From a halophilic archaeon (GTDB lineage: Archaea; Halobacteriota; Halobacteria; Halobacteriales; Haladaptataceae), in the NCBI GenBank assembly GCA_003298465.1, contig QNGA01000011.1:1-64000 (forward strand): a DNA stretch of 64,000 nt. Direction: 5' to 3'. Below the pieces are notes generated by a model. It made no database searches. It had not been told where the DNA came from and saw nothing but the letters and a program-made list of their open reading frames with translations. This document shows, one piece after another, positions 1 through 64,000 of the stretch (positions are counted from its first letter, which is position 1; each line of letters begins with the position of its first letter). Both the position numbers and the translations under genes were made by a program.

Positions 1-190
1 CCGTGTCGTACCCCTCCTCCCAGTCGAGCAGGTCGGCCGCCCGCTCCCAGCAGTCCGGCCAGTTCTGCTCGAACTCCTCGTAGATCGAGTCGTCCGAGAC
101 GTTCGCCTGCTCGACGAACGACTCCGGGGGTTCGAATCGCTCCTGTTCTTCGAGCCGTGCTTCCAGTTCGACGTTCTGAGCGTCACCCAT
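1..190 (-). CDS. acs: Acetyl-CoA synthetase, N-terminal fragment (runs off window)
   Basis: Reads leftward from an ATG at 190 and leaves the window after about 63 codons. The visible part resembles the start of the complete acetyl-CoA synthetase at 2228-4264: an acidic leader, then a 'PESFVEQANVS' segment, then a 'NWPDCWERAADLLDW' segment that corresponds to 'GWPACWKRAAELLDW' in the downstream gene. The enzyme family makes acetyl-CoA from acetate, ATP and CoA in the cytoplasm. A Bat-type regulator lies immediately upstream, on the same strand. The catalytic motifs are outside the window, so another acyl-CoA ligase specificity is possible. Confidence 0.85.
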   Translation of the reverse strand, partial: MGDAQNVELEARLEEQERFEPPESFVEQANVSDDSIYEEFEQNWPDCWERAADLLDWEEGYDT

Positions 191-215
191 GTGCTAGGTT
201 CACAACTCCCATTTA

Positions 216-227
216 GCTATATAAATG
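216..227 (-). promoter_or_regulatory. TATA box of the first acetyl-CoA synthetase gene
   Basis: An AT-rich block reading TTTATATAG on the minus strand is centred about 31 bases before the ATG at 190. This is the normal distance for a leaderless or nearly leaderless haloarchaeal transcript. The sequence differs from the promoter element shared by the neighbouring regulator and the second acetyl-CoA synthetase. Confidence 0.6.
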
Positions 228-346
228 ATGGAACTAATTATGATAAACTGGCGTCCCCGTCGTGTAACGCTATCTAGACGAACGTCGCGGCGTTCCCTGG
301 AAGCGCGACGCTTCACCGGGGTCCGCGCGTCCGTGACGCTAAACAG

Positions 347-2089
347 TTAGTGTCGTCGGGCGTTCGGCGTGCGATGGTCGACGCCGTCGAAGACCGCGTC
401 GAGCACCTTCTGCTGGGCTTTCCGGAGGTGGTTGTGAAGCGTCGGCGACGAGATGGCCATCGAAGCCGCGAGTTCCTCGGCCGTACTCCCGCGAGGCCAC
501 TCGAAGTACCCGGAGAGGTAGGCGGCCCGAAGAACCGACCGCTGGCGCTCCGTCAGGTCGTCCTGGACGGTTCGCTGGACGCTGGCGGCGTTCCCGACCG
601 GCTCCTCGACCTCGCGTTTGGAGCGCAAACTGGTCCCGGGGAACGCCGCCTCGACGGCCTCGACGACCCCTCTGACGTCGACGTGCCGTGAGAACACTCC
701 GGTAACGTCGGCGACGCCCTCCTCGACCGAGAGTTCGCGGACCGTCCCGCCGCGCTCGACGAGGACCGTCGCGAGCGACTCGCCCGAGACGACGAACTCG
801 AAGAGCGCGTCGTCGTCGTAGTCGCGGACGAGGCGGGCGTCGTCGACGGCGTCCGCGTCAGTCACCCTGTCGAGGACGTCTCCGACGGCGGCTCCGCTCG
901 CCGTGACGAAGTAGAGCAGCGACTGGTCCGCGACCGGGACGACACCTTCGAGTTCGAAGCGACAGCCGAGGTCGGTCGAGGCGGCCACGAGGAACACGCC
1001 GCCATCGGTGCTCCGCAGCGAGAGCGCCACGCCGGTGTCCGCCAGGAGCAAGCGTTTGCGTGCGATGGCGGTGATGGTCTCTCCGACGCGTCGGCCCACG
1101 TCCGCCAGCAGCGTCCGGTCGCCCGACGAGAACGAGTCGTGGGCCACGCAGAGCACGCCGTGGACGGTCTCGTTCGACCGGAGCGGTGCGACGGCGAACG
1201 AACACTCCGACAGTGGTCCGTCGACCGACGCGTCCTCGACGACCGTCACGTCCGAGAGTCCGTCCTCGTCCAGTGCGCCGGCGGCGTCGAGGACGTCGCC
1301 GGGAACGTCCCCGTCGGTTCGCTCCGGCGCGTCGCTCGCCCGCGTGACGCCCCGCTCGCCACAGACCCAGACGGCGCGATAGGCGTCGGAGAGCCGCTCG
1401 CAGACGGCCCGTCCCACGTCCTCGTCCGTGGACGCGTCCGCGAGCGCCGCGCCCAGTTCGTCCACGCACTCGAGGAGGTCGTGGCTCCGCGAGTCGGTAT
1501 CCCGTCGCGGGCGGTCGTCCGTTCCACGGCCCGTTTCCGGCGGCCGATACGCGAAGGCGTCGACGATGTCGGCCGTGGTCGGGGCGTCGAGGTACGGGGC
1601 GAGGCTCTCGAGGCTCTGCCACCCGCCGACGGCCTGGACCACCCGCGGGTCGACGTCCTCCTCGACGAGGAGTCGCCACGCGAAGTGTTTGCGTAGTTCG
1701 CGGCACGTGACGTCCCGGAGGTCGTCGGTCCGGTCGCTCACGTCGCTGACCAGCATCTGAACGCGTCGAGGCGTGACGTCGACGAACGGGTCGCGCTCGT
1801 CCACGTCGTTTCCGTTCGCGTACTTCCGGAGGTCGTGAGCGACGTCGGGCGGGACGTACGCCTCTCGCCCGTCGCCGTCCCCCTCCGGCACCGAGAGGAG
1901 GTCGACCGTCCCCCCGTCGTGTTCGCGCTCGCGGAGGTCGGCCGGGCGAATCCGGGTCAGTTCCGACGGTCCGAGCCCGACGCGGCCGGCGAGAGCCACG
2001 ACGAGGTCCTCGCGGTAGGTCTCGGTTGCGCGACGCAGTCGCTCGTACTCCGGCGTCGTCAGGGGCTCGTCGCCGTCCGCGCTATCCAT
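347..2089 (-). CDS. Bat-type regulator with degenerate tyrosine-recombinase domain, GAF and HTH_10
   Basis: 580 residues. About residues 1-180 look like a tyrosine recombinase catalytic domain: 'GLGPSEL' stands where 'GLRxSEL' is expected, then 'RELRKHF', 'VGGWQS' and 'PYLDAP'. The first catalytic Arg is therefore Gly and the His of HxxR is Arg, while the second Arg and the Tyr remain, so recombination is unlikely. A GAF domain (about 200-345), a Bat-type module (about 350-500) and a C-terminal HTH_10 beginning 'LTERQRSVLRAAY' follow. Proteins with this C-terminus are haloarchaeal transcription regulators. It lies between two acetyl-CoA synthetase genes on the same strand, which suggests control of acetate activation; that is inference. 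The start is supported by a TATA-like element at 2116-2130. Confidence 0.85.
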   Translation of the reverse strand: MDSADGDEPLTTPEYERLRRATETYREDLVVALAGRVGLGPSELTRIRPADLREREHDGGTVDLLSVPEGDGDGREAYVPPDVAHDLRKYANGNDVDERDPFVDVTPRRVQMLVSDVSDRTDDLRDVTCRELRKHFAWRLLVEEDVDPRVVQAVGGWQSLESLAPYLDAPTTADIVDAFAYRPPETGRGTDDRPRRDTDSRSHDLLECVDELGAALADASTDEDVGRAVCERLSDAYRAVWVCGERGVTRASDAPERTDGDVPGDVLDAAGALDEDGLSDVTVVEDASVDGPLSECSFAVAPLRSNETVHGVLCVAHDSFSSGDRTLLADVGRRVGETITAIARKRLLLADTGVALSLRSTDGGVFLVAASTDLGCRFELEGVVPVADQSLLYFVTASGAAVGDVLDRVTDADAVDDARLVRDYDDDALFEFVVSGESLATVLVERGGTVRELSVEEGVADVTGVFSRHVDVRGVVEAVEAAFPGTSLRSKREVEEPVGNAASVQRTVQDDLTERQRSVLRAAYLSGYFEWPRGSTAEELAASMAISSPTLHNHLRKAQQKVLDAVFDGVDHRTPNARRH

Positions 2090-2115
2090 TCCGCTTCGCT
2101 ATTTTTCGAGAAGAC

Positions 2116-2130
2116 GAATAAAGTATTCGG
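2116..2130 (-). promoter_or_regulatory. Promoter element shared with the second acs gene
   Basis: The plus strand reads gaataaagtattcgg, including a palindrome GAATA-AAG-TATTC. The minus strand gives CCGAATACTTT about 31-41 bases before the ATG at 2089. The same eleven bases occur at 4292-4302, 28-38 bases before the ATG of acetyl-CoA synthetase at 4264, so both genes carry the same TATA-containing element. Confidence 0.55.
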
Positions 2131-2227
2131 GTAGCTGGCCCCGGTTCCGGACGGTACCGAGAACGGTCGCCGAAGAACGTTCCAGAGGCTCGCTCCGAGT
2201 TTCGGTCAGCTAGAAGAGAGCGAAACG

Positions 2228-4264
2228 CTACCGGTCGAGAAGCGACGTGAGTTCGCCGACGACCTCCGGATTCCGGAGCGCGCTCGTGTCGCCGAGGTCC
2301 TCGCCGTTCGCGATGGCCTCGAGATAGCGGCGGACGACCTTGCCCGACCGCGTCTTCGGCAGCGACGGGGCGAACGTGACGACGTCCGGCACCGCGATGG
2401 GGCCGATGGCCGACTCGACGGCCGCCCGGACGCGCTCGCGAAGCGCCTCGTCGCCCGCGACGTTCGATTCGAGGCTGACGAACGCGTGGACCCTCGCCCC
2501 CGTCACGGCGTCCTTCCCACCGACGACCGCGGCTTCGGCGACGCCGTCGACGCCGACGATGGCGAACTCTATCTCCGTCGTGCTCAGGCGGCGACCCGAG
2601 ACGTTGAGCACGTCGTCGGCCCGTCCGAGGAGACGGAGGTAGCCGTCGGCGTCCCGAACGGCGTTGTCGCCGGTGTCGTACCGCCACTCGCCGTCTTCTC
2701 GCGGGCCTCGCCCGCTCGAACGGTCCGCGGAGTCTCGGGAGACGTCGGCTCCCGATGTTGGGGAACTCTCCGAGTTCCCTCGATTTCGCTCCGGGCTATC
2801 GACGGTCGTCGTCCGGTGGTCGCCCCAGTCGGTCGCCTCGCAGAGCGACCTGGCCATCCCCGGCCACGGTCGGGTGAGCACCAGCCGCCCCGGCTCTCCG
2901 GCGGAGACTCTCTCACCCGCGTCGTCGACGACTGCCGCCCCCAGTCCAGGCAAGCACCGCCCGACTGCGCCGGGACGCATCCGGTCGACGCCGGGGAGCG
3001 TCGAGAGGACGATGCCGCCCGTCTCGGTCTGCCACCAGGTGTCGACCACCGGACACTCGCCGCCGCCGACGTGCTCGCGGTACCAGTGCCAGGTCGTCTC
3101 GTCGATGGGTTCACCGACCGTGCCGAGCAGTCGGAGCGAGGAGAGGTCGTGCCGTTCGAGGTGTTCCTCGCCCCACTTCATGAACGCCCGGATGGACGTC
3201 GGCGCGGTGTAGAAGACGTCGACTTCGTTGCGCTCGATGATCTGCCAGAGGCGGTCTTTCTGGGGGTGGTCCGGCGTCCCCTCGTACAGGACGGTAGTCG
3301 CCCCGAGCGCGAGCGGTCCGTAGACGGCGTACGAGTGGCCCGTAATCCAGCCGACGTCGGCCGAACACCAGTGGGTGTCCCCGGGACCGAGGTCGAGCAC
3401 CGCGCGACTCGTCCAGGTCACGTACGCGAGATACCCGCCGGTCGCGTGCCGAACGAGCGTCGGTTCCCCGGTCGTCCCGGAGGTGTAGATGAGAAAGAGC
3501 AGGTCCCCGGCGTCGCGCTCGACGGGGTCGACCTCGGCGCCCGCGTGCTCGTCGACCAGGTCCGCGTAGACGTGGTCGTCGTCGAACGAGCGGTCGTCCC
3601 CGAGACGCTCGACGACGACCTGCTCGACCGCGTGGTCGACGGAGAGACGGGCGTTGTCGGCCGTGCTCTCGAGGTCGAGCGCGTCGCCGCGGCGGTAGTA
3701 ACCGTCGCAGGTCACGAGACACTCCGAGTTCGCGCCGGCCAGTCGCGTCGCGAGCGCGTCCGCGGAGAACCCCGCGAACACGACCGAATGGGGCGCGCCG
3801 ATGCGGGCGCACGCCAACATGGCGACGGGGAGTTCCGGTACCATCGGCATGTAGAGCGTGACGACGTCGCCCTCGCCGACGCCGAGGTCGCGCAGCGCCG
3901 CCGCGAACGCGTTCACCTCGTCGAACAGTTCCCGGTAACTGTAGGTCCGCGTCTCTCCGAGCTTTCCCTCCCACGTGACGGCTGGCTCGTCGCCGCGCTC
4001 GTTGAGGTGGCGGTCGAGACAGTTGTACGAGGCGTTCAGCCGTCCGCCGGGGTACCAGCGAACCGTCTCCTCGTCGTCGAGCACCGAGTCGAACGTGCGG
4101 TGCCAGTCCAACAGTTCGGCGGCGCGCTTCCAGCACGCCGGCCAGCCGGCGTCGAGGAACGCCTCGCGGTCGGCCGCCGTGACGTTCGCCGCATCGACGA
4201 ACGACGGGGGTGGAGTTACCCACTCGCGCTCGCCGGTCGTTTCGTCCGTACTGCCGTCTGCCAT
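2228..4264 (-). CDS. acs: Acetyl-CoA synthetase (AMP-forming)
   Basis: 678 residues from the ATG at 4264. This start is preferred over an in-frame ATG at 4318 because a promoter element sits at 4292-4302, upstream of 4264 but inside the longer reading frame. Adenylate-forming motifs are visible: 'YTSGTTGEPT' near residue 260, 'DTWWQTETGG' for acetyl binding, 'GRADDVLNVSGRRL' at the hinge, and 'KTRSGKVVRR' with the catalytic Lys near residue 640. The product is acetyl-CoA from acetate, ATP and CoA. Between about residues 478 and 525, just before the 'YDTGD' motif, there is a Ser/Arg/Asp-rich stretch not expected in this family, encoded by DNA with several perfect palindromes. It is the second acs-type gene here, next to a Bat-type regulator. 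Confidence 0.92.
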   Translation of the reverse strand: MADGSTDETTGEREWVTPPPSFVDAANVTAADREAFLDAGWPACWKRAAELLDWHRTFDSVLDDEETVRWYPGGRLNASYNCLDRHLNERGDEPAVTWEGKLGETRTYSYRELFDEVNAFAAALRDLGVGEGDVVTLYMPMVPELPVAMLACARIGAPHSVVFAGFSADALATRLAGANSECLVTCDGYYRRGDALDLESTADNARLSVDHAVEQVVVERLGDDRSFDDDHVYADLVDEHAGAEVDPVERDAGDLLFLIYTSGTTGEPTLVRHATGGYLAYVTWTSRAVLDLGPGDTHWCSADVGWITGHSYAVYGPLALGATTVLYEGTPDHPQKDRLWQIIERNEVDVFYTAPTSIRAFMKWGEEHLERHDLSSLRLLGTVGEPIDETTWHWYREHVGGGECPVVDTWWQTETGGIVLSTLPGVDRMRPGAVGRCLPGLGAAVVDDAGERVSAGEPGRLVLTRPWPGMARSLCEATDWGDHRTTTVDSPERNRGNSESSPTSGADVSRDSADRSSGRGPREDGEWRYDTGDNAVRDADGYLRLLGRADDVLNVSGRRLSTTEIEFAIVGVDGVAEAAVVGGKDAVTGARVHAFVSLESNVAGDEALRERVRAAVESAIGPIAVPDVVTFAPSLPKTRSGKVVRRYLEAIANGEDLGDTSALRNPEVVGELTSLLDR
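2701..2779. repeat. Cluster of three palindromes inside acs
   Basis: Three perfect inverted repeats lie within 80 bases: GCGGG/CCCGC at 2701-2715, TCGGGAG/CTCCCGA at 2735-2755 and GGGAACTC/GAGTTCCC with a three-base loop at 2761-2779. They encode the low-complexity insertion of the acetyl-CoA synthetase. The reading frame is intact, so any element that entered here must have done so in frame. Confidence 0.6.
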
Positions 4265-4291
4265 CCGTTCGAGATTTCGTGTAAACGACCA

Positions 4292-4302
4292 AAAGTATTC
4301 GG
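4292..4302 (-). promoter_or_regulatory. Promoter element of acs (copy of the regulator's)
   Basis: Minus-strand CCGAATACTTT, 28-38 bases before the ATG at 4264. It is identical over eleven bases to the element before the regulator gene that ends at 2089. The spacing fits a TATA box for a leaderless transcript. Confidence 0.55.
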
Positions 4303-4447
4303 CTTTCAGAAATCGCACGACTCCTCCTGTTCGCTTCGGTCGACTGATGTCCGATGCTCGAAACGAATCGTTGTTTTAGGTGTACTGTCGGACAGTGTTG
4401 GATTTATTTAACTGGAATAGACAGGAGGAGAGCGCGTCCGTTCTCCC

Positions 4448-5404
4448 ATGAACCGCGGGGTTACGATAGTCGTCGTTCTCCTGCTCGTCCTCTCCGGGTG
4501 TACGGGACTCGACGACCCGAACGCGACGACCACCGGTAGCGCTCCGACCGAAACGACTCGGACCGCGTCGACCACGACGACCGACGGGACGAGCTATCGC
4601 GTCGAGGTGGTCGAGGTCGTCGACGGTGACACGTACACGGTCGAGTTCCCCGACGGCCACACCGAGGACGTTCGATTGCTCGGCGTCGACACGCCGGAGG
4701 TCCACGTCGAGAACACGCCGGACGAGTTCGAAGGCATCCCGACGACCGAGGCGGGGAGGGACTGGCTGCGGGACTGAGGCCACAGGGCGAGCGAGTTCGC
4801 CCGAACCCGGGTCCTGGGGGAGACCGTCACTATCGAGACGGACCCGGCGGCCGACCGCCGGGGGAGCTACGGCCGTCTACTGGTGTACGTGTACGCGAAC
4901 GACGACGAGTCGGTGAACGAGCGGCTCCTCGAACAGGGGTACGCCCGGCTGTACGACAGTTCGTTCTCGCAACGCTCGGAGTTCGCCGCCGACGAGCGAC
5001 GCGCGCGGGACGACGCCGTCGGCCTATGGAACTACGACGCCCCGACGACCACGACGGACGGCGGGACGGCCGGGAGTTCGATTACGGTCACCGACTACCG
5101 GGCGGACGCCCCGGGTGACGACCACGAGAACCGGAACGGCGAGTACGTCACGCTCACGAACGCCGGCTCGTCGACGGTCGACCTCTCCGGATGGACGCTC
5201 TCGGACGCCGCCGACCACCGGTTCCGGTTCCCGGACGGGTTCACGCTCGAACCGGACGCCTCCGTGACCATCTACACGGGGAGCGGCACCGACTCGTCGA
5301 CCGAACTCTACTGGGGGTCCGACGCGGCGATATGGAACAACGGCGGCGACACGGTCGTCGTGACGGACGACGACGGAACCGTCGTCCTGAAGGAGGAACG
5401 GTAG
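4448..5404 (+). pseudogene. Thermonuclease (SNase)-lamin tail lipoprotein, interrupted by an in-frame stop
   Basis: One reading frame runs from the ATG at 4448 to the TAG at 5402, broken only by TGA at 4775-4777. Before the stop: a lipoprotein signal ('VLLLVLSGCTG'), a Thr-rich linker, and the SNase core with 'VVDGDTYTV' and 'VRLLGVDTPE'. After it, in the same frame: 'GHRASEFAR', 'GRLLVYVY' and 'LLEQGYARLY', the rest of the nuclease, then a lamin-tail domain ('NGEYVTLTNAG', 'LSGWTLSD'). SNase-like proteins usually have Trp-Gly where TGA-GGC stands, so TGG to TGA is the simplest explanation. The intact protein would be an exported, membrane-anchored nuclease. It could be a real nonsense mutation, a sequencing error or readthrough; the frame downstream is undamaged, so inactivation would be recent. 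Confidence 0.8.
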
Positions 5405-5480
5405 CGGTCTCCGGCCCGCCGTCACAGACGGAGACCGGCGGGCGGGCCGGCTCCGCCTTGCGGTGGTCCCCGGCCTCGCT

Positions 5481-8096
5481 TCAGCGCACGAGCACGACGG
5501 TGTTCTCGGTCTGGAGGAGGTCGCCGTCACCGTCGTAGCGACGCTCTTCGCGCGCCTCGAAGCGCTCGCCGGCGAGGCGTTCGCCGGCGACGAGCAGCGC
5601 TCCGTCCCGGATCTCGAAGTCGCCGGCATCGAGCGCCGCGTCGAACTCCTGGACTCTGGAGCCGTACTCCGGGCCGAGCGTCGAGTAGTCGAGGTCGACG
5701 TCGACGACGCGCGTCTCCGTCTCCGGCGGGTCGTCGAGGCGGTCGAACTCCCGGACGTGCATCACCGAGGCGATGGCGTCCTCGAACCCGTCGACGGGGC
5801 CGTACACCGCGACGTGCTCGACGTCGGCGTTCAGCGGCCGTCCCCGCTCGGCCTTGTACGTCCGGAGCGCGCCGACGACTTCCATTGCGGTCTCGCCCGC
5901 TTCGCGGTCGGCTTCGTAGCCGGCGGGCCGGGGCCACGACTGCTCGTGGACGCTCGCCTCGCCGTACAGCCGGTGCCACAGCTCCTCGGTGACGTGGGGA
6001 AGGAACGGCGCGAACAGTCGCAGGAACCGCTCGTGAGCGGTCCGGAGCGCGAAGTCGGTCGACGGCGCGTCCCGTCGCTTGGCGATCTCGAGGTAGTCGT
6101 CGCAGAACGTGTGCCAGAAGAAGCTTCGGAGCCGGTCGCGGGCCTTCGAGAACTCGTACGCTTCCATGTGCCGGGTGATCTCCGCGGTGACGTCGTCCAG
6201 CTCGGCGAGCAGCCACTCGTCGAGCGCGTCCAGTTCTGCCGGTTCGTCCGGGTCGGCGTCCGCGAGCGAGTCGACGAGCTTCGAGGCGTTCCACAGCTTC
6301 TGGAGGAGCTTCTTGCCGGTGACGAGGTCGTTCTCCGTGAACGGGAAGTCGTCGCCGATGGAGGTTCCGGCCGCCCAGTAGCGGGTGGCGTCGACGGAGA
6401 ACTCCTCCAGGACTTCTCCGGGCGTGACGACGTTCCCTTTCGATTTGGACATCGCTTCCCGGTTCTCGTCCAGGACCATCCCGTTGAGCATGACCGCGTC
6501 GAACGGCACCTCGCCGGTGTGCTCGTAGCACTTGACCACCGTGTGAAACAGCCAGAAGCTGACGATGTCGTGGCCCTGGGGTCGGAGGTCCATCGGGTAG
6601 AGATGCGGTCGGTCCATCGTGAGCGCATCGGTCGCGGCGTCGTAGTCCCATCCGGCGTGGACGAGCGGCGTCAGCGACGAGGTCGCCCACGTGTCGAAGA
6701 CGTCCTCCTCGGGGTCGAAGCTCCCGCCGCCACAGGCCGGACACGCGTCGACCGGCGGGTCCTCGGAGAGCGGGTCCACCGGGAGGTCCGCCCGCTCGGC
6801 GAGAATCGTCTCGGCGCAGTCAGCGCAGTACCAGACCGGAAACGGGACGCCGGAGTCTCGCTGGCGGGAGATACACCAGTCCCACTCCAGCCCCTCGACC
6901 CAGTGGCGGTACCGGGTGAACATCTTCTCCGGGTACCAGTCCATCTCGCGCCCGAGTTCGAGGTACTCGTCGGTCTTGTCGAGGAGCTTCACGTACCACT
7001 GGTCGGTGACGAGGTACTCGACGTCGGTCTCGCAGCGCTCGTGGACCTGGACGGCGTGGGTGATCTCGCGCCGTCCCTCCACGTACCTCGCCGCGTCGAG
7101 GTCGTCGACGATAGCCTCGCGGGCCTCGCGGGTGGACAGACCGGCGTACTCGTCGGCGACGTCGGTCATCGTTCCGGACTCGTCGATGGCGATCCGGAGC
7201 GGCAGGTCGTGGGCCTGGTACCACTCGATGTCGGTCCGGTCGCCGAACGTACAGCACATGACGACGCCCGTCCCCGTCTCCCTGTCGACGCGTTCGTCTG
7301 CCAGAACCGGGACCTCGTGGTCGAAGAGCGGCACGCGCGCCGTTTCGCCGACGAGGTCCGCGTTCGACTTGTCGTCCGGGTGGACGAACATCGCGACGCA
7401 GGCGGGCAGTAGCTCCGGTCGCGTGGTCGAGATGGTGACGGCGTCCCCGTCGCCGTCGACGAGCGGGAACCTGACGTCGGTGTAGTGTGCGTCGCGGTCG
7501 GCGTCCTCGGTTTCGACCTGCGAGATAGCCGTCTCGCACGTCGGACACCAGATGGTCGGCGCGTTGCGCCGGTACCCCCGGCCCTGTTCGTACAGTTCGA
7601 CGAACGACAGCTGGGAGATTCGCTGGACGTCGGACGCGATAGTCCGGTAGGTGTTGTTCCAGTCGACGGAGACCGCAAGCGACTGGACGTCCTCCGTGAA
7701 CTTGGCTTCGTACGTATCGCAGACCTCCCTGGTCAACGCCTGGAACTCGTCGCGGTCGTACTCCTGGCGGCGAACCGACAGCTCCCGTTCGGTGAGCCGT
7801 TCGGAGGCGATGCCGTTGTCGTCGTAGCCGAGCGGGAAGTAGACGTCGCCGTCGCGCATCCGGTGGAACCGGGCGACGAAGTCCTGGAGCGTGAACTGGT
7901 AGAGGTGACCGATGTGAAGGTCGCCGGAGACGGTCGGCGGCGGCGTGTCGATGGTGAACGACGTGTCGGCGTCGTCCGCCCCTCCGTACGCGTAGGTGTC
8001 TTCCGCTATCCACCGACGTTGCCACTTCGATTCGACTGTCTCCGGTTCGTACTCGCCTTCGATGCCTTCGGTTGTTCGTTGTTGTGTATCGCTCAT
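5481..8096 (-). CDS. valS: Valyl-tRNA synthetase
   Basis: 871 residues, a usual length for archaeal ValRS. It charges tRNA-Val with valine in the cytoplasm. The class I signature is present: 'PPTVSGDLHIGH' near residue 55 (HIGH motif) and 'AMSKSKGNVV' near residue 555 (KMSKS motif). A long editing domain lies between them; 'CPACGG' suggests a zinc-binding site near residue 460, and a C-terminal anticodon-binding region follows. A single gene with divergent or convergent neighbours. The start follows the native 'GEYEPETVESKWQ' beginning of archaeal ValRS. Confidence 0.96.
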   Translation of the reverse strand: MSDTQQRTTEGIEGEYEPETVESKWQRRWIAEDTYAYGGADDADTSFTIDTPPPTVSGDLHIGHLYQFTLQDFVARFHRMRDGDVYFPLGYDDNGIASERLTERELSVRRQEYDRDEFQALTREVCDTYEAKFTEDVQSLAVSVDWNNTYRTIASDVQRISQLSFVELYEQGRGYRRNAPTIWCPTCETAISQVETEDADRDAHYTDVRFPLVDGDGDAVTISTTRPELLPACVAMFVHPDDKSNADLVGETARVPLFDHEVPVLADERVDRETGTGVVMCCTFGDRTDIEWYQAHDLPLRIAIDESGTMTDVADEYAGLSTREAREAIVDDLDAARYVEGRREITHAVQVHERCETDVEYLVTDQWYVKLLDKTDEYLELGREMDWYPEKMFTRYRHWVEGLEWDWCISRQRDSGVPFPVWYCADCAETILAERADLPVDPLSEDPPVDACPACGGGSFDPEEDVFDTWATSSLTPLVHAGWDYDAATDALTMDRPHLYPMDLRPQGHDIVSFWLFHTVVKCYEHTGEVPFDAVMLNGMVLDENREAMSKSKGNVVTPGEVLEEFSVDATRYWAAGTSIGDDFPFTENDLVTGKKLLQKLWNASKLVDSLADADPDEPAELDALDEWLLAELDDVTAEITRHMEAYEFSKARDRLRSFFWHTFCDDYLEIAKRRDAPSTDFALRTAHERFLRLFAPFLPHVTEELWHRLYGEASVHEQSWPRPAGYEADREAGETAMEVVGALRTYKAERGRPLNADVEHVAVYGPVDGFEDAIASVMHVREFDRLDDPPETETRVVDVDLDYSTLGPEYGSRVQEFDAALDAGDFEIRDGALLVAGERLAGERFEAREERRYDGDGDLLQTENTVVLVR

Positions 8097-8479
8097 GTTG
8101 CGTTTCGCGGTAATCGCGCTGGTGGAACTACGGGTCGCCTGCCGTCCGGAACCCGGAGAAGAGAGTGCCCCCTATCGGGGGGCTACGGCCGCGGCGGAGA
8201 CGGACGCCACCTCGTATCGGTCGCCTCGGCAGATCGGCGTCCTCATACACCAGCGGACATGTTCGAACCTCTTGAATGTTTTCGAAGGCTATCGGTACCG
8301 GCGGGTTCGGGCCGACTGCGCGGACTCCACGGACGGCGGCCAGCGCGGATTGCGCCGACGAGCGCGTTGCCGAACTGCCCGACGCGGCGTGCTCGTGAGT
8401 GACGGACTCCGACCGGAGGACTGAATTATCATACTAAGATAGCTATATTTAAGACAGATTAAACCCCATAGAAGATGGG
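8097..8479. other. Intergenic region between valS and the protease gene
   Basis: About 380 bases between two divergent genes. I see no convincing gene; short open frames on both strands have arginine-rich compositions typical of out-of-frame GC-rich DNA. A hairpin GCCCCC-TATCG-GGGGGC-type sequence lies at 8167-8183. The protease promoter is at the right end: a TATA-like 'tagctatatttaag' at about 8440-8453, 27-40 bases before the ATG at 8480. Confidence 0.5.
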
Positions 8480-9826
8480 ATGTACGAACACTCACGCCGA
8501 ACGGTCCTGAAGACAGGTGCGGCGCTCGTGGGCGGCGTCGCGGCCGGAACGACGGTGACGACCGCCGAATCGCGTGGCCGATACGTCGTCGACACGGCGT
8601 CGGTCGGCGACGAGCAGGGTATCGACGTCGTTCACCGCCTCGACCAGGTCGGCCTCAGCGTCGTCCGCGCCAGCGAACGCGACGTGAAGCGACTCGGCGA
8701 GCGATACGCGGCCGACGTCGTCTTCTCGCGCGCTCGTCCGACCCGCGGCGGGTCGGTGTCGGCGACGGAAAGCGCACGGGACGAACCGCTCTACTCCCTC
8801 CAGTGGGACAAGCACGACCAGCACGTTCCGGAGGTTCACGAGCACACTCGCGGCGAGGGTGCCCGCGTCGCGATCATCGACACCGGCGTCGCGGCCGGTC
8901 ACCCCGACCTCCGGCACGCGGTCGACGCCGAACGGTCGCGGAACTTCACCGAGGACTCCCTCGGCGCTCCCGGCCCGTACGGCGGCTATCACGGGACGCA
9001 CGTCGCCGGAATCGTCGCGGCGAACGACCGAAACGAGCGCGGCGTCGTCGGCAGCGCGCCCGGCGCGGAGATCGTCGACTGTCGGGTGTTCTCCGAGACG
9101 GCACCCCAGGAGACGCTGTCGGCGTTCTTCGGCGACGTCCTCGCAGCCATCGTCTACAGCGCCGACGTCGGCGCGGACGCCGCGAACCTGAGCCTGGGGG
9201 CCTACTTCACGCGCGAGGGCCTCGGCTCGTTCTGGGGGAAAGCGCTCAATCGGACGACCACGTACGCCAACCGGCGGGGAACCCTGCTGGTCCACGCCGC
9301 GGGTAACGTCAGCGTCGACCTGCAGCACGACAAGGGGTTCGTCGATTCGAGCGAGAGCGCCCAGGGCCTCGGCGTCAGCGCGACCGGCCCCGTCGGCTTC
9401 GGATGGGGCGAGGACGGTCTCGAGGAACCGTACCACAGCCCCACGTTCTACACCAACTACGGAACGAACGCGGTCGACCTCGGAGCCCCCGGCGGTAACG
9501 CGAGCGAGGCGATCCTCTCGATGAAGCCGGAGAATCGACCGGCGGGCTGGCGGCAAGACTTCGTGCTCAACTGTCTCGCCGTCCCCTCGTTCGGCGAGTC
9601 CGGCGAGTACCAGGGCGCGACCTACGAGTACGGCTACCTCGCCGGCACGTCGATGGCAGCGCCGCAGGTAACTGCCGCGGCGGCGCTGGTCGCGAGCGTC
9701 AATCCCCGGTACAACGCCAACCAGGTCGAGTCGGCGCTTACGCGGACGGCCGCGGTACCCGAGGGGTACGAGAAGGCGTACTACGGGTCCGGCTATCTCG
9801 ACCCCCTCGAAGCCGTGACGGAGTGA
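8480..9826 (+). CDS. Tat-exported subtilisin-like serine protease (S8 family)
   Basis: 448 residues. A Tat signal ('HSRRTVLKTGAAL' then a hydrophobic Ala/Gly/Val segment) directs folded export, the rule for haloarchaeal proteases. A propeptide-like region (about 31-105) precedes the catalytic domain. The triad is visible: Asp134 in 'VAIIDTGV', His171 in 'HGTHVAGIVA' and Ser391 in 'GTSMAAPQ', with oxyanion Asn276 in 'HAAGN'. The sequence ends shortly after the catalytic domain, so the C-terminal extension of classical halolysins is absent. Substrates are presumably extracellular proteins. Single gene with its own TATA box. Confidence 0.93.
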   Translation: MYEHSRRTVLKTGAALVGGVAAGTTVTTAESRGRYVVDTASVGDEQGIDVVHRLDQVGLSVVRASERDVKRLGERYAADVVFSRARPTRGGSVSATESARDEPLYSLQWDKHDQHVPEVHEHTRGEGARVAIIDTGVAAGHPDLRHAVDAERSRNFTEDSLGAPGPYGGYHGTHVAGIVAANDRNERGVVGSAPGAEIVDCRVFSETAPQETLSAFFGDVLAAIVYSADVGADAANLSLGAYFTREGLGSFWGKALNRTTTYANRRGTLLVHAAGNVSVDLQHDKGFVDSSESAQGLGVSATGPVGFGWGEDGLEEPYHSPTFYTNYGTNAVDLGAPGGNASEAILSMKPENRPAGWRQDFVLNCLAVPSFGESGEYQGATYEYGYLAGTSMAAPQVTAAAALVASVNPRYNANQVESALTRTAAVPEGYEKAYYGSGYLDPLEAVTE

Positions 9827-10061
9827 CCGCGGTCCGCTCTCTCGAATCCGTTGTCGACTCGCCGCCCCGTGCCCGAAACCGTCCTCGAACCGGGTCGCAC
9901 ACTCGGTCCCGTCCGCTCGCCGGACGGCCCGGACGCGGAACTCGACCCCGGTACGGACGTCGTTGGGACGCCGCGACCCGGACACTGCGACGACTTACGG
10001 GATTCCTAAATTGCGTGTTACGGGATACATAGTAAACATACCCCGGGCACAACGGGAGCGC

Positions 10062-10775
10062 ATGGAGCGCCGATCACTGATGACGGTAGCAGTCGTCGTT
10101 ACCCTCCTGCTCGCAGGCTGTAGCGGTCTCGGCCCGTCCGGGAACACCTCGACGACGGACACGTCGACGACCGCAGCGACGACGACCACGACGCAGACGA
10201 CCGAGCCGACTACTACGACCACGTCGACTTCGACCACGTCGCCATCCACGACCACGACCACGTCGACTTCGACCACGTCTCCATCCACGACCACGACTAC
10301 GACTACGACGACCACGACGACGGAGCCGTGGTCGAAGCCCACGGCTCCGAACAAGCCGCTGCAGAACAAGATGGACTCGGAGGACCGTAACCGGATGAAG
10401 AGCGTCCAGACCGAGACCAGGGCCGACGGCGGCTTCGACCTGACGGTTACGGCCGACACCCTGATGGAGGACGTCGACCCCGCGGACCACGGCACCGTGG
10501 TCGGCGAGCCGTACTTCCTCGTCTACGTCGGCGCGTCGCTCGACAACAAATCGCGGTTCAGTTACGTCAACGGCACCCTCGCCGAGCGGACGAGAGAGGT
10601 CACCCAGGAGGAGAACGGCGAGTACACGCTCGAGGTCAAATCCGGGGCGCTCGAGGAGGCGAACGTCGAGGAGGGCAAGGTTCAGGTCCTCGTGCTGTTG
10701 ATGGACAAAGACAGCGAGTGGGACGACATCTACGGCGTCAGGAAAGTCACCGTCGAGTACTCGTCCGGGGAGTGA
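10062..10775 (+). CDS. Thr-rich surface lipoprotein, function unknown
   Basis: 237 residues from the ATG at 10062, chosen because it places a lipobox signal ('VVVTLLLAGCSG') at the N-terminus. After the lipid-attachment Cys comes a stretch of about 75 residues made almost only of Thr and Ser, with two copies of a 13-residue repeat, probably an O-glycosylated stalk. The C-terminal 130 residues are acidic and beta-rich ('GGFDLTVTADTLMEDVDP', 'VQVLVLLMDKDSEWDD') and I do not recognise the family. It lies between a secreted protease and a secreted phosphatase, in keeping with a cell-surface location. Confidence 0.8.
   Translation: MERRSLMTVAVVVTLLLAGCSGLGPSGNTSTTDTSTTAATTTTTQTTEPTTTTTSTSTTSPSTTTTTSTSTTSPSTTTTTTTTTTTTEPWSKPTAPNKPLQNKMDSEDRNRMKSVQTETRADGGFDLTVTADTLMEDVDPADHGTVVGEPYFLVYVGASLDNKSRFSYVNGTLAERTREVTQEENGEYTLEVKSGALEEANVEEGKVQVLVLLMDKDSEWDDIYGVRKVTVEYSSGE
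10219..10296 (+). repeat. Two tandem 39-bp repeats in the lipoprotein Thr stalk
   Basis: Two copies of a 39-base unit begin at 10219 and 10258 and differ at only one or two positions. Each encodes thirteen residues of Thr/Ser with one Pro. Such in-frame tandem units change length by slippage and give stalks of variable length. Confidence 0.75.
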
Positions 10776-10960
10776 CGGTCCGGGTCGGAAGACGCGGACT
10801 GGAGCCACCGTAGCCGGCGGCGGTGCCGACGCGGAACGCGATTCGCTCGAACGGCCGTACTCGAAGGCGGGAGAGAGGACTACTCCTCACCGCTCGTCGC
10901 TTCGGCGACCGCTCGCACGGATTCGCCCGCGTCTCCGAGGTGCGCTTCCCGCACGTCGAG

Positions 10961-13123
10961 CTAGCACCCGGAGTCGCCTTCGTCGCCACCGGATGCGCGA
11001 TTGCTGGCCTCGTTGCCGGCTTCGTCGGCCGTCTCGTCGCCGGTTTCGTCGGTAGCACGACCTTGGCCGTCCGTGGCAGGGTCGTAGACGTACAGACAGT
11101 CGTTGGCGTACGACCGTCCGAACTGATCTGCGTCCTCACAGCAGAGGACGCGACCGTCGTCCATCACGTAGACGTTGTCGACGTTGATGAGCGCGTCGTT
11201 CGCGACGTCGGCCGGGTCGCTCGCGTCCGGGCCGACGATGACGGGTTCGAGCGTCGAGACGTCGTAGTCGTCCTCGAGTTTGCCGCGGTAGACGACGCCG
11301 CCGTCGACGCGTTCTAGCTGGACGTCGCCCACCTCGGCCATGTCGTCGTTGAGTTCCGAGATGGCGAAGTAGACGTAGTCGCTGGGGCCGGCGTCGTCGA
11401 CGCTGTCGACGCCCTCGGCCTTGTTGAACTCGATGGTGGCACCGACCTCCTTGGCGGCCGCACGGGTCTCGAGGAACGGGACCTTCCGGAGTTCCTCGTC
11501 GACACCGTCGGGCCCCTCGCTCTCGTACTGCTCGGCCCACTCGAGAATCTCCTCGTTCGTGACGTAGTTCCGGTTGCCGTTCTCGATGACCTCCCTGTCG
11601 GCCTCTTCGACCGCCGCGTCGAGGTCCTCTCGCCAGTCGGTGTCGGCGTGGGTTTCGAGGTAGTCCTCCTGGGTGACGTCGTCGTACTCGGCGATCCAGG
11701 ATTCGACCTCCGCGTTGGTCGCGTGACCCAGTTCCATCCACTCCAACTCGAGGTCGACGTTGGCAGGGGGGAGGTTCTTCGCCGCCTCTTCGTTGGTCAC
11801 CTTCGGGGCGTAGAGCGTCCCCGCGACGTCCATCGGGTCGTCGTAGCTCGGAATCTCCTCGTCGGCGACGAACTTGTAGATTCCCTTGCTGTCACCGTCC
11901 GAGCAGCCGTAGACGGTGCGCAGGTCGTTCTGGACGTCGGGCGCCTCCCAGGCGGCCCGACCCATCACGTAGTACTTGACCGGCTTCGGCGTCTCTGCCG
12001 TCGGCTCGCGGATGTCGACGTGGTAGCCGTAGCGGTACGGATTCGGGTAGCAGTCGCCGATGGGAGTGAGGGTGTTACTCTCCTCGTCGGCGGAGTCGGC
12101 CGCCGAGTCGGAACGCTGGTCGACGCGTTCCGCACCGAGGTAGTACGCGAGGAATTCGAGGCCAGTCAGCGACCACCAGCCCTGGATTTCCCACGCATCG
12201 TCGCCGTAGTAGCCTTCGACCGCCTCCTGGATCTCGTTCGGATTGGGTCGATTCCAGAACGGGGCGGCTCCGACGAGCCCCTTTCCGGTCCCCTTCTCCT
12301 CGATGTCGCCGACGGTCGCCGTCAGGGAGACGCGGGGATGGGAGTAGTTCTCCTCGGAGGAGATCATCGTGTTCCACGGGCTGAGGTCACCGTAGCAGTT
12401 GATTCGCGTCCCGCCGAGGTCGCGCAGCGCCTCCGTGTTCGCGACGTTGATCGCGTTCTCCAGGTCGGCGTTCCACTCGCCGTCCTCGTCCTGGCTGAGC
12501 GGAATCCGGGAGACGTTCCCCGGACTGTTCTCCCAGTTCGTGAACAGGTACCCCTCGGTCCCCGCCTCGTTCGTGGCGACGAACTGGTTGCAGTCGGGGT
12601 TGTACGCTGCGTCCCCGTACTGCGTGCCTGCGAACTCGTCCTGGGTGATGTCCCGTCCGTCCGGCGTCTGCGCCACGCCGAGGCGCTCGGTGCCCCCGTT
12701 GATGGGGTCCTGTTCCTGGGCGAGGAACTCGTAGTCGGCGTCGGCACCTCGAACCACCCCTTTCTCCTCGTTCGTCTGCGGTATCGACAGTTCGTCGAAG
12801 TCGTCGTTGTTGCCGTCGAGCGAGAACTGGAACCCCGAGAAGTAACCGATTCCCGATCTGTCGTACGGTGCCGGGTTGTCCCGGCTCGGGTGCTGGAGGC
12901 TGTAGAGCGGCGTTCCGTCCTCGAAGACGAACGGTCCGGTGACCTCCGCTCCGAGCGCTGTCGACGAGAACCGCTTGAGTTCCCCGTTCACCCAGGGTGC
13001 GCGCGCCGTATCCGCGTCTTCGGGCGACCCTGCACCCCGACCTCCGGCGACACCCGAGACGCTCGCCCCGAGAGCAGCGGCCACTGACGTTGCCATCAAC
13101 TTCCGTCTGGTGAATTCCACCAT
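10961..13123 (-). CDS. phoX: PhoX-type phosphatase (DUF839 family), Tat-exported
   Basis: 720 residues, with a Tat signal at the N-terminus ('FTRRKLMATSVAAALG'). The body matches the PhoX/DUF839 family, calcium- and iron-dependent beta-propeller alkaline phosphatases, from 'LQHPSRDNPAPYDR' through 'EGYLFTNWENSPGNVSR', 'CYGDLSPWNTMISSEENY', 'NPYRYGYHVDIREP' and the C-terminal 'NVYVMDDGRVLCCEDAD'. The 'SPWNT..SEENY' segment is a family hallmark. The product would release phosphate from organic esters outside the cell. The C-terminal tail is Glu/Thr/Ala-rich. An AT-rich promoter lies at about 13145-13195. No pst or phoU genes are nearby. Confidence 0.85.
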   Translation of the reverse strand: MVEFTRRKLMATSVAAALGASVSGVAGGRGAGSPEDADTARAPWVNGELKRFSSTALGAEVTGPFVFEDGTPLYSLQHPSRDNPAPYDRSGIGYFSGFQFSLDGNNDDFDELSIPQTNEEKGVVRGADADYEFLAQEQDPINGGTERLGVAQTPDGRDITQDEFAGTQYGDAAYNPDCNQFVATNEAGTEGYLFTNWENSPGNVSRIPLSQDEDGEWNADLENAINVANTEALRDLGGTRINCYGDLSPWNTMISSEENYSHPRVSLTATVGDIEEKGTGKGLVGAAPFWNRPNPNEIQEAVEGYYGDDAWEIQGWWSLTGLEFLAYYLGAERVDQRSDSAADSADEESNTLTPIGDCYPNPYRYGYHVDIREPTAETPKPVKYYVMGRAAWEAPDVQNDLRTVYGCSDGDSKGIYKFVADEEIPSYDDPMDVAGTLYAPKVTNEEAAKNLPPANVDLELEWMELGHATNAEVESWIAEYDDVTQEDYLETHADTDWREDLDAAVEEADREVIENGNRNYVTNEEILEWAEQYESEGPDGVDEELRKVPFLETRAAAKEVGATIEFNKAEGVDSVDDAGPSDYVYFAISELNDDMAEVGDVQLERVDGGVVYRGKLEDDYDVSTLEPVIVGPDASDPADVANDALINVDNVYVMDDGRVLCCEDADQFGRSYANDCLYVYDPATDGQGRATDETGDETADEAGNEASNRASGGDEGDSGC

Positions 13124-13441
13124 GCAGACGTGTGGTTACATCATCGAGGCAAGTAAATTTATATGTTGGATAATTATATATATGATGTGGTATTAGCTTA
13201 CGAAGCTCTATATACCGATTTGCCCGACACTCGGTGGTCTGGGGAGCGGTCACCTCGATTCGGACCGGGATTGCTGACGGACGACGACCGGTACCGTGGT
13301 CGCTTCCCGGCCGACGGACGAGGGGGGACGAAGTTCCGGGTGGTCGGAAGGTGAACGCCGAGAACCGCGTCGGTTCGCGTTGCACGCTGAGGAGCGGTAG
13401 CCTGTGGACGACGACTCCTCCGCTCGCAGGCGGGCGAAGCG

Positions 13442-13870
13442 CTACTCCTCGTCCAGTTTCGCTGCGCCCTCGCGGATCTCCCGGGCGCGCTTTCGAACCG
13501 CGGCGACGTACCGTTCGACCTTCGTGGTCTTTTTGCCGTAAAACGAGGCGACCCAGTTGATGTCGGTGTACGGTTGCGTGAGGAAGTACGCGGCGAGCGT
13601 GTCTCGGCCGGCCTGGATTATCTCCGGCGGAACGCCGCGTTCGCCCGTTCCGGCTTCCTCGAACCCGTTCACGTCGAAGTAAACGTCGGCGTACAACTCC
13701 ACGAGGTCGGGGTCGTCGAACACGACTTCTCTGTGACCTGGAGCGTCGAATCGATACTCGCTCCCCTCTCCGGACGGGGGAGACCGCTCGACGATCCGGA
13801 CGTCCAGTACGTACTCTCTGAAAACCGATTCGTCCTCCCCGGTGGAAACGTTCTGGTTAGCTTCTGACAT
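13442..13870 (-). CDS. Conserved-looking acidic protein, unknown function
   Basis: 142 residues, highly acidic at the N-terminus, with no signal peptide or membrane segment. It opens with an Asp/Glu-rich stretch, then 'GHREVVFDDPDLVELYADVYFDVNGFEE', and ends in a basic helical segment ('GKKTTKVERYVAAVRKRAREIREGA') that could bind nucleic acid or a partner protein. I do not recognise the family. It is a single gene whose codon usage matches its neighbours. The AT-rich sequence at about 13940-13965 could hold an upstream promoter. A cytoplasmic role is inferred from the lack of export signals. Confidence 0.7.
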   Translation of the reverse strand: MSEANQNVSTGEDESVFREYVLDVRIVERSPPSGEGSEYRFDAPGHREVVFDDPDLVELYADVYFDVNGFEEAGTGERGVPPEIIQAGRDTLAAYFLTQPYTDINWVASFYGKKTTKVERYVAAVRKRAREIREGAAKLDEE

Positions 13871-14156
13871 CCTTTGTCCCGTGGCGGCCCGCCGATTTTC
13901 GTCGATTCCGAGCGGTGAACGCGGAGTGGTAGACGGTACGATAGAGCACGACCACTAATTAAATTCTTTCGCAAGTCGAATATATACTGCTATAGAGGAC
14001 CACTTTCGCGGCTCGCGACGGGTCTGCGGCGGTCGGTCGCACGCAGCACGTCCGACCGAGCGCGAGAGAAGAACTGCGAGGCCGTCTCGTCGCCCTCGAC
14101 ACGGAGAAGCCGACGTTCGCACGGGGACGACCGACGGCACCCTGCAGGTCGTCGAC

Positions 14157-15422
14157 TCACTCGCTCCGTCGGGGTGAGATCTGCACTTCGACCCCGTTCG
14201 GCCGGTAGGCGTTCGCCGCGTACCCGCCCTCGTTCCACGGGTAGACGTCGTCGGGGACGTCTCCCCACTCGTCGAGGACCGCGATGCGGGCCGGCTGGGT
14301 CCTGTCGCGCTCGTCGGTGGCCCGCGAGAGCAGCGTGGCGGTCGCTTCGGCGTCGAGGTCCGGTCTCCAGGTGTAGGCGAACAGCCGCCAGGCGCCGTCG
14401 TAGTCCGGCCCGTACAGGTCGGCGTCGTGCCACGAGTCGCCGTCGTCGGTCGACACCTCGACGCGAGCCACGCGGTCGTCGCCCGCCCACGCCACGCCCC
14501 GAATCTCGATGCACCCGTTCTCGTCCGGCGTCACGGTCGATTCGCCGTCCGGATGGCCGACGAGCGACATGACGTTCTCGTCGAACGTGTACGGATGTTC
14601 GACGCCGCCGACGAGCTGGTCCCACGTGTCCGCCGTCGGGACCGTCTCCTGGACCTCTGGTTCGGCGTCCGCCGGATGGATGCGGTAGGCACCGTGCTGC
14701 CAGTAGGTGTACGTCCGCCCGTCGTCTTCGTCGGCGAACGTCGCGTCGGTGACCATCGTGTCCGTGACGCGGAGTTCGTCGACCCATTTGACGCTGTTCG
14801 TCCCGTACCAGCCGGGGACGACCAGCCGGACCGGAAACCCGTGCTCGGGCGGGAGGGGACGACCGTTCATCTCGTAGGCGAGGACGCAGTCGTCGAGCGC
14901 CTTCGCCAGCGGGATGGATTTAACGTACACGTCGTCGTCTGCGGGCGGGTCACCGCCGACGACGGTGAGCCAGCGGTCCGCGTCGTCGGTCACGTCGAGT
15001 CCGCAGTTCCTGAGCACCGCCCGTACCGGCGTGCCAGTCCAGACAGCGGTCGCGACGGCGTCCCACTCCCACTGGACGCTCCCGGTCTCCGGGTCGTGTT
15101 GACCGCGGTCGTTCCCGGCACACTCCATCGTGTGTGCGACGGCGACCGTCGGGTACTCCGTCCGCAGCGCGTCCATGGAGAGGGTCGCGTCGTCGTCGAC
15201 GCCCGTCACCTGCACTCGCCAGGCGTCCGCGTCGGCGTCCGGGATGTCGTTCCGGTGACAGACGAAGTGATCCTCGACCGGCGTCAGCCAGTCGACGAAG
15301 GTCCGCCGGCTCGCCGCTCCGACGACGGTGTAGCGGTCGTCCTCGTCGCGCACCGCCCGCGTTCCGAGCTTGCGGTCGAGTATCGCCTCGGTCTCCGCCA
15401 TCCGCGTTTCGCTCCGGTCCAT
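14157..15422 (-). CDS. Sulfite-oxidase-type molybdopterin oxidoreductase
   Basis: 421 residues from the ATG at 15422; an in-frame ATG seven codons later is an alternative start. The oxidoreductase molybdopterin-binding domain is clear: 'FVCHRNDIP', then 'HTMECAGNDRG' with Cys101 as the expected molybdenum ligand, 'GTPVRAVLRNCGLDV', and 'PPEHGFPVRLVVPGWYGTNSVKW', followed by a dimerisation domain ('GVAWAGDDRVARVEVSTDDGDSWHDA'). Members oxidise sulfite or reduce S- and N-oxides. There is no signal peptide or haem domain here, so the electron partner is not encoded in the gene. It appears to be a single gene with no molybdenum cofactor genes nearby. Confidence 0.9.
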   Translation of the reverse strand: MDRSETRMAETEAILDRKLGTRAVRDEDDRYTVVGAASRRTFVDWLTPVEDHFVCHRNDIPDADADAWRVQVTGVDDDATLSMDALRTEYPTVAVAHTMECAGNDRGQHDPETGSVQWEWDAVATAVWTGTPVRAVLRNCGLDVTDDADRWLTVVGGDPPADDDVYVKSIPLAKALDDCVLAYEMNGRPLPPEHGFPVRLVVPGWYGTNSVKWVDELRVTDTMVTDATFADEDDGRTYTYWQHGAYRIHPADAEPEVQETVPTADTWDQLVGGVEHPYTFDENVMSLVGHPDGESTVTPDENGCIEIRGVAWAGDDRVARVEVSTDDGDSWHDADLYGPDYDGAWRLFAYTWRPDLDAEATATLLSRATDERDRTQPARIAVLDEWGDVPDDVYPWNEGGYAANAYRPNGVEVQISPRRSE

Positions 15423-15480
15423 GTTCTACGTTCACAACCGCGAGCAGCAAAATCATTCCGAGGCCGTGCAGCGTCGTCGG

Positions 15481-16293
15481 TCATTCGTCGAAAAACAGGT
15501 TTGGGTCGAACTCGGTCTCCCAGCGGGGACGCTCCGGCCCCGGCATCTCGTCGGTCCGGTCGCGCAGTTCCGCCATCGTCGTCCAGGGATGACACCGGCC
15601 CATCGCCTCGAACCGTCTGAAGAAGCTCAGATGCACCCAGCTGTACTCGGCCGGCGGCTCGTCGACGTCCCGTCGGCGCTGTGCGATGGCGTCGGTCAGT
15701 TCTCGCTCGCTGACGTCGATGCCCTCCTCCTGGGCGACCCGTACCAGCGACAGCAGCTCCTCCTTCCGGTCGTCCTCGTCGGCGTCCGAGTAGTACACCG
15801 CGAGCGCGGCGCGGACGACGTCCTCGCGGGTCGAGAGGCTCTCGCGGGTCAGGCCGACGTAGTCCCGCGGGAAGACAGACGTCTTGGTCGCGAACAGCGC
15901 CCGGACGAACCCCAGCTCCGGGCTCTCGCCGCCGTCTTCCTTCTCGTAGACGCCGGCGATGTAGTCGGCGGCCTCCCCCAGGAGGTTGATCTTGATGTCG
16001 AACTCGGGGACGACCGCGGTGTCCAAATCGAGCGTGTCCCCGAGCACGAGCGACTCGGCGTTGGTCGGCATGTTGAGCCAGTTGGCGAACGTTCGCAGGC
16101 GGCGGCCGTACTCGTTCCGGTAGCTCCCGAGTACGAGGTAGCTGGTGTCGGCCTGTTCGAACCGGGGAAGCTCCTCGTTCATGTACCGGACGACTTCGTG
16201 ATAGTCGCCTCGTGGAGCTTCCATCCCCTCGAAAATCCGGTCGACGGCGTGGTAGAGAGCGTGGGTGTTCCGGGGGACGCGTGGGCCGCTCAT
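15481..16293 (-). CDS. Uncharacterised protein divergent from a winged-helix regulator
   Basis: 270 residues from the ATG at 16293; this start is supported by a TTTAAG-type box about 32 bases upstream on the minus strand. The protein is soluble, mixed alpha/beta and has no signal peptide. Recognisable stretches include 'NTHALYHAVDRIFEGME', 'TSYLVLGSYRNEYGRRLRT' and 'PEFDIKINLLGEAADYIAG'. I cannot assign a family. It is transcribed away from the winged-helix gene at 16411 across a 117-base gap holding a palindrome, so the two may form a regulator-target pair. Confidence 0.75.
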   Translation of the reverse strand: MSGPRVPRNTHALYHAVDRIFEGMEAPRGDYHEVVRYMNEELPRFEQADTSYLVLGSYRNEYGRRLRTFANWLNMPTNAESLVLGDTLDLDTAVVPEFDIKINLLGEAADYIAGVYEKEDGGESPELGFVRALFATKTSVFPRDYVGLTRESLSTREDVVRAALAVYYSDADEDDRKEELLSLVRVAQEEGIDVSERELTDAIAQRRRDVDEPPAEYSWVHLSFFRRFEAMGRCHPWTTMAELRDRTDEMPGPERPRWETEFDPNLFFDE

Positions 16294-16339
16294 CGTGCGT
16301 ACGGAACGGACCTTCGTTGGCTTAAATGTTCGTATCTGG

Positions 16340-16364
16340 GTTGGGTAAACATAGTATTCCCAAC
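16340..16364. promoter_or_regulatory. Palindrome between divergent genes, possible operator
   Basis: GTTGGG at 16340-16345 and CCCAAC at 16359-16364 form an inverted repeat with a 13-base AT-rich centre. It lies between the divergent starts at 16293 and 16411, upstream of both TATA regions. The winged-helix product of the right-hand gene is a natural candidate to bind it. Confidence 0.45.
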
Positions 16365-16410
16365 TTGGACGACCCGAACAGTTACAAGCCAGCGGACGGA
16401 ACACACACGT

Positions 16411-17049
16411 ATGAGTGACAGCGCGGACAGCCGCGGACGCTCGCCCGACGGCACCCCCGCTCCGTTCGGTGGCGAGGAGGTCATGCCGTTCGAGAAACAG
16501 CGCCGCGCTCACCGGTTTCTCACGCAGGAGACCCGGTATCACGTCGTCCAGGCCGTCCTCGGACACCCCGAACATCTCGTCACGCTCGACGAACTTGAGT
16601 ATCTCGTCCCCAAGAACCGGTCGACGATTCGCGAACATCTCGACCGGCTCGCCGACAAGCAGTTGCTAGACAAGTACGTCTACGACGGCGACGACGCCGG
16701 CCAGCACGACCCCCGCGAGTTCTGGGGGTTCACCGAGTACGGCGTCGGCCTGCTGGACGAGTACGACTACCTGCGGTACGTCCCGGTGCTGCGCGCACTG
16801 CAGGACAATCTCTACGTGACCGCGAAAATCGAACGCCACCGCGACGCTCCGCGCCCGGACCTCCCCGCCGGCGTCGTCGACGCGTTCGCCACGCCCGAAC
16901 TCGACGCGGACACGACGGCCGCTATCGACGACGCACTCGCCGCCCGCGAACGGGGCGGCGGTCGGCTGTTCGACGCTCCGCCGGTCGACCCCGACCCGGA
17001 CGCCGACACCGACGGCGACGCCGACCGCCCCATCGACGAACTGTTCTGA
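16411..17049 (+). CDS. Winged-helix transcription regulator
   Basis: 212 residues from the ATG at 16411. The N-terminus is a short disordered Ser/Gly-rich tail. Residues about 30-100 are a winged helix of the ArsR/MarR-like superfamily: 'QRRAHRFLTQETRYHVVQAV', then 'TLDELEYLVPKNRSTIREHL' as the recognition helix, then 'DKQLLDKYVYD'. A following segment ('FWGFTEYGVGLLDEYDYLRY') completes the wing and a dimerisation helix, and the C-terminus is acidic. No ligand domain is visible. It is divergent from an unknown gene, with a palindrome between them. Confidence 0.82.
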   Translation: MSDSADSRGRSPDGTPAPFGGEEVMPFEKQRRAHRFLTQETRYHVVQAVLGHPEHLVTLDELEYLVPKNRSTIREHLDRLADKQLLDKYVYDGDDAGQHDPREFWGFTEYGVGLLDEYDYLRYVPVLRALQDNLYVTAKIERHRDAPRPDLPAGVVDAFATPELDADTTAAIDDALAARERGGGRLFDAPPVDPDPDADTDGDADRPIDELF

Positions 17050-17113
17050 CGGCACAGGAGTGCCGCCGAATCGAGCCACCATCTCTAACTCGATTCCAGA
17101 CGATGGCGGAGGT

Positions 17114-17401
17114 ATGACGAACCACCTGCGACGTGCTCGGGAGGAGATACAGCGAGCCAGCGAACGCGCCGACGGTGAGGTCCGCGAGAACCTGCTCTCG
17201 GTCGACGAAGGGCTCCGCGAACTGACCGAAGGCGGGAAGACGGAGGGCCCCGACGAATCGACGGACAGCGGAGAGCGATTCGAACACGTCGAGGAGAAGC
17301 TCCGGGGGCTGATGGACGAGACCGACGACGAGACGGAGGCGGCGCTGCGAAACGCCCGGAACGAACTGGACGCGTATCGGCGGGACCAGGACCTGGCGTA
17401 A
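17114..17401 (+). CDS. Small acidic coiled-coil protein
   Basis: 95 residues from the ATG at 17114. It is very acidic and almost entirely helical, with heptad-like segments ('LRRAREEIQRASERADGEV', 'FEHVEEKLRGLMDETDD', 'AALRNARNELDAYRRD'). No signal peptide, membrane segment or cysteines. Proteins of this type are common in haloarchaea, but their function is unknown to me. It begins 65 bases after the winged-helix gene on the same strand, so the two may be co-transcribed. Confidence 0.75.
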   Translation: MTNHLRRAREEIQRASERADGEVRENLLSVDEGLRELTEGGKTEGPDESTDSGERFEHVEEKLRGLMDETDDETEAALRNARNELDAYRRDQDLA

Positions 17402-17618
17402 TCGGCGACGGGTCCACCGACGGGTCGTCACCGAGAACGCTCGAACTCGTCCCCGTCGTCGCGGTGACGAGCGCCGGACAGCGGTGCGGTTGCCGTCGCC
17501 CGGACTCAGTCGAAACGGGTCGAGGGCAAGCCACGGTGCGACGTATCGCTCACTCTCGCCTCGCCACCGACCTCGGAGTTCGGTACTACCGACTCCCTCG
17601 ATTCGATGACGACAGTGG

Positions 17619-18107
17619 TCAGGCGGTTCTCTCGCGGCCAGTGAGAAACGCGTGCGCCTGGCGCGGGGAGCGGTGTTCGACGCGGTGAGGGCTGACGGCA
17701 CAGTCGGCGTACAGGTCGACCAACGCCGAATCGGAGTCGCTCTTGACGAGGAACTTCCACAGCGTCCGGTCGGCGCGACCGAACAGGAACGTGGCGTCGG
17801 ACTCCCGGATGAGCCGGGCGATGTACGTGAGGTGTCTGTTCCAGTCGTCGTCCCACCGAACCTCGTACCGGACGCGGTCGTCGTGAACGGCGTCTTTGGA
17901 GACCGCCAGGACTTCCGGGACGGTTTCCAGACGATCTGCCAGTGTCTCGCGTTCGGGGCCGTACGCCCAAAACTGGGGGAAAACTCCCCTGTCGGAGTCG
18001 CCGAGGGTCACGAACTCGACGTACGTCTCCGTGTCGAGGCGGAGTACGCGTGACAGGTCGAACTTCGATGTAGAGAACTCTAGACAGTGCATAGTCCCAC
18101 GTTCCAA
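17619..18107 (-). CDS. Orphan Bat-type sensor/N-terminal domain lacking HTH_10
   Basis: 162 residues from the ATG at 18107; an ATG at 18092 (157 residues) is equally possible. The fold pattern matches the N-terminal domain of Bat/HTH_10 regulators: 'FWAYGPERETLADRL' for the usual 'FWVxGxD' segment, 'RYEVRWDD', and a terminal domain 'WKFLVKSDSDSALVDLYADC'. In full-length relatives a linker is followed by HTH_10 starting 'LTDRQREAL'. Here the chain ends at 'LTGRERTA', exactly where the DNA-binding domain should start, and none of the three minus-strand frames beyond the stop continues it. It is either a truncated regulator or a stand-alone sensor. A TATA-like box lies at about 18130-18145. Confidence 0.65.
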   Translation of the reverse strand: MERGTMHCLEFSTSKFDLSRVLRLDTETYVEFVTLGDSDRGVFPQFWAYGPERETLADRLETVPEVLAVSKDAVHDDRVRYEVRWDDDWNRHLTYIARLIRESDATFLFGRADRTLWKFLVKSDSDSALVDLYADCAVSPHRVEHRSPRQAHAFLTGRERTA

Positions 18108-18560
18108 CAGTTACACGTGAGGGCTTGGAGAAACAAAAATAGTCTCATTTTCATTACCGTTTTGGTTTCTGATTAACAGAGTGACAGCGAAGCTATCTCG
18201 ACGACGAACACGCATCAGGGACGATGCGGTTCTGCCGCGGAGAGGGCGAACACGGTCGTCACCCGTTCGTAGACCGGTCGTCTACGTCGACCGTGCCGGC
18301 CGCGCTCGTCTTCGGCGATGGTTTCGAGCGTGCGTGCCCGCCCCAGAAATCGCTCGCTCGAAGGGGGTTTCGGTCCCTTGCTCGAAACCGTCGGAATCCG
18401 CACGGTTTCGTCGCTCGATAATACGGCCCCTTCTCTCTGTAACGGACGTCTCGGCCACGGCTTCTCGAAGCGTGAGTTCCAACGGGCCGTCACGTGACAC
18501 TTTGTCGTGGCACTCCATCGTTCGTAACCGGTTTAATAACGGCCATCGATAGGAAAACCA
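18108..18560. other. Intergenic region with divergent promoters
   Basis: About 450 bases between divergent genes. The left end is AT-rich and carries the promoter of the Bat-domain gene. The right end has 'ggtttaataacgg' at about 18529-18541, near -25 to -30 from the ATG at 18561. I see no convincing gene in the middle; a 78-codon minus-strand frame at 18282-18518 looks arginine-rich and unsupported. Confidence 0.5.
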
Positions 18561-19991
18561 ATGGTATCGAAACGGGCTCTGAGATTATTTTTCGCCGCAG
18601 TCGTCGTACTCTCCGGACTCGCCGTCACGAACGCGTTCGTGTCGTCGCCCGCGAGCGCGACCGACTTCGAGGGGAAGTCTCAGGACGACATCATGGGAAC
18701 GTCGGAGCAAGTCGCCCCGCCCCGCGGGAATGTCACCGTCATCGCGACCGACTCGAACTCGTGGCTCGGCAGCGAGAGCAACGGTCCACGGGCACGGGCC
18801 GAACTCGTCGCGTTCAACCCCAACGGGAGTATCCTCTACTACAACGATAGCCACACGCGCTACTGGGACGTAGACCCCGTCCCCGGGACCCGGACGACCG
18901 TCGAGTACGCCTACGCCGACCACCTGACGAAGTCGGAGTGCCCGACCGACTGGAACCTCTCTCAGCGGAACGTGAACGAAAGCGTCTGGCGAGAGTACGA
19001 GCAGGTCCACGACGATGCCGGCGCCTGTACCATGAACGGCGTCGAACGGGTCAACCTGTCGACCGGGACGGTCACCCCGGTCTGGTCGCAGGCCACGCCC
19101 GGGAAAGAAGCGACTCGCTACCACGACGTCGACCGCCTGAACTCGACGCATCTCGTCGTCGCGGACATCTTCCTCGACCGCGTGTTCACGGTGAACACCA
19201 GAACCGGACAGGTCGGATGGACGTGGAACGCCAGCGACGACTTCTCGACGAACGCGACCGGCGGACCGTATCCCGAGGACTGGTCGCACATCAACGACGT
19301 CGAGGTGCTCGACGATGGTCGCATCACGGTCAGCGCTCGCAACCACGACCGCGTGCTGTTCCTCGACCGCGAGACGGGAGTCGTGAAGAACTGGACGCTC
19401 GGGGCCGAGAACAATTACGATGTCCTCTACGAGCAGCACAACCCCGACTACATCAACGCTTCCAACGGCGGGCCGGCCGAGATCGTCGCCGACTCCGAGA
19501 ACAACCGGGTCGTCGAGTACCAGCGCGAGAACGGCTCCTGGAACCAGACGTGGACGTGGCAGGACTCCCAGATGCAGTGGCCGCGGGACGCCGACCGCCT
19601 GCCCAACGGTCACACGCTCATCACCGACTCGAACGGCAACCGCGTCTTCGAGGTGAACGACAAGGGGAAGATCGTCTGGAGCGTCCAGATCGCGTTCCCC
19701 TACGAGGCCGAACGTCTCGGCACGGGCGACGAGAGCACTGGCGGGCCGAGCGCGAAGAAGGCCGGCCTTGAATCGCGGACGAACGGTCCCATCGACCGCT
19801 TCTGGATCAGCGTGAAGGACGTCCTCCCCGGCAAGTACCTGAACGGTCTGATGTACATCACGCCGGTCTGGATCGGGATTCAGGAACTATTCGCCATCCT
19901 GGGCGGCGTTCTCGCCGTGCTCGCGTGGCTGGTCTGCGAAGCGTGGTGGGCGGACATGCCGTCGACGATGCGGCGTCACCTCCCCGACTGA
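18561..19991 (+). CDS. Arylsulfotransferase-like beta-propeller membrane protein
   Basis: 476 residues. The N-terminus has a signal or anchor segment ('LRLFFAAVVVLSGLAVT'); a second membrane helix near the C-terminus ('YITPVWIGIQELFAILGGVLAVLAW' region) holds the protein on the outer face. Between them are repeated blades with 'HDVDRLNSTHLVVADIFLDRVF', 'DWSHINDVEVLDDGRITVSARNHD' and 'AEIVADSENNRVVEYQ', the pattern of ASST-type arylsulfotransferases and related propellers that act on surface glycans or small molecules. The His in 'HINDVEVL' corresponds to the conserved 'HxNxV' motif. Function by family only. The leaderless start is supported by the TATA box 25-30 bases upstream. Confidence 0.82.
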   Translation: MVSKRALRLFFAAVVVLSGLAVTNAFVSSPASATDFEGKSQDDIMGTSEQVAPPRGNVTVIATDSNSWLGSESNGPRARAELVAFNPNGSILYYNDSHTRYWDVDPVPGTRTTVEYAYADHLTKSECPTDWNLSQRNVNESVWREYEQVHDDAGACTMNGVERVNLSTGTVTPVWSQATPGKEATRYHDVDRLNSTHLVVADIFLDRVFTVNTRTGQVGWTWNASDDFSTNATGGPYPEDWSHINDVEVLDDGRITVSARNHDRVLFLDRETGVVKNWTLGAENNYDVLYEQHNPDYINASNGGPAEIVADSENNRVVEYQRENGSWNQTWTWQDSQMQWPRDADRLPNGHTLITDSNGNRVFEVNDKGKIVWSVQIAFPYEAERLGTGDESTGGPSAKKAGLESRTNGPIDRFWISVKDVLPGKYLNGLMYITPVWIGIQELFAILGGVLAVLAWLVCEAWWADMPSTMRRHLPD

Positions 19992-20080
19992 CGGCGCTTC
20001 CGACCGGTAGCCGACGTCGCGGATCTCCCGTTTTTCGACCGACGGAGCGTCGCGCCCCTTCCTCTGCAGCGGGACCTCGG

Positions 20081-20221
20081 ATGCAGTCGACGAACCGCCG
20101 ACCGGCACGTAGCTGTAAACTGTATTTCAACAACGAGTTTCAGCAAGCGGTCGTCGGTGACGACCCGACTCCCGACGGCCTGTACGGTCGGTACGTCGAC
20201 CTCTCGTGGTACGAAGAGTGA
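20081..20221 (+). CDS. Possible 46-residue protein or C-terminal gene relic
   Basis: A short frame from the ATG at 20081 to the TGA at 20219-20221. The last 30 codons have native codon choice and an acidic, aromatic composition ('GDDPTPDGLYGRYVDLSWYEE'), unlike random GC-rich frames. The first dozen codons are basic and less convincing. No promoter or ribosome-binding site is evident and no family is recognised. It may be the surviving end of a lost gene. Confidence 0.35.
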   Translation: MQSTNRRPARSCKLYFNNEFQQAVVGDDPTPDGLYGRYVDLSWYEE

Positions 20222-20322
20222 GGGTCCGAGTCCTCTCCCGGACTCGAAGACGCGGCGCTGTCTTTCTCGGCCGTACTGTTTGCCCAAAACCTCTATGCAA
20301 AACGGTTGAATAGAACACTTCG

Positions 20323-20562
20323 ATGGCCGAAAAAACGCTACACGAGGAGAGAATCGCCCGCGACGAGGCAGCGGACCGACTCGAAGCGATCGCCGAACAG
20401 CTTCGCGGCAGTGAGAAGGCCGACATCGACGTGGGAAACAAGACAGTCACCCTCTCGCCGCGGGAGGAAATCGCCTACGAGGTCGGCGTTCGAGAGTCGT
20501 CTTCCGTGCTCCGGGGGAGCCGTGAAACCGTGTCGCTCAAACTGGACTGGAAGCCCGAATGA
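20323..20562 (+). CDS. Amphi-Trp domain protein
   Basis: 79 residues, beginning with an acidic helix ('ARDEAADRLEAIAEQLR') followed by 'GNKTVTLSPREEIAYEVGVR' and ending in 'GSRETVSLKLDWKPE'. This layout, with the final 'L.L.W' strand, is that of the amphi-Trp domain family, small prokaryotic proteins of unknown molecular role. It is a single gene, with the low-GC sequence at 20580-20660 separating it from the next one. Cytoplasmic, with no cysteines. Confidence 0.8.
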   Translation: MAEKTLHEERIARDEAADRLEAIAEQLRGSEKADIDVGNKTVTLSPREEIAYEVGVRESSSVLRGSRETVSLKLDWKPE

Positions 20563-20677
20563 ACCCCCGAGGATGACGTGGCCACCGAAAAATAAAACGG
20601 TATATTAACACCCTATAGGCACTTAAGCCATACCAGGGCAGAATTTATACACGAGGCCGAAGTCCATCCGTTCGTCC

Positions 20678-20848
20678 ATGGCTCCAACCTGGAACGACCC
20701 GAACCACTGTCCGTTCTGCGAAGCGGAGCTTCCGGATCCGGGCGCCGGATTCGTAGACCACATCGACGACCATCCGGACTGCGAGTCCGGATTCGAAGCC
20801 TGGCGCGACAACGTCGCGGACGACATGCACGGTGGCTGGGCGAAGTGA
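20678..20848 (+). CDS. Zinc-finger mini-protein (56 residues)
   Basis: Too short for most gene finders but convincing. It starts at the ATG at 20678, about 35 bases after a TATA-like 'gaatttatacac'. The sequence has 'CPFCEAELPDPGAGFVDHI' and then 'HPDCESGFEAWRDNVADDM', giving Cys11-x2-Cys14, His28, His32 and Cys35 as possible zinc ligands, and ends 'GGWAK'. Very similar mini-proteins with a 'W.DP..CPFCG...GAGF.DH' pattern are widespread in haloarchaea. Their role is unknown; DNA or protein binding is a guess. Confidence 0.85.
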   Translation: MAPTWNDPNHCPFCEAELPDPGAGFVDHIDDHPDCESGFEAWRDNVADDMHGGWAK

Positions 20849-20997
20849 CGCCGGCGGCACGCTCGCCGCCCTCGAACGCGCGACCGCTCCGGCAGCGACC
20901 CGCCCGGATACTACCGGTCCGGGGCCAGCGAAGAGACCCGAACTCGCGGGGGGTATCGTCCCCGGGGTTTACTTGCCTCCTGGTCGAAACTATCGCT

Positions 20998-21225
20998 ATG
21001 GCCTCGGATGGGGATTCCTCGCTCACGCCACTGGCCCAAGATGCAGTCGACGCCCTCGCCACGGCAGTCCCTGCGAACGAGAGCTTCGGCTACGACCGAG
21101 CGTACTCGATCCTCGCGGAGGCGGAAGGTCTCGACCAACCGGCCGCCGACGATATCCTCGAACGACTACTCTCACGGGGATATCTCTACGAGGTAGACGG
21201 GTCGCTCCGCCTCACCGACTCGTAA
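20998..21225 (+). CDS. Small winged-helix-like protein
   Basis: 75 residues from the ATG at 20998, with a TATA-like 'gtttacttgcc' about 32 bases upstream. Predicted helices 'LAQDAVDALATAVPA', 'GYDRAYSILAEAEGL' and 'PAADDILERLLSRGYLYEVDGSLRL' give a helix-helix-helix-wing layout. It could be a one-domain DNA-binding protein, or a partner domain as in DNA- or RNA-polymerase-associated winged helices. No further assignment is possible from the sequence. Confidence 0.72.
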   Translation: MASDGDSSLTPLAQDAVDALATAVPANESFGYDRAYSILAEAEGLDQPAADDILERLLSRGYLYEVDGSLRLTDS

Positions 21226-21402
21226 CGGGACGACGGTGACGACGACCGTAGCCGGCAGACGCGAACGTCGAGTCGAACCACTGGACCAACCCCTGGTGGT
21301 CCCGGAGTGACGAGGCGAGCGTGGACGGCGTTCTCGGCCAGGCGGACGTCGTGAGTAGGGTGAACTCGGGGACTGGTGACCCGAAGGCGACCGGCGTGGC
21401 GG

Positions 21403-22044
21403 CTAATCGTCGGAGTGCGCCTGCCCGAACTGGCGGGGCGGCAACCGGAGTTCGTCGAGGTCGGGGAGATGTTTGACGTTGTAGACGACCTTCATCTCGT
21501 CCGTCGTCGGCGTGCCGATGCAGGACAGTCGGAGACCGCGTTCGATCATGTCCGAGGAGAGGACGTGATTCGACGGCATCTCCAGTTCTCCCTCCAGGAC
21601 GGCGACGGCGCAGTTCGCACAGGCTCCGCCCCGACAGGCGTAGGGCCACGCGTGTCCGCTGTCCTCGGCGGCCTCCAGGAGGGTCTCGTCGGGGGGCGCC
21701 CGGAACTGACCGCCGTCCGCCGGGTCCAGTCCCTCGTCTGCCGCTTTCTCGAACAGGCTTTCGTCGTCGAGGTCCCAGGCGTAGTCGTCGAGAACCGCGT
21801 AATCGAGGTATTCGACCTGCGTTCCCGGCTGCCGTCGCTCGGCGATGCTCTCGCGCTCGGGGTCGTACTCCTCGGTCCCGTATCCAGCCCGGATTCGCTC
21901 GTACGCCGTCTGGACCGCCCGAAATTCGTCGACGGATCCACCCTGGTCTGGATGCGCCTCCTTCACCCGCTCTCGATACGATTCGACGATTTCCGCCTCG
22001 TCCGCATCCGGATCGACTCCGAGTACGTCGAACGGGGAATCCAC
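21403..22044 (-). CDS. J-domain fused to a plant-type [2Fe-2S] ferredoxin
   Basis: 213 residues. The first 60 form a J-domain: 'DVLGVDPDADEAEIVESYR', then His31-Pro32-Asp33, then 'EFRAVQTAYERI'. The remainder is a [2Fe-2S] ferredoxin with Cys137, Cys142 and Cys145 in 'CRGGACANC' and Cys175 in 'LSCIG', spaced as in halobacterial ferredoxins. The ferredoxin half would carry electrons; the J-domain would be expected to dock onto an Hsp70 (DnaK) or to act as a structural domain in place of the acidic insertion of other haloarchaeal ferredoxins. It is a single gene next to an MFS transporter on the same strand, with no redox partner adjacent. Confidence 0.9.
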   Translation of the reverse strand: MDSPFDVLGVDPDADEAEIVESYRERVKEAHPDQGGSVDEFRAVQTAYERIRAGYGTEEYDPERESIAERRQPGTQVEYLDYAVLDDYAWDLDDESLFEKAADEGLDPADGGQFRAPPDETLLEAAEDSGHAWPYACRGGACANCAVAVLEGELEMPSNHVLSSDMIERGLRLSCIGTPTTDEMKVVYNVKHLPDLDELRLPPRQFGQAHSDD

Positions 22045-22144
22045 ACGTAATGATGGGAAATCAGGCCCATAAATCCTCTCCAGGGGCCGTGGTAACGAGG
22101 GACGTGCCGAACCCGGCGAAGACGTATCGGCGGTACCCTGCCCG

Positions 22145-23341
22145 TCACCCGCTGGTGGGGAGTCGCCCCGTCACGTACAGTGCCGCGACCACCAGTACCA
22201 CCCCACCGACGAGCGACGCCAGTCCGCCGAAGACCGCGTCGAATCCGTATCCGGCTTCGGTCAGCGTGCCGACGGCCGCGGTGCCGTTCGCCTCGACCAA
22301 CAGGGAGAGACCGGTGAACGACGCGTACGCGGCGTCCCGGTTCTCGTCCGGCAGTGCGCTGAGAACGTAGGTGTCCAGGGCGGGAAAGAGGCTGTGGATG
22401 GAGTAGCCGATGGCAGCCGAGACGACGAGGACGGCGAGCGGATCGCCGACGCGAGTGAGCGCGACCACCGAACCGACGAACCCCGTCAGGATGGCCAGGA
22501 TGTAGGGAACGTGTGGCAGGCGGTCGGCGAGCCGTCCGCCGAACCAGAACGCGGGCAATCCGGCCGCGAACGTGACTGTGAGAAGGAGGTTCGCCGTCGA
22601 AGCCGGCATCCCTTTGGCCGCTTTCAGATACGTGACGTAGAAGTTGAACAGCCCCTGCCAGGTGAAGCCGGCGACACCGACCATCAGTAGTCCAGTCGCG
22701 ACGAGTCGCCAGTGCGACCGCAGAGCGGCGAGGAACTCGCGGTCGGGCACGGCGCCGTCGGCGGTTTGGGACTCCCGAACGACGGCAGCCAGTACGACGC
22801 TGAACGAGACCGCTGCGACCGCCAGGAGGGCGAACACCGCCCGCCACGAGGCGAAAAACAGGACGCCGATCACGATGGTCGGGGCGAGAACCGCCGCCAG
22901 TTGGGCGGCCGCGCCGTGGATGCCGACGTTTCGGCCGACCGCGTTCGGATAGAGTTCCGCGATGAGCGGCACGGCGGCGACGAAGTACGCGCCGGTGGCG
23001 ACGCCGAGCAGCAGCGTCCCGGCCTGGACGACAACCAGGGAGTTCGCGACGACGAGGAGACCCGACGCTGCGGACAGTAGACCGCCGGTGGCGATGACGG
23101 CTCGACGACGGGACACGTGGGTGAGGACGTACCCCATCGGGATGCGCGGAATCGCGGTTCCGACCCACACCAGCGAAACCAGCACGCCAACGGTCGCTTT
23201 GTCGACCGCGAAGGCGACCATCAGCGGCTCCAGCAACGGTGCGAAGACCGTTCGCCCGAAGTTCATCAGGAAGACCAGCCCACAGAGGGTTCCGAACAGG
23301 CGTCGTTTCACTACGTGTCCGTACCGAGGCGGTCGACTCAA
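22145..23341 (-). CDS. MFS transporter
   Basis: 398 residues with about twelve hydrophobic segments. The MFS signature between helices 2 and 3 is present in the form 'GYVLTHVSRRR', and the central loop lies around 'RESQTADGAVPDREF'. The 'GLFPALDTYVLSALPDENR'-like region in the second half is seen in sugar and drug MFS proteins. The substrate cannot be named. The start at 23341 precedes 'RPPRYGHVVKRRLFG'; a GTG about nine codons later is an alternative. It lies 100 bases upstream of the J-domain-ferredoxin gene on the same strand, so co-transcription is possible. Confidence 0.88.
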   Translation of the reverse strand: MSRPPRYGHVVKRRLFGTLCGLVFLMNFGRTVFAPLLEPLMVAFAVDKATVGVLVSLVWVGTAIPRIPMGYVLTHVSRRRAVIATGGLLSAASGLLVVANSLVVVQAGTLLLGVATGAYFVAAVPLIAELYPNAVGRNVGIHGAAAQLAAVLAPTIVIGVLFFASWRAVFALLAVAAVSFSVVLAAVVRESQTADGAVPDREFLAALRSHWRLVATGLLMVGVAGFTWQGLFNFYVTYLKAAKGMPASTANLLLTVTFAAGLPAFWFGGRLADRLPHVPYILAILTGFVGSVVALTRVGDPLAVLVVSAAIGYSIHSLFPALDTYVLSALPDENRDAAYASFTGLSLLVEANGTAAVGTLTEAGYGFDAVFGGLASLVGGVVLVVAALYVTGRLPTSG

Positions 23342-23407
23342 CTATTCCGGCGACGGCAACGGAGTTCCCCGTCGGCTTTTCCCGGTCGAGCGCCTACCGG
23401 ACGACGC

Positions 23408-23644
23408 ATGGTTCGCTCTCGAACGGCGACTGCGGTGGCGGGACTCCTCATCAGCCTCCTCGTCAGCGCTCTCCTCTGGTGGTACTTCGACACCGTCGCG
23501 TTCTTCCTGTTCGTCCCGTTCGTCCCCTTTCTCTTTCGGAGGGGCGAACCGGACGAATCCGTCCGGGAGTGTCCGGCCTGCGGGTTCCGGACGACGGACG
23601 ACGCGTACGAGTACTGTCCGCGGGACGGAACGGGACTGGAGTAG
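23408..23644 (+). CDS. Small membrane protein with a C-terminal zinc ribbon
   Basis: 78 residues from the ATG at 23408. There are two close hydrophobic segments ('VAGLLISLLVSALLWWYF' and 'VAFFLFVPFVPFLF'), then a cytoplasmic zinc ribbon with 'CPACGF' and, twelve residues later, 'YCPRDGT'. Three clear cysteines plus neighbouring residues could hold one zinc ion. Membrane-anchored zinc ribbons of this type are common and uncharacterised in haloarchaea. It is divergent from the MFS gene, 66 bases apart. Confidence 0.78.
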   Translation: MVRSRTATAVAGLLISLLVSALLWWYFDTVAFFLFVPFVPFLFRRGEPDESVRECPACGFRTTDDAYEYCPRDGTGLE

Positions 23645-23732
23645 ACGGACCCCCGTTCGGTGACGGCGCGGCCGCTCCGGGCCGCGGAGGCGTCGACTTC
23701 GAAGAATCAGTTGTCGGCGGCGAGCCGGGCGG

Positions 23733-23933
23733 TCACGCGTTGTTCATCCGCTGGCTCGCCGTTTCGCCGCACATCCGGCAGCGAGTGACGCGGTACGGTT
23801 CGCGAGAGAACTCGGCGTTTTTTTCTTTGTCGCTTTCGGTGCGGATCTCGATAGATACGTCGTGCGGTGTCTGGACGGCGCAGGTCTCGCACCGCTCGAC
23901 GTCGTCACCCGCGCTGTGGTCGGTTCCTATCAT
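23733..23933 (-). CDS. Zinc-ribbon protein (66 residues)
   Basis: Four cysteines in two CxxC pairs ('RCETCAVQTPH' and 'RCRMCGETASQ') are separated by about 35 residues with strand-like 'VSIEIRTES', a classic zinc beta-ribbon. No membrane segment. The ATG at 23933 overlaps the stop of a weakly supported upstream frame (23930-24121) by the ATGA arrangement. The function is unknown; it may bind nucleic acid or a partner protein. Confidence 0.75.
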   Translation of the reverse strand: MIGTDHSAGDDVERCETCAVQTPHDVSIEIRTESDKEKNAEFSREPYRVTRCRMCGETASQRMNNA

Positions 23934-24334
23934 GGTTGTCGTCCCTCTTCGCCGACGTCAGCCGGCGTGTCTCTGTCGGAAGCACCGACCGTGGGTAAGG
24001 ATTCGCTCGAACTGATTAGGTCGTTCCCGACGAATCGACGCGACGTCGCCGAAACCGACGGCGTTCTTTCCGACGCTCCGCTTCCGGATGGTTTCCAGAG
24101 TGCCTCGGTACCGACTAACACTCGCGACTCCTCCGGCAGAGGCTAGCAGAGTGGTAGCTAGTAGCACGGAACGGGTCGCTCCGAGGGCGTCGGCGACCGA
24201 CGCCGCATCGACCGCGGTGCCGCGTCGCCCCGTCCTCCGCGCGACGACCGCGTCGCGGGCGACCGTTTCGACGGGCCGGAGCGAAGCGCACGGCTCCGGC
24301 CCCCTCGCTCGGCGGCTCCTCGGGGACCGTACCG
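23934..24334. other. Intergenic region between zinc-ribbon and methyltransferase genes
   Basis: Four hundred bases with no strong gene. On the minus strand a Ser-rich frame from a GTG at 24121 to 23930 ends in an acidic tail ('DRDTPADVGEEGRQP') and overlaps the ATG at 23933 by ATGA, but its codon bias is weak. A terminator-like hairpin is at 24273-24302. I list no gene here. Confidence 0.4.
24273..24302 (-). terminator. Hairpin downstream of the methyltransferase gene
   Basis: Perfect 10-base arms GGGCCGGAGC (24273-24282) and GCTCCGGCCC (24293-24302) with a 10-base loop, starting about 32 bases after the methyltransferase stop. The position suits an end-of-transcript structure, although archaeal termination usually relies on a T-run, which I do not see here. 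Confidence 0.4.
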
Positions 24335-25075
24335 TCACGGGAAGAGGTTCCGGGCGGTGACGAGCTGAAAGCGCCGGAGTCGGGGGACGAGGTCCGTCGC
24401 TCGCTCCGCGACCGTCATCTTCAGGGAGGCGTCGTCGTCGACGTAGTGCCAGTTCCGGTAGTCGACGCTCACCACCGTCAACCCGTAGGTGGTCAGGAGT
24501 TCCCTGACCTCCGACGTCGCCCAGTGTCGAACGTGGCCCATGTGGCCTCGTTCGCTGAGTTCCGCGTACTCGCTGGTCGGCGACGGTCCGACGTTCCCTC
24601 CCAGTAGATAGTCGTAGAGGTCGAAGATGGAGTGGGCGTTCGGGGTCGACAGGAACAGCGTTCCGCCGGGTTCCAGCACTCGCTCGATCTCTTCCATCGC
24701 GTGGAGCGGGTTCTGCCGCAGATGTTCGAGGACCTCCGAAAACAGGACGACGGAGACGCTGTTGTCGGCGAGGGGGAACGGTTCGGTTTCGATGTCGCAC
24801 GCGTGAACGGTCAGCGCGTGCTCGTCGACGTACGCCGCGTGCCGGGACGGGTCGAGGTCGATACCGGTGACGTCGTACCCCGCGTCGTCGAGGAGGAACG
24901 TGAAGTGGAACGGGGCGGCACCGACGTCGAGGACGGCGTCGTCGTGGCCGGCTACCTGCGTCGTCAGGTCGAACAGTTCGTGATAGCGGTGGTCCGGCGT
25001 GTACTTCTCTCTCCAGGCGGCGTAGTCACCCTCGACGTCGGAGAACGACTCCCGGAGCGCCTCGAAGTCAGCCAT
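24335..25075 (-). CDS. Class I SAM-dependent methyltransferase
   Basis: 246 residues. The Rossmann-type fold is recognisable: motif I 'AVLDVGAAPFHFTFLL', then 'GYDVTGIDLDPSRH' with the acidic residue that binds the SAM ribose, 'VHACDIETEPFPLADNSV', 'VVLFSEVLEHL' and 'IERVLEPGGTLFLSTPN'. The last pair is typical of the ubiquinone/glycan-type methyltransferases. The substrate is not evident. It starts 110 bases after the SagB-like gene on the same strand, so the two may act together on one molecule. The C-terminal helix 'RLRRFQLVTARNLFP' is basic and could contact the membrane or substrate. Confidence 0.87.
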   Translation of the reverse strand: MADFEALRESFSDVEGDYAAWREKYTPDHRYHELFDLTTQVAGHDDAVLDVGAAPFHFTFLLDDAGYDVTGIDLDPSRHAAYVDEHALTVHACDIETEPFPLADNSVSVVLFSEVLEHLRQNPLHAMEEIERVLEPGGTLFLSTPNAHSIFDLYDYLLGGNVGPSPTSEYAELSERGHMGHVRHWATSEVRELLTTYGLTVVSVDYRNWHYVDDDASLKMTVAERATDLVPRLRRFQLVTARNLFP

Positions 25076-25185
25076 CTCGTGTGCCTCCTCCGGGTAACAT
25101 CAGGGAGTTCCCTTAGGTGACACGGCCGGCGGTTCGCGTCGGCGGCCGCCGGACTGCGAGCCCCCTCGACGCGGCCACGGACGAG

Positions 25186-26724
25186 TCACGCCTCCGGTTT
25201 CCCGAACGCGAACAGCGTCATCGGCGTCTGGTTCGCCGCCCGGGGGGAGAACTGCTCGGTCACGAGGTCGTCGAAGAACGTGAAGCCGCGGCCGCCGAGG
25301 GCGCGGTGGGCGTAGGTGGCGAGATACAGCCGTCCCAGTTCGATTCCGGCCGCCAGCTGGGCGACCCGATAGCCGCGGTTCCCGACCGCCTCCACGACGG
25401 CGTCGACGTCCGCCATGAGGTAGACGTTCACCGCGGCGTCGCCGACGACCGACTGGCCGAGCGCGAGGCGGCCGGCGGTGCGACGGTCGGCGTCGCCGAG
25501 ACGTTCGAGGACGTTCGCCTTGGGATGGTACTGGTAGGCTCCGCTCGGAACGTCGTCGACGGCGTGGACGAGACAGTAACAGTCGACCAGCCGCCGACTG
25601 CCGTCGGACCCGAGGCAGTCGAACGGCACGCCGCGGAGCGCCCGGTCGAGCACCGTGGCGAACTGTCGCGGACTGACGGCGTCGTGGCCGTACTCCCGCA
25701 ACGACCCCCGGCGCTCGACGGTGGCGCTCACGGGACGACTCGACGCCGTCTCTGCGTCGACCGGGTCGAGCGCGATCGTCTCGCCGTCGCCCGGTCCGTG
25801 GGTTCCGAAGGCGTCCTCCGGGAGTTCGTCGAAGCCGTCGCGCCACGCCCGCGCCGCCTCGCCGTCCGCCACCCTGCTCTGGCGCCACGCGTCGGGAACC
25901 AGCGGATAGTCGACGACCTCCTCCGACGGCGGCGTCTCGTCCGGGTCGATAGCCGCGACGTCCGACGCGTCCGGGACGGGGTCCCCGCTGCCGACGGGGA
26001 CGAGTTCGAGGGGCGCTTCCTCCTCGGGGTCGACGCCGAGCAGTCGGGCGACGGCGTCGTCCGCGAACCCGGTGACGACTGTCGCCCGGCGTCCGGTCCC
26101 GTGCGCGACGGCCAGCAGGTTGGCCAGGATGGTGCCCGAGTCCCAGAACGCGTGACGATACGTTCGCTCGCGGTACTTCCAGGCGTTGCGCCACCACTCG
26201 GAGGTGGCGACGAACGTCACCGGAGCGTTCGACACCGACCGCTGGTCTCCCGCCGCCCGTGCGAGCGCGCCGCGGTAATCGCCCTCGCGGAGCACGTCGA
26301 AGGACCCGGAGTCGGGGTCGAAATGGTAGACGCCCGGGGCGAGTCCGTCGACGTCGCCGACGACGGCGTAGAGGTCCACGTGGTAGAGCTTCCCCGTGCA
26401 GGACGCGGCGCGAAAGCGCATCCGCCGGCCCTGCTTCTCCAGTTCCTTCGTGACGCCCGTGGAATAGTGACAGAGCGTGACGACGTCACGGAAATCGACC
26501 GAGGACGCGTCTTCCCCGCCCCGCGGGTCGGCGCTCGCGTTCGCGACGGCCGACAGCGCCGGCTCCTCGACCGACCGCATCGGCTCCGGCGGCGAGACGC
26601 GCGGGCGGTCCTCGTACACCTTGTACGGCCGCGGCTTGTTCGCGTAGTCCAGCGAGAACGCGTCGTTGCGGACGCTCTCCATCGAGTGTTTCGTCCGCTC
26701 GTGGTACTCCCGTGCGTCGACCAT
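25186..26724 (-). CDS. SagB/ThcOx-type nitroreductase-fold oxidoreductase, two-domain
   Basis: 512 residues, about twice the length of a simple nitroreductase. The N-terminus has the SagB hallmark 'YHERTKHS' followed by 'SLDYANKPRPYKVY'. Each half carries nitroreductase features: 'LCHYSTGVTKEL' and 'FRAASCTGKLYHVDLYAVV' in the first, 'VSATVERRGSLREYGHD' and 'VVDCYCLVHAVDDVPSGAYQYHP'-like in the second. SagB-type enzymes are FMN-dependent dehydrogenases that oxidise azolines in thiazole/oxazole-modified peptides, but many haloarchaeal copies stand alone. No YcaO cyclodehydratase is nearby. It is followed by a methyltransferase and lies opposite an ABC transporter. Confidence 0.82.
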   Translation of the reverse strand: MVDAREYHERTKHSMESVRNDAFSLDYANKPRPYKVYEDRPRVSPPEPMRSVEEPALSAVANASADPRGGEDASSVDFRDVVTLCHYSTGVTKELEKQGRRMRFRAASCTGKLYHVDLYAVVGDVDGLAPGVYHFDPDSGSFDVLREGDYRGALARAAGDQRSVSNAPVTFVATSEWWRNAWKYRERTYRHAFWDSGTILANLLAVAHGTGRRATVVTGFADDAVARLLGVDPEEEAPLELVPVGSGDPVPDASDVAAIDPDETPPSEEVVDYPLVPDAWRQSRVADGEAARAWRDGFDELPEDAFGTHGPGDGETIALDPVDAETASSRPVSATVERRGSLREYGHDAVSPRQFATVLDRALRGVPFDCLGSDGSRRLVDCYCLVHAVDDVPSGAYQYHPKANVLERLGDADRRTAGRLALGQSVVGDAAVNVYLMADVDAVVEAVGNRGYRVAQLAAGIELGRLYLATYAHRALGGRGFTFFDDLVTEQFSPRAANQTPMTLFAFGKPEA

Positions 26725-27093
26725 CGGTTCGTCAATGGACCACGAGCCACAAACCGTTTCGGACCGTCTCCGGTCCGGACCGGTCCCCGCCGGGGACGGG
26801 CGAAACCGCGGCTGCCGAACGGAGGCGGTCGGAACCGGCCCCTCGCGGACGAACGCGTGAACCGGACGCTATCTCATCCCGTCGGTATCCGGAGCGGTCT
26901 CGGCTCCCGGTTTCTGTCGACTCGCGGGGAGGAGTTGCCTTCCGGATGCCGTACTCGTCCGTCGCGACCCGTCGAACGCTGTCTCGGCGGCCGTCGCAGG
27001 AACACCCTCAGCTATTTAATCTCTCCCCGAGCACACATATCCGATGTCAGCCCTCCAACTGCTCCCCGCTGCCCGTAGAGAACGGGAGGACCC
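26725..27093. other. Intergenic region with ABC operon promoter and a possible 41-codon frame
   Basis: About 370 bases between the divergent SagB-like and ABC genes. A short plus-strand frame (ATG at 26735, stop at 26860) encodes 41 residues with one Cys and many Arg and Gly; support is weak. Near the right end 'gctatttaatctc' at about 27010-27022 is the likely TATA box of the ABC operon. A strong Shine-Dalgarno-type 'gggagga' sits at 27083-27089, so this transcript has a leader. Confidence 0.5.
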
Positions 27094-28059
27094 ATGCCAG
27101 CGATAGAGATCACGGAACTCACGAAACGGTACGGCGACGTTACCGCCCTCGATTCGCTCTCCCTGTCGGTGCCCGAGGGGTCCGTCTTCGGATTCCTCGG
27201 CCCGAACGGCGCCGGGAAGTCGACGACCATCAACGTGTTGACGGACTTCATCCGCCCGACGTCGGGGTCCGTCTCTGTCCTGAGGTTCGACGCCCAGACG
27301 GACAGCGTCGCGGTTCGAGAGCGAACCGGCGTCCTCCTCGAAGGGTACGATGTCTACGAGAATCTCACCGGCCGGGAACACCTCGAACACGCCATCGCGA
27401 TGAAACGGGCGGACGACGACCCCGACGAGTTGCTCGCCCGCGTCGACCTGGAGGACGCCGGCGACCGCGAGGCCGGCGGATACTCGAAGGGGATGCGGCA
27501 GCGACTCGCCATCGCGGCGGCGGTCATCGGCGACCCCGAACTGCTGATCCTCGACGAGCCCTCGACGGGACTCGACCCGAACGGCGCCCGTCGGCTCCGC
27601 GAAATCGTCCGCGAGGAGAGCGAGCGCGGCGCGACCGTCTTCTTCTCCAGCCACATCCTGGACGAAGTCGAGGCGGTCTGTGACAGCGTCGGAATCCTGC
27701 TGAACGGACGACTCGTCACGGAAGGGACCGTCACCGAACTCCGGGACGAACTCGCCGCCGAAACGACGCTGACGGTGACCGTCGAGCGGACGCCACGGTC
27801 GGTTCTGGCGGACCTCCGGGGAATCGAGGGCGTCGCCACCGTCTCCGCCAGCGGTTCCCGCATCGTCGTCGAGTGTCGCGGCGGGGAGACGAAGCTCGCC
27901 GTCCTGGAGCGCGTTCACCGGTCCGACGCGGGATTCGTCGACTTTACGACCGAAGAACCGTCGCTCCAGGAGATCTTCTCCAGATACACGACCGAAGCGG
28001 GCGGCCGCGACGCCGACGATACGCCCGTCCTGCAGCGCGTGGGCGGTGACCCGACGTGA
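27094..28059 (+). CDS. ABC transporter ATP-binding protein
   Basis: 321 residues. Walker A 'GPNGAGKSTT' near residue 40, a signature motif in the 'YSKGMRQRL' form, Walker B 'LLILDEPSTGLDP' and the switch His in 'SSHILDEV' are all present. A C-terminal regulatory region of about 90 residues ('TVTVERTPRSVLADLRG') is typical of ABC-2 exporters that move drugs, lipids or polymers. It overlaps the permease gene by four bases (GTGA), so the two form one complex. A Shine-Dalgarno-like sequence lies a few bases before the ATG. Confidence 0.94.
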   Translation: MPAIEITELTKRYGDVTALDSLSLSVPEGSVFGFLGPNGAGKSTTINVLTDFIRPTSGSVSVLRFDAQTDSVAVRERTGVLLEGYDVYENLTGREHLEHAIAMKRADDDPDELLARVDLEDAGDREAGGYSKGMRQRLAIAAAVIGDPELLILDEPSTGLDPNGARRLREIVREESERGATVFFSSHILDEVEAVCDSVGILLNGRLVTEGTVTELRDELAAETTLTVTVERTPRSVLADLRGIEGVATVSASGSRIVVECRGGETKLAVLERVHRSDAGFVDFTTEEPSLQEIFSRYTTEAGGRDADDTPVLQRVGGDPT

Positions 28060-28901
28060 GACGGAGGGCCCTGCTCGTGATGCGACGCGACGTCCTCCAG
28101 TCGAGTCGGGACCGGACGCTTCTCGGTCTCGGCGTCGCGTTCCTGCTACTGACGGCCGTGACCGCCTTCGTTCAACAGTTGCTCCACAGCCCGTACGCTC
28201 CACCACTCACGACCGACGAGACGATCTTCGCGGGCGGGTCGCTGCTCTCGATTCTCGGTCCGCTCGTCGTCCTCGTCGCGACGTACGGGGCGGTTCTCCA
28301 CGAGCGGGCCTCCGGTGCCGTTCGGTTCACGCTCGGCTTGCCCGTCTCGCGGGCGACGGTGTACGCCGGGAAGTATCTCGGCCGAATCGGCATCGTCCTC
28401 GGGACCGCGACCGTCGGATTCGCGGTCGCGACGGCGGTCGTCCTGCTCACCTATCCGACGGTGTATCTCGGCCAGTATCTCCTGTTCGTCGCCGTGACGC
28501 TGCTCTACGCTGCCATCTGGGTCGGACTCGGTCTCAGCATCTCGGGGACGTTCAGTTCGGTGACGCGCGGCGTGGCGGCTCTCGTCGGCGTCTTCGTCGT
28601 CTTTCGGCTCGGCTGGATGGGCGTTCAGATGGTCGGTCTCCGCCTCGCCGACGCGTCGGTGTACCGGGACACCCCGGCGTGGTACTTCCTGCTCGGGCGC
28701 ATCAATCCCATGAACGCCTACGTCAGGGTTTCGAACGAACTGATGGTCGAACCCGAACGGTACCATCCGCTGCTCACGCATCCGGGGAACGTAGAGACCG
28801 TCTGGGTCTCCGCGGAGTTCTCGTTCGCCGTTCTCGTGGTCTGGGCTGTCGTCGCACCGCTGTTCGGATACGTCCGATTCGGTCAGGCGGACCTGGACTG
28901 A
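28056..28901 (+). CDS. ABC-2 type transporter permease
   Basis: 281 residues from the GTG at 28056, overlapping the ATPase stop; an ATG at 28080 is an alternative. Six hydrophobic segments follow the ABC-2 layout, with a long first extracytoplasmic loop and 'HERASGAVRFTLGLPVSRATVYAGKYLGR' between helices 2 and 3, the region where these permeases contact the ATPase. It forms the membrane half of the exporter encoded just upstream. The cargo is unknown. The opposite SagB-like and methyltransferase genes might supply it. Confidence 0.9.
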   Translation: MRRRALLVMRRDVLQSSRDRTLLGLGVAFLLLTAVTAFVQQLLHSPYAPPLTTDETIFAGGSLLSILGPLVVLVATYGAVLHERASGAVRFTLGLPVSRATVYAGKYLGRIGIVLGTATVGFAVATAVVLLTYPTVYLGQYLLFVAVTLLYAAIWVGLGLSISGTFSSVTRGVAALVGVFVVFRLGWMGVQMVGLRLADASVYRDTPAWYFLLGRINPMNAYVRVSNELMVEPERYHPLLTHPGNVETVWVSAEFSFAVLVVWAVVAPLFGYVRFGQADLD

Positions 28902-29034
28902 GCGTTCGTCGTCGCCCCGCCTCTCGATGGCGTCGTATCGGGCACTCGGGACGCGTCCGATGCGACCGCCTGCGACTCCCCCGACCCTGGTATCAACGAA
29001 AACACATTTCCCCTCCCGGTCCGAGACGGAAACG

Positions 29035-29952
29035 ATGGACGAAGCGCCGCCGACGAGCGTTCTCCTTCCGACCACTCGATGGACGTCCGCCTGCGCGGAC
29101 GTGGCCGACCAGCTCCGTCCGGCCGACGAACTCCTCGTCGTCTGCGACGAGGACACGGACGCCGTCGCCGACCGCAGCGACGACCTTCCCGGAAACGTCC
29201 GCCTCGTCGTCGCCGGGGAACCGACGGGCTGTTCGGGGAAGGCGAACGCCATCGCGACGGGGATGGAGAGCGCTCGACACGACCGACTCGTGTGGACCGA
29301 CGACGACTTCCACCACCCGCCGGACTGGCTCGCCGGTCTCCACGCCGACTACGAACGGCACGGCCCGGTGTCGGAACTTCCCTTCTTCGTCGGGCGCGAC
29401 CCGCTCTCCCTTCTCCTCGAACCGGTCTACGCACTCGGCGGGACGCTCGGGGCCTACGCGAACGACAAAGCCTGGGGCGGGGCCGTGATGTTCGAGCGCG
29501 ACGACCTCGACGTCGACGCGTTCCTCGCCGAACTCCGGCGGACGGTGAGCGACGACGGCCTGCTCTCGGAACATCTGGACGCGACCCCTCTCAGACGCGT
29601 CCGACGCGTCGAAATCGGCGGAACGATCCGCGAGACGCTCGAACGACACGTCCGCTTCACGCAGATCGTCCACCGGCACGAACCGAGAGACACCGCGCTC
29701 ATGGGGACCGTAACGGCGGCGGTCGCCGCGTTCTGTCTGCTCCTGCCGACGTACACCTTCGGCGTCACCACGCTGCTCCTCGCGGGAATCTACGCCCTGT
29801 TCGGCGTCCGTCGCTGGACGGCGCTGTTGGCCTATCCGGCGATACTCGTCCAGTTACCGCTCATGGCCTACGCGCTCGCTCGCCGAACCTTCGTGTGGGG
29901 CGGCCGGCGGTATCGATGGCGGAGCAAGTTCGACGTCACTGTGGTCGAGTGA
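29035..29952 (+). CDS. Family 2 glycosyltransferase, membrane-associated
   Basis: 305 residues from the ATG at 29035. GT-A features: 'TSVLLPTTR' at the start, 'PADELLVVCDEDTD', 'GCSGKANAIATGMESA' and the metal/nucleotide-binding 'LVWTDDDFHH', then an acceptor region 'KAWGGAVMF'. Three C-terminal hydrophobic segments ('MGTVTAAVAAFCLLLPTYTF', 'LLLAGIYALFGV', 'LLAYPAILVQLPLMAYALA') place it in the membrane. Such enzymes add a sugar from a nucleotide donor to a lipid or glycan. The gene starts about 130 bases after the ABC permease, and its end overlaps the convergent DUF389 gene by 17 bases. Confidence 0.86.
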   Translation: MDEAPPTSVLLPTTRWTSACADVADQLRPADELLVVCDEDTDAVADRSDDLPGNVRLVVAGEPTGCSGKANAIATGMESARHDRLVWTDDDFHHPPDWLAGLHADYERHGPVSELPFFVGRDPLSLLLEPVYALGGTLGAYANDKAWGGAVMFERDDLDVDAFLAELRRTVSDDGLLSEHLDATPLRRVRRVEIGGTIRETLERHVRFTQIVHRHEPRDTALMGTVTAAVAAFCLLLPTYTFGVTTLLLAGIYALFGVRRWTALLAYPAILVQLPLMAYALARRTFVWGGRRYRWRSKFDVTVVE

Positions 29953-31273
29953 GCGCACGCTGCCAAACGCTCCTCGAGACGCCGGCCGCCCCGGACCGCT
30001 GTTCCTCGATGAACCCGACCCGGACTCCGGTCTCCCGGTCGGTGGCGTCCGTTATCCGGTGGTCGAGCCGATCGGCGACGTCCGGCGGCGGCCGATAGCC
30101 GGCCGGACGGCCGACGACGATCTCCACCGACGCCGGGCGACCGAGCAGCACGTCGGCGGGCGAGTAGTCGACCTCCGCGTCGACGTAATCGAGCCTGTCG
30201 TACTCCGGACTCCCGAGCGCGGCTTCCGCCTCCGCGGTCGCTTCCTTCTCGAAGGTCGTCGCCTGGTACGAGGCGAACGTGACTGCCGCGAGCACGACCG
30301 AGAGCACGACGATGCCGGCTACGATGCGGATCGTGTTCGACCGGACCGCTGCCCTCGCGTGGTCCGCGGCCGCCGCCTCGGGCGGTCGGTAGCCGGCGAA
30401 CCAGAACACGAGCAGCGCCGAGAGGTTGATGCCGAGCAGGTTCACGAGCACGAGGACGGTCGCGGTGACGGCGACGCCGAAGTCGAGCCACGCGATACCG
30501 ATGCCGGCGGTCGCGGCCGGCGGCACGAGCGCCACGGCGATGGCGACGCCGACGAGCGCCGACCCGGCACCCCGGAAGATGCTGATGGCGCCCGCGACGC
30601 CGGACCCGAGCGCGAGGAACAGCGACAGGAAGTTCGGGCTGGTCCGCTCGGCGATCTGTGGTACTTGCCGGATTTCGAGGTCCGGCGGCACGAGGACCGT
30701 CCCCCGGACGAGCGCGGCGAGCGCGGCCGCGACGGCGATGGCCAGCAACAGCCCGGCGACCTGGAGAGCGACGCCGCGCCGATACATCGCCGCGTCGTCG
30801 ATTACCGTTCCGACGCTCGCGGAGATGGCCGGTCCCATCAGCGGTGCGACGACCATCGCGCCGATGATGGTCGCCGTCGAGTCGAGCAGCAGTCCGGTGG
30901 TCGCGATGACGGTGCTCAGGACGAGCAGGGCGACGTACGTCGACAGCGCCGGGGCGAGGTCCTCCGCCCGCGCCATCAGCTCCTCGCGCGAGAGGCGAAG
31001 GCCGGAGTACCGCTCCGTCAGCTTCTCGATGCGTCGGGAGACGACGGTCTCGGTCGGCAGGACGATGGTGTAGGCGTCCCCCTCGACGCCGGCGGCGCGC
31101 AGGTCGTCCATCACCGGCTCGACGCCGCTCGGCGGGACGGGAAACGACACCAGCGCCTCGAACTCGCCCCGTCCCGTCTCCTCGACCACCGCGTAGTCGA
31201 TGTCCTGTCCGTCCAGCGCCGCCAGAACCGAATCCCGTCGCCCCTCCGGAATCATCACCTGAACGAGACGCAT
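29936..31273 (-). CDS. DUF389 / TIGR00341 family membrane protein
   Basis: 445 residues. A soluble N-terminal domain ('RLVQVMIPEGRRDSVLAALDG') with a ferredoxin-like alternation of strands and helices precedes a membrane core with 'LLLDSTATIIGAMVVAPLMGPAI', the signature of the DUF389 family, and further helices ('ALVPPAATAGIGIAWLDF'). A C-terminal soluble domain follows. These proteins occur in archaea and bacteria and their transport or signalling role is unknown. The coding end overlaps the convergent glycosyltransferase gene by 17 bases. Confidence 0.9.
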   Translation of the reverse strand: MRLVQVMIPEGRRDSVLAALDGQDIDYAVVEETGRGEFEALVSFPVPPSGVEPVMDDLRAAGVEGDAYTIVLPTETVVSRRIEKLTERYSGLRLSREELMARAEDLAPALSTYVALLVLSTVIATTGLLLDSTATIIGAMVVAPLMGPAISASVGTVIDDAAMYRRGVALQVAGLLLAIAVAAALAALVRGTVLVPPDLEIRQVPQIAERTSPNFLSLFLALGSGVAGAISIFRGAGSALVGVAIAVALVPPAATAGIGIAWLDFGVAVTATVLVLVNLLGINLSALLVFWFAGYRPPEAAAADHARAAVRSNTIRIVAGIVVLSVVLAAVTFASYQATTFEKEATAEAEAALGSPEYDRLDYVDAEVDYSPADVLLGRPASVEIVVGRPAGYRPPPDVADRLDHRITDATDRETGVRVGFIEEQRSGAAGVSRSVWQRALTRPQ

Positions 31274-31467
31274 ACCACCCGCACGACGTCCAATCCGATA
31301 ACGTCACGGGTGCGTCACTTGTCGGCGCGCACGCTGACGCGATTTCCTGAACCCGGCCCGGTGCGGCGTCTCGGACTGCGTCGCCCGGCCGCGCCGTCGC
31401 CGACTGTGCCTCCGACTACCACCAGGCCCTCCCGCCGGCGCAACCTCGCGGTGCGGACCCGTTCGGT

Positions 31468-32652
31468 TCAGACGGACGGATCCTCGTCCCGACGACTCTC
31501 GTCGGACTCCGCTCGTTCTCCCTCGGCGCTCTCGTCTGGAGGACGCTCCTCACCGGCACGTTCGCCCGTGGTCGGGGCGTCGGCCGGGCGTTCGCGGAGT
31601 AGTCGCGGAACCACCACCCAGAGAAACTGGACGACGACGACCATGACGAACGGTCCGAGGAAGATACCGTACCAGCCGAAAATCGGCGGTCCGAGCAGGT
31701 ACGCGAACATGACCAGCCCGGTATGAAACAGCCGTCCGGAGAGGTACGGCCGGACGTACGTCCTGATGACGTTGTCGAACGCGAAACCCATGACGACGAA
31801 AAAGAGGAGCGGGAACCAGAGCAGGGTCGGGTCGGTCCGGACCGCGACGACGCCCAGATAGAGGACGACGAGGAAGTACACGATGGATCGCCCGACCAGC
31901 GGAACGAGCGTCGCGAGGCCCGTGGCGATTGCCACGAGCACCGTCATCGGAATCGCCATTCCCGGCGGTGCGACGAAATTCAGGAGATTGTAGATTATCG
32001 CGGACGCGATGACGATGACGAAGATGGTGAGCGTGTACCCGAAGAAGACGGAGGAGAGACCGCGGTCGACCGCCTGCAGGTAGTCGTAGGTCGTCCCCTC
32101 GTCGGTGACCGTGCGTCGGAACCAGTCGGCGATCGCATCCTCGTCACGGACGAGGAAGAAGACGAAGATGAGCGTGAGAAACAGATTGTACATCTGGGTC
32201 GCGAACGCGCCGACGAACGCGCCGAACTGGTTGAGAACGGTCTGGATGGACGGGTCGCTGAGCAGTTCCGTGACCGTTTCGTACACCCGCGCCGGTTCGG
32301 TCAGTATCGTCTCGACGTTGACCCCCGGGAAGAACGTTCGTGCGAACTGCTCGATGTCCGCCGGACGTACCGCCGAGAGTTCGCCGACCGCGACGACGAC
32401 GACCGCGCCGAGCAGTCCCACGAACGGGAGGACGATGACCGCCATCGTGACGAACGACGCGACGCCCGACGAGACGCCGCGGTGCTGGAGCCAGCGGGAG
32501 ATCGGTCGCGCGACGTAGTACAGGAACAGACCGAATATCAGCCAGCCGAGGTACGCGTCGAGCGACGCCACGAGGACCAGCGCGAGCGCGACGGCAAACA
32601 GCGTCCAACCACGTCCCGACCGTCCTGACTCACTATCGTTCCGGAACTCCAT
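31468..32652 (-). CDS. AI-2E family permease (first copy)
   Basis: 394 residues with six to eight hydrophobic segments. The family pattern is clear: 'LVLVASLDAYLGWLIFGLFLYYVARPISRWL' at the start, 'FVFFLVRDEDAIADWF' in the middle, 'GRSIVYFLVVLYLGVV', and 'GPPIFGWYGIFLGPFVM' near the end. The C-terminal 50 residues are charged and repetitive (Asp/Glu/Arg/Ser-rich). AI-2E permeases export small molecules or exchange ions such as Na+/H+; the substrate cannot be told here. A second member is at 51019-52035. Confidence 0.9.
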   Translation of the reverse strand: MEFRNDSESGRSGRGWTLFAVALALVLVASLDAYLGWLIFGLFLYYVARPISRWLQHRGVSSGVASFVTMAVIVLPFVGLLGAVVVVAVGELSAVRPADIEQFARTFFPGVNVETILTEPARVYETVTELLSDPSIQTVLNQFGAFVGAFATQMYNLFLTLIFVFFLVRDEDAIADWFRRTVTDEGTTYDYLQAVDRGLSSVFFGYTLTIFVIVIASAIIYNLLNFVAPPGMAIPMTVLVAIATGLATLVPLVGRSIVYFLVVLYLGVVAVRTDPTLLWFPLLFFVVMGFAFDNVIRTYVRPYLSGRLFHTGLVMFAYLLGPPIFGWYGIFLGPFVMVVVVQFLWVVVPRLLRERPADAPTTGERAGEERPPDESAEGERAESDESRRDEDPSV

Positions 32653-32667
32653 CTCCCTCCTCCGACC

Positions 32668-32799
32668 GTGAGCGCTACGCTAGACGTTCGGATAATTCGT
32701 TCGGGCGAACACGACCGCCGTCGACCCGACGTTCGGGCCGCAGGCGACGGTGGCGACCGCTTCGTCGACCTCGAAGTCCCCTGGGAACGCGAGAGCTGA
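32668..32799 (+). CDS. Possible 43-residue micro-protein
   Basis: GTG at 32668 to TGA at 32797-32799. The last half has strong native codon choice (nearly all third positions G or C) and an acidic, protein-like sequence ('GDGGDRFVDLEVPWERES'); the first half is arginine-rich. It is divergent from the AI-2E gene, with only 15 bases between. No promoter or family is recognised. It may equally be the relic of an earlier gene. Confidence 0.25.
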   Translation: MSATLDVRIIRSGEHDRRRPDVRAAGDGGDRFVDLEVPWERES

Positions 32800-32829
32800 A
32801 TCGCCTCACGACAGCGACGTGAGAGGCGG

Positions 32830-33015
32830 TCAGAGGGAACTACGGTGCAGTTCGACGATGGGCTCTAACCCGTCTCCCTCGTTCCGCGTCCGCCAGATCA
32901 CCTCGACGACGTTGTAGACGTCTCCCCGAAGACGGACCACCTCGTTCTTCCGCGGCGGAGCGTCCATCTCGTAGGTGATTTCTTCGAGACCCTCGGCATC
33001 GAAGACGACGCGCAT
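32830..33015 (-). CDS. Small beta-rich protein, 61 residues
   Basis: Starts at the ATG at 33015. Its pattern of short strands ('MRVVFDAEGLEEITYEMD', 'KNEVVRLRGDVYNVVEVIWRT', 'LEPIVELHRSSL') suggests a small SH3-like barrel. Proteins with 'V.L.G..Y.V.EV.W' are seen as single small genes in haloarchaea and phages; function unknown. It has no cysteines or signal peptide. It is divergent from the DUF5518-like gene. Confidence 0.65.
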   Translation of the reverse strand: MRVVFDAEGLEEITYEMDAPPRKNEVVRLRGDVYNVVEVIWRTRNEGDGLEPIVELHRSSL

Positions 33016-33242
33016 ACGAATCGACGACGGCACGTACGCTCTTAACGCTGTCCGGCGTTCGGCTGACAGCGCCGTCGTCGCTCGTCGACGCGTCGCACTT
33101 CGACTCCCGCTGCAGGTCCGAACGACCGTTAATCCATCCGACGGAGGTGCTTCAGTACCGACGGAGGGAGGGAAACCGGAACCGCGAACGTACCGTACCT
33201 TTGTAAAGAACACTTATCGATTCCCGGCGCCTCCACCCGTCC

Positions 33243-33644
33243 ATGGACATCAACTGGAGAGCCGTCCTCACCGGATTCCTGACCGCGTTCGTCCTCGGAA
33301 TACTCGTCGCCTGGCTCGTCCCGCCCGCACGGATGTCCGGGCTGGCGCAGGCGCTCCCCGGCCTCGTCGGCGGTCTGGTCGCCGGGTACATGGTCGTCGG
33401 CGCGGGACGCGGGGCCGTCCATGGCGGCCTCGCCACGGTCGTCGGGGGGCTCGTCCTGCTCGTCGCGTGGCTGGTGCTGGGGACCCTGTTCGCCGGCGTA
33501 TTCCCGGCGGTCACGGGATTCGCGCTCGGTCTGGCCGTCCTGCTCGCGCAGGCGATTCCCGGTGCCGTCGCCGGCGCTATCGGCGGGTGGGCGAAAGGCC
33601 GCCGCACCGCGACCCGCGAGACCGTCGGAACCGAGACCCGCTGA
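33243..33644 (+). CDS. Small four-helix membrane protein (DUF5518-like)
   Basis: 133 residues, nearly all hydrophobic: four transmembrane segments with Gly-rich helix contacts ('TGFLTAFVLGILVAWLV', 'LPGLVGGLVAGYMVVGAG', 'VVGGLVLLVAWLVLGTLFAGV', 'AIPGAVAGAIGGWAKG'). The layout resembles the archaeal DUF5518 family, whose function is unknown. It is a single gene. A TATA-like 'cacttatcg' sits about 33 bases before the ATG, in agreement with a leaderless transcript. Confidence 0.8.
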   Translation: MDINWRAVLTGFLTAFVLGILVAWLVPPARMSGLAQALPGLVGGLVAGYMVVGAGRGAVHGGLATVVGGLVLLVAWLVLGTLFAGVFPAVTGFALGLAVLLAQAIPGAVAGAIGGWAKGRRTATRETVGTETR

Positions 33645-33743
33645 CGGACCGCGCTGGACGGCGGTCGGGGCCGTCTCCTCCCCGCGACCACCGGCGGAAG
33701 CACCTATGGAGTGCGCGGCCGTGAAAGAGACACGCACTCAGAG

Positions 33744-34907
33744 ATGACTCCACCGGACGACGACTCCGTCGACCTCGTCGCGTTCGACCCGGACAGCGTC
33801 GGGGTCGGCGACGTGCAGTGTCGTCCCGTCTGGGACGACGCGTTCGGTGCCAAGTCTTCGTGCTGGGTCGTCGAGACCCCGTCGCTGTCGGTCTGTATCG
33901 ACCCGGGCGTCGCGGCGATGCAGCCGTCGTACCCGCTGCCGGACGTCGTAAAGGAGTACTACGCTCGGCGCGCCGACGTCGCCGTCCGGGCGGCGCTCGG
34001 CGAAGCGGACCTCGCCACGATCTCCCATTACCATCGCGACCACTATCTGGACGACCCCGGAGCGTACGACGGGACCGAGCTCTGGGTCAAAGACCCGAAC
34101 CGGTGGATAAACGACTCCCAGTGGAATCGAGCGCGGGAGTTCGTCGGCGCGCTCGCGGACCGTCGCGGGGAATCGCTCGCGCGGTGCGAGCCGCGACAGA
34201 CCGACTTCGCCGACCCGCTTGAGAGCCTCGACCGGGCACGGAGCAAGGACTTCGGGGAGTACCAGGCGAGGCGGGAGGAACTGCTCGCGAAGTGGCGCGA
34301 GCGCTTCCGCAAGCGGGTCGAACGGTGGCGGACCGCCGACTGGCTAGCGGAACCGGAGTTTCTCCGCTACGCCGACGGAGAGCGCCTCGAACGGGACGAG
34401 ACGGTCGTTCGCTTCGTCGGCCCGCTGTTTCACGGCATCGAGTACGCCAACACCGGGTGGGTGTTCAGCGTCGTCGTCCAGACGCCCGACACCAAGGTGA
34501 TTCACTCCTCGGACCTCCAGGGTCCGGTTATCGAGGACTACGCGGACTGGCTCGTCGAGGAGGACCCCGACCTCCTCTTTCTGGACGGGCCGGCGACGTA
34601 CCTGTTGGGGTACATGCTGAACCGGACGAACCTCCAGCGGTCGATCGACAACGCCGCACGCGTCCTCCGGGAAGTCGACCCCGAGCTGATGGTCTGGGGA
34701 CATCACCTCCTTCGCGACCCGAGGTTCAGGGAACGAACGAGGGAGGTCTGGCAGCTCCGGGAGGAGGGGTACAACGTCGAAACCGCGGCCGCGCTGGCGG
34801 GGGAGGAACCGATCGTCGAGCGGATACTGACCTGGAGCGACGAGCGCGTGGCGCGGCTCGCCGACCGGGCGGAATCGGCGCTCGACCGCGAGACGAGGAC
34901 GGAGTAG
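33744..34907 (+). CDS. MBL-fold metallohydrolase
   Basis: 387 residues from the ATG at 33744. The metallo-beta-lactamase zinc motif is 'SHYHRDH' near residue 100 (HxHxDH), and later 'KVIHSSDLQGPV' and 'WGHHLLRD' provide further ligands. A long insertion with many Arg and Glu ('ELLAKWRERFRKRVERWR') splits the domain. Close archaeal relatives are annotated only as MBL-fold hydrolases; nuclease, lactonase and other roles are all possible. The gene stands about 150 bases upstream of the cobalamin operon on the same strand, but a TATA box before the HAD gene suggests independent transcription. Confidence 0.86.
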   Translation: MTPPDDDSVDLVAFDPDSVGVGDVQCRPVWDDAFGAKSSCWVVETPSLSVCIDPGVAAMQPSYPLPDVVKEYYARRADVAVRAALGEADLATISHYHRDHYLDDPGAYDGTELWVKDPNRWINDSQWNRAREFVGALADRRGESLARCEPRQTDFADPLESLDRARSKDFGEYQARREELLAKWRERFRKRVERWRTADWLAEPEFLRYADGERLERDETVVRFVGPLFHGIEYANTGWVFSVVVQTPDTKVIHSSDLQGPVIEDYADWLVEEDPDLLFLDGPATYLLGYMLNRTNLQRSIDNAARVLREVDPELMVWGHHLLRDPRFRERTREVWQLREEGYNVETAAALAGEEPIVERILTWSDERVARLADRAESALDRETRTE

Positions 34908-35060
34908 TCGGTCGCGGTCGTCGGCGACGACGGCGACCGTCCACCTCGCCGGATGACCCCGAACGGCCGCGTCCGCGTTCGTTCGTCCCGCTCCCGGAGA
35001 CCCGTCCGGGGCGGCGGCGGTCCCCGAAGTTCAAATATCCCACCTTCGTACGGTATCGCA

Positions 35061-35684
35061 GTGGTAGTTTCGTTCGATCTCTTCGGGACGCTGGTCGAGG
35101 TGACGCCGCCGGACGACCCCGCGCGAGCGGTCGCGACCGAACTCGCCGCGCGGGACGTTCCCGTCCCGTCGGACTGGGAGCGAGCCTACGCCGAACGACA
35201 CGTCGAGACGGAGTCCGGTGCGGAGCTCTCGCTGGTCGACCACGTCGTCGCGGGGCTCGACAGCCGCGGCGTCGCGGCGTCCGAGGCGGTGGTACGGGCG
35301 ACGCTCCTCGACGCGTTCGCGACGCCCGTCCGGACGAAGCCGGGGGCTCGCGCCGCCGTCGGTGCCGCCGCCGAACGCGGACCGGTCGGCGTGCTCTCGA
35401 ACTGTAGCGTCCCGGGTCTCGTCCCGCGCGCCCTCTCGCGGTCGGAGCTACGCGCCGACGCCTTCGACGCGGTCGTCAGCAGCGTCGACTGCGGGTGGCG
35501 GAAACCCGACGAGCGGGCCTTCGAACGCGTCGCCGCTCGACTGAACGTCTCCCCGTCGGAACTCCGTCACGTCGGCGACGACCCGGACACGGACGGCGGA
35601 GCGACCGCGGCGGGCGCGACGAGCGTCCTGCTCGAGGACGTGCCGCTGACGGCGGTACCCTCGCACCTGGAGAACGCAGAATGA
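35061..35684 (+). CDS. HAD-superfamily hydrolase, first gene of the cobalamin operon
   Basis: 207 residues from the GTG at 35061; a TATA-like 'tcaaatatccc' about 25-30 bases earlier and the motif directly after the start support this choice over longer frames. HAD motifs: I 'SFDLFGTL', II 'VLSNCS', III the Lys in 'WRKPDERAF', IV 'GDDPDTD'. The second Asp of motif I is Phe, as in haloacid-dehalogenase-like members, so classical phosphatase activity is not assured. The stop overlaps the cbiB start (ATGA). Its place at the head of the operon suggests a step in nucleotide-loop assembly or salvage, for example alpha-ribazole phosphate dephosphorylation, for which no other gene is seen here. That is inference. 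Confidence 0.8.
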   Translation: MVVSFDLFGTLVEVTPPDDPARAVATELAARDVPVPSDWERAYAERHVETESGAELSLVDHVVAGLDSRGVAASEAVVRATLLDAFATPVRTKPGARAAVGAAAERGPVGVLSNCSVPGLVPRALSRSELRADAFDAVVSSVDCGWRKPDERAFERVAARLNVSPSELRHVGDDPDTDGGATAAGATSVLLEDVPLTAVPSHLENAE

Positions 35685-36583
35685 CGCTCGCCGGAGTGGC
35701 TGCGGTCGCGCTCGCGTTCGCGCTGGACCGGACCGTCGGGGAGCCGCCGCGACGACTGCACCCCGTCGTCTGGTTCGGGAGGGCGACGGCGACGGTCGAC
35801 CGCGACTGGCCGTTTCCCCGGGCGGCGAGCGTCCTCGTCGCGCTGGCGTTTCCGGCGGTCGCCGCGGTCGTCGCCGGACTCCTGGTGTGGTGCGCGGCGG
35901 CGGTGCATCCGTTCGTCGGCGGCGCGCTCGCCGGGACGGTCCTCTTCTCGACGACGAGCATGCGGATGCTCCTCGAGACGGCAGAGGCGGTCAACGGCGC
36001 GACGGAGACGGACCTCGACGCTGCCCGGGACGACCTCCGGGCGCTGGCGGGGCGCGACGCCGCGACCCTCTCGGCCGGCCAGGTGCGGAGCGCGGTCGCC
36101 GAGAGTCTCTCCGAGAACCTGGCCGACGGTCTCGTCGCACCGCTGCTCGCGTTCGCCGCCTGTGCGCCGTTCTCGCTCCCGGTCGCCGCCGGCGCCGCCG
36201 CGTGGGTCAAGGCCGTCAACACGCTGGACTCCATGCTCGGCTATCGCTCGAAACCCGTGGGCTGGGCGAGCGCCCGCCTCGACGACGTCGTCATGTGGGT
36301 GCCGGCCAGAGCCAGCGCCGTGCTCATCGCGCTCGCGGGAACCGCGGCCGGCGGTTTCGGAGCGGTGCGCTCCTGGGCGAACGAGCCGCCGTCGCCGAAC
36401 TCCGGCTGGCCGATGGCGACGCTCGCCGCCGCGCTCGGAACGCGCTTCGAGAAGCCGGAGGTCTACACGCTCAACCCCTGCGCACGGCTGCCCGCCGTCG
36501 AGGACGTGGAGCGGGGCGTTGGCATCGTTCGTCGAGCCGGCCTGCTCGCGTACGTCGCGACGGGGGTGGTCGCGTGGTTCTGA
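35681..36583 (+). CDS. cbiB: Adenosylcobinamide-phosphate synthase CbiB
   Basis: 300 residues, the typical length. It starts with the hallmark 'ALAFALDRTVGEPPRRLHPVVWFGR' region. 'SENLADGLVAPLLAF' and 'AAWVKAVNTLDSMLGYR' are the conserved cytoplasmic and membrane segments. It attaches aminopropanol (or its phosphate) to adenosylcobyric acid in the membrane. The gene overlaps its upstream HAD neighbour by four bases and cobS by ten, so the whole set is translationally coupled. Confidence 0.95.
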   Translation: MTLAGVAAVALAFALDRTVGEPPRRLHPVVWFGRATATVDRDWPFPRAASVLVALAFPAVAAVVAGLLVWCAAAVHPFVGGALAGTVLFSTTSMRMLLETAEAVNGATETDLDAARDDLRALAGRDAATLSAGQVRSAVAESLSENLADGLVAPLLAFAACAPFSLPVAAGAAAWVKAVNTLDSMLGYRSKPVGWASARLDDVVMWVPARASAVLIALAGTAAGGFGAVRSWANEPPSPNSGWPMATLAAALGTRFEKPEVYTLNPCARLPAVEDVERGVGIVRRAGLLAYVATGVVAWF

Positions 36584-37314
36584 CCGCGCTCCGCGGCGCG
36601 CTCGGATTCCTGAGTCGGCTGCCGGTCGGCCAGGACGAGGGAGCGTGGGAGGCGTTTCGACGGACGCCCGCGGCGTTCCCGCTCGCCGGATACGTCATCG
36701 GTGCGCTCCTCGCGGTGCCGTTCGTCCTCCCGGTCCCCGCGTCGGTCGGCGCCGTCCTGTTCCTCGGGGTCACGTACGGCGTCACGGGCGTCAATCACGT
36801 CGACGGTCTCGCCGACCTCGGCGACGCGGCCGCGGTCCACGGTGCCGAGAAGCGTCGCTCCGTGATGAAGGACACGACGGTCGGCGTCGGCGCGGTCCTC
36901 GCCGTCGGTCTCGGCGTCGCCGGCCTCGCGCTCGCGGGCCTCGGTCTGGCCCGGCTTCCGCTCGTCGCCGCCCTGTCCGCCGTCGTCGCCGCGGAGGTCG
37001 GTGCGAAGCTCGGGATGGCCGCGCTCGCGGCGTTCGGGTCGCCCGCCCACGACGGACTCGGGGCGGCGCTCCTCGACCAGACGGTCGGCGGATTCGCCGT
37101 CGCGCTCCTCGTCGCGGTGCCCGCGGTCGCTCTCGCCCGGCCGGCGGTCGTCGGTGCCGGTTCGGTGAGCGCCGGGCTGGTCACCGCCCTCGGCGTCGGG
37201 TGGTGGGCCCGGTCGTGGCTCGACGGCGTCAGCGGCGACGTCTTCGGGGCCGCGAACGAACTCGCTCGCGTCGTCGCGCTGCACGCGGGGGTGGTCGCGT
37301 GGACGCTCTCCTGA
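36574..37314 (+). CDS. cobS: Adenosylcobinamide-GDP ribazoletransferase (cobalamin-5'-phosphate synthase)
   Basis: 246 residues from the GTG at 36574, ten bases before the cbiB stop. It is a polytopic membrane protein with the CobS signature 'VNHVDGLADLGDA' for magnesium binding and 'KRRSVMKDTTVGVGAVLAVG'. The enzyme joins adenosylcobinamide-GDP to alpha-ribazole or its phosphate, closing the lower nucleotide loop of cobalamin. Its neighbours are the enzyme that makes its substrate (cobY) and the one that makes cobinamide phosphate (cbiB). Confidence 0.94.
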   Translation: MVLTALRGALGFLSRLPVGQDEGAWEAFRRTPAAFPLAGYVIGALLAVPFVLPVPASVGAVLFLGVTYGVTGVNHVDGLADLGDAAAVHGAEKRRSVMKDTTVGVGAVLAVGLGVAGLALAGLGLARLPLVAALSAVVAAEVGAKLGMAALAAFGSPAHDGLGAALLDQTVGGFAVALLVAVPAVALARPAVVGAGSVSAGLVTALGVGWWARSWLDGVSGDVFGAANELARVVALHAGVVAWTLS

Positions 37315-37883
37315 TGTGCGGCGGCGAGGGAACTCGGCTCGACGCCCCCGTCGAGAAACCGCTGTTCGAGGTCGGCGGCACGCCGATGGTCGACCGGGTG
37401 CGAACCGCGCTGGACGACAGTCGCGTCGACGACGTCTACGCCGTCGTCTCCGAGCACACGCCGGCGACGCGCCGATACCTCGACTCGACGTCGGTGTCCG
37501 TCGTCGACGCCCCGGGCGACGGCTACGTCGACGACCTCGGGTACGCGCTCGAACGGGTCGACCCGCCCGTCCTGACGGTCGTCTCGGACCTCCCGCTGCT
37601 CGACGGGGCGGTCGTCGACCGGACGCTCGCCCGCCACGACCGAGGCTCGCTGACGACGTGCGTTCCCGCCGTGCTCAAGCGGCGACTCGGCGTCGGTACC
37701 GACACGACGTTCACCGCCGGCGGGCGGGAACTCGCTCCGACGGGAGTCAACGTCGTCGGCGAATCGGACGCGGAAACCACACACGTTACCTACGATGCCC
37801 GCCTCGCCGTCAACGTGAACCGACAGTCCGACGCCGCGGTCGCGGAGGCGTTCGCGCGAGACGCCGGAGGGGGACGACCGTGA
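37299..37883 (+). CDS. cobY: GTP:adenosylcobinamide-phosphate guanylyltransferase CobY
   Basis: 194 residues from the GTG at 37299; it overlaps cobS by sixteen bases. The nucleotidyltransferase fold opens with 'LLMCGGEGTRLDAPVEKPLFEVGG', followed by 'PVLTVVSDLPLLDG', and ends with 'RLAVNVNRQSDAAVAEAF'. Archaea use CobY in place of the bacterial CobU kinase/guanylyltransferase. The product is adenosylcobinamide-GDP, the substrate of the upstream cobS enzyme. Length and motifs are complete. Confidence 0.93.
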   Translation: MDALLMCGGEGTRLDAPVEKPLFEVGGTPMVDRVRTALDDSRVDDVYAVVSEHTPATRRYLDSTSVSVVDAPGDGYVDDLGYALERVDPPVLTVVSDLPLLDGAVVDRTLARHDRGSLTTCVPAVLKRRLGVGTDTTFTAGGRELAPTGVNVVGESDAETTHVTYDARLAVNVNRQSDAAVAEAFARDAGGGRP

Positions 37884-38890
37884 ACCCCGACGCCGTCGAC
37901 GGCGCGGAGCGCGTTCCGCACGGGAGCACCGACGACCCGGCGCTGCTCGACTTCAGCGCGAACACCAACCCCCGGACGCCCGACGGCGTGGAGGACGCGT
38001 ATCGGGAGGCGCTGGAGCGGTCGCGGACGTACCCGCCGGACGACTACCCGGCGTACCGTCGCGCGGCGGCCGCGTACGTCGACTGTTCGCCGGACCGGGT
38101 CGTCCCGACGCCGGGCGGCCTCGCGGCCATTCGGCTGACCATCGAGACGACCGTCTCCGCGGGCGACTCGGTGCTCGTTCCGTACCCCAGCTTCGGCGAG
38201 TACGCCCGCGAGGTGCGCCTCCAGGGCGCCGACGCGGAGTACGTTCCCTACGACCGCGTCCTCGAAACGGACCCGACCGACCACGCGCTCGTCGTCGTCT
38301 GCAACCCGAACAACCCGACTGGCGACGCCTACGACGGCGACCGACTGCGCGCGTACGCGGACCGCTGTCGGGCGGCCGACACGCCGTTGCTCGTCGACGA
38401 GGCGTTTCTCGGCTTCACCGACCGGGACTCGCTGGCCGGCCGCCCGGGCGTCGTCGCGGCCCGTTCGCTGACGAAGCTGTTCGGCCTCCCCGGACTCCGC
38501 GCCGGCTTCGCGGTCGCGACCGGCCCCGCCAGGGAGCGTCTCGAAACCGCCCGACGAGCGTGGACGCTCGGCACGCCCGCGGCCGACGTCGGCGTCCACT
38601 GCATGGACGCCACGGAGTTCGTCGCGGCGACGCGGAAGCGCGTCCGGGACGAGCGCGCCCGGATGCGAGCGTCGCTCGCCGAGCGGTTCGACGTCCGTCG
38701 CTCCAACGCGCCGTTCCTGCTGGTCGACGTGGGCGAGCGAGACGCCGAGGCGGTCGTGCGCCGCGCCCGCGAGCGCGGCGTCGCCGTCCGCGACGCGACG
38801 ACGTTCCGCGGCCTCGACTCGCACGTTCGCGTGGCGGTTCGGGTACCGGCGGAGAACGACCGACTGCTCGACGTCCTCGAAGATGTTTGA
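37880..38890 (+). CDS. cobD: Threonine-phosphate decarboxylase CobD (PLP-dependent)
   Basis: 336 residues from the GTG at 37880, overlapping the cobY stop (GTGA). Fold-type I aminotransferase features: 'FSANTNPRTP' at the start, 'VVVCNPNNPTGDAYD', 'PLLVDEAFLGF' and the PLP Lys in 'ARSLTKLFGLPGLRAGF'. The CobD subgroup of histidinol-phosphate aminotransferase-like proteins makes (R)-1-amino-2-propanol phosphate for cobalamin, and the location between cobY and cbiZ supports that over a histidine role. Confidence 0.92.
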   Translation: MNPDAVDGAERVPHGSTDDPALLDFSANTNPRTPDGVEDAYREALERSRTYPPDDYPAYRRAAAAYVDCSPDRVVPTPGGLAAIRLTIETTVSAGDSVLVPYPSFGEYAREVRLQGADAEYVPYDRVLETDPTDHALVVVCNPNNPTGDAYDGDRLRAYADRCRAADTPLLVDEAFLGFTDRDSLAGRPGVVAARSLTKLFGLPGLRAGFAVATGPARERLETARRAWTLGTPAADVGVHCMDATEFVAATRKRVRDERARMRASLAERFDVRRSNAPFLLVDVGERDAEAVVRRARERGVAVRDATTFRGLDSHVRVAVRVPAENDRLLDVLEDV

Positions 38891-39587
38891 GTTCACCGTC
38901 CGAAACGGGGTGTTGCAGGCCCGTCGGGGCGGAACCCGATGGCTGAGCAGCGGGTGGGGCGGCGGATACGTCGACGCCGACGCGGCCTACAACGTCTCGG
39001 TGCCGGAGGGGTTCGAGCGGACGGACCTCGACGCCTACATCGGGGAGCGACGCCGAGGGGCGGGGTTCGAACGCGCCGGCCCGACCCTGCTCACGGGCGT
39101 CGACCTGCGCCACGCCTGCGGGGCGCGATGCGATGCGGTCGAGGCCGTCGTCACCGCGGGCATCTCGAATCCCGCGGCGCTTCCGACGAGCGGGGACGAC
39201 GAGGGCCCCTCGACCGAGGCCGAGTCCGGCGAGTGGACCCCCGGCACGGTGAACGTGCTCCTCGGCACGTCCCGCGCCGTGGACGACGGGAGTCTCGCGA
39301 CGCTCATGTCGGTCGCCGTCGAGGCGAAGACCGCGACGATGCTGTCCGAGACGGGGTTCCCCGGCACGACCACGGACGCGGTAATCGTCGCGTCCGACCC
39401 GGACGGCGAGGCGGCGACCTTCGCCGGGAGCGGGACGCCCATCGGCGCGGCGGCCAGAGCGAGCGTACGCGACGCCGTGCAGGAGAGCCTCCGGTCGCGG
39501 TACGCGGCCACGGACCCTCCCGAGTCGGTCGAGGCGGCGGACCACGGCGTACGAACCGACCGGCGCACGGAGACGTTCGAACCCTGA
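38883..39587 (+). CDS. cbiZ: Adenosylcobinamide amidohydrolase CbiZ
   Basis: 234 residues from the ATG at 38883, eight bases inside cobD. The family pattern is clear: 'LSSGWGGGYVDADAAYNVSVP', 'LLTGVDLRHACGARCDAVEAVVTAGISNP', 'GTVNVLLGTSRAVDDGSLATLMSVAVEAKT' and 'FPGTTTDAVIVAS'. CbiZ cleaves the aminopropanol side chain from scavenged cobinamides to give adenosylcobyric acid, which CbiB then reuses. The last 40 residues are charged and variable. It ends the operon; a minus-strand gene follows. Confidence 0.93.
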   Translation: MFEFTVRNGVLQARRGGTRWLSSGWGGGYVDADAAYNVSVPEGFERTDLDAYIGERRRGAGFERAGPTLLTGVDLRHACGARCDAVEAVVTAGISNPAALPTSGDDEGPSTEAESGEWTPGTVNVLLGTSRAVDDGSLATLMSVAVEAKTATMLSETGFPGTTTDAVIVASDPDGEAATFAGSGTPIGAAARASVRDAVQESLRSRYAATDPPESVEAADHGVRTDRRTETFEP

Positions 39588-39661
39588 GTTGCTCGTCGGC
39601 GGAAGAATCGTCGGCCGTCGCTGACGTGGGGCCCACGCACGGGTAGCCGTCGTCCGTCCCG

Positions 39662-39889
39662 TCAGTCGTCGACGTCGACGCCGGACTCGCGTTTCCAGTG
39701 CGTACGGCAGTCGCCGGAGCAGAAGTGCAGCGTCTCCGTCACACCGTCCTCCAGGTCGTCGTACACGACCCTGAGGAGTATCGGGTGCGTCGCGCAGATG
39801 TCGACCAGGTTCTCACAGTGAGCACAGGCCAGGTACTGGTCTTTCGCGCCGACCTCCGGGAAGTTCGTCGTCGATTCGAGCAATCGCAT
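39662..39889 (-). CDS. Zinc-ribbon protein (75 residues)
   Basis: Starts at the ATG at 39889. Two Cys pairs ('LACAHCENLVD' and 'HFCSGDCRTHWKRE') about 35 residues apart form a zinc ribbon; the second pair is of the 'CSGDC..HW' type seen in small haloarchaeal proteins and in TRASH/MYM-like fingers. Between the two is a strand pair ('ILLRVVYDDLEDGVTETLHF'). No signal or membrane part. It is convergent with cbiZ and 660 bases from cobA. Function unknown. Confidence 0.75.
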   Translation of the reverse strand: MRLLESTTNFPEVGAKDQYLACAHCENLVDICATHPILLRVVYDDLEDGVTETLHFCSGDCRTHWKRESGVDVDD

Positions 39890-40001
39890 AGCGGAAAGAA
39901 GGCCGTGCGCGGATAAAACGATAGTGGAAGGTTTCAGGGCGTACTCCGCCGGTAATACGGTCGTTCTACGGCGGTGTAGTCAGGCTCGAGAGACCGTCTG
40001 A

Positions 40002-40033
40002 ACGTGGCGGGGCAGGCATCAGACCCGCCACGT
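40002..40033. repeat. Perfect hairpin in the gap before cobA
   Basis: ACGTGGCGGG at 40002-40011 pairs with CCCGCCACGT at 40024-40033 across a 12-base loop. It could be a terminator for the minus-strand zinc-ribbon region, a binding site or part of an RNA. It lies about 110 bases from the zinc-ribbon start and 520 before cobA. Confidence 0.5.
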
Positions 40034-40119
40034 CCGCATCTGGCGTTCCGACGGAAGTTGGGTGACAGGCGACATCAGATGGCCAGACGCGTTTCTGTAC
40101 TGGGGCGAGTTAGTATTAG

Positions 40120-40398
40120 ACCCCGGCAATCGTTTTCGTTCGTGAACGCTTTGAACGGTTATCGACCGCCCGCGTCCGTCCGCTTTCGGCGCCTGAAGCT
40201 GCGGGCGTCCGCTACGAGCCTCGACCGTACGACGGTACCGACGACCTCCGTGAGGTGTTCGGGCCGATGAGCAAACTCAGTCCGTCGGAGGTCGACGGGA
40301 GGCTATCGCTCGATTCGAGTGCGCGAACCCGTCCGGGGGAGGCTCCCTCTTCGCCACCGGGAAGACCGCACCGAACGACTAAAGTCTGGTTGCACTAA
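40120..40398 (+). pseudogene. Possible gene relic upstream of cobA
   Basis: An open frame follows a TAG at 40117-40119 and ends at the TAA at 40396-40398. No ATG precedes its most protein-like stretch ('GVRYEPRPYDGTDDLREVFG', with mainly G or C third bases); the only ATG is at 40267. The tail is Ser/Pro/Arg-rich. It may be a decayed gene, or chance. I could not recognise a family. Confidence 0.25.
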
Positions 40399-40553
40399 TC
40401 ACAGGAGAGGAGGAGTCGAGGCGTGAACGCACGACGAGGGTCGTCGAGACCCGGCGGTCTGGGGGCCGAGTCCGCTAGATTCGCCGCCGACTCCGGTCGC
40501 TGCGCCGTCGTCGAGCGCGGCACCTTCGACCACCACACGGACGCACTCTAACG

Positions 40554-41237
40554 ATGTCACGCGACAGTTCCGACGATACCGACCGCGGAGAACGGACGGA
40601 AAGACCACCGGAGACCAGGGCCGTCGAACCGTCGGCACCGGCGGAGTTCGGCCTGGTCCAGGTCTGGTGGGGCGACGGCAAGGGCAAGACGACCGCGGCG
40701 ATGGGGATGGGGTATCGCGCCGCGGGTCACGGCTACCGCGTCCACATGCTCCAGTTCATGAAGGGTGGGGCGTCGAGCGTCGAGGACGTTCGCGGTGAGT
40801 ACAACGCCATCGGGCAGTTTCCCGGCTTCAGCTACGAGAACACGGGCCACTACGGCTGGCACGGGTTCCTCGACGGGTCGGACGACGACGAGCACGCGGC
40901 GAAGGCGGAGGCCGGTCTCGCGCGCACAGAGGAACTCCTGCGGGCGGCCGGGGAGGCGGCCCTCGACGAGCCGCTGGCGCTCGACGCCCCGCCCGAGGAG
41001 GGCGTGCACGTGCTGATACTGGACGAAATCCTCTACGCGGTCGACCGGGAGCTGCTCGCCCCCGAGACGGTCGTCGAACTCGTCGAATCGAAACCGGACG
41101 ACCTCGAACTCGTCCTCACCGGTAGCCACGAGCGGCCGGAGTACGTCGTCGAACACGCCGACCTCGTCACGAACGTCCGGAAGGAGAAACACCCGATCGA
41201 CGCGGGCCAGCGCGCCCGCAAGGGCACCGAGTACTGA
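40554..41237 (+). CDS. cobA: Cob(I)yrinic acid a,c-diamide adenosyltransferase (CobA/CobO type)
   Basis: 227 residues. The P-loop '[20 protein letters not shown]' follows a disordered acidic N-terminal tail of about 35 residues. Further family segments are 'VHMLQFMKG', '[13 protein letters not shown]'-like, '[16 protein letters not shown]' and '[23 protein letters not shown]', and the C-terminal 'KGTEY' is typical. It transfers the adenosyl group of ATP to the cobalt of corrinoids. The stop and the cbiP start share one base (TGATG), so the pair is coupled. Confidence 0.94.
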
Positions 41238-42724
41238 TGACCGAGACGGTGCTCGTCGCCGGGACCGAAAGCCACGCCGGGAAGAGCACCGTCGCGGCGG
41301 GGCTGTGCCGACTGCTCGCGCGACGCGGCGCGGCGGTCGCGCCGTACAAGGCCCAGAACATGAGCAACAACGCGCGGGCGGTCGCCGATACCGACGGCGG
41401 CTGGGGGGAGATCGGCGTTTCGCAGTACGTGCAGGCGCGAGCGGCCGAAACGCCGGCGGACACGGACATGAACCCGGTCCTGCTGAAACCGCGCGGGGAC
41501 GGGGAGAGTCAACTGGTGATACAGGGCGAGGCCGTCGACCACGTCCCCGCCGGCTCGTACTACGAGTCGTACTGGGAGGAGGCGCGTCGAGCGGCCGTCG
41601 AGTCGTACGAACGGCTGGCCGACCGCTACGACGTCGTCGTCGCGGAGGGGGCCGGAAGCATCGCCGAAATCAACCTCCGGCACCGCGACCTCGCAAATCT
41701 CGAGACGGCCCGGTTCGCGGACGCGTCCGTCCTCCTGCTCGTGAACGTCGAACGCGGGGGCGCGTTCGCCAGCCTCTACGGGACGCTAGAGCTGATGCCG
41801 GACGACGTCCGCGACCGCGTCTTCGGCGCGATACTCACGAAGTTCCGCGGCGACCCGACGCTCCTGGCGTCCGGCATCGACGAGATAGAGGACAGAACGG
41901 GCGTTCCGGTTCTCGGCGTGATTCCGTACGACGACCCGGGCCTTCCGGAGGAGGACAGCGTCTCGCTCCCCTCGCCCGGCGAATCGGCGACGGTCGGCAC
42001 CGGCGACGACGTCCCGCCGGACCGGTCGGTGACGGTCGGCGTCCCGCGACTCCCCCGGATCTCGAACTTCACCGACCTGGCACCGCTGGCGGACGAACCT
42101 GGCGTCCGCGTCGCGTATCTCCCGCTCGAAGCGGACTGCGACCGGGTCGACGCCGTCGTGCTTCCGGGGACGAAGAACACCGTCGACGACCTGCTCGCCC
42201 TGCGGGACGCCGGATTCGGCGAGCGACTGCGCGAGTTCACCGGCCCCGTCGTCGGGATATGTGGCGGCTACCAGATGCTCGGCGAGCGCATCACGAACGC
42301 AGCGGTCGAGAGCACCGCCGACCACGACGTCGTGGACGGGTTCGGTCTGCTCCCGGTCGAAACGCGGTTCTCGACCGACAAGCGCGTCGAGCGAGTGACG
42401 CGGACGCTCGACGGCGCGGGCCCGCTGGCGGACGCGGACGGAACGGTCAGCGGGTACGAGATTCACATGGGGCGGTCGACGCTCACGCGGCCCGCGGAGC
42501 GCCCCGTCGGCGGGGAGAGCGCCGCGACGGACCGCGTCCTGGGTACGTACCTCCACGGTCTCTTCGAGAACGAGAACGTTCGAACCGCGTTTCTCGACGC
42601 GGTGTTCCGGACGACCGACCGGACGCGACCCGGCGGCGACGCCTCGCGTCGGTCACCGTACGACCGTGCCGCCGACCTCCTCGCGGACAGCGTTCCGGTC
42701 GCCGACCTCCCCTTCGACTTCTGA
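41237..42724 (+). CDS. cbiP: Cobyric acid synthase CbiP
   Basis: 495 residues, the usual length for CbiP/CobQ. The N-terminal ATP-binding part has '[25 protein letters not shown]' and '[12 protein letters not shown]', then '[15 protein letters not shown]'. The C-terminal glutamine amidotransferase-like part has '[13 protein letters not shown]', the nucleophile Cys in '[14 protein letters not shown]', and 'GYEIHMGRS' with '[10 protein letters not shown]'. It amidates four carboxylates of adenosylcobyrinic acid a,c-diamide using glutamine. It is translationally coupled to cobA. Confidence 0.96.
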
Positions 42725-42793
42725 GCGACGACGAGTCTGGCGGAGCGAGACGGGGATTTATCGACGTCGAACGCCGTAGTTCCACACGGAGCG

Positions 42794-44143
42794 ATGTCGA
42801 CGGACGCACGGCAACGGGGTTCCGAGGCGGGAACGCGACGACCGCCCGGCCCCGACGGACTACCGGTCGTCGGGAACCTCCACCGATTTCTCGGCGGTCA
42901 GTTGACGTTCATCGAGACGTGTGCTCGCGAGTACGGCGACGTCGTGTACACGAACGTCGGGCCGATCGAGTCGTACATGGTAGCTCACCCCGAGCAGATA
43001 GAGCGCGTTCTCGTGACCGAGGACGACCGGTTTCGGAAGGCGGAGATGGGACAAGGGCGGTTGGAGCCGCTGTTCGGCGACGGGCTGGTGGTCAGCGACG
43101 GCGAACACTGGCGTCGGCAGCGAACCCGGATGCAACCGACGTTCCGGCCAGACCGGATCGCGACGTACGCGGAGATCATGGCCGAGCAGGCGGCCGCGGC
43201 AGCGACGGCGTGGTCGCCGGGCGAGACGGTCCGCGTCGACGAGGAGATGCGACGGATCACGCTGTCGATTCTGGTGCGGTCGCTGTTCGGTACCGACCTG
43301 GGCGACCGCGAGGCGGAGATTCGCGAGGCGTTCGAGATGGCGATGGCCCGGTTCGAGGGCGTCAACATGTGGCTTCCCGGATGGGTGCCGACGCCCGCGA
43401 ACTGGCGATTCAGGCGCGGCCGAAAGCGAATCGACGAGATAGTCTTCGACCTGATCGACGAACGGCGAGACGAGGCCGAGACGCGGGACGACCTGCTGTC
43501 GGCGCTGCTGGTCGCCGAAGACGAGCGGGGCGAGCGCATGTCGGACGAGGCCGTCCGCGACGAGGTGGTGACGCTCCTCGCGGCGGGCCACGACACGACG
43601 GCGCTGGCGCTGACGTACGCGCTGTATCTCGTGGGAACCTCGCCCGCGGTCGGCAGGAAACTCCGTGCGGAACTCGATGCGAAACTCGGCGAGCGCGTTC
43701 CGACGCTGTCCGACGTCACCGAACTGGAGTACACGGAAGCGGTCGTTTCGGAGGCGTTGCGGCTGTATCCCCCGACGCACGCGACGGCCCGCGAACCCGT
43801 CGAGGACGTCACCGTCGACGGCTACCGGATACCGGCGGACTCGACCGTGTTCCTGCCGCAGTGGATCGCCCATCGGGACGAACGCTGGTGGACCGACCCC
43901 GAGACGTTTCGTCCGGACCGCTGGCTCGACGACGCCGACCGCCCGGAGTACGCGTACTTCCCGTTCGGCGGTGGCCCGCGTCACTGCCTCGGTCATCGAT
44001 TCGCGACCGTCGAGGCACGGGTCGTGCTGGCGACGATCGCCTCCCGGTGGCGTCTCGACCCCGAGATCGACGATCTGTCGGTTCGCCCGGTCATCACGCT
44101 CAGACCGACCGAACCGGTTGCGATGACCGTCCGCGAACGGTAG
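42794..44143 (+). CDS. Cytochrome P450
   Basis: 449 residues, with no membrane anchor, as in soluble prokaryotic P450s. The I helix motif is 'LLAAGHDTTALAL' near residue 265, the K helix 'EALRLYPPTHATARE' carries the ExxR motif, and the haem loop is 'FPFGGGPRHCLGHRFA' with the iron ligand at Cys398. It inserts one oxygen atom into a lipophilic substrate, with electrons from a ferredoxin. The overall pattern resembles the CYP102/CYP4-like group found in haloarchaea. No redox partner gene is adjacent; the ferredoxin fusion at 21403 lies 20 kb away. The substrate is unknown. Confidence 0.93.
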   Translation: MSTDARQRGSEAGTRRPPGPDGLPVVGNLHRFLGGQLTFIETCAREYGDVVYTNVGPIESYMVAHPEQIERVLVTEDDRFRKAEMGQGRLEPLFGDGLVVSDGEHWRRQRTRMQPTFRPDRIATYAEIMAEQAAAAATAWSPGETVRVDEEMRRITLSILVRSLFGTDLGDREAEIREAFEMAMARFEGVNMWLPGWVPTPANWRFRRGRKRIDEIVFDLIDERRDEAETRDDLLSALLVAEDERGERMSDEAVRDEVVTLLAAGHDTTALALTYALYLVGTSPAVGRKLRAELDAKLGERVPTLSDVTELEYTEAVVSEALRLYPPTHATAREPVEDVTVDGYRIPADSTVFLPQWIAHRDERWWTDPETFRPDRWLDDADRPEYAYFPFGGGPRHCLGHRFATVEARVVLATIASRWRLDPEIDDLSVRPVITLRPTEPVAMTVRER

Positions 44144-44298
44144 CGGGACTCGCGTCTCGCGTCTCGCCTCTCGGGCCCCGTCGGAGGTCGCCGGAACGGA
44201 CGGTCTGTGCACGAACGAGACAAGAGAAATCAATGACTCTCGTGGTAAATTCCATATTCTTAGAGTAAATTTAAGATTGGTTCGGGCATTGGTACGGT

Positions 44299-46140
44299 AT
44301 GGCGAATCCAGGTGACGCGGGCAGCGAGGACGGAGAAGCAGACGGAACGGGTCGACGAACGTTTCTGAAGGGGTCGGCGACGGCGCTCGGCGTCGGGTCG
44401 GTGGTGGGGCTCTCCCAGTCTGACGTCCCCGGAACGCTCACCGAACGAGCACGGGCCGCACCGTCACCGGAGCGAGCGGAGAGCGAGGAGGGGATGGTGT
44501 CCACGGTCCACCCCAGGGCGACGGAGGTCGGGGCCGACGTCCTCAGAGACGGCGGCAACGCGATCGACGCTGCCGTCGCGGTCCAGTTCGCACTCAACGT
44601 CGTCCAGCCTCACAGCTCCGGCATCGGCGGCGGCGGATTCATGGTGATATACTCGGCCGACGAGGACGAACTGTACACCATCGACAACCGCGAACGAGCA
44701 CCGCTGGGGGCCGACAAGGAGATGTTCCTCGACGACTGCAACGAGCCGATTCCGTTCGAAAAACGACACACCAGCGGCGAGGCCGTCGGCGTCCCCGGCA
44801 CGCTCCGCGCCTGCGACGTGAGTCTCAAGCGGTTCGGCACCCGATCCATCGGCGAACTCGTCTCACCGGCCATCGCCCTCGCACGCGGCAGCGGTGATCC
44901 GGTCCAGGTCGGCGAACACCTCGCCGAGTCCATCCGGGAGAACCAGGAACTCTTCAACGAGGCCGCCCGCGAGGTGTTCGTCCCGGACGGCGAACCGCTC
45001 GCGGCGGGCGACGAACTCGTCCAGCCCGACCTCGCGGAGACGTTCGAGACCATCCGCGACGAGGGTATCGGCGCGTTCTACAAGGGCGACATCGCCGAGG
45101 CCATCGCCGACGTCGTCCAGGAGACCGGCGGTAGCATGCGCACCGAGGACCTCGCGCGCTACAACGTCACTGTCGACCACCCCGAGTACGCGGAGTACGA
45201 CGACGTGACGGTTCGGACCCAGTCGCTTCCGAGTTCCGGCGGGTTGACCATCGGCCAGATTCTGAAACTGCTCGAACCGCTCGAACTGGACCAGTACGGA
45301 CCGAACGCGCCGGAGACGTACGAGGCCCTGCTGGAGGCGTTCGGACTCGCCTACGCCGACCGCGGCGAGTACATGGGCGACAAGGCGTTCGTCGACGCGC
45401 CCTGGCAGGGTCTCTTCGACGAGAGGTACCTCCAGAAACGCCGGGAAGCGATGGCCGTCGACGGGTCCGCGAGCGACCCACCACAGCCCGGGAATCCGTG
45501 GGATTACCAGCCCGGGACCCCTTACAGGGTCGACGCCGTCGGCGCGAGCGAACTCGAAGGCGACGCGAAGCGACGCCTCGCCACGCCCGACAAGGGCCAG
45601 ACCACCCACTTCACGACGGCGGACAGCGAGGGCAACCTCGTCTCGTGGACGAGCACCATCGAACAGTTCTTCGGGACGAAGATCATGGTGCCTGGCCACG
45701 GTTTCATGCTCAACAACGAACTCACGGACTTCGACGCCGTTCCCGGGGGTCCGAACGAGGTCGCGCCCGGCAAGCGCCCGCTGAGCAGCACCAGTCCGAC
45801 CATCGTTTTCAAAGAGGGCGAACCGTTCATGACGGTCGGCTCGCCTGGCGGCAAGACCATCATCACGACGGTCTCGCGCATCGTCCTCAACGTCGTCGAG
45901 TTCGGCATGAGCGTAGACGAGGCCGTCGCGGCACCGCGCGTCTACAAGGACGCCGAGCCGGCAGTGCTGTACGAGCCGGGGGTCCCCGACGACGTCCGGG
46001 GACGTCTCCGGGACTACGGATTCCATCTCACCGAGAGACCGACGGACCTCGGCAACGCCCAGGTCATCAGAGTGACCGAAGACGGCCGCTACGTCGGCGT
46101 CGCCGACGGTCGGCGCGACGGTGCCGTCGTCGGGCTCTGA
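44299..46140 (+). CDS. ggt: Gamma-glutamyltransferase, Tat-exported
   Basis: 613 residues. A Tat signal ('GRRTFLKGSATALGVG') heads the protein. The gamma-glutamyl-binding region contains 'GGNAIDAAVAVQFALNVVQPHSSGIGGGGFM' features, and the self-cleavage site is Thr435 in 'DKGQTTHFTTAD', which becomes the N-terminal nucleophile of the small subunit. 'PLSSTSPTIVF' and 'GSPGGKTIITTV' near the C-terminus complete the fold. It moves gamma-glutamyl groups from glutathione-like or polyglutamate substrates outside the cell; haloarchaea use gamma-glutamylcysteine as their main thiol. An AT-rich promoter lies at about 44240-44280. Confidence 0.93.
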   Translation: MANPGDAGSEDGEADGTGRRTFLKGSATALGVGSVVGLSQSDVPGTLTERARAAPSPERAESEEGMVSTVHPRATEVGADVLRDGGNAIDAAVAVQFALNVVQPHSSGIGGGGFMVIYSADEDELYTIDNRERAPLGADKEMFLDDCNEPIPFEKRHTSGEAVGVPGTLRACDVSLKRFGTRSIGELVSPAIALARGSGDPVQVGEHLAESIRENQELFNEAAREVFVPDGEPLAAGDELVQPDLAETFETIRDEGIGAFYKGDIAEAIADVVQETGGSMRTEDLARYNVTVDHPEYAEYDDVTVRTQSLPSSGGLTIGQILKLLEPLELDQYGPNAPETYEALLEAFGLAYADRGEYMGDKAFVDAPWQGLFDERYLQKRREAMAVDGSASDPPQPGNPWDYQPGTPYRVDAVGASELEGDAKRRLATPDKGQTTHFTTADSEGNLVSWTSTIEQFFGTKIMVPGHGFMLNNELTDFDAVPGGPNEVAPGKRPLSSTSPTIVFKEGEPFMTVGSPGGKTIITTVSRIVLNVVEFGMSVDEAVAAPRVYKDAEPAVLYEPGVPDDVRGRLRDYGFHLTERPTDLGNAQVIRVTEDGRYVGVADGRRDGAVVGL

Positions 46141-46187
46141 CGGGCGCGGGCCGGGGTGCTTTAGGCCCGCGAGGAGCCATACAGACC

Positions 46188-47084
46188 ATGACCGAGACGG
46201 TCGCCGTCACCGGCGGAAACGGCCGCGTCGGGCGGAGCGTCCTCGCCCATCTGAACGAGGAAGGCTACCGAACCGTCGACCTCTCCCGGGGCAAGCGAGA
46301 GGAGGAGCGCGCCGACGCCTACCTCACAACCGACCTCCTAGAGGCGGGCGAGGTCTACGGCTCGCTGGCGAAGAGCGACGCCGACGCGGTCGTGCACCTC
46401 GGGATGATTCCGACGCCGGACGCGACGCCGAGGTATCGGACCTACGAGAGCAACGTCATGTCCAGCTACCACGTGTTGGAGGCCGCGGGAGCGCTCGGAA
46501 TCGACACCGTGACGCTGGCGTCGAGTTTCAGCGCCATCGGTGGCGGATTCGAGCCCGACCCCGTCACGGTGGACTACCTGCCCGTCGACGAGGACCACCG
46601 CCTCACGCCGTCGAACCCCTACGGAATGGGGAAGCAGACGCTCGAAATCGCCGCGGACGGGTTCGCCCGTCGCACCGACGACCGGCCGTGGACCATCACC
46701 TCCCTGCGGTTTCCGTGGGTCGTCGACGACGACCTGGCCCGCGAGACGTTCGTCGAGGCCGACCGTACCCTGGCAGGGATGCGCGAGTCGGACCACTTCC
46801 ACACCCAGCGCAACACGCTGTTTACCTACGTCCACGCGTCGGACGCGGTCGACCTGGTGCGGCGGACCGTCGAGGCCGACTTCGACGGACACGAGCGCGT
46901 CTGGGTGTCGGCACCCGACACGAGCGCCGAGACCCCCAGCCGGGAGATCGCCGCGGAGGTCTTCCCGGACGTCGAGATTCGCGACAGTCTCGAAGCACAC
47001 GACTACGCGCCGCTGGTCGACACCGCGAAGGCGGAGGAACTGTTCGACTGGGAGCCTGAATGGAGCTGGCGTCGACCATCCTGA
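46188..47084 (+). CDS. NAD-dependent epimerase/dehydratase family protein
   Basis: 298 residues from the ATG at 46188. An extended SDR: the NAD-binding 'VAVTGGNGRVGRSVLAHL', acidic residue switch 'RTVDLSRG', the Ser of 'TLASSFSAIGGG', and the active-site Tyr and Lys in 'NPYGMGKQTLEI'. The C-terminal part resembles nucleoside-diphosphate-sugar epimerases but is short. It starts 48 bases after the gamma-glutamyltransferase gene on the same strand, so co-transcription is likely. Substrate unknown. Confidence 0.9.
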   Translation: MTETVAVTGGNGRVGRSVLAHLNEEGYRTVDLSRGKREEERADAYLTTDLLEAGEVYGSLAKSDADAVVHLGMIPTPDATPRYRTYESNVMSSYHVLEAAGALGIDTVTLASSFSAIGGGFEPDPVTVDYLPVDEDHRLTPSNPYGMGKQTLEIAADGFARRTDDRPWTITSLRFPWVVDDDLARETFVEADRTLAGMRESDHFHTQRNTLFTYVHASDAVDLVRRTVEADFDGHERVWVSAPDTSAETPSREIAAEVFPDVEIRDSLEAHDYAPLVDTAKAEELFDWEPEWSWRRPS

Positions 47085-47272
47085 TGGCTTCTGCCGTCGA
47101 AAAACAGGACGAGTATCACCGAGGACGCATCCCACTCGCATTTGCCGAGGGTTCAGGCGGTCTATAACCGAGGAGCGCACAGCAGAAGCGCCGTCGTAGG
47201 GATCACCTACACGTCAGCGGACAGTTATAGGTCTCGTATACTTATTGGGCTGGTTCGCATATCGTTGGAGAG

Positions 47273-47512
47273 ATGTGCACGCACCGGACGACGAAAGTCA
47301 CGGTAGCGGCGCTCCTTCTGGCACTCGACGAAAACGAGTTCCGCCTTCCGGATTTGAAAGACCACCCGTCGTTCCCCGAAAATGCTCCTTCCAACAGCAC
47401 GGTCCGGCTGGTGCTGCGGCAGTTGGAAGAGAGCGGTTGGCTTGAGCGCTACCATCCCAAGGGACGGATATGGACCGCGAGCGACCAGCTCGAAGAGCGA
47501 CTGTCCCCGTAA
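47273..47512 (+). CDS. Small winged-helix protein
   Basis: 79 residues from the ATG at 47273, following a TATA-like 'cgtatacttattgg' about 35-45 bases upstream. A single winged helix: 'TTKVTVAALLLALDENEFRLPDL', then the recognition helix 'NSTVRLVLRQLEESGWLERY', then the wing 'HPKGRIWTAS'. It resembles one-domain regulators that control neighbouring genes. The next 650 bases downstream are noncoding and hold possible binding motifs. Confidence 0.75.
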   Translation: MCTHRTTKVTVAALLLALDENEFRLPDLKDHPSFPENAPSNSTVRLVLRQLEESGWLERYHPKGRIWTASDQLEERLSP

Positions 47513-48158
47513 CCTCCTCGCTACCCCTTGCCGTGTTAACGACTCGTAACTACTGCCCCTCAAACGACTCCGACGTTTGACGGGGATTCCGAAGAAGGGC
47601 GTATCGTACGGCGGTTCTGCGCTCGTAGGAGAGCTCCGCCACCGTCACCGCTCGATGTGAAGTAACGAGGATTATTCGCCGTTATCGGGACACTGCCGAA
47701 TCGATTACGCTGACAGTTACTGGTTACACCGTTACCGGACGCGGTAACAACGATTATTTGCGGGTAGTTACTAAACTGAGACAGTGACTTCCCGAGTATC
47801 GGTCACTAATGCGTCGGAAGCTATCACAGACGTCGTAAACAGCCCGAAATAGCGCGAACGAAGCGTCGAAACGACACCGAAGGGAGCGATGTGACCCACT
47901 CGGCCAACGTGGCGTCTTCCGTCCGGAGAAGCTTCCTATCCCCGAAATACGGATTTTCGACGGGAGAAACGAGCCAGTTTGCGAATTCTCAACCTGAAAT
48001 TGGTCCTCTGAACTGCGAGCCAAACTACCCAAACAATTCTCGGTATTGAATACATGCCCCGGAAAACGGGCTGATGGTGACGCAGGTCGACTACGCTATG
48101 ACCCCGTCTCGGCGATTACTCGCTTGACTGAGACGGTCAGCGTCGCTAGGGGAAACCT
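47513..48158. other. Gene-poor, AT-richer region with GTTAC motifs
   Basis: About 650 bases with no convincing gene. It is visibly poorer in G+C than its surroundings. It contains a near-perfect hairpin around 47552-47585 (CAAACG/CGTTTG), a palindrome GTTACCG-GACG-CGGTAAC (47731-47748), and five GTTAC/GTAAC motifs between 47716 and 47771. A 92-codon minus-strand frame at 47754-48032 is Ser/Arg-rich and unsupported. It could be a foreign or regulatory segment linked to the lysine-rich gene that follows. Confidence 0.5.
47716..47771. repeat. Cluster of five GTTAC/GTAAC motifs
   Basis: GTTAC occurs at 47716, 47723, 47731 and 47767 and its complement at 47744. The 47731-47748 copies form a perfect 7-base inverted repeat. 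The first three follow each other at seven- and eight-base steps. A protein-binding array (for the upstream winged-helix protein or a replication factor) is one interpretation. Confidence 0.45.
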
Positions 48159-48488
48159 ATGAAAGAGACACACAAAATGGAAGCTCAGGCAGCAGATGAA
48201 CGTTCACGTCGCTCATTCCTGCGAGCTGCGAGTGTTACGGCCGTCGCGGCAACCGGGTTTGCCGGAACGAGCGCCGGTCACGAAGTACCAGCCTGCAAGA
48301 AATCCGAGGGCAAAGCTCCTTACAAAAACCCCCACTGCAAAAAAGGACACAAGAAGCACAAAAAGAAGAAAAGACACAAGAAAAGGCGTAAGAAAGAGAA
48401 AAAGAAGAAAAAGCACAAGAAAGGGAGAAAGAAGCGTAGGAAGGGGAGAAAGAAGGGCAAGCGGAACAAAAAGAAGTACGACCCGTAA
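48159..48488 (+). CDS. Tat-exported polycationic (Lys/Arg/His-rich) protein
   Basis: 109 residues from the ATG at 48159; an ATG at 48177 would shorten it by six. A perfect Tat motif ('RSRRSFLRAA') and a hydrophobic Ala/Val segment end near 'GTSAG', the likely cleavage region. The mature chain has two cysteines ('VPACKKSEG' and 'NPHCKKG'). Of the last 49 residues, 28 are Lys and 8 are Arg, with several His and only two acidic residues. This is the reverse of the acidic norm for proteins in saturated salt. Codons are mainly AAG and AAA, giving a purine-rich coding strand unlike any neighbour. No family is recognised. Possible roles: binding of extracellular DNA, acidic polymers or the acidic S-layer, or killing of competitors. 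Confidence 0.8.
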   Translation: MKETHKMEAQAADERSRRSFLRAASVTAVAATGFAGTSAGHEVPACKKSEGKAPYKNPHCKKGHKKHKKKKRHKKRRKKEKKKKKHKKGRKKRRKGRKKGKRNKKKYDP

Positions 48489-48577
48489 TCGGCGTTCGAC
48501 ATCTCGATACTTTTTGTGCGGTGCCGCGAGTAAGTAGTCGGATTCCGCCGTCCTCCGCCCGGTGACGAGAAGGGGGA

Positions 48578-49678
48578 CTACCGGGACGACTCGTCCTTGC
48601 GCTCGTGGTACGGCGGCACCCAGATGTCCCGGTCGACCATTTCGTCGATGCGCGCCTGCGTCACCTCCTCTGCGTACTCGTCGTGGTGCGGCGGTTGCTC
48701 GTCGAGATACCGGTTCTTCGGGTAGAGTTCCCGGTCGTACACGACCTGACAGAGTTCGGTGCGGAGGTCCTTCAGCCAGTTCGTGAGCGGCGAACTCGTT
48801 CGGTACTCGCGGAGCCCCTCGACGTCTATCGGCGCACCGACGTACGAGGAGCCGGCTCCGTAGTCGTGTTCCGCGACGACGTTGCCCCGGTAGTCGACGA
48901 CCATCGACCCGCCGCCGAACGTGTCGACGGGCGTCTCCTCGTCCGGCGTCAGATAGTAGGTGCCGAGGTTCGGAGCGACGACGTAGGCGGTGTTGTCGAG
49001 TGCGCGGGCGCGGTTCTGGACGCGCCACCCGTCGTTGGCCACGAGCGGTTCCGGACAGGAGATGCGACAGACGATTTCCGCGCCGTTCATCGCGAGACCG
49101 CGGACGTACTCGGGGTACGCGCCCTCGATTGCCAGCGAGATACCGATGCGACCGATGTCGGTGTCCGCGACCGGGAAGAACGCGTCGAGGTCGTCGCCGT
49201 GTTCGTCCACCCATGCGTCCCACACGTCGTGCGGACTCACAGACCGCTCGACGGGCAACAGCGGCGTCACCTTCCGGTGTTTCATGACGAGTCCGTCGTC
49301 GGGACTGATGACGAACGCCGTGTTGAAGAACTTGTTCGGGAACTTCGCGCCCGCTCGCTCCTTCGCCGACGCGACGATGTACGTCTCGAACTCCTTCGCA
49401 TACTCACAGAGCGTGTCCGTCTCGTCGCCGGGGACGTCGATGGCGATTTCGTCCGCGTACGTCGCGTGGTCCATGTCGAAGACCTCGTCGGTGAACCCCT
49501 GCAGCGCGCCCTCGGGGACGACCGCGAGCTTCACCGGCAGTTCCAGACTGCTGAGCCAGGTCGCCGCCTTGAGGTTGTCGTGGATGTGATCGAGGTTCTT
49601 CTGGATGTCGCTGCGCTCCGTCGCGCCCCAGACGGTCGGCGAGAGACCGACCGCCGCGTACTGCTCTATCTTGGACAT
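48578..49678 (-). CDS. Nitrilase-superfamily protein lacking the catalytic cysteine
   Basis: 366 residues from the ATG at 49678. The fold of carbon-nitrogen hydrolases is clear: Glu56 in 'VVPEGAL', Lys136 in 'HRKVTP' and 'RIGISLAIEGAYPEYVRGLA' for the usual 'IGVLICYDLRFPE' segment. At the cysteine position stands Ala183 (codon GCA, read on the minus strand at 49130-49132), so the Glu-Lys-Cys triad is incomplete and amide or nitrile hydrolysis is not expected. The C-terminal 90 residues are long and acidic with 'DRDIWVPPYHERK'. It may be a catalytically inactive relative or use another chemistry. It is convergent with the lysine-rich gene, 89 bases apart. Confidence 0.8.
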   Translation of the reverse strand: MSKIEQYAAVGLSPTVWGATERSDIQKNLDHIHDNLKAATWLSSLELPVKLAVVPEGALQGFTDEVFDMDHATYADEIAIDVPGDETDTLCEYAKEFETYIVASAKERAGAKFPNKFFNTAFVISPDDGLVMKHRKVTPLLPVERSVSPHDVWDAWVDEHGDDLDAFFPVADTDIGRIGISLAIEGAYPEYVRGLAMNGAEIVCRISCPEPLVANDGWRVQNRARALDNTAYVVAPNLGTYYLTPDEETPVDTFGGGSMVVDYRGNVVAEHDYGAGSSYVGAPIDVEGLREYRTSSPLTNWLKDLRTELCQVVYDRELYPKNRYLDEQPPHHDEYAEEVTQARIDEMVDRDIWVPPYHERKDESSR

Positions 49679-49897
49679 GCAGGAACAGATACGACCATGA
49701 TATGGCATGACTTAACGTTAGCGTCGCACCGGACGAACGAGCCGTCCGCCCCGAGTCCGCCGCGTCCGAACTGCTCGGGAGGACAACGTAGTCTCCACTT
49801 TCGTCCGCCGATGTATATAGTGAACCGATTAATACTTTTATCATCTATATAGAAAATACAAAGGCATTAGTCGTCGTGAAGAGCAGTGTCAGTCGTA

Positions 49898-50929
49898 ATG
49901 CCCGAATACGACGACGGTCACGGAGCCCGGAACGGAATTGCGACTCCCGACGCGGCCAGCATGAAGCGGCGGACGTTCGTCGCCGGCGCAGGTGCAGCGG
50001 CCGTCGGCGCGACGTTCGACGCCGGCACCGCGGACGCCCGGGAGACGTCCGGCGGGGCGGCGCACGGCCGGAACGACGCGAGTCCGGCGATCATCGCCCA
50101 CCGCGGGTACGCCGGCGTCTACCCGGAGAACACGGTCGGCGCGGTCGCCGCCGCTTCCCGAGGCGGACGTAGCGACGACGCGGCGACGCGCGGTGCGGAC
50201 ATGATAGAAATCGACGTAGTGCCCACCGGCGACGGCGACGTGGTGGTGTTCCACGACTCCCGGCTCTCGGAGCGCGACGGCGGGGAGCGTGGGCTCACCG
50301 ACGAGAGCGGCGTCGTCTGGGAGACGCCCACCGACGTCGTCACGAGCGCCGAGGTCCTCCGGAGCGGCGAGACCGTCCCCCTCCTGACCGACGTGCTGGA
50401 CGCGATTCCGCCGAGCGTCGACGTCAACGTCGAGTTCAAGAACCCCGGCTCGTTCGACCTCGAATTCGCGTCGAAGCTGTCCGGAGAGGCCCTCGAAGCG
50501 CAGAAAGACGTCTGGCGACCGTTCACCGAGGACGTACTCGCCATCGTCGACGACTACCAGAACGACGTCCTCGTGTCGTCGTTCTACGAGGCGGCCCTCG
50601 CCACCGTGCGCGAGCAGTCTACCCTTCCGGTGGCGCCGCTGCTCTGGGACTCGATCACCGACGGTCTCGACATCGCCCGGACGTACGACGCCGAGGCGGT
50701 CCACCCGCCGTACAACATGATCCAGGACACGCCGTTCTACGCCGACTCCTACTACACGGAGGGCTCCGACTGGGCGGACGTCGACCTCCTCGCGGTCGCT
50801 CACGAGGAGGGGCGAGACGTGAACGTCTACACGCTCGGCACGTGGTTCCAGGCCGAACGGCTCGCGGCGGCCGGCGTCGACGGCCTCATCGCGGACTATC
50901 CGGGACTCCTCGGCTTCGGCGCGCGGTAG
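49898..50929 (+). CDS. Glycerophosphodiester phosphodiesterase, Tat-exported
   Basis: 343 residues from the ATG at 49898; a GTG at 49886 and an ATG at 49961, just before the signal, are alternatives. Tat signal 'MKRRTFVAGAGAAAVGA' then the GDPD TIM barrel: 'IIAHRGYAGVYPENTVGA', 'MIEIDVVPTGDGDVVVFHD', 'VDVNVEFKNPG' and 'VNVYTLGTW'. Catalytic His pairs and metal-binding Glu and Asp are in place. It cleaves glycerophosphodiesters from phospholipids to an alcohol and glycerol phosphate, at the cell surface. An AT-rich TATA block ('ctatatagaaaa') lies at about 49848-49860. Confidence 0.92.
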   Translation: MPEYDDGHGARNGIATPDAASMKRRTFVAGAGAAAVGATFDAGTADARETSGGAAHGRNDASPAIIAHRGYAGVYPENTVGAVAAASRGGRSDDAATRGADMIEIDVVPTGDGDVVVFHDSRLSERDGGERGLTDESGVVWETPTDVVTSAEVLRSGETVPLLTDVLDAIPPSVDVNVEFKNPGSFDLEFASKLSGEALEAQKDVWRPFTEDVLAIVDDYQNDVLVSSFYEAALATVREQSTLPVAPLLWDSITDGLDIARTYDAEAVHPPYNMIQDTPFYADSYYTEGSDWADVDLLAVAHEEGRDVNVYTLGTWFQAERLAAAGVDGLIADYPGLLGFGAR

Positions 50930-51018
50930 TTCCCTTCGACGAACGCCTCGGAGAGACGGCGACCGCGTTCGGCTCTCCCCCACAACGCCTTCGTCCGTTC
51001 GAGGGCACGTGTTCGCGT

Positions 51019-52035
51019 ATGGACGGTCGAACGGCGTTCGCGTGGATACTGGTGGCCGTACTGGCGGCGATCACCTGGCTCCTGGTGCAACCGTTCCTCT
51101 CGTGGTTGCTCGCGACCGGACTCCTCGCGTTCGTCTGCTTTCCCCTCCACCGACGGCTCGAAGACCGAATCGGACCACGCCTCTCCGCGGGACTGCTCTC
51201 CGTCCTCGTCGTGCTCGTCGTCGTCGTTCCCCTGGCGCTCGGCGTGAACGCGGCACTGGAACGAGGGACCGTTCTCCTGGAGGGCGTCTCCCGGGCGAGG
51301 ATACTCCGGCAACTGGAGGGCTTTCTCGAACGATACGCGGGAATCTCCGTTCCGGTTCAGTCGTACGCGGAGCAGGGCGTCGAACGGCTGGGGAACTACG
51401 TGAGCGGTCGCGCATCGACCATTCTCGGCGCCGGACTCCACGCTTTCGTCGGGTTCCTGCTGCTGGTGTTCGTCTTTTACTACCTCCTCAAGGACGGCCA
51501 CCTGTTCGTCAGGTGGTTGCGGGAGATGACGCCGCTCGAACCGGCCGTGCGCGACGAACTGTTCGCGTCCGTGAACCACATGGCCTGGGCGGTTCTCAAG
51601 GGTCACGTCCTCGTCGCGATAATCCAGGGCCTCGTGGCGGGCGTCAGCCTGTTCCTCACCGGCGTCCCGGAGGCCCCGCTCCTCACCGTCGCGATGATGT
51701 TTCTCGCTATCGTCCCCATCGTCGGCGTCGCACCGGTTCTCGGCGGTGCGGTCGTCTACCTCTTCTCGAACGGCCAGGTGCTGTCCGCGGCGTTCGTCGT
51801 CGTCTGGGGGATGACGTCCGTCGCCGTCACGGACGACTACCTCCGAGCGCTGATAATCGACCGGGAGTCGGAGATGCACTCCGCGGTCATCTTCGTCGGC
51901 GTCGTCGGCGGGACGTACCTCCTCGGTGCGATAGGGCTGTTCGTCGGGCCGATCCTCATCGGCCTCTTCAAGACGTGCGTCGAAGTGGTCGGTGGACACT
52001 ACGGGGTCGTGCATCGCTCGGGACGCTCTCGTTAG
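51019..52035 (+). CDS. AI-2E family permease (second copy)
   Basis: 338 residues from the ATG at 51019. Membrane segments and family motifs: 'AWILVAVLAAITWLLVQPFLSWLLATG', 'FVFYYLLKDGHLFVRWL', 'AIVPIVGVAPVLGGAVVYL' and 'GTYLLGAIGLFVGPILIGLF'. It is shorter than the copy at 31468-32652 and lacks its charged C-terminal tail. The two sequences are clearly diverged, so substrates may differ. Single gene, 89 bases after the phosphodiesterase on the same strand. Confidence 0.9.
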   Translation: MDGRTAFAWILVAVLAAITWLLVQPFLSWLLATGLLAFVCFPLHRRLEDRIGPRLSAGLLSVLVVLVVVVPLALGVNAALERGTVLLEGVSRARILRQLEGFLERYAGISVPVQSYAEQGVERLGNYVSGRASTILGAGLHAFVGFLLLVFVFYYLLKDGHLFVRWLREMTPLEPAVRDELFASVNHMAWAVLKGHVLVAIIQGLVAGVSLFLTGVPEAPLLTVAMMFLAIVPIVGVAPVLGGAVVYLFSNGQVLSAAFVVVWGMTSVAVTDDYLRALIIDRESEMHSAVIFVGVVGGTYLLGAIGLFVGPILIGLFKTCVEVVGGHYGVVHRSGRSR

Positions 52036-52200
52036 CGCCCCGCCGTCACCGTAAAAGATGGCGGCTGATCGCGAGTTCGGTATCGGTAGTCGGTTCGCGC
52101 CGGAGCGGACGACGCGTCGCGGCGGCCGCGAACCGTTCGCCGTCGATTCACCGCTCTCACCGCGCCAGCGGGCCTCGCGCCTGCGCGAGGCGGGGAGCGT

Positions 52201-53727
52201 TCACGCGACGGTAGCCGGAGTCGCGTCGTCCGCGAGCAGGCGATCGAACGCGTCGAGCATGGCCTCGACGCTGGCGCGGGTGATGTCGGCGTCGCTCGCG
52301 TCCATGGTCACCGACCGGTCGCCGCGGGACACTTCGACCGCGACTGTGACGAGCGCGTCCGTTCCGCCGGTGATGGCGTCGACGTGGTAGGACTCGAGCG
52401 TCGCGTCGATGTCGAGCGCTTTCCTGGTGGCGGTGATGGCGGCGTCGACGGGACCGCTCCCGACCCCGCTGGCCACGCGCTCGTCACCGTCGACGGCCAG
52501 GCGAACGCTCGCGGTCGGCGTCGTGCCGCCGCTCGTGGCGGTGAGGTCCCGCAGTTCGACGCGCCGGTCGCGCTCGCGGCCCCGTACCTCGTCGGCGATG
52601 GCGAGCAGGTCCGTGTCCGTGATGCGTCTGCCTCTGTCGCTGATCGCCTTTATCTGGTCGACGATTGCGCCGAGTTCGTCGTCGCTGACGTCGACGCCGT
52701 GTTCGTCGAGCGCGGCGCGCACGCCGGCCCGCCCGGCGTGCTTTCCGAGGACCAGCCGTCGCTCGCGGCCCACGGTCTCGGGCGGGTACGGTTCGTACAT
52801 CGCGTCGTCCTTGAGCGTGCCGTCGGTGTGGATGCCCGACTCGTGCGTGAACGCGTTCTCGCCGACGACGGCCTTGTTGGGCGCGAGCGGGACGCCGGTC
52901 GTCGTCGCGACCGTCTGTGCGAGGTCGTAGAGTCGTTCGGTGTCGACCGTCTCGACGTCGTAGCCGTGGGCGAGCGCGATCGCGACCTCTTCGAGCGCGA
53001 CGTTGCCCGCGCGCTCGCCGATGCCGTTCACGGTCGCGTGAACGAGGTCCGCCCCGGCCGCGACGCTCACGAGCGCGTTCGTCACCGCGAGTCCCAGGTC
53101 GTCGTGGGTGTGGGTGCTCGTCGGCCCGAGCGCGGCGAGTCGGGAGACGACGTCGAGGGTGCGGTCGGGCGTCGCGTGGCCGACCGTATCGCAGTAGCAG
53201 ATGCGGTCGGCGCCGGCGTCGAGGGCGGCACCCATCAGTCGCTCGAGGAAGTCGAGGTCGGCGCGCGAGCCGTCCTCGCCGAGCACCTCCAGCCAGAGAC
53301 CGTGGTCTTTGGCGTACTCGGCGAGTTCGACGGTGGTCTGGACGACCTCGTCGCGGGTGGTGCCGACCTTGCCCTCGATGTGTCTGTCGCTCGCTGGGAC
53401 GACGAGGTTGACGCCGTCGACGCCGCAGTCGAGGGCCAGGTCGACGTCTCGTTCGACGCCGCGAGCGAAACTCGTCACCGTCGCGTCGAGGTCGAGGTCG
53501 GCGACGCGGGTAATCGTCTCTCGTTCGCCCGCGCCCGTGCACGCGCTGCCGGCCTCGACGACGCCGACGCCGGCGGTGTCGAGCTTCCGGGCGATGTCGG
53601 CCTTCTCCGCCGGCGTCAGTGAAACACCGGGCGCCTGTTCGCCGTCGCGGAGTGTCGTGTCGAGGAACTGTACGTCAGAATCGGAGAGGGGAGTTGTTTC
53701 GGGGGAGCCCCCGAATAAATCGACCAC
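52201..53727 (-). CDS. 2-isopropylmalate synthase / (R)-citramalate synthase family
   Basis: 508 residues. An HMGL-like TIM barrel with 'FLDTTLRDGEQAPGVSL' (metal and substrate), 'THTHDDLGLAVTNAL', 'HATVNGIGERAGNVALEEV', and a C-terminal LeuA regulatory domain ('VRLAVDGDERVASGVGSGPVDAAITATRKAL'). The enzyme condenses acetyl-CoA with 2-oxoisovalerate (leucine route) or pyruvate (isoleucine route); archaeal paralogues differ only in a few barrel residues and I cannot decide between them. The 'NKAVVGENAFTHESGIHTDG' stretch is normal. The gene stands alone, with two inverted repeats in the upstream gap. Confidence 0.93.
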   Translation of the reverse strand: MVDLFGGSPETTPLSDSDVQFLDTTLRDGEQAPGVSLTPAEKADIARKLDTAGVGVVEAGSACTGAGERETITRVADLDLDATVTSFARGVERDVDLALDCGVDGVNLVVPASDRHIEGKVGTTRDEVVQTTVELAEYAKDHGLWLEVLGEDGSRADLDFLERLMGAALDAGADRICYCDTVGHATPDRTLDVVSRLAALGPTSTHTHDDLGLAVTNALVSVAAGADLVHATVNGIGERAGNVALEEVAIALAHGYDVETVDTERLYDLAQTVATTTGVPLAPNKAVVGENAFTHESGIHTDGTLKDDAMYEPYPPETVGRERRLVLGKHAGRAGVRAALDEHGVDVSDDELGAIVDQIKAISDRGRRITDTDLLAIADEVRGRERDRRVELRDLTATSGGTTPTASVRLAVDGDERVASGVGSGPVDAAITATRKALDIDATLESYHVDAITGGTDALVTVAVEVSRGDRSVTMDASDADITRASVEAMLDAFDRLLADDATPATVA

Positions 53728-54054
53728 TGGTCATGATATCCATCCGAGCATGAGAGCCGCACGCATATAGTCCAACTGTGTCTGGCAGATTTTGCGTGTC
53801 AACGACCGCGAACGAGACCGCTCGGCTGCGGTCGTCCGTAGCGTCCGCCCCGCTCCTGGTGTGGCTCCGGCTCGTCGACTTCCCACGAACTCTAAACATC
53901 GTGAGAATCGCGGGATTCGCTCCCCGACCTCTCTGGGCGAACCGCCCCACCCGGTGAACATCGTGCGATGCTCGCGATTCGCACGAACCGGAACCCCGCC
54001 GAGAAGCGGGTCCGTCGACAGCACCGTTTTGTGATTGTGGGACGGACGTGTCGC
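53728..54054. other. Divergent gap with two inverted repeats
   Basis: About 330 bases between the LeuA-type gene and the acyl-CoA dehydrogenase gene. GAATC-GCGG-GATTC is at 53905-53918 and CGTGCGA/TCGCACG with a ten-base centre at 53962-53985. Both are in a 'catcgtg...' context that looks like two diverged copies of one motif (acatcgtgagaatcgcg at 53896 and acatcgtgcgatgctcgc at 53959). They may be operators for either gene. Confidence 0.45.
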
Positions 54055-55203
54055 ATGGAACTGCTGGACGACTCCATCGTCCCCGAGGAGGCCCGCGCGG
54101 TGAAAGCGGACGCCCGCGAGTTCGCCGCCGAGCACATCGCACCGAACGCCGAGGAGTACTTCAGGAGCGGCGACTACCCGTGGGACGTCCTCGAAGCCGG
54201 ACAGGAGGCGGGGCTGGTCGCCCAGGACCTCGGCTCCGAGGTGGGCGGTCGCGGACTGAGCCTGGAGCAGACGCTCGCCGTCGCGGAGGAGTTCTTCCGG
54301 GCGGACGCCGGCATCGCGCTCACGCTCCAGTTGGCGAGCTTCGGCGGTGAAATCGTCGAGAAGTACGGGAGCGAATCGCAAAAGGAGGAGTATCTCCGCC
54401 CGGTCGCAGAGTGCGAGCAGATCACCGGTCTCGCCGTGTCCGAGCCCGACACCGGCAGCGACCTGGCCGGGATGAGTACGCGAGCCGAGCGGGACGGTGA
54501 CGAATGGGTACTCGACGGCGAGAAGTACTGGATCGGCAACGCCGTCGAAGCCGACTGGCTGACCCTCTACGCGAAGACGGACGACTCCGACGACCGGTAC
54601 TCGAACTACTCGATGTTCATCGTCCCCACGGACGCCAACGGCTACGAGGCCGAACACGTCCCCGAGAAGATGGGGTTCCGCGCGTCGAAGCAGGGCCACA
54701 TCGTCCTCGACGACTGCCGCATCCCCCAGGAGAACCTCGTCGGAACGGAAGGCACCGGATTCTACATGCTCGCCGAGTTCTTCAACCACGGCCGGGTTAT
54801 CGTCGGCGGTCACGGGCTGGGTCTCGCGGCGGCGGCCATCGAGGAGGCCTGGGAGTTCGTCCACGACCGCGAGGCGTTCGGCCGCGACGTCTGCGAGTTC
54901 CAGGCCGTCCAGCACGACCTCGCGGACATGCTCGTCGAGTTCGAACGCGCACGGGCACTCAACTGGCGAGCCGCGAAGAAGGTCGCCGACGGGGACGACG
55001 CGGGCTACTGGGCCGCCCTCGCCAAGACGACCGCCACCGAGGCAGCCGTCGAGTGCGCCGAACGGGGGATGCAACTCCACGGCGGACGCTCGATCCTCAC
55101 CGACCGCCGTATCGCGCGGGTCTACCGCGACGTCCGCGTCCCCGTCATTTACGAGGGTGCGAACGCCGTCCAGCGCAATCTCATCTACCGCCAGCGACCG
55201 TAG
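54055..55203 (+). CDS. Acyl-CoA dehydrogenase
   Basis: 382 residues from the ATG at 54055, a normal length. Hallmarks: 'GLVAQDLGSEVGG', 'ITGLAVSEPDTGSDLAGMST' (substrate and FAD contact), 'GEKYWIGNAVEADW', 'NHGRVIVGGHGLGLAAAAIEEA' and the C-terminal 'MQLHGGRS', with 'IYEGANAVQRNLIYRQ' at the end, the place where the catalytic Glu of short-chain dehydrogenases lies. It oxidises acyl-CoA to enoyl-CoA with FAD. Chain-length specificity is not apparent. No electron transfer flavoprotein genes are adjacent. Confidence 0.93.
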   Translation: MELLDDSIVPEEARAVKADAREFAAEHIAPNAEEYFRSGDYPWDVLEAGQEAGLVAQDLGSEVGGRGLSLEQTLAVAEEFFRADAGIALTLQLASFGGEIVEKYGSESQKEEYLRPVAECEQITGLAVSEPDTGSDLAGMSTRAERDGDEWVLDGEKYWIGNAVEADWLTLYAKTDDSDDRYSNYSMFIVPTDANGYEAEHVPEKMGFRASKQGHIVLDDCRIPQENLVGTEGTGFYMLAEFFNHGRVIVGGHGLGLAAAAIEEAWEFVHDREAFGRDVCEFQAVQHDLADMLVEFERARALNWRAAKKVADGDDAGYWAALAKTTATEAAVECAERGMQLHGGRSILTDRRIARVYRDVRVPVIYEGANAVQRNLIYRQRP

Positions 55204-55242
55204 TCCCTGACGCCGGGACGACGTCGCCACCCGGCCGACGAC

Positions 55243-55668
55243 CTACTCCTCGTCGCCGTCTCCGATATCGAAGACGTCGAGTCCCGTCCGCTGGTCGAGG
55301 CGGTGAGTGAGCGGCGTCTCACCGGGGAACACGACGATTTCGAACGTTCCGGAGACCGTCGCGCCGGAGCAGTGGCCGCCGAGCGAGTCGAACGAGTCCG
55401 TCGCCAGCTGGATGTGCGTGTGAATCTTGTCGGGGCCGATGTTGCCGAGGAAGCTCGTGACCTCGAACTGGCCCGTGAACTCCTCCTCGTCGTACGCTTG
55501 CTCGGCCACGTCGTAGTGACCGAGGACCGCACGGTCGACGGCTCCGATACCCATCAGGAACCCGTTCTGGATGTCGTGGTCGTCGCGGAGCGTTTCGAGC
55601 GATTCGAGCACCTCTTCGCCGGGGTCGAGCCGGACGATTATCTTGTCCTCTTCCCGAGTAGAGTCCAT
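55243..55668 (-). CDS. PPC domain (DUF296) DNA-binding-type protein
   Basis: 141 residues. The PPC fold is recognisable: 'IIVRLDPGEEVLESLETL', 'NGFLMGIGAVDRAVLGHYDV', 'FEVTSFLGNIGP', the metal-binding 'HTHIQLA' and 'GGHCSGATVSGTFEIVV'. In plants this domain binds DNA with AT-hooks; prokaryotic members are single domains, trimeric and of unknown role. It is convergent with the acyl-CoA dehydrogenase gene, 40 bases apart. Confidence 0.88.
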   Translation of the reverse strand: MDSTREEDKIIVRLDPGEEVLESLETLRDDHDIQNGFLMGIGAVDRAVLGHYDVAEQAYDEEEFTGQFEVTSFLGNIGPDKIHTHIQLATDSFDSLGGHCSGATVSGTFEIVVFPGETPLTHRLDQRTGLDVFDIGDGDEE

Positions 55669-55849
55669 GTATTTCCACGCCAGTAGAGGGTGGCGAACGG
55701 TTTAGTTTTGCTGGACTCCGGACGGCTGGCGGAATCGCCGACGGCCGCTGGCCGTCTCGTCTCGCTCCCCTGCATCCCCGCGCGTCGTCGGGAACGCGGC
55801 GGCCGTCGGCGGCGGGTGGTTTATTCTGCTCTGTCGATTACTATCGCGT

Positions 55850-56014
55850 ATGTCACCGACGACCTACACCTGCACCTGTGGGGCGACCCTCCAGTTCAAA
55901 CAGGACCTCACGAGGGAACAGGCGGAGGTCTATCCGACTTGGAAGTGCAAACACTGCGGGACGCCGGTTCCCGGCACGGTCGCCGAGCAGATCAAACACC
56001 AGCACCCCTCCTGA
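55850..56014 (+). CDS. Zinc-ribbon mini-protein (54 residues)
   Basis: Starts at the ATG at 55850. Metal-binding pairs are 'TCTCGATL' (Cys8, Cys10) and 'KCKHCGTPVPG' (Cys33, Cys36), about 22 residues apart, then 'EQIKHQHPS'. The C-x-C / C-x2-C arrangement could bind zinc. It is too short for many gene finders, but the codon use is native and the protein is compact. The gene probably has its own promoter at the 'ggtttattctg' near 55818. Function unknown. Confidence 0.75.
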   Translation: MSPTTYTCTCGATLQFKQDLTREQAEVYPTWKCKHCGTPVPGTVAEQIKHQHPS

Positions 56015-56186
56015 TATCCGTCTCGGGTCGGCGACCGCTCACCGGCGGCCTCGAAGGTCGCTTCACCGGGTCGGCGACGCCCTACCCGGCCGTCGTCCGT
56101 CATGCGGCGTTTCGTTCCGCGGGCGTGGGACTTACACGTCCGAGACCACAAAACCGAGCGTGGAAGTACCACGTTCGCTCGAAACC

Positions 56187-56405
56187 ATGGCCGGCCTGGA
56201 GGAGGCCGTCACGACGACCCACCGCGACTACGAGGAGGGCGGCGTCATCGCCGTCGACTTCGGTCCGGCTGCCGGAGAGCCGGCAGTCGACGTCGTCGGG
56301 GAGACGGCCATCGTCGTTCTGGACGACGACCAGTTCGAGTTCGAAATTCCCAGCACCGCGAGCGTCGTCGACGTCAACAACGGCGTTCTCACCCTCGCCG
56401 AGTAA
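56187..56405 (+). CDS. Small acidic beta-rich protein (72 residues)
   Basis: Starts at the ATG at 56187. It is acidic, with no cysteines, and alternates short strands: 'GGVIAVDFGPAAGEPAVDVV', 'TAIVVLDDDQFEFEIP' and 'SVVDVNNGVLTLAE'. The final repeat-like strands recall half of an alpha-crystallin/Hsp20 sandwich, but that is a guess. It follows a 173-base gap with a short inverted repeat (CGTGG/CCACG) just before the start. Family unknown. Confidence 0.7.
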   Translation: MAGLEEAVTTTHRDYEEGGVIAVDFGPAAGEPAVDVVGETAIVVLDDDQFEFEIPSTASVVDVNNGVLTLAE

Positions 56406-56717
56406 CTCCCTCGCGCCCCGCGAGACGTCCAGCGACGAACCGTACGAGCACCATCGAAACCTGTTTTCGTGGCCAGGTGACGGCGCGTCGTCCGCCGTTC
56501 TCCGTCGACGCGGTCGGCGTTTTCGACCCTGCGGAGTCGTCGGTGCCGTCGACGGTCGGGGTGGCTGCTCACCGAGAGCGGTTTCGTTCTCCACCGGAGG
56601 TCCGTCCCGTCCGCGTGGGTTCGCGAGGACGATAGGGGCGGCGACGAGTGTGCCGCAGCGTCCAGAAACGGGAATCTATTTCCCGAACGGCTCCCTTTCG
56701 ACTGGTGACCTAGACCC
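56406..56717. other. Intergenic region with a palindrome before the membrane protein gene
   Basis: About 310 bases with no gene seen. An inverted repeat CGGGAA-TCTAT-TTCCCG is at 56669-56685, overlapping the likely TATA box ('ctattt') 33-49 bases before the GTG at 56718. A regulator binding here would block the promoter. Confidence 0.45.
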
Positions 56718-57290
56718 GTGACGGTAACCACCCAGACGTCGATAGTGCAGGAGACCGAACGTGGAATCAGGTACGGAATCTTCGCCGTGTTCGTCGTCGG
56801 GCTCCGTCGACGGAACGCGGGCGCGGTCGTGAACGCCGTGCTCGCGCTGGCGGCCACGTACCTCCCCGGTATCGTCGAACGGCGGTACGACGTCGCGCTC
56901 CAGCCGTGGCAACGCGTGTACACGCAGTCGGCGATGCTCACGCACGCCGTCGGGATGCTCGGCCCGTACGACGACACGTGGTGGTGGGACCACCTCACCC
57001 ACACGCACTCCGCGACTCTCCTCGGCGGGCTCGTCCACGTCGCCGCCCGCCGTCGCGGCCGCGACCCGCAGCCCCGCGTCGTCGCTTCCGTCCTCGGCGT
57101 CGGCGTCCTCTGGGAACTCATGGAGTACGCGATTCACTGGGTCGCGCGGCGACTCGACCTCGAACCCATCCTCCTTCCCTACGGTGCGGTGGACACCGCT
57201 TTCGACCTCCTTTTCGACCTGGTCGGCGCGCTCCTCGTGCTCGCGTTCGGCGACGACCTCCTCCGGAATCTCGTCCGGTCGTCCGAGTGA
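56718..57290 (+). CDS. Polytopic membrane protein, unknown function
   Basis: 190 residues from the GTG at 56718. Four to five hydrophobic segments, including 'IRYGIFAVFVVGLRRRNAG', 'HSATLLGGLVHVAA', 'SVLGVGVLWELMEYAIHWVA' and 'AFDLLFDLVGALLVLAFG'. Conserved-looking polar residues within the helices ('WWDHLTHTHSATLLG', 'WELMEYAIHW', 'DTAFDLLFDLVG') resemble small membrane proteins of the DUF2238/YjdF type, but the match is not certain. A palindrome overlaps its promoter. Confidence 0.78.
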   Translation: MTVTTQTSIVQETERGIRYGIFAVFVVGLRRRNAGAVVNAVLALAATYLPGIVERRYDVALQPWQRVYTQSAMLTHAVGMLGPYDDTWWWDHLTHTHSATLLGGLVHVAARRRGRDPQPRVVASVLGVGVLWELMEYAIHWVARRLDLEPILLPYGAVDTAFDLLFDLVGALLVLAFGDDLLRNLVRSSE

Positions 57291-57482
57291 ACGCGGGCCG
57301 CGTCGCCTCGCTTTCCCGAACCGTCGAGGACCGACGCGTACGAGAGCGAGGAAGCCGCCCGCGCCGGCCCGGAGTCGACCGCGGACGAACGGACGCAAGC
57401 GGCCGACGGAGTCGTACCGGTCACCGCGTACCGACGCGGGTAAGACGTGAACTTTATCGTAGCGAGGTCCAAAGCCGTCCCG

Positions 57483-60356
57483 ATGGACAGGACGCGGCTC
57501 CCCCGTACGCCCGTTGGCGACGTCGAGATCCTCCTCGTCGGACCGGACGCGTGGCAACGGACCGTCCGCCCGGCCCTCGCCGATTCGGCGACCGTCACCA
57601 CGGAGTCCGTGCGAACCGTCGAGCAGGCGATGACGGCGGTGACCGACGAGACGAGGACGGTCGACTGCGTCGTCAGCGCCGAGCGCCTCGACGACGGTAC
57701 GGGACTCGACCTACTGCAGGCGATGCGAGCGCGAGCGATATCCGCCGCGTTCGTTCTGGCGCCGAGAGAGAGCAGCGAGTCGCTGGCCCGACGAGCGGTC
57801 GAGCGAGACGTCGACGACTACGCCCCGGTCGACGTCGACACCGACCCGGACGACCTGCCGCGACGATGCCGGCAGGCAGTGCAGCGACTGCGGGCAGACC
57901 GACGCCGGAGCGCGGAAGCGAGCCAGTTCGAGGCGTTCTTCACGGACCCGTCTCGGTTCGTGGCGGTTCTGGACCCGGACGGCACCGTCAGGCGCGTGAA
58001 CGACGCCGGACTGGGGTATCTCGGTCTCTCCGAACAGGCCGTGGTCGGGCAACGGTTCTGGGCGCTCCCCTGGGCCGACAGCCACACGTCGCGCCGGCAG
58101 GTTCAGCGAGCGGTCCGGGACGGTAGAACCGGTACGTACACCGAGTTCGAGGCCGGTCTCGCCCTCGCCGGTGACGAAGCGAAGTTCGAGTTCACGGTTC
58201 GCCCCGTCGGCGACGAAACCGTCTCCTCGCTCGTCGTCGAGGGACACGACCTCGAAGAACGCGCCCGTCTCGAGGAAGAGCTCCGGGAGTCCGAGGAACT
58301 CCACCGCGTCACGCTGAACAACATGACGGACACGGTCCTCATCACCGACGACCAGGGCGAGTTCACGTACGTCTGTCCGAACGTACACTTCATCTTCGGC
58401 TACAGCGTCGAGGAGATCTACGAGTTCGGAACGATCGACGCGCTCCTGGGGGAGGACCTCTTCGACAGAGCGACCCTGGAGTCCGAGAGCGTGCTCACCA
58501 ACATCGAGTGCACGGCGACCGACAAGGACGGCCGCGACCACACGCTACTGGTCAACGTCCGCACGGTCTCGATCCAGGGCGGGACGACGCTGTACAGCTG
58601 TCGCGATATCACGAAGCGGAAGAAGCGGGAGGAAGCGCTCACGCAACTCCACCAGACGAGTCGCGACCTGCTCTACGCGGAGCGGTATCCCGAGATCGCC
58701 GACCGGGTCGTGACGGACGCGAAATCGATCCTTCCGACGGCGGCGACGGCGGTCTACCAGTTCGACCGGGAGGAGAACGTCCTCGCTCCGGCGCGGGTGG
58801 CAGAAGAACTCGCGTCGCTTCTCGGAACCCTCCCGGCGGTGAGTCTCGACCAGACCAACGCCATCGAGCGGGCCTTCGTCGGGGAGGAGACCCAGCGCCC
58901 CGCCGACGCGGCGTGTGACGAACGAGGGCCGTCGCCCCTGTCGGGGCTCGACGACTACATCGTCGTCCCGCTCGGCGGGCACGGCGTCTTCGTGGCCGCG
59001 GCGGCGGACGCGGACGTCTTCGACGCGGTGAGCGAGGAAATCACGGAACTGCTGGCGGCGACGACGGAGGCGGCCTTCGACCGGGTGGAGCGTGAAACGG
59101 AGCTCAGAGAGCGCGACAGGGCGCTTCAGGAGCAGAACCGCCGCCTCTCGCGACTGAACCGGGTCAACGAGTTCATCCGCGAAATCGACCAGGCGCTCGT
59201 CAGGGCGGAGACGCGCACGACCATCGAGGAGGCGGTCTGCCAGCAGTTGACGACCGACGACCGGTTCTCGTTCGCCTGGGTCAGCGAGACGACGGCGTCG
59301 AACGGGACGCTCCAGCCGAGTACCTGGGCCGGCGACGAACAGGGGTATCTCGACAGCGTGTCCCTGACCCGCGACGCCGACCCGGACGGCGGAGAGCCGA
59401 CCGTCCGCGCCGGGGAACGCCGGGAGACGACGTACGTTTCGAACGTCGCCGACCACCTCAGGTCCGAGGAGTGGCGTAAGGAGGCGGTGTCGCGCGGCTT
59501 CCAGTCCGTGTTCGCGATTCCGCTGGTGTACGACGACGTGCTGTTCGGTACGGTCGGGGTCTACGCCAGTCGGCCGGACGCGTTCGACGATATGTCGAGG
59601 TCGGTTCTTCGCGAACTCGGCAACACGGTCGCTTCGGCGATCAACGCCGTGCAACGCAAGGAAGCGCTCCAGAGCGACACCGTCGTCGAACTGGAGTACA
59701 CGATACCGGGGTCGAGCACCGTCCTCGGCCGTCTCGTCGATGCGGCGAACTCCTCGATTACGGTCGAGGGCAGCGTCAGACGCGACGACGAAACGACGCT
59801 CGTGTTCGCTCGCGTCGACGACGGCTCGGTCGAAGCGGTCGTCGACGCCGCAGCGGAACTCGTCGGCGTGTCCGGTGCGAACGTGCTCCAGTCGACGGAC
59901 GGCGGAGGACTCGTCGGTCTCCGGGTCCTGGACCCCTTCGTCACGACGGTTCTGGCCGACCACGGAGCGGTGTTGCGACACTTCGAGGCGACGCCGAGGG
60001 ACGTCCGTGCGACCATCGCCGTTCCCGAGTCGGTGCCCATCCGGTCGATCGACGAGGTCATCACGAATCTCTACGACGCGGCTGAACTGGTCGCACAGCG
60101 CACCGAACCGCAGACGCCGGGGAGGGCGTCGCTCTCCGACGACGTGCTCGACCAACTCACCGACCGACAGCGAGAGGTCGCCCGGATGGCGTATCACAGC
60201 GGCTTCTTCGATGCGGACCGGGACGTGACCGGACGGGACGTCGCGGCCATGCTCGACATCTCCCACACGGCGTTCTACGATCACGTGCGCCGGATTCAGC
60301 GGAAACTGTTCGTCTCGCTGTTCGAACGACCCTCGCCTCCCGGCGATATTGAATAG
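57483..60356 (+). CDS. Large Bat-type sensor-regulator (pseudo-receiver, PAS x2, GAF x2, HTH_10)
   Basis: 957 residues from the ATG at 57483; the TATA-like 'actttatcg' about 30 bases before it rules against the in-frame GTG at 57447. Order: receiver-like domain (about 10-130) with Ala66 in place of the phosphorylated Asp in the 'SAERL' segment, so it is probably not phosphorylated; PAS domains at about 145-260 and 265-385; GAF domains at about 400-540 and 570-715; a Bat-type module (about 730-880); HTH_10 at the end ('LTDRQREVARMAYHSGFF'). It is cytoplasmic, with light, redox or ligand signals likely read by the PAS and GAF domains. It precedes gdh on the same strand, with palindromes between. 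Confidence 0.88.
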   Translation: MDRTRLPRTPVGDVEILLVGPDAWQRTVRPALADSATVTTESVRTVEQAMTAVTDETRTVDCVVSAERLDDGTGLDLLQAMRARAISAAFVLAPRESSESLARRAVERDVDDYAPVDVDTDPDDLPRRCRQAVQRLRADRRRSAEASQFEAFFTDPSRFVAVLDPDGTVRRVNDAGLGYLGLSEQAVVGQRFWALPWADSHTSRRQVQRAVRDGRTGTYTEFEAGLALAGDEAKFEFTVRPVGDETVSSLVVEGHDLEERARLEEELRESEELHRVTLNNMTDTVLITDDQGEFTYVCPNVHFIFGYSVEEIYEFGTIDALLGEDLFDRATLESESVLTNIECTATDKDGRDHTLLVNVRTVSIQGGTTLYSCRDITKRKKREEALTQLHQTSRDLLYAERYPEIADRVVTDAKSILPTAATAVYQFDREENVLAPARVAEELASLLGTLPAVSLDQTNAIERAFVGEETQRPADAACDERGPSPLSGLDDYIVVPLGGHGVFVAAAADADVFDAVSEEITELLAATTEAAFDRVERETELRERDRALQEQNRRLSRLNRVNEFIREIDQALVRAETRTTIEEAVCQQLTTDDRFSFAWVSETTASNGTLQPSTWAGDEQGYLDSVSLTRDADPDGGEPTVRAGERRETTYVSNVADHLRSEEWRKEAVSRGFQSVFAIPLVYDDVLFGTVGVYASRPDAFDDMSRSVLRELGNTVASAINAVQRKEALQSDTVVELEYTIPGSSTVLGRLVDAANSSITVEGSVRRDDETTLVFARVDDGSVEAVVDAAAELVGVSGANVLQSTDGGGLVGLRVLDPFVTTVLADHGAVLRHFEATPRDVRATIAVPESVPIRSIDEVITNLYDAAELVAQRTEPQTPGRASLSDDVLDQLTDRQREVARMAYHSGFFDADRDVTGRDVAAMLDISHTAFYDHVRRIQRKLFVSLFERPSPPGDIE

Positions 60357-60393
60357 TAAACCGTGTCTCTCCGTCTCCCTGTTTACTATTCAA
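60349..60393. promoter_or_regulatory. 13-base inverted repeat over the regulator's stop codon
   Basis: TTGAATAGTAAAC at 60349-60361 and GTTTACTATTCAA at 60381-60393 are perfect 13-base arms around a 19-base pyrimidine-rich centre. The left arm includes the stop codon (TAG at 60354-60356). This is either a strong terminator between the regulator and gdh or an operator for the gdh transcript. Confidence 0.65.
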
Positions 60394-60421
60394 CCGGGGT
60401 GCCCATGTGCCGGCGGCGGTA

Positions 60422-60436
60422 TAGCAAAAATTGCTA
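60422..60436. promoter_or_regulatory. Palindrome just before the rubrerythrin-like gene
   Basis: TAGCAA-AAA-TTGCTA is perfect and ends three bases before the GTG at 60440. It lies where RNA polymerase or a ribosome would meet a bound protein, so an operator for the mini-gene and gdh is likely. Confidence 0.55.
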
Positions 60437-60439
60437 ACC

Positions 60440-60589
60440 GTGAGCTACCAGGACTGCGGACACGACAGCGACGGCGCGTACGAGTACGAGTGTCTCCACT
60501 GTGGCACGATAGCGACCGCCACTAACCACCCCGGCAGTTGCCCCGACTGTGGCGAGGCAGTCCGTAATCGAGGGATGCCCTGCGAATAG
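60440..60589 (+). CDS. Rubrerythrin-like zinc-ribbon mini-protein (49 residues)
   Basis: Starts at the GTG at 60440. Cysteines in '[11 protein letters not shown]' and '[15 protein letters not shown]' form a rubredoxin-like knuckle pair (Cys18, Cys21, Cys34, Cys37), with further cysteines near both ends. Haloarchaeal proteins of this size are annotated as rubrerythrin-like domain proteins; iron or zinc may be bound. It lies 21 bases before glutamate dehydrogenase on the same strand, so the two are probably co-transcribed. Confidence 0.8.
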
Positions 60590-60609
60590 CTCGTCGAAGC
60601 ACCAGGACA

Positions 60610-61899
60610 ATGTCATCGCAAAAACTCAACGACGCCGACACCGACGTTCGCTCCGCCTCGGAATCGGCCCTCGAGACCGCTCGTCGGCAGCTCTCCGAAG
60701 CCGCGACGCAGGTCGACGTCGACAGCGGCGTCATCGAACGGCTGAAACACCCGACGCGGGTCGTGGAGGTGGCGGTCCCCCTCAAGCGCGACGACGGCGA
60801 GGTCGACGTGTTCACCGGGTATCGTGCGCAACACGACGACGTGCGCGGTCCGTACAAGGGCGGTCTCCGATACCATCCGGACGTCACGGCAGAGGAGTGC
60901 GTCGGTCTCTCGATGTGGATGACCTGGAAGTGCGCCGTGATGGACCTGCCGTTCGGCGGCGGGAAGGGCGGCGTCGTCGTCGATCCGAAGACCCTCAGCG
61001 ATGACGAGAAGGAGCGGCTGACCCGGCGGTTCGCGGAGGAGATCCGGGACACCATCGGTCCGAAACGGGACATCCCCGCGCCGGACATGGGCACCGACGC
61101 CCAGACGATGGCGTGGTTCATGGACGCCTACTCGATGCAGGAAGGCGAGACGACGCCCGGCGTGGTCACCGGCAAACCCCCCGTGATCGGCGGGAGTCAC
61201 GGCCGGGAAGAAGCGCCCGGTCGGAGCGTCGCCATCATCGCCCGCGAGGCGGCCGACTACTACGACTACGACCTGGCGGAGACGACGGTCGCGGTCCAGG
61301 GGTTCGGCAGCGTCGGCGCGAACGCCGCCCGCCTGCTCGACGACTGGGGCGCGACCGTCGTCGCCGTCAGCGACGTCAACGGTGCGGCCTACGACCCCGG
61401 CGGGCTCGACACCCACTCCGTCCCGTCGCACGAAGAACAGCCGGAGGCCGTGATGCAGTACGGTGCGCCGGACACGCTCACGAACGAGGAACTCCTGGAA
61501 CTCGACGTCGACGTGCTGATTCCCGCGGCGGTCGGGAACGTGATCACCGCCGACAACGCCAACGACGTCGAGGCCGACGTCGTGGTCGAGGGTGCGAACG
61601 GCCCGACGACCGCCGCAGCCGACTCCATCCTCGACGAACGTGACGTCCCCGTCGTCCCGGACATCCTGGCGAACGCGGGCGGCGTCACCGTCTCGTACTT
61701 CGAGTGGCTGCAGGACATCAACCGCCGCCAGTGGTCGCTCGAACGCGTCAACGACGAACTCGAAACCATGATGCTGGACGCCTGGGAAACCGTCCGACGC
61801 GAAGTCGAGGCCGGCGATACGAGCTGGCGGGAAGCGGCCTACATCGTGGCGCTGGACCGCATCGGCGAGGCCAAAGAATCCCGCGGGCTCTGGCCGTAG
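60610..61899 (+). CDS. gdhA: Glutamate dehydrogenase
   Basis: 429 residues, as in haloarchaeal enzymes. '[14 protein letters not shown]', the catalytic Lys region '[16 protein letters not shown]', the dinucleotide fold '[28 protein letters not shown]', and the terminal '[11 protein letters not shown]...[10 protein letters not shown]' region are all present. It links 2-oxoglutarate and ammonia with glutamate using NAD(P); the coenzyme preference is not certain from the motif, although the fingerprint GxGxxG is intact. Its upstream neighbour is a rubrerythrin-like mini-gene, and the promoter region holds two palindromes. Confidence 0.95.
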
Positions 61900-61937
61900 G
61901 CGGTCCCGACGCCCGGAAGCGAGTCACAGTTACGGTG

Positions 61938-61998
61938 GGCGCATCGCACTCGCTTCGCGCGGATGGGTTCGCTTGTTCGAGGCGCCGTGCGATGCGCC
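61938..61998. repeat. 12-base inverted repeat after gdh
   Basis: GGCGCATCGCAC (61938-61949) and GTGCGATGCGCC (61987-61998) are perfect arms around a 37-base spacer. It starts 39 bases after the gdh stop. A terminator stem or the ends of a small mobile relic are both possible. Confidence 0.55.
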
Positions 61999-62097
61999 GG
62001 GTCAGGGGCGGGCAGACGCTAACGGACGTTTCTACGCGCGTATTCGGACCTTACCTATGGTGACGGATCGTTTCGCTACCGCCGTCGGGTCGAGGGA

Positions 62098-62117
62098 GCG
62101 TTCGGCGGTCCGAACGC
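62098..62117 (-). terminator. Hairpin downstream of the dioxygenase gene
   Basis: GCGTTCGG-CGGT-CCGAACGC, perfect 8-base arms, lies 66 bases after the dioxygenase stop at 62183 (minus strand). It could end this transcript, or that of gdh from the other side. Confidence 0.45.
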
Positions 62118-62182
62118 CGACCGGCGAGTCCGAGAGTGGGATTGGCGAGGAGAGGTCTCTCCCCTCTCGGGCGGGGGCTCTC

Positions 62183-63334
62183 TCAAGAGGTCGGCAGCTT
62201 GCTGTTGCGCGTATCGTCGGTGAACGACGTGAGGAAGCGACCGTACGGGGTTCCGCCGGTCCCCTCGGTGTCGTCGAGCTGGTTCACGAGGTACGTCTCG
62301 ACGACGTCGACGTGGTGTTCGCGGAACGTGACCATCTGGTCGATGCAGTCGTTGTAGGCGACACGGAGGGCGTCGTCGGCGCGGTCGACGTGGTCGCGGA
62401 GGGACGGTCCGTCTTCGACGGCCTCGACGAACGCTCGATGGGCGGGCGGCATGTCCTCTCGCAGTTCGTGGAGGTGGTCGACCAGCGGGTTGTCGCCGTG
62501 GTCGATGCCGAGGGCGGCGTCGAGCGCCGGAACGAAGCTGGACTGTGCGCCCGAAGCGCCCCGATACGACTGGTAGCCGTCGAGTTCCGGGACGCCCTCG
62601 TACTCGACGTGGGTGAGCGAGTTCAGGTACGGTCGGAACGCCCGTCCGTACTTCTCGGGCGCGTTCCGTTCGGGCATCCTGTCGAGGATGGCGGTCACGT
62701 CCCGCAGGGCGTCGGTGATGGTGTGGAGCGCACGGACGACCCGGTCGGTGTCGTCGTCGAGGACGCCGCGCTGGGCGTCGCCGATGGCGGCGATCGCCGG
62801 TCCGGCCGCGCTCTCGATGGCGACGTGAACGGCGATGAACCACCGCTCGTCGCGAAGGCTGGCGAACTTCGCGATCGGGCGGACGTTCGGCGGTCCCAGT
62901 CCCCGTTCGGGTTCGTCGCGCGTCCAGTTGTGGAGGACGTAGGCGTCGTACGAGAGGACGGGCGTGCAACCGAGGCGGTCGGTCGATTCGTAGAGGGGGA
63001 CGGCGACGCCGGCCGGAATCGTCTCGACGTCTGCGTCGGGGTCGTTGACGTACGCGTTCGCGAGGAAGCCGGTGGTCCGGTAGACGTGGTAGAGTTCCCG
63101 GTCGGAGAGTCCGTCGAAGGCGTCCTTCGGCGGTGCCGACAGGTCGCGCACCTTCGGCCCGAGTTCGTCGCGTTCGAGAAGCGACGGGAGCCGTTCGCCG
63201 AGTTCGTCGAGTCGCCGGAGTCGCGGATGTGCGTCCCGGTCGAGCGAGGAGCGGGGTGCGGCGTCGGGGAGAAAGCCCCGCTCGGGACTGACGCCGAACC
63301 GGTCGGGGTCGGGTGCCTCGTCATCGGTTGTCAT
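62183..63334 (-). CDS. Indoleamine 2,3-dioxygenase-family haem dioxygenase
   Basis: 383 residues. IDO-family segments: 'YHVYRTTGFLANAYVN' near residue 80, 'VPLYESTDRLGCTPVLSYDAYVLHNW', the substrate loop 'YRGASGAQSS' and the proximal haem-ligand region 'CIDQMVTFREHHVDVVETYL' with its His. It would oxidise tryptophan to N-formylkynurenine. The kynureninase gene starts 312 bases away in the opposite direction, which supports a kynurenine route. A formamidase is not seen inside the window. Confidence 0.88.
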   Translation of the reverse strand: MTTDDEAPDPDRFGVSPERGFLPDAAPRSSLDRDAHPRLRRLDELGERLPSLLERDELGPKVRDLSAPPKDAFDGLSDRELYHVYRTTGFLANAYVNDPDADVETIPAGVAVPLYESTDRLGCTPVLSYDAYVLHNWTRDEPERGLGPPNVRPIAKFASLRDERWFIAVHVAIESAAGPAIAAIGDAQRGVLDDDTDRVVRALHTITDALRDVTAILDRMPERNAPEKYGRAFRPYLNSLTHVEYEGVPELDGYQSYRGASGAQSSFVPALDAALGIDHGDNPLVDHLHELREDMPPAHRAFVEAVEDGPSLRDHVDRADDALRVAYNDCIDQMVTFREHHVDVVETYLVNQLDDTEGTGGTPYGRFLTSFTDDTRNSKLPTS

Positions 63335-63645
63335 TGTACCGTCGGAGTTCTATTTAGCCGCAGTAAAAGATGAAGGTTCGTTTTTCTGTCATTTCTGGCG
63401 GACAGATACCAGAGACGTACACCAGATTACATACCGGGTCACCACTCCCCGGTTTTCACCAGTTCCGGAAGACGCCGACGGGAGACCGCCCCCGACTGGC
63501 CGCCGTCGGCCACGCACGTTTCGGGGCTCTCCTTCGGTCGGTAATCCCGCCCTGACGACCGAAGTCGCCGCCCGAAGCGTCCGCCTTCGTTCTTCCACGC
63601 ACACCTATCCGAAAAACCCAACAGAGAAGAAATAGCACACGAACT
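63335..63645. other. Divergent promoter region of the dioxygenase and kynureninase genes
   Basis: About 310 bases. On the left a minus-strand 'tcttttactgcgg' and 'ggctaaatag' lie 12-38 bases before the ATG at 63334; either could hold the TATA box. The middle has an ACCGGG/CCCGGT hairpin at about 63436-63463. On the right 'gaaaaacccaac' and 'agaaatagcac' precede the ATG at 63646. No gene seen. Confidence 0.45.
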
Positions 63646-64000
63646 ATGGACGACGACTTCGAACGCGGACGCGAGTACGCCCGCGAACGCGACCAGGCGG
63701 CCGCTCTCGGCGTCCGCGACCGCTTCCACCGTCCCGACGACCTCTACATGGACGGGAACTCCCTCGGCCCGCTCTCGACGGACGCCGAACGGGTCCTCCA
63801 GCACGTCCTCGACGAGTGGCGCGACCTCGGGATTCGAGGGTGGACCGACGGCGACCCGCCGTGGTTCCGCTACGGCGAGCACCTCGGCGAACGCCTCGCG
63901 TCGCTGGTCGGCGCTCGCGACGACGAAGTCGTCGTCGCCAACTCCACGACCGTCAACATCCACACGCTCGTCGGCACCTTCCTCACGCGGTGCGACCGGG
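63646..64000 (+). CDS. kynU: Kynureninase, N-terminal fragment (runs off window)
   Basis: About 118 codons are visible from the ATG at 63646. The kynureninase opening is evident: 'RDRFHRPDDLYMDGNSLGPLS', then 'EWRDLGIRGWTDGDPPWFRYGEHLGERLASLVGA' and 'EVVVANSTTVNIHTLVGTFL'. The PLP Lys lies outside the window. The enzyme cleaves kynurenine (or 3-hydroxykynurenine) to anthranilate and alanine. With the divergent dioxygenase it makes a tryptophan-to-anthranilate branch. Confidence 0.9.
   Translation, partial: MDDDFERGREYARERDQAAALGVRDRFHRPDDLYMDGNSLGPLSTDAERVLQHVLDEWRDLGIRGWTDGDPPWFRYGEHLGERLASLVGARDDEVVVANSTTVNIHTLVGTFLTRCDR

Follow-up and report, generated by a model that had tools for sequence, protein, structure and literature searches.

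The proteins of haloarchaea are famously acidic, and their brines hold 2.5-5 M salt. A small gene in the window (the whole stretch of DNA that was analysed, 64,000 nucleotides long) is predicted to encode an exported protein which, if cut after residue 40, leaves a mature chain of 69 residues with a net charge of +36 (computed pI 11.2), and this raises the question of what a polycation may do outside the cell in molar salt. An earlier note on this DNA had described it as a Tat-secreted, Lys/Arg-rich protein of no known family.

The gene, its signal and its surroundings

The product is called P0001 here, and the features of the locus are as follows.

48159..48488, + strand: coding sequence of P0001, 109 aa with ATG start, a probably exported two-Cys peptide with a polybasic tail (homologue P0002)
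48159..48278, + strand: Tat-type signal region, residues 1-40, with the motif SRRSFLR and then a hydrophobic stretch
48279..48344, + strand: conserved head HEVPACKKSEGKAPYKNPHCKK, residues 41-62, C46-x13-C60 (alignments A2 and A3)
48339..48485, + strand: Lys/Arg-rich tail, residues 61-109, ending in KKKYDP
48378..48434, + strand: 2.1 tandem copies of a repeat unit 27 bases (9 codons) long, in frame within the tail
48511..48515, + strand: run of five T, 23 bases 3' of the stop, a possible archaeal terminator by sequence reading
47273..47512, + strand: neighbouring ORF of 79 aa, of winged-helix look by eye, without Pfam match
48578..49708, - strand: neighbouring nitrilase-type carbon-nitrogen hydrolase, convergent (PF00795)

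Searched against about 5.8 billion protein sequences, P0001 had a single other match at E <= 0.001, P0002 (102 aa); over the first 60 residues the two are identical at 58. Their tails are separated by a 7-residue gap and several exchanges, yet keep the same Lys/Arg/His make-up and the same KKYDP end. The earlier note had allowed for a frame with no homologue in any genome; here a near-identical one exists, and judged by it P0001 is a real gene. Because the two copies keep signal, head and tail make-up, a chance frame is ruled out, as is a polypurine DNA element, by this homologue together with a six-frame control of the window. The last 49 residues of P0001 hold 28 Lys and 8 Arg, which agrees with the 36 counted before, next to 4 His and 2 Asp/Glu. 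Among the 74,462 windows of 49 residues in the control, the next separate one reached 29 Lys/Arg with not a single Lys, and the highest Lys count outside P0001 was 6, against 28 inside, so that the tail is as extreme as had been claimed. The codon use is likewise unlike that of the neighbours, with a GC3 of 0.58 in P0001, 0.74 in the upstream ORF of 79 aa and 0.85-0.90 in three neighbours that have a Pfam assignment; the GC of the tail DNA is 0.42, and between 47 and 49 kb of the window the local GC falls to 0.57-0.58.

On its 5' side the gene is preceded by the 79-aa ORF and by some 650 bases in which no frame makes a convincing gene, a third neighbour is a stretch matching NAD(P)-dependent oxidoreductase, and a scan for bacterial-type terminators found none. 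The hydrolase is 88% identical in protein to Haladaptatus and the cobalamin genes of the window match Haladaptatus at about 78% in DNA, which indicates a haloarchaeon akin to Haladaptatus-like haloarchaea as the source. At about 25198-26726 the window also matches a gene of Haladaptatus that bears the annotation SagB family peptide dehydrogenase. The 14 loci with relatives of the hydrolase (L001-L014) held no Lys-rich frame of this kind and no head motif. An origin of P0001 from a phage or plasmid found no support: no relative was confirmed in viral contigs, searched with one pattern, and plasmids gave no match at E <= 1.

The signal had been called a textbook Tat signal. The Tat-type motif SRRSFLR is present, but 'textbook' is slightly strong, because P0001 scores 16.0 bits on the NCBIfam Tat-signal model TIGR01409, under its cut-off of 16.7, which P0002 passes with 18.5 bits. 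M7 at 48177 is an alternative start. We infer cleavage before H41, since relatives show AMA or AFA before the corresponding H. A Tat lipoprotein, with VPAC as lipobox and C46 lipid-anchored, would be in keeping with the prediction that about half of haloarchaeal Tat substrates are lipoproteins (PMC2945643), but it is hardly credible for this protein. The lipobox rule given in the same source places the Cys 12-21 residues after the twin Arg and allows no charged residues before the box (PMC2945643); in P0001 C46 follows the second Arg after an interval of 27 residues, with H and E close before the box, and P0001 was rejected as a Tat lipoprotein on that rule. Moreover, in P0004, P0007 and L055, relatives described below, a long linker keeps VPAC well away from the signal.

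The two-Cys head

The two Cys pointed out in the earlier note (C46 and C60) are present, and it is these two, along with VPxC and NPHC, that are conserved among the relatives. V43, P44, C46, N57, P58 and C60 are invariant in all 9 rows of A3 and the spacing C46-x13-C60 is constant; as aligned, the conserved part of the protein is the head, VPAC-x13-C ending in NPHC, and not the tail. P0001 carries the arrangement by which VPAC-x13-NPHC exported peptides are defined in this analysis, a signal and then VPxC-x13-C with NP before the second Cys. The head recurs in at least two Haladaptatus genomes and four further assembly proteins. In the H. pallidirubidus genome residues 40-62 of P0001 found a match of 83% (HGVPACKKSQGKAPKKNPHCKK), profile searches added P0003 and P0005 and then P0006 and P0007, and a search of the genus added L055, an orthologue of the H. 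pallidirubidus protein; the search that yielded P0006 and P0007 scored the best 7975 candidates by shared words, so that the relatives counted are a lower bound.

The H. pallidirubidus protein P0004 (ACFFQF_01890, 81 aa) and L055 are like P0001 in the head, VPACKKSxGKAPxKNPHCKK, in being predicted to be exported, in their richness in Lys and in the KKY end. They are unlike it in having no twin Arg in the signal, a Lys/Asp linker before the head, which in P0004 comes to lie near the end, no long tail, and a different locus, between idsA and gltX. This pair is under purifying selection (dN 0.050, dS 0.557; 15 synonymous and 7 non-synonymous codons differ among 78 aligned). P0003, P0005 and P0006, from JGI assemblies, share with P0001 a head directly behind the signal, a charged tail and a KKY or KKYY end, and differ in a signal that, by eye, has no twin Arg and in a Lys/Asp/His tail of much lower net charge; P0003 and P0006 carry the source label 'Ni/Co efflux regulator RcnB'. 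The charged segment lies behind the head in P0001, P0002, P0003, P0005 and P0006 and ahead of it in P0004, P0007 and L055. A Tat signal followed by a Lys-rich tail, which the earlier note had proposed as the motif to search for, is not supported as the definition of the group, as by eye the relatives' signals are without twin Arg, the charged stretch moves and the tails vary.

No Pfam or NCBIfam model matched over its cut-off save the Tat-signal model, and that for P0002 alone, which bears out the earlier statement that no family was known; of P0001-P0007 the Pfam scan covered P0001, P0003 and P0007, and it gave sub-cut-off matches of P0007, P0003 and L057 to unrelated models. By the libraries searched, and for the members scanned, the head is an undescribed family. 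Among the papers listed by literature searches, no title or opening of an abstract describes such a Lys-rich or small exported haloarchaeal protein. An AlphaFold model of P0001 was weak in the head (pLDDT below 50 at 34-44 and 47-50, pTM 0.38) and showed a confident helix across the tail, which may be an artefact of the Lys-rich sequence; a profile search against solved structures gave one match, at E 0.091.

The two Cys would form a disulfide loop outside the cell, and the head would be the working or recognising part. The alternative, that the head binds a metal ion through its Cys and His (H41, C46, H59 and C60), is unlikely in our estimate. H59-C60 is present in all 8 Lys-rich members, a His stands two residues before VPAC or adjoining it in 7 of the 8, and P0003 has weak sub-cut-off matches to metal-related models. 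Against metal binding, the His before the second Cys is replaced by Asn or Thr in six tail-less peptides, the HNPAG group described below, and no metal-related gene is found among the Pfam-assigned neighbours.

Relatives in Halobacteria and at the idsA-gltX junction

P0001 was compared with 391 sampled Halobacteria genomes, and at least 44 of them gave at least 47 matches at E <= 0.01, several of which span the head but are loosely aligned. The loci of 30 of the 47 matches held the head motif in H. pallidirubidus only, the motif being narrow (it misses L067, L109 and L110), and, when scanned for Lys-rich frames, one Lys-rich exported protein, L042. This haloarchaeal protein (1486-2013) has a Tat-type signal, a long Lys-rich stretch and then a Cys-containing part without Pfam match. 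A Natrialba swarupiae protein (L017, 451-1678) has a Lys/Arg-rich C-terminal tail. Profile A2, built without the HNPAG group, matched at least 3 of the 391 genomes at E <= 0.001, namely H. pallidirubidus and two with HNPAG peptides (1.0e-4 and 3.8e-4 per genome, which alone are not significant across 391 genomes). Profile A3, to which these two peptides had been added, matched at least 28 of the 391 at E <= 0.01, and the seven at E < 1e-10 were H. pallidirubidus and six with HNPAG peptides, a step that is partly circular because two of the six built the profile; matches beyond the seven were not counted as relatives. All these counts are lower bounds, as the best 12 (P0001), 15 (A2) or 17 (A3) candidates were scored per genome. 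Beyond Halobacteria, five genomes (by title two archaeal and three bacterial) gave no match, a result that is uninformative.

The HNPAG group (L063-L068; L092-L097) consists of tiny, apparently exported two-Cys peptides in at least 6 of the 391 genomes. Like P0001 they have a signal and then C-x13-C, with VPxC in 4 of the 6 and NPxC in 5 of the 6, and unlike it they have no charged tail. Those matched by A2 have the form AHNPAGxxVPxC-x13-C, and L067 (VAGC) and L068 (VSGC, NHNC), which are outside A3, break the Pro positions. When each peptide was shuffled 2000 times, its true score was reached by 3 shuffles for L063, 0 for L064 and 0 for L065, and by 55 for L066, 61 for L067 and 496 for L068; homology to the VPAC-NPHC head is supported against the shuffles for three of the six and is tentative for the rest. 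Four of the genes adjoin a GST-family gene, with the L10e ribosomal protein on the other side in 3 of 3 tested, and the other two adjoin a Rieske-domain gene. The one HNPAG peptide scanned against the family models gave none over cut-off (L061 scored 15.1 bits against Pfam DUF7860, cut-off 27). L079 and L087, with a similar signal, an AHGP or AHNPAG start and another Cys arrangement, are possible distant kin of the group.

The tips themselves may be exchanged on one chassis. The signal region of P0007 matches, weakly (64% over 28 residues, E 0.1), that of WP_227380007.1, a protein on two plasmids of Haladaptatus halobius (frames L057, 1489-1791; L090, 1346-1651; L091, 4001-4306), which has a Lys-rich linker, a KKY end and a different Cys tip, VTICHRPPGNP...GPC, which we take to resemble a module of bacterial exported proteins. 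The weak signal match, the linker and the KKY end together suggest such an exchange.

The genes of P0004 and L055 lie between idsA and gltX, where gltX was tested for both (class I tRNA synthetase E/Q domain) and idsA (polyprenyl synthetase domain) for L055. The window gene lies beside the hydrolase and not at this junction. Across nine Haladaptatus genomes the junction holds a VPAC-NPHC protein in two (L106 and L108) and looser look-alikes in two, and is empty in four, with 146, 108 and 108 bases in L107, L111 and L112 and gltX closely behind idsA in L113; in L114 the 1.5 kb scanned showed no gltX. An ORF of L114 resembles, by eye, the window ORF at 47273-47512. The look-alikes are small, seemingly exported proteins, L109 with the looser head HPGCNDYNKDKNKHC and an Asp/Gly/Asn-rich tail, and L110, on the opposite strand, with the looser head FPGCNKHTKHKNPHC and an Asp/Asn/Gly-rich tail. 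Both heads have fewer residues between the Cys than the VPAC-NPHC protein. L110 (as L103) gave one profile match, at E 2.3e-5, and the genome of L109 gave none at E <= 0.001; homology to the VPAC-NPHC protein, argued from place and pattern, is tentative. The junction (L106-L114) has the look of an accessory spot, with varied small exported proteins or none.

The charged tail and its possible role

The net charge per mature residue, with cut sites set by eye, is +0.52 in P0001 and 0.42 in P0002, 0.08-0.29 in P0003-P0007 (+0.08 in P0003, +0.17 in P0004), -0.06 in L103 and below zero in L063. The extreme polycation is, by this comparison, a local elaboration, found among the sequences searched in two near-identical copies only, and the best reading of P0001 is probably that of an exported peptide with a fast-changing charged tail. 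All 8 Lys-rich members end in KKY, KKYY or KKYDP, which shuffles of the tails reach in 2-10%, a rate that is not a probability because the rows are related. The 27-base in-frame repeat makes in-frame duplication a possible cause of changes in tail length.

It could be argued that the tail is mostly a neutral repeat expansion by AAG/AAA slippage, tolerated because it lies outside the acidic cytoplasm, and that the head alone is functional. The tandem repeat and shorter periods in the tail DNA, the 7-residue gap between P0001 and P0002, and the differences in length and charge among the relatives' tails speak for it; on the other hand the two near-identical proteins differ at several tail sites and still keep composition and end, and the KKY-type end is common to all 8 members. 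On balance we consider neutral expansion rather unlikely.

The reading we prefer, tentatively, is that of a small exported protein whose tail is a polycation tethering it to polyanions, most strongly at low salt. Export, the conservation of the head and the repeat origin of the tail are likely, while tethering is a reasoned guess. The tail would be a disordered or helical polycation, grown by in-frame duplication of AAG/AAA-rich repeats, and would tether the peptide to polyanions around the cell, such as the acidic S-layer, exopolysaccharide or extracellular DNA. It counts against tethering that electrostatic binding should be weak at 2.5-5 M salt, and since the family does not keep the polycation, the head could also act on its own. 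A polylysine some 50 residues long releases DNA near 0.85-1 M NaCl; poly-L-lysine of 50 residues and dsDNA are reported to phase-separate only up to 850-1000 mM NaCl (PMC13191486). The tethering would for that reason be loose in strong brine and tight once the brine is diluted, and the tail would do its work mainly at times of falling salinity. Strains near Haladaptatus are reported to withstand 0.5% salt water, with a viability of 20-34% left after 9 days (PMC1828056).

A sharper form of the tethering reading, which we hold to be improbable, is a salt-gated polycation, inert in saturated brine, where its charge is screened, with the two-Cys head as cargo, and gripping below about 1 M. After dilution by rain or groundwater it would take hold of extracellular DNA, of neighbours or of the acidic surface of its own cell, and, if this is true, ionic strength alone would drive the protein as a switch. 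The segments of the relatives and look-alikes span strongly basic, mixed and acidic ones, and offer a natural comparison set for disordered tails in brine.

A different role, that of an antimicrobial, halocin-like peptide whose polycationic tail would disrupt the membranes or cell surface of competitors, agrees with P0001 being small, cationic and probably exported, and there is a precedent in a secreted haloarchaeal precursor which yields an antagonistic peptide upon protease cleavage (PMC12893001). But salt screens charge, the Pfam-assigned neighbours of P0001 are metabolic or transport genes, and the H. pallidirubidus relative is weakly basic and encoded between idsA and gltX; we find this role quite unlikely.

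A known system that is comparable in its way of working is the E. coli acid-shock protein Asr, which is described as an intrinsically disordered chaperone (PMC10746267), and P0001 could by analogy be a secreted, basic, disordered stress protein that keeps envelope proteins soluble. P0003 matches the Asr model NF033636 with 24.6 bits, below its cut-off of 50, a match that is likely compositional only, and P0001, P0002, P0004 and P0007 have no Asr match at E <= 1, so that P0001 was rejected as a member of the Asr family. None of 28 Haladaptatus-family genomes matched the model at E <= 0.01, while in the control 2 of 14 named genomes did, including E. coli, and an Asr-like function is in our view doubtful. 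To our knowledge Asr is also without a two-Cys head, so that P0001 is unlike Asr in its head and in its score on the Asr model, and like it in being, by prediction, exported, basic and disordered.
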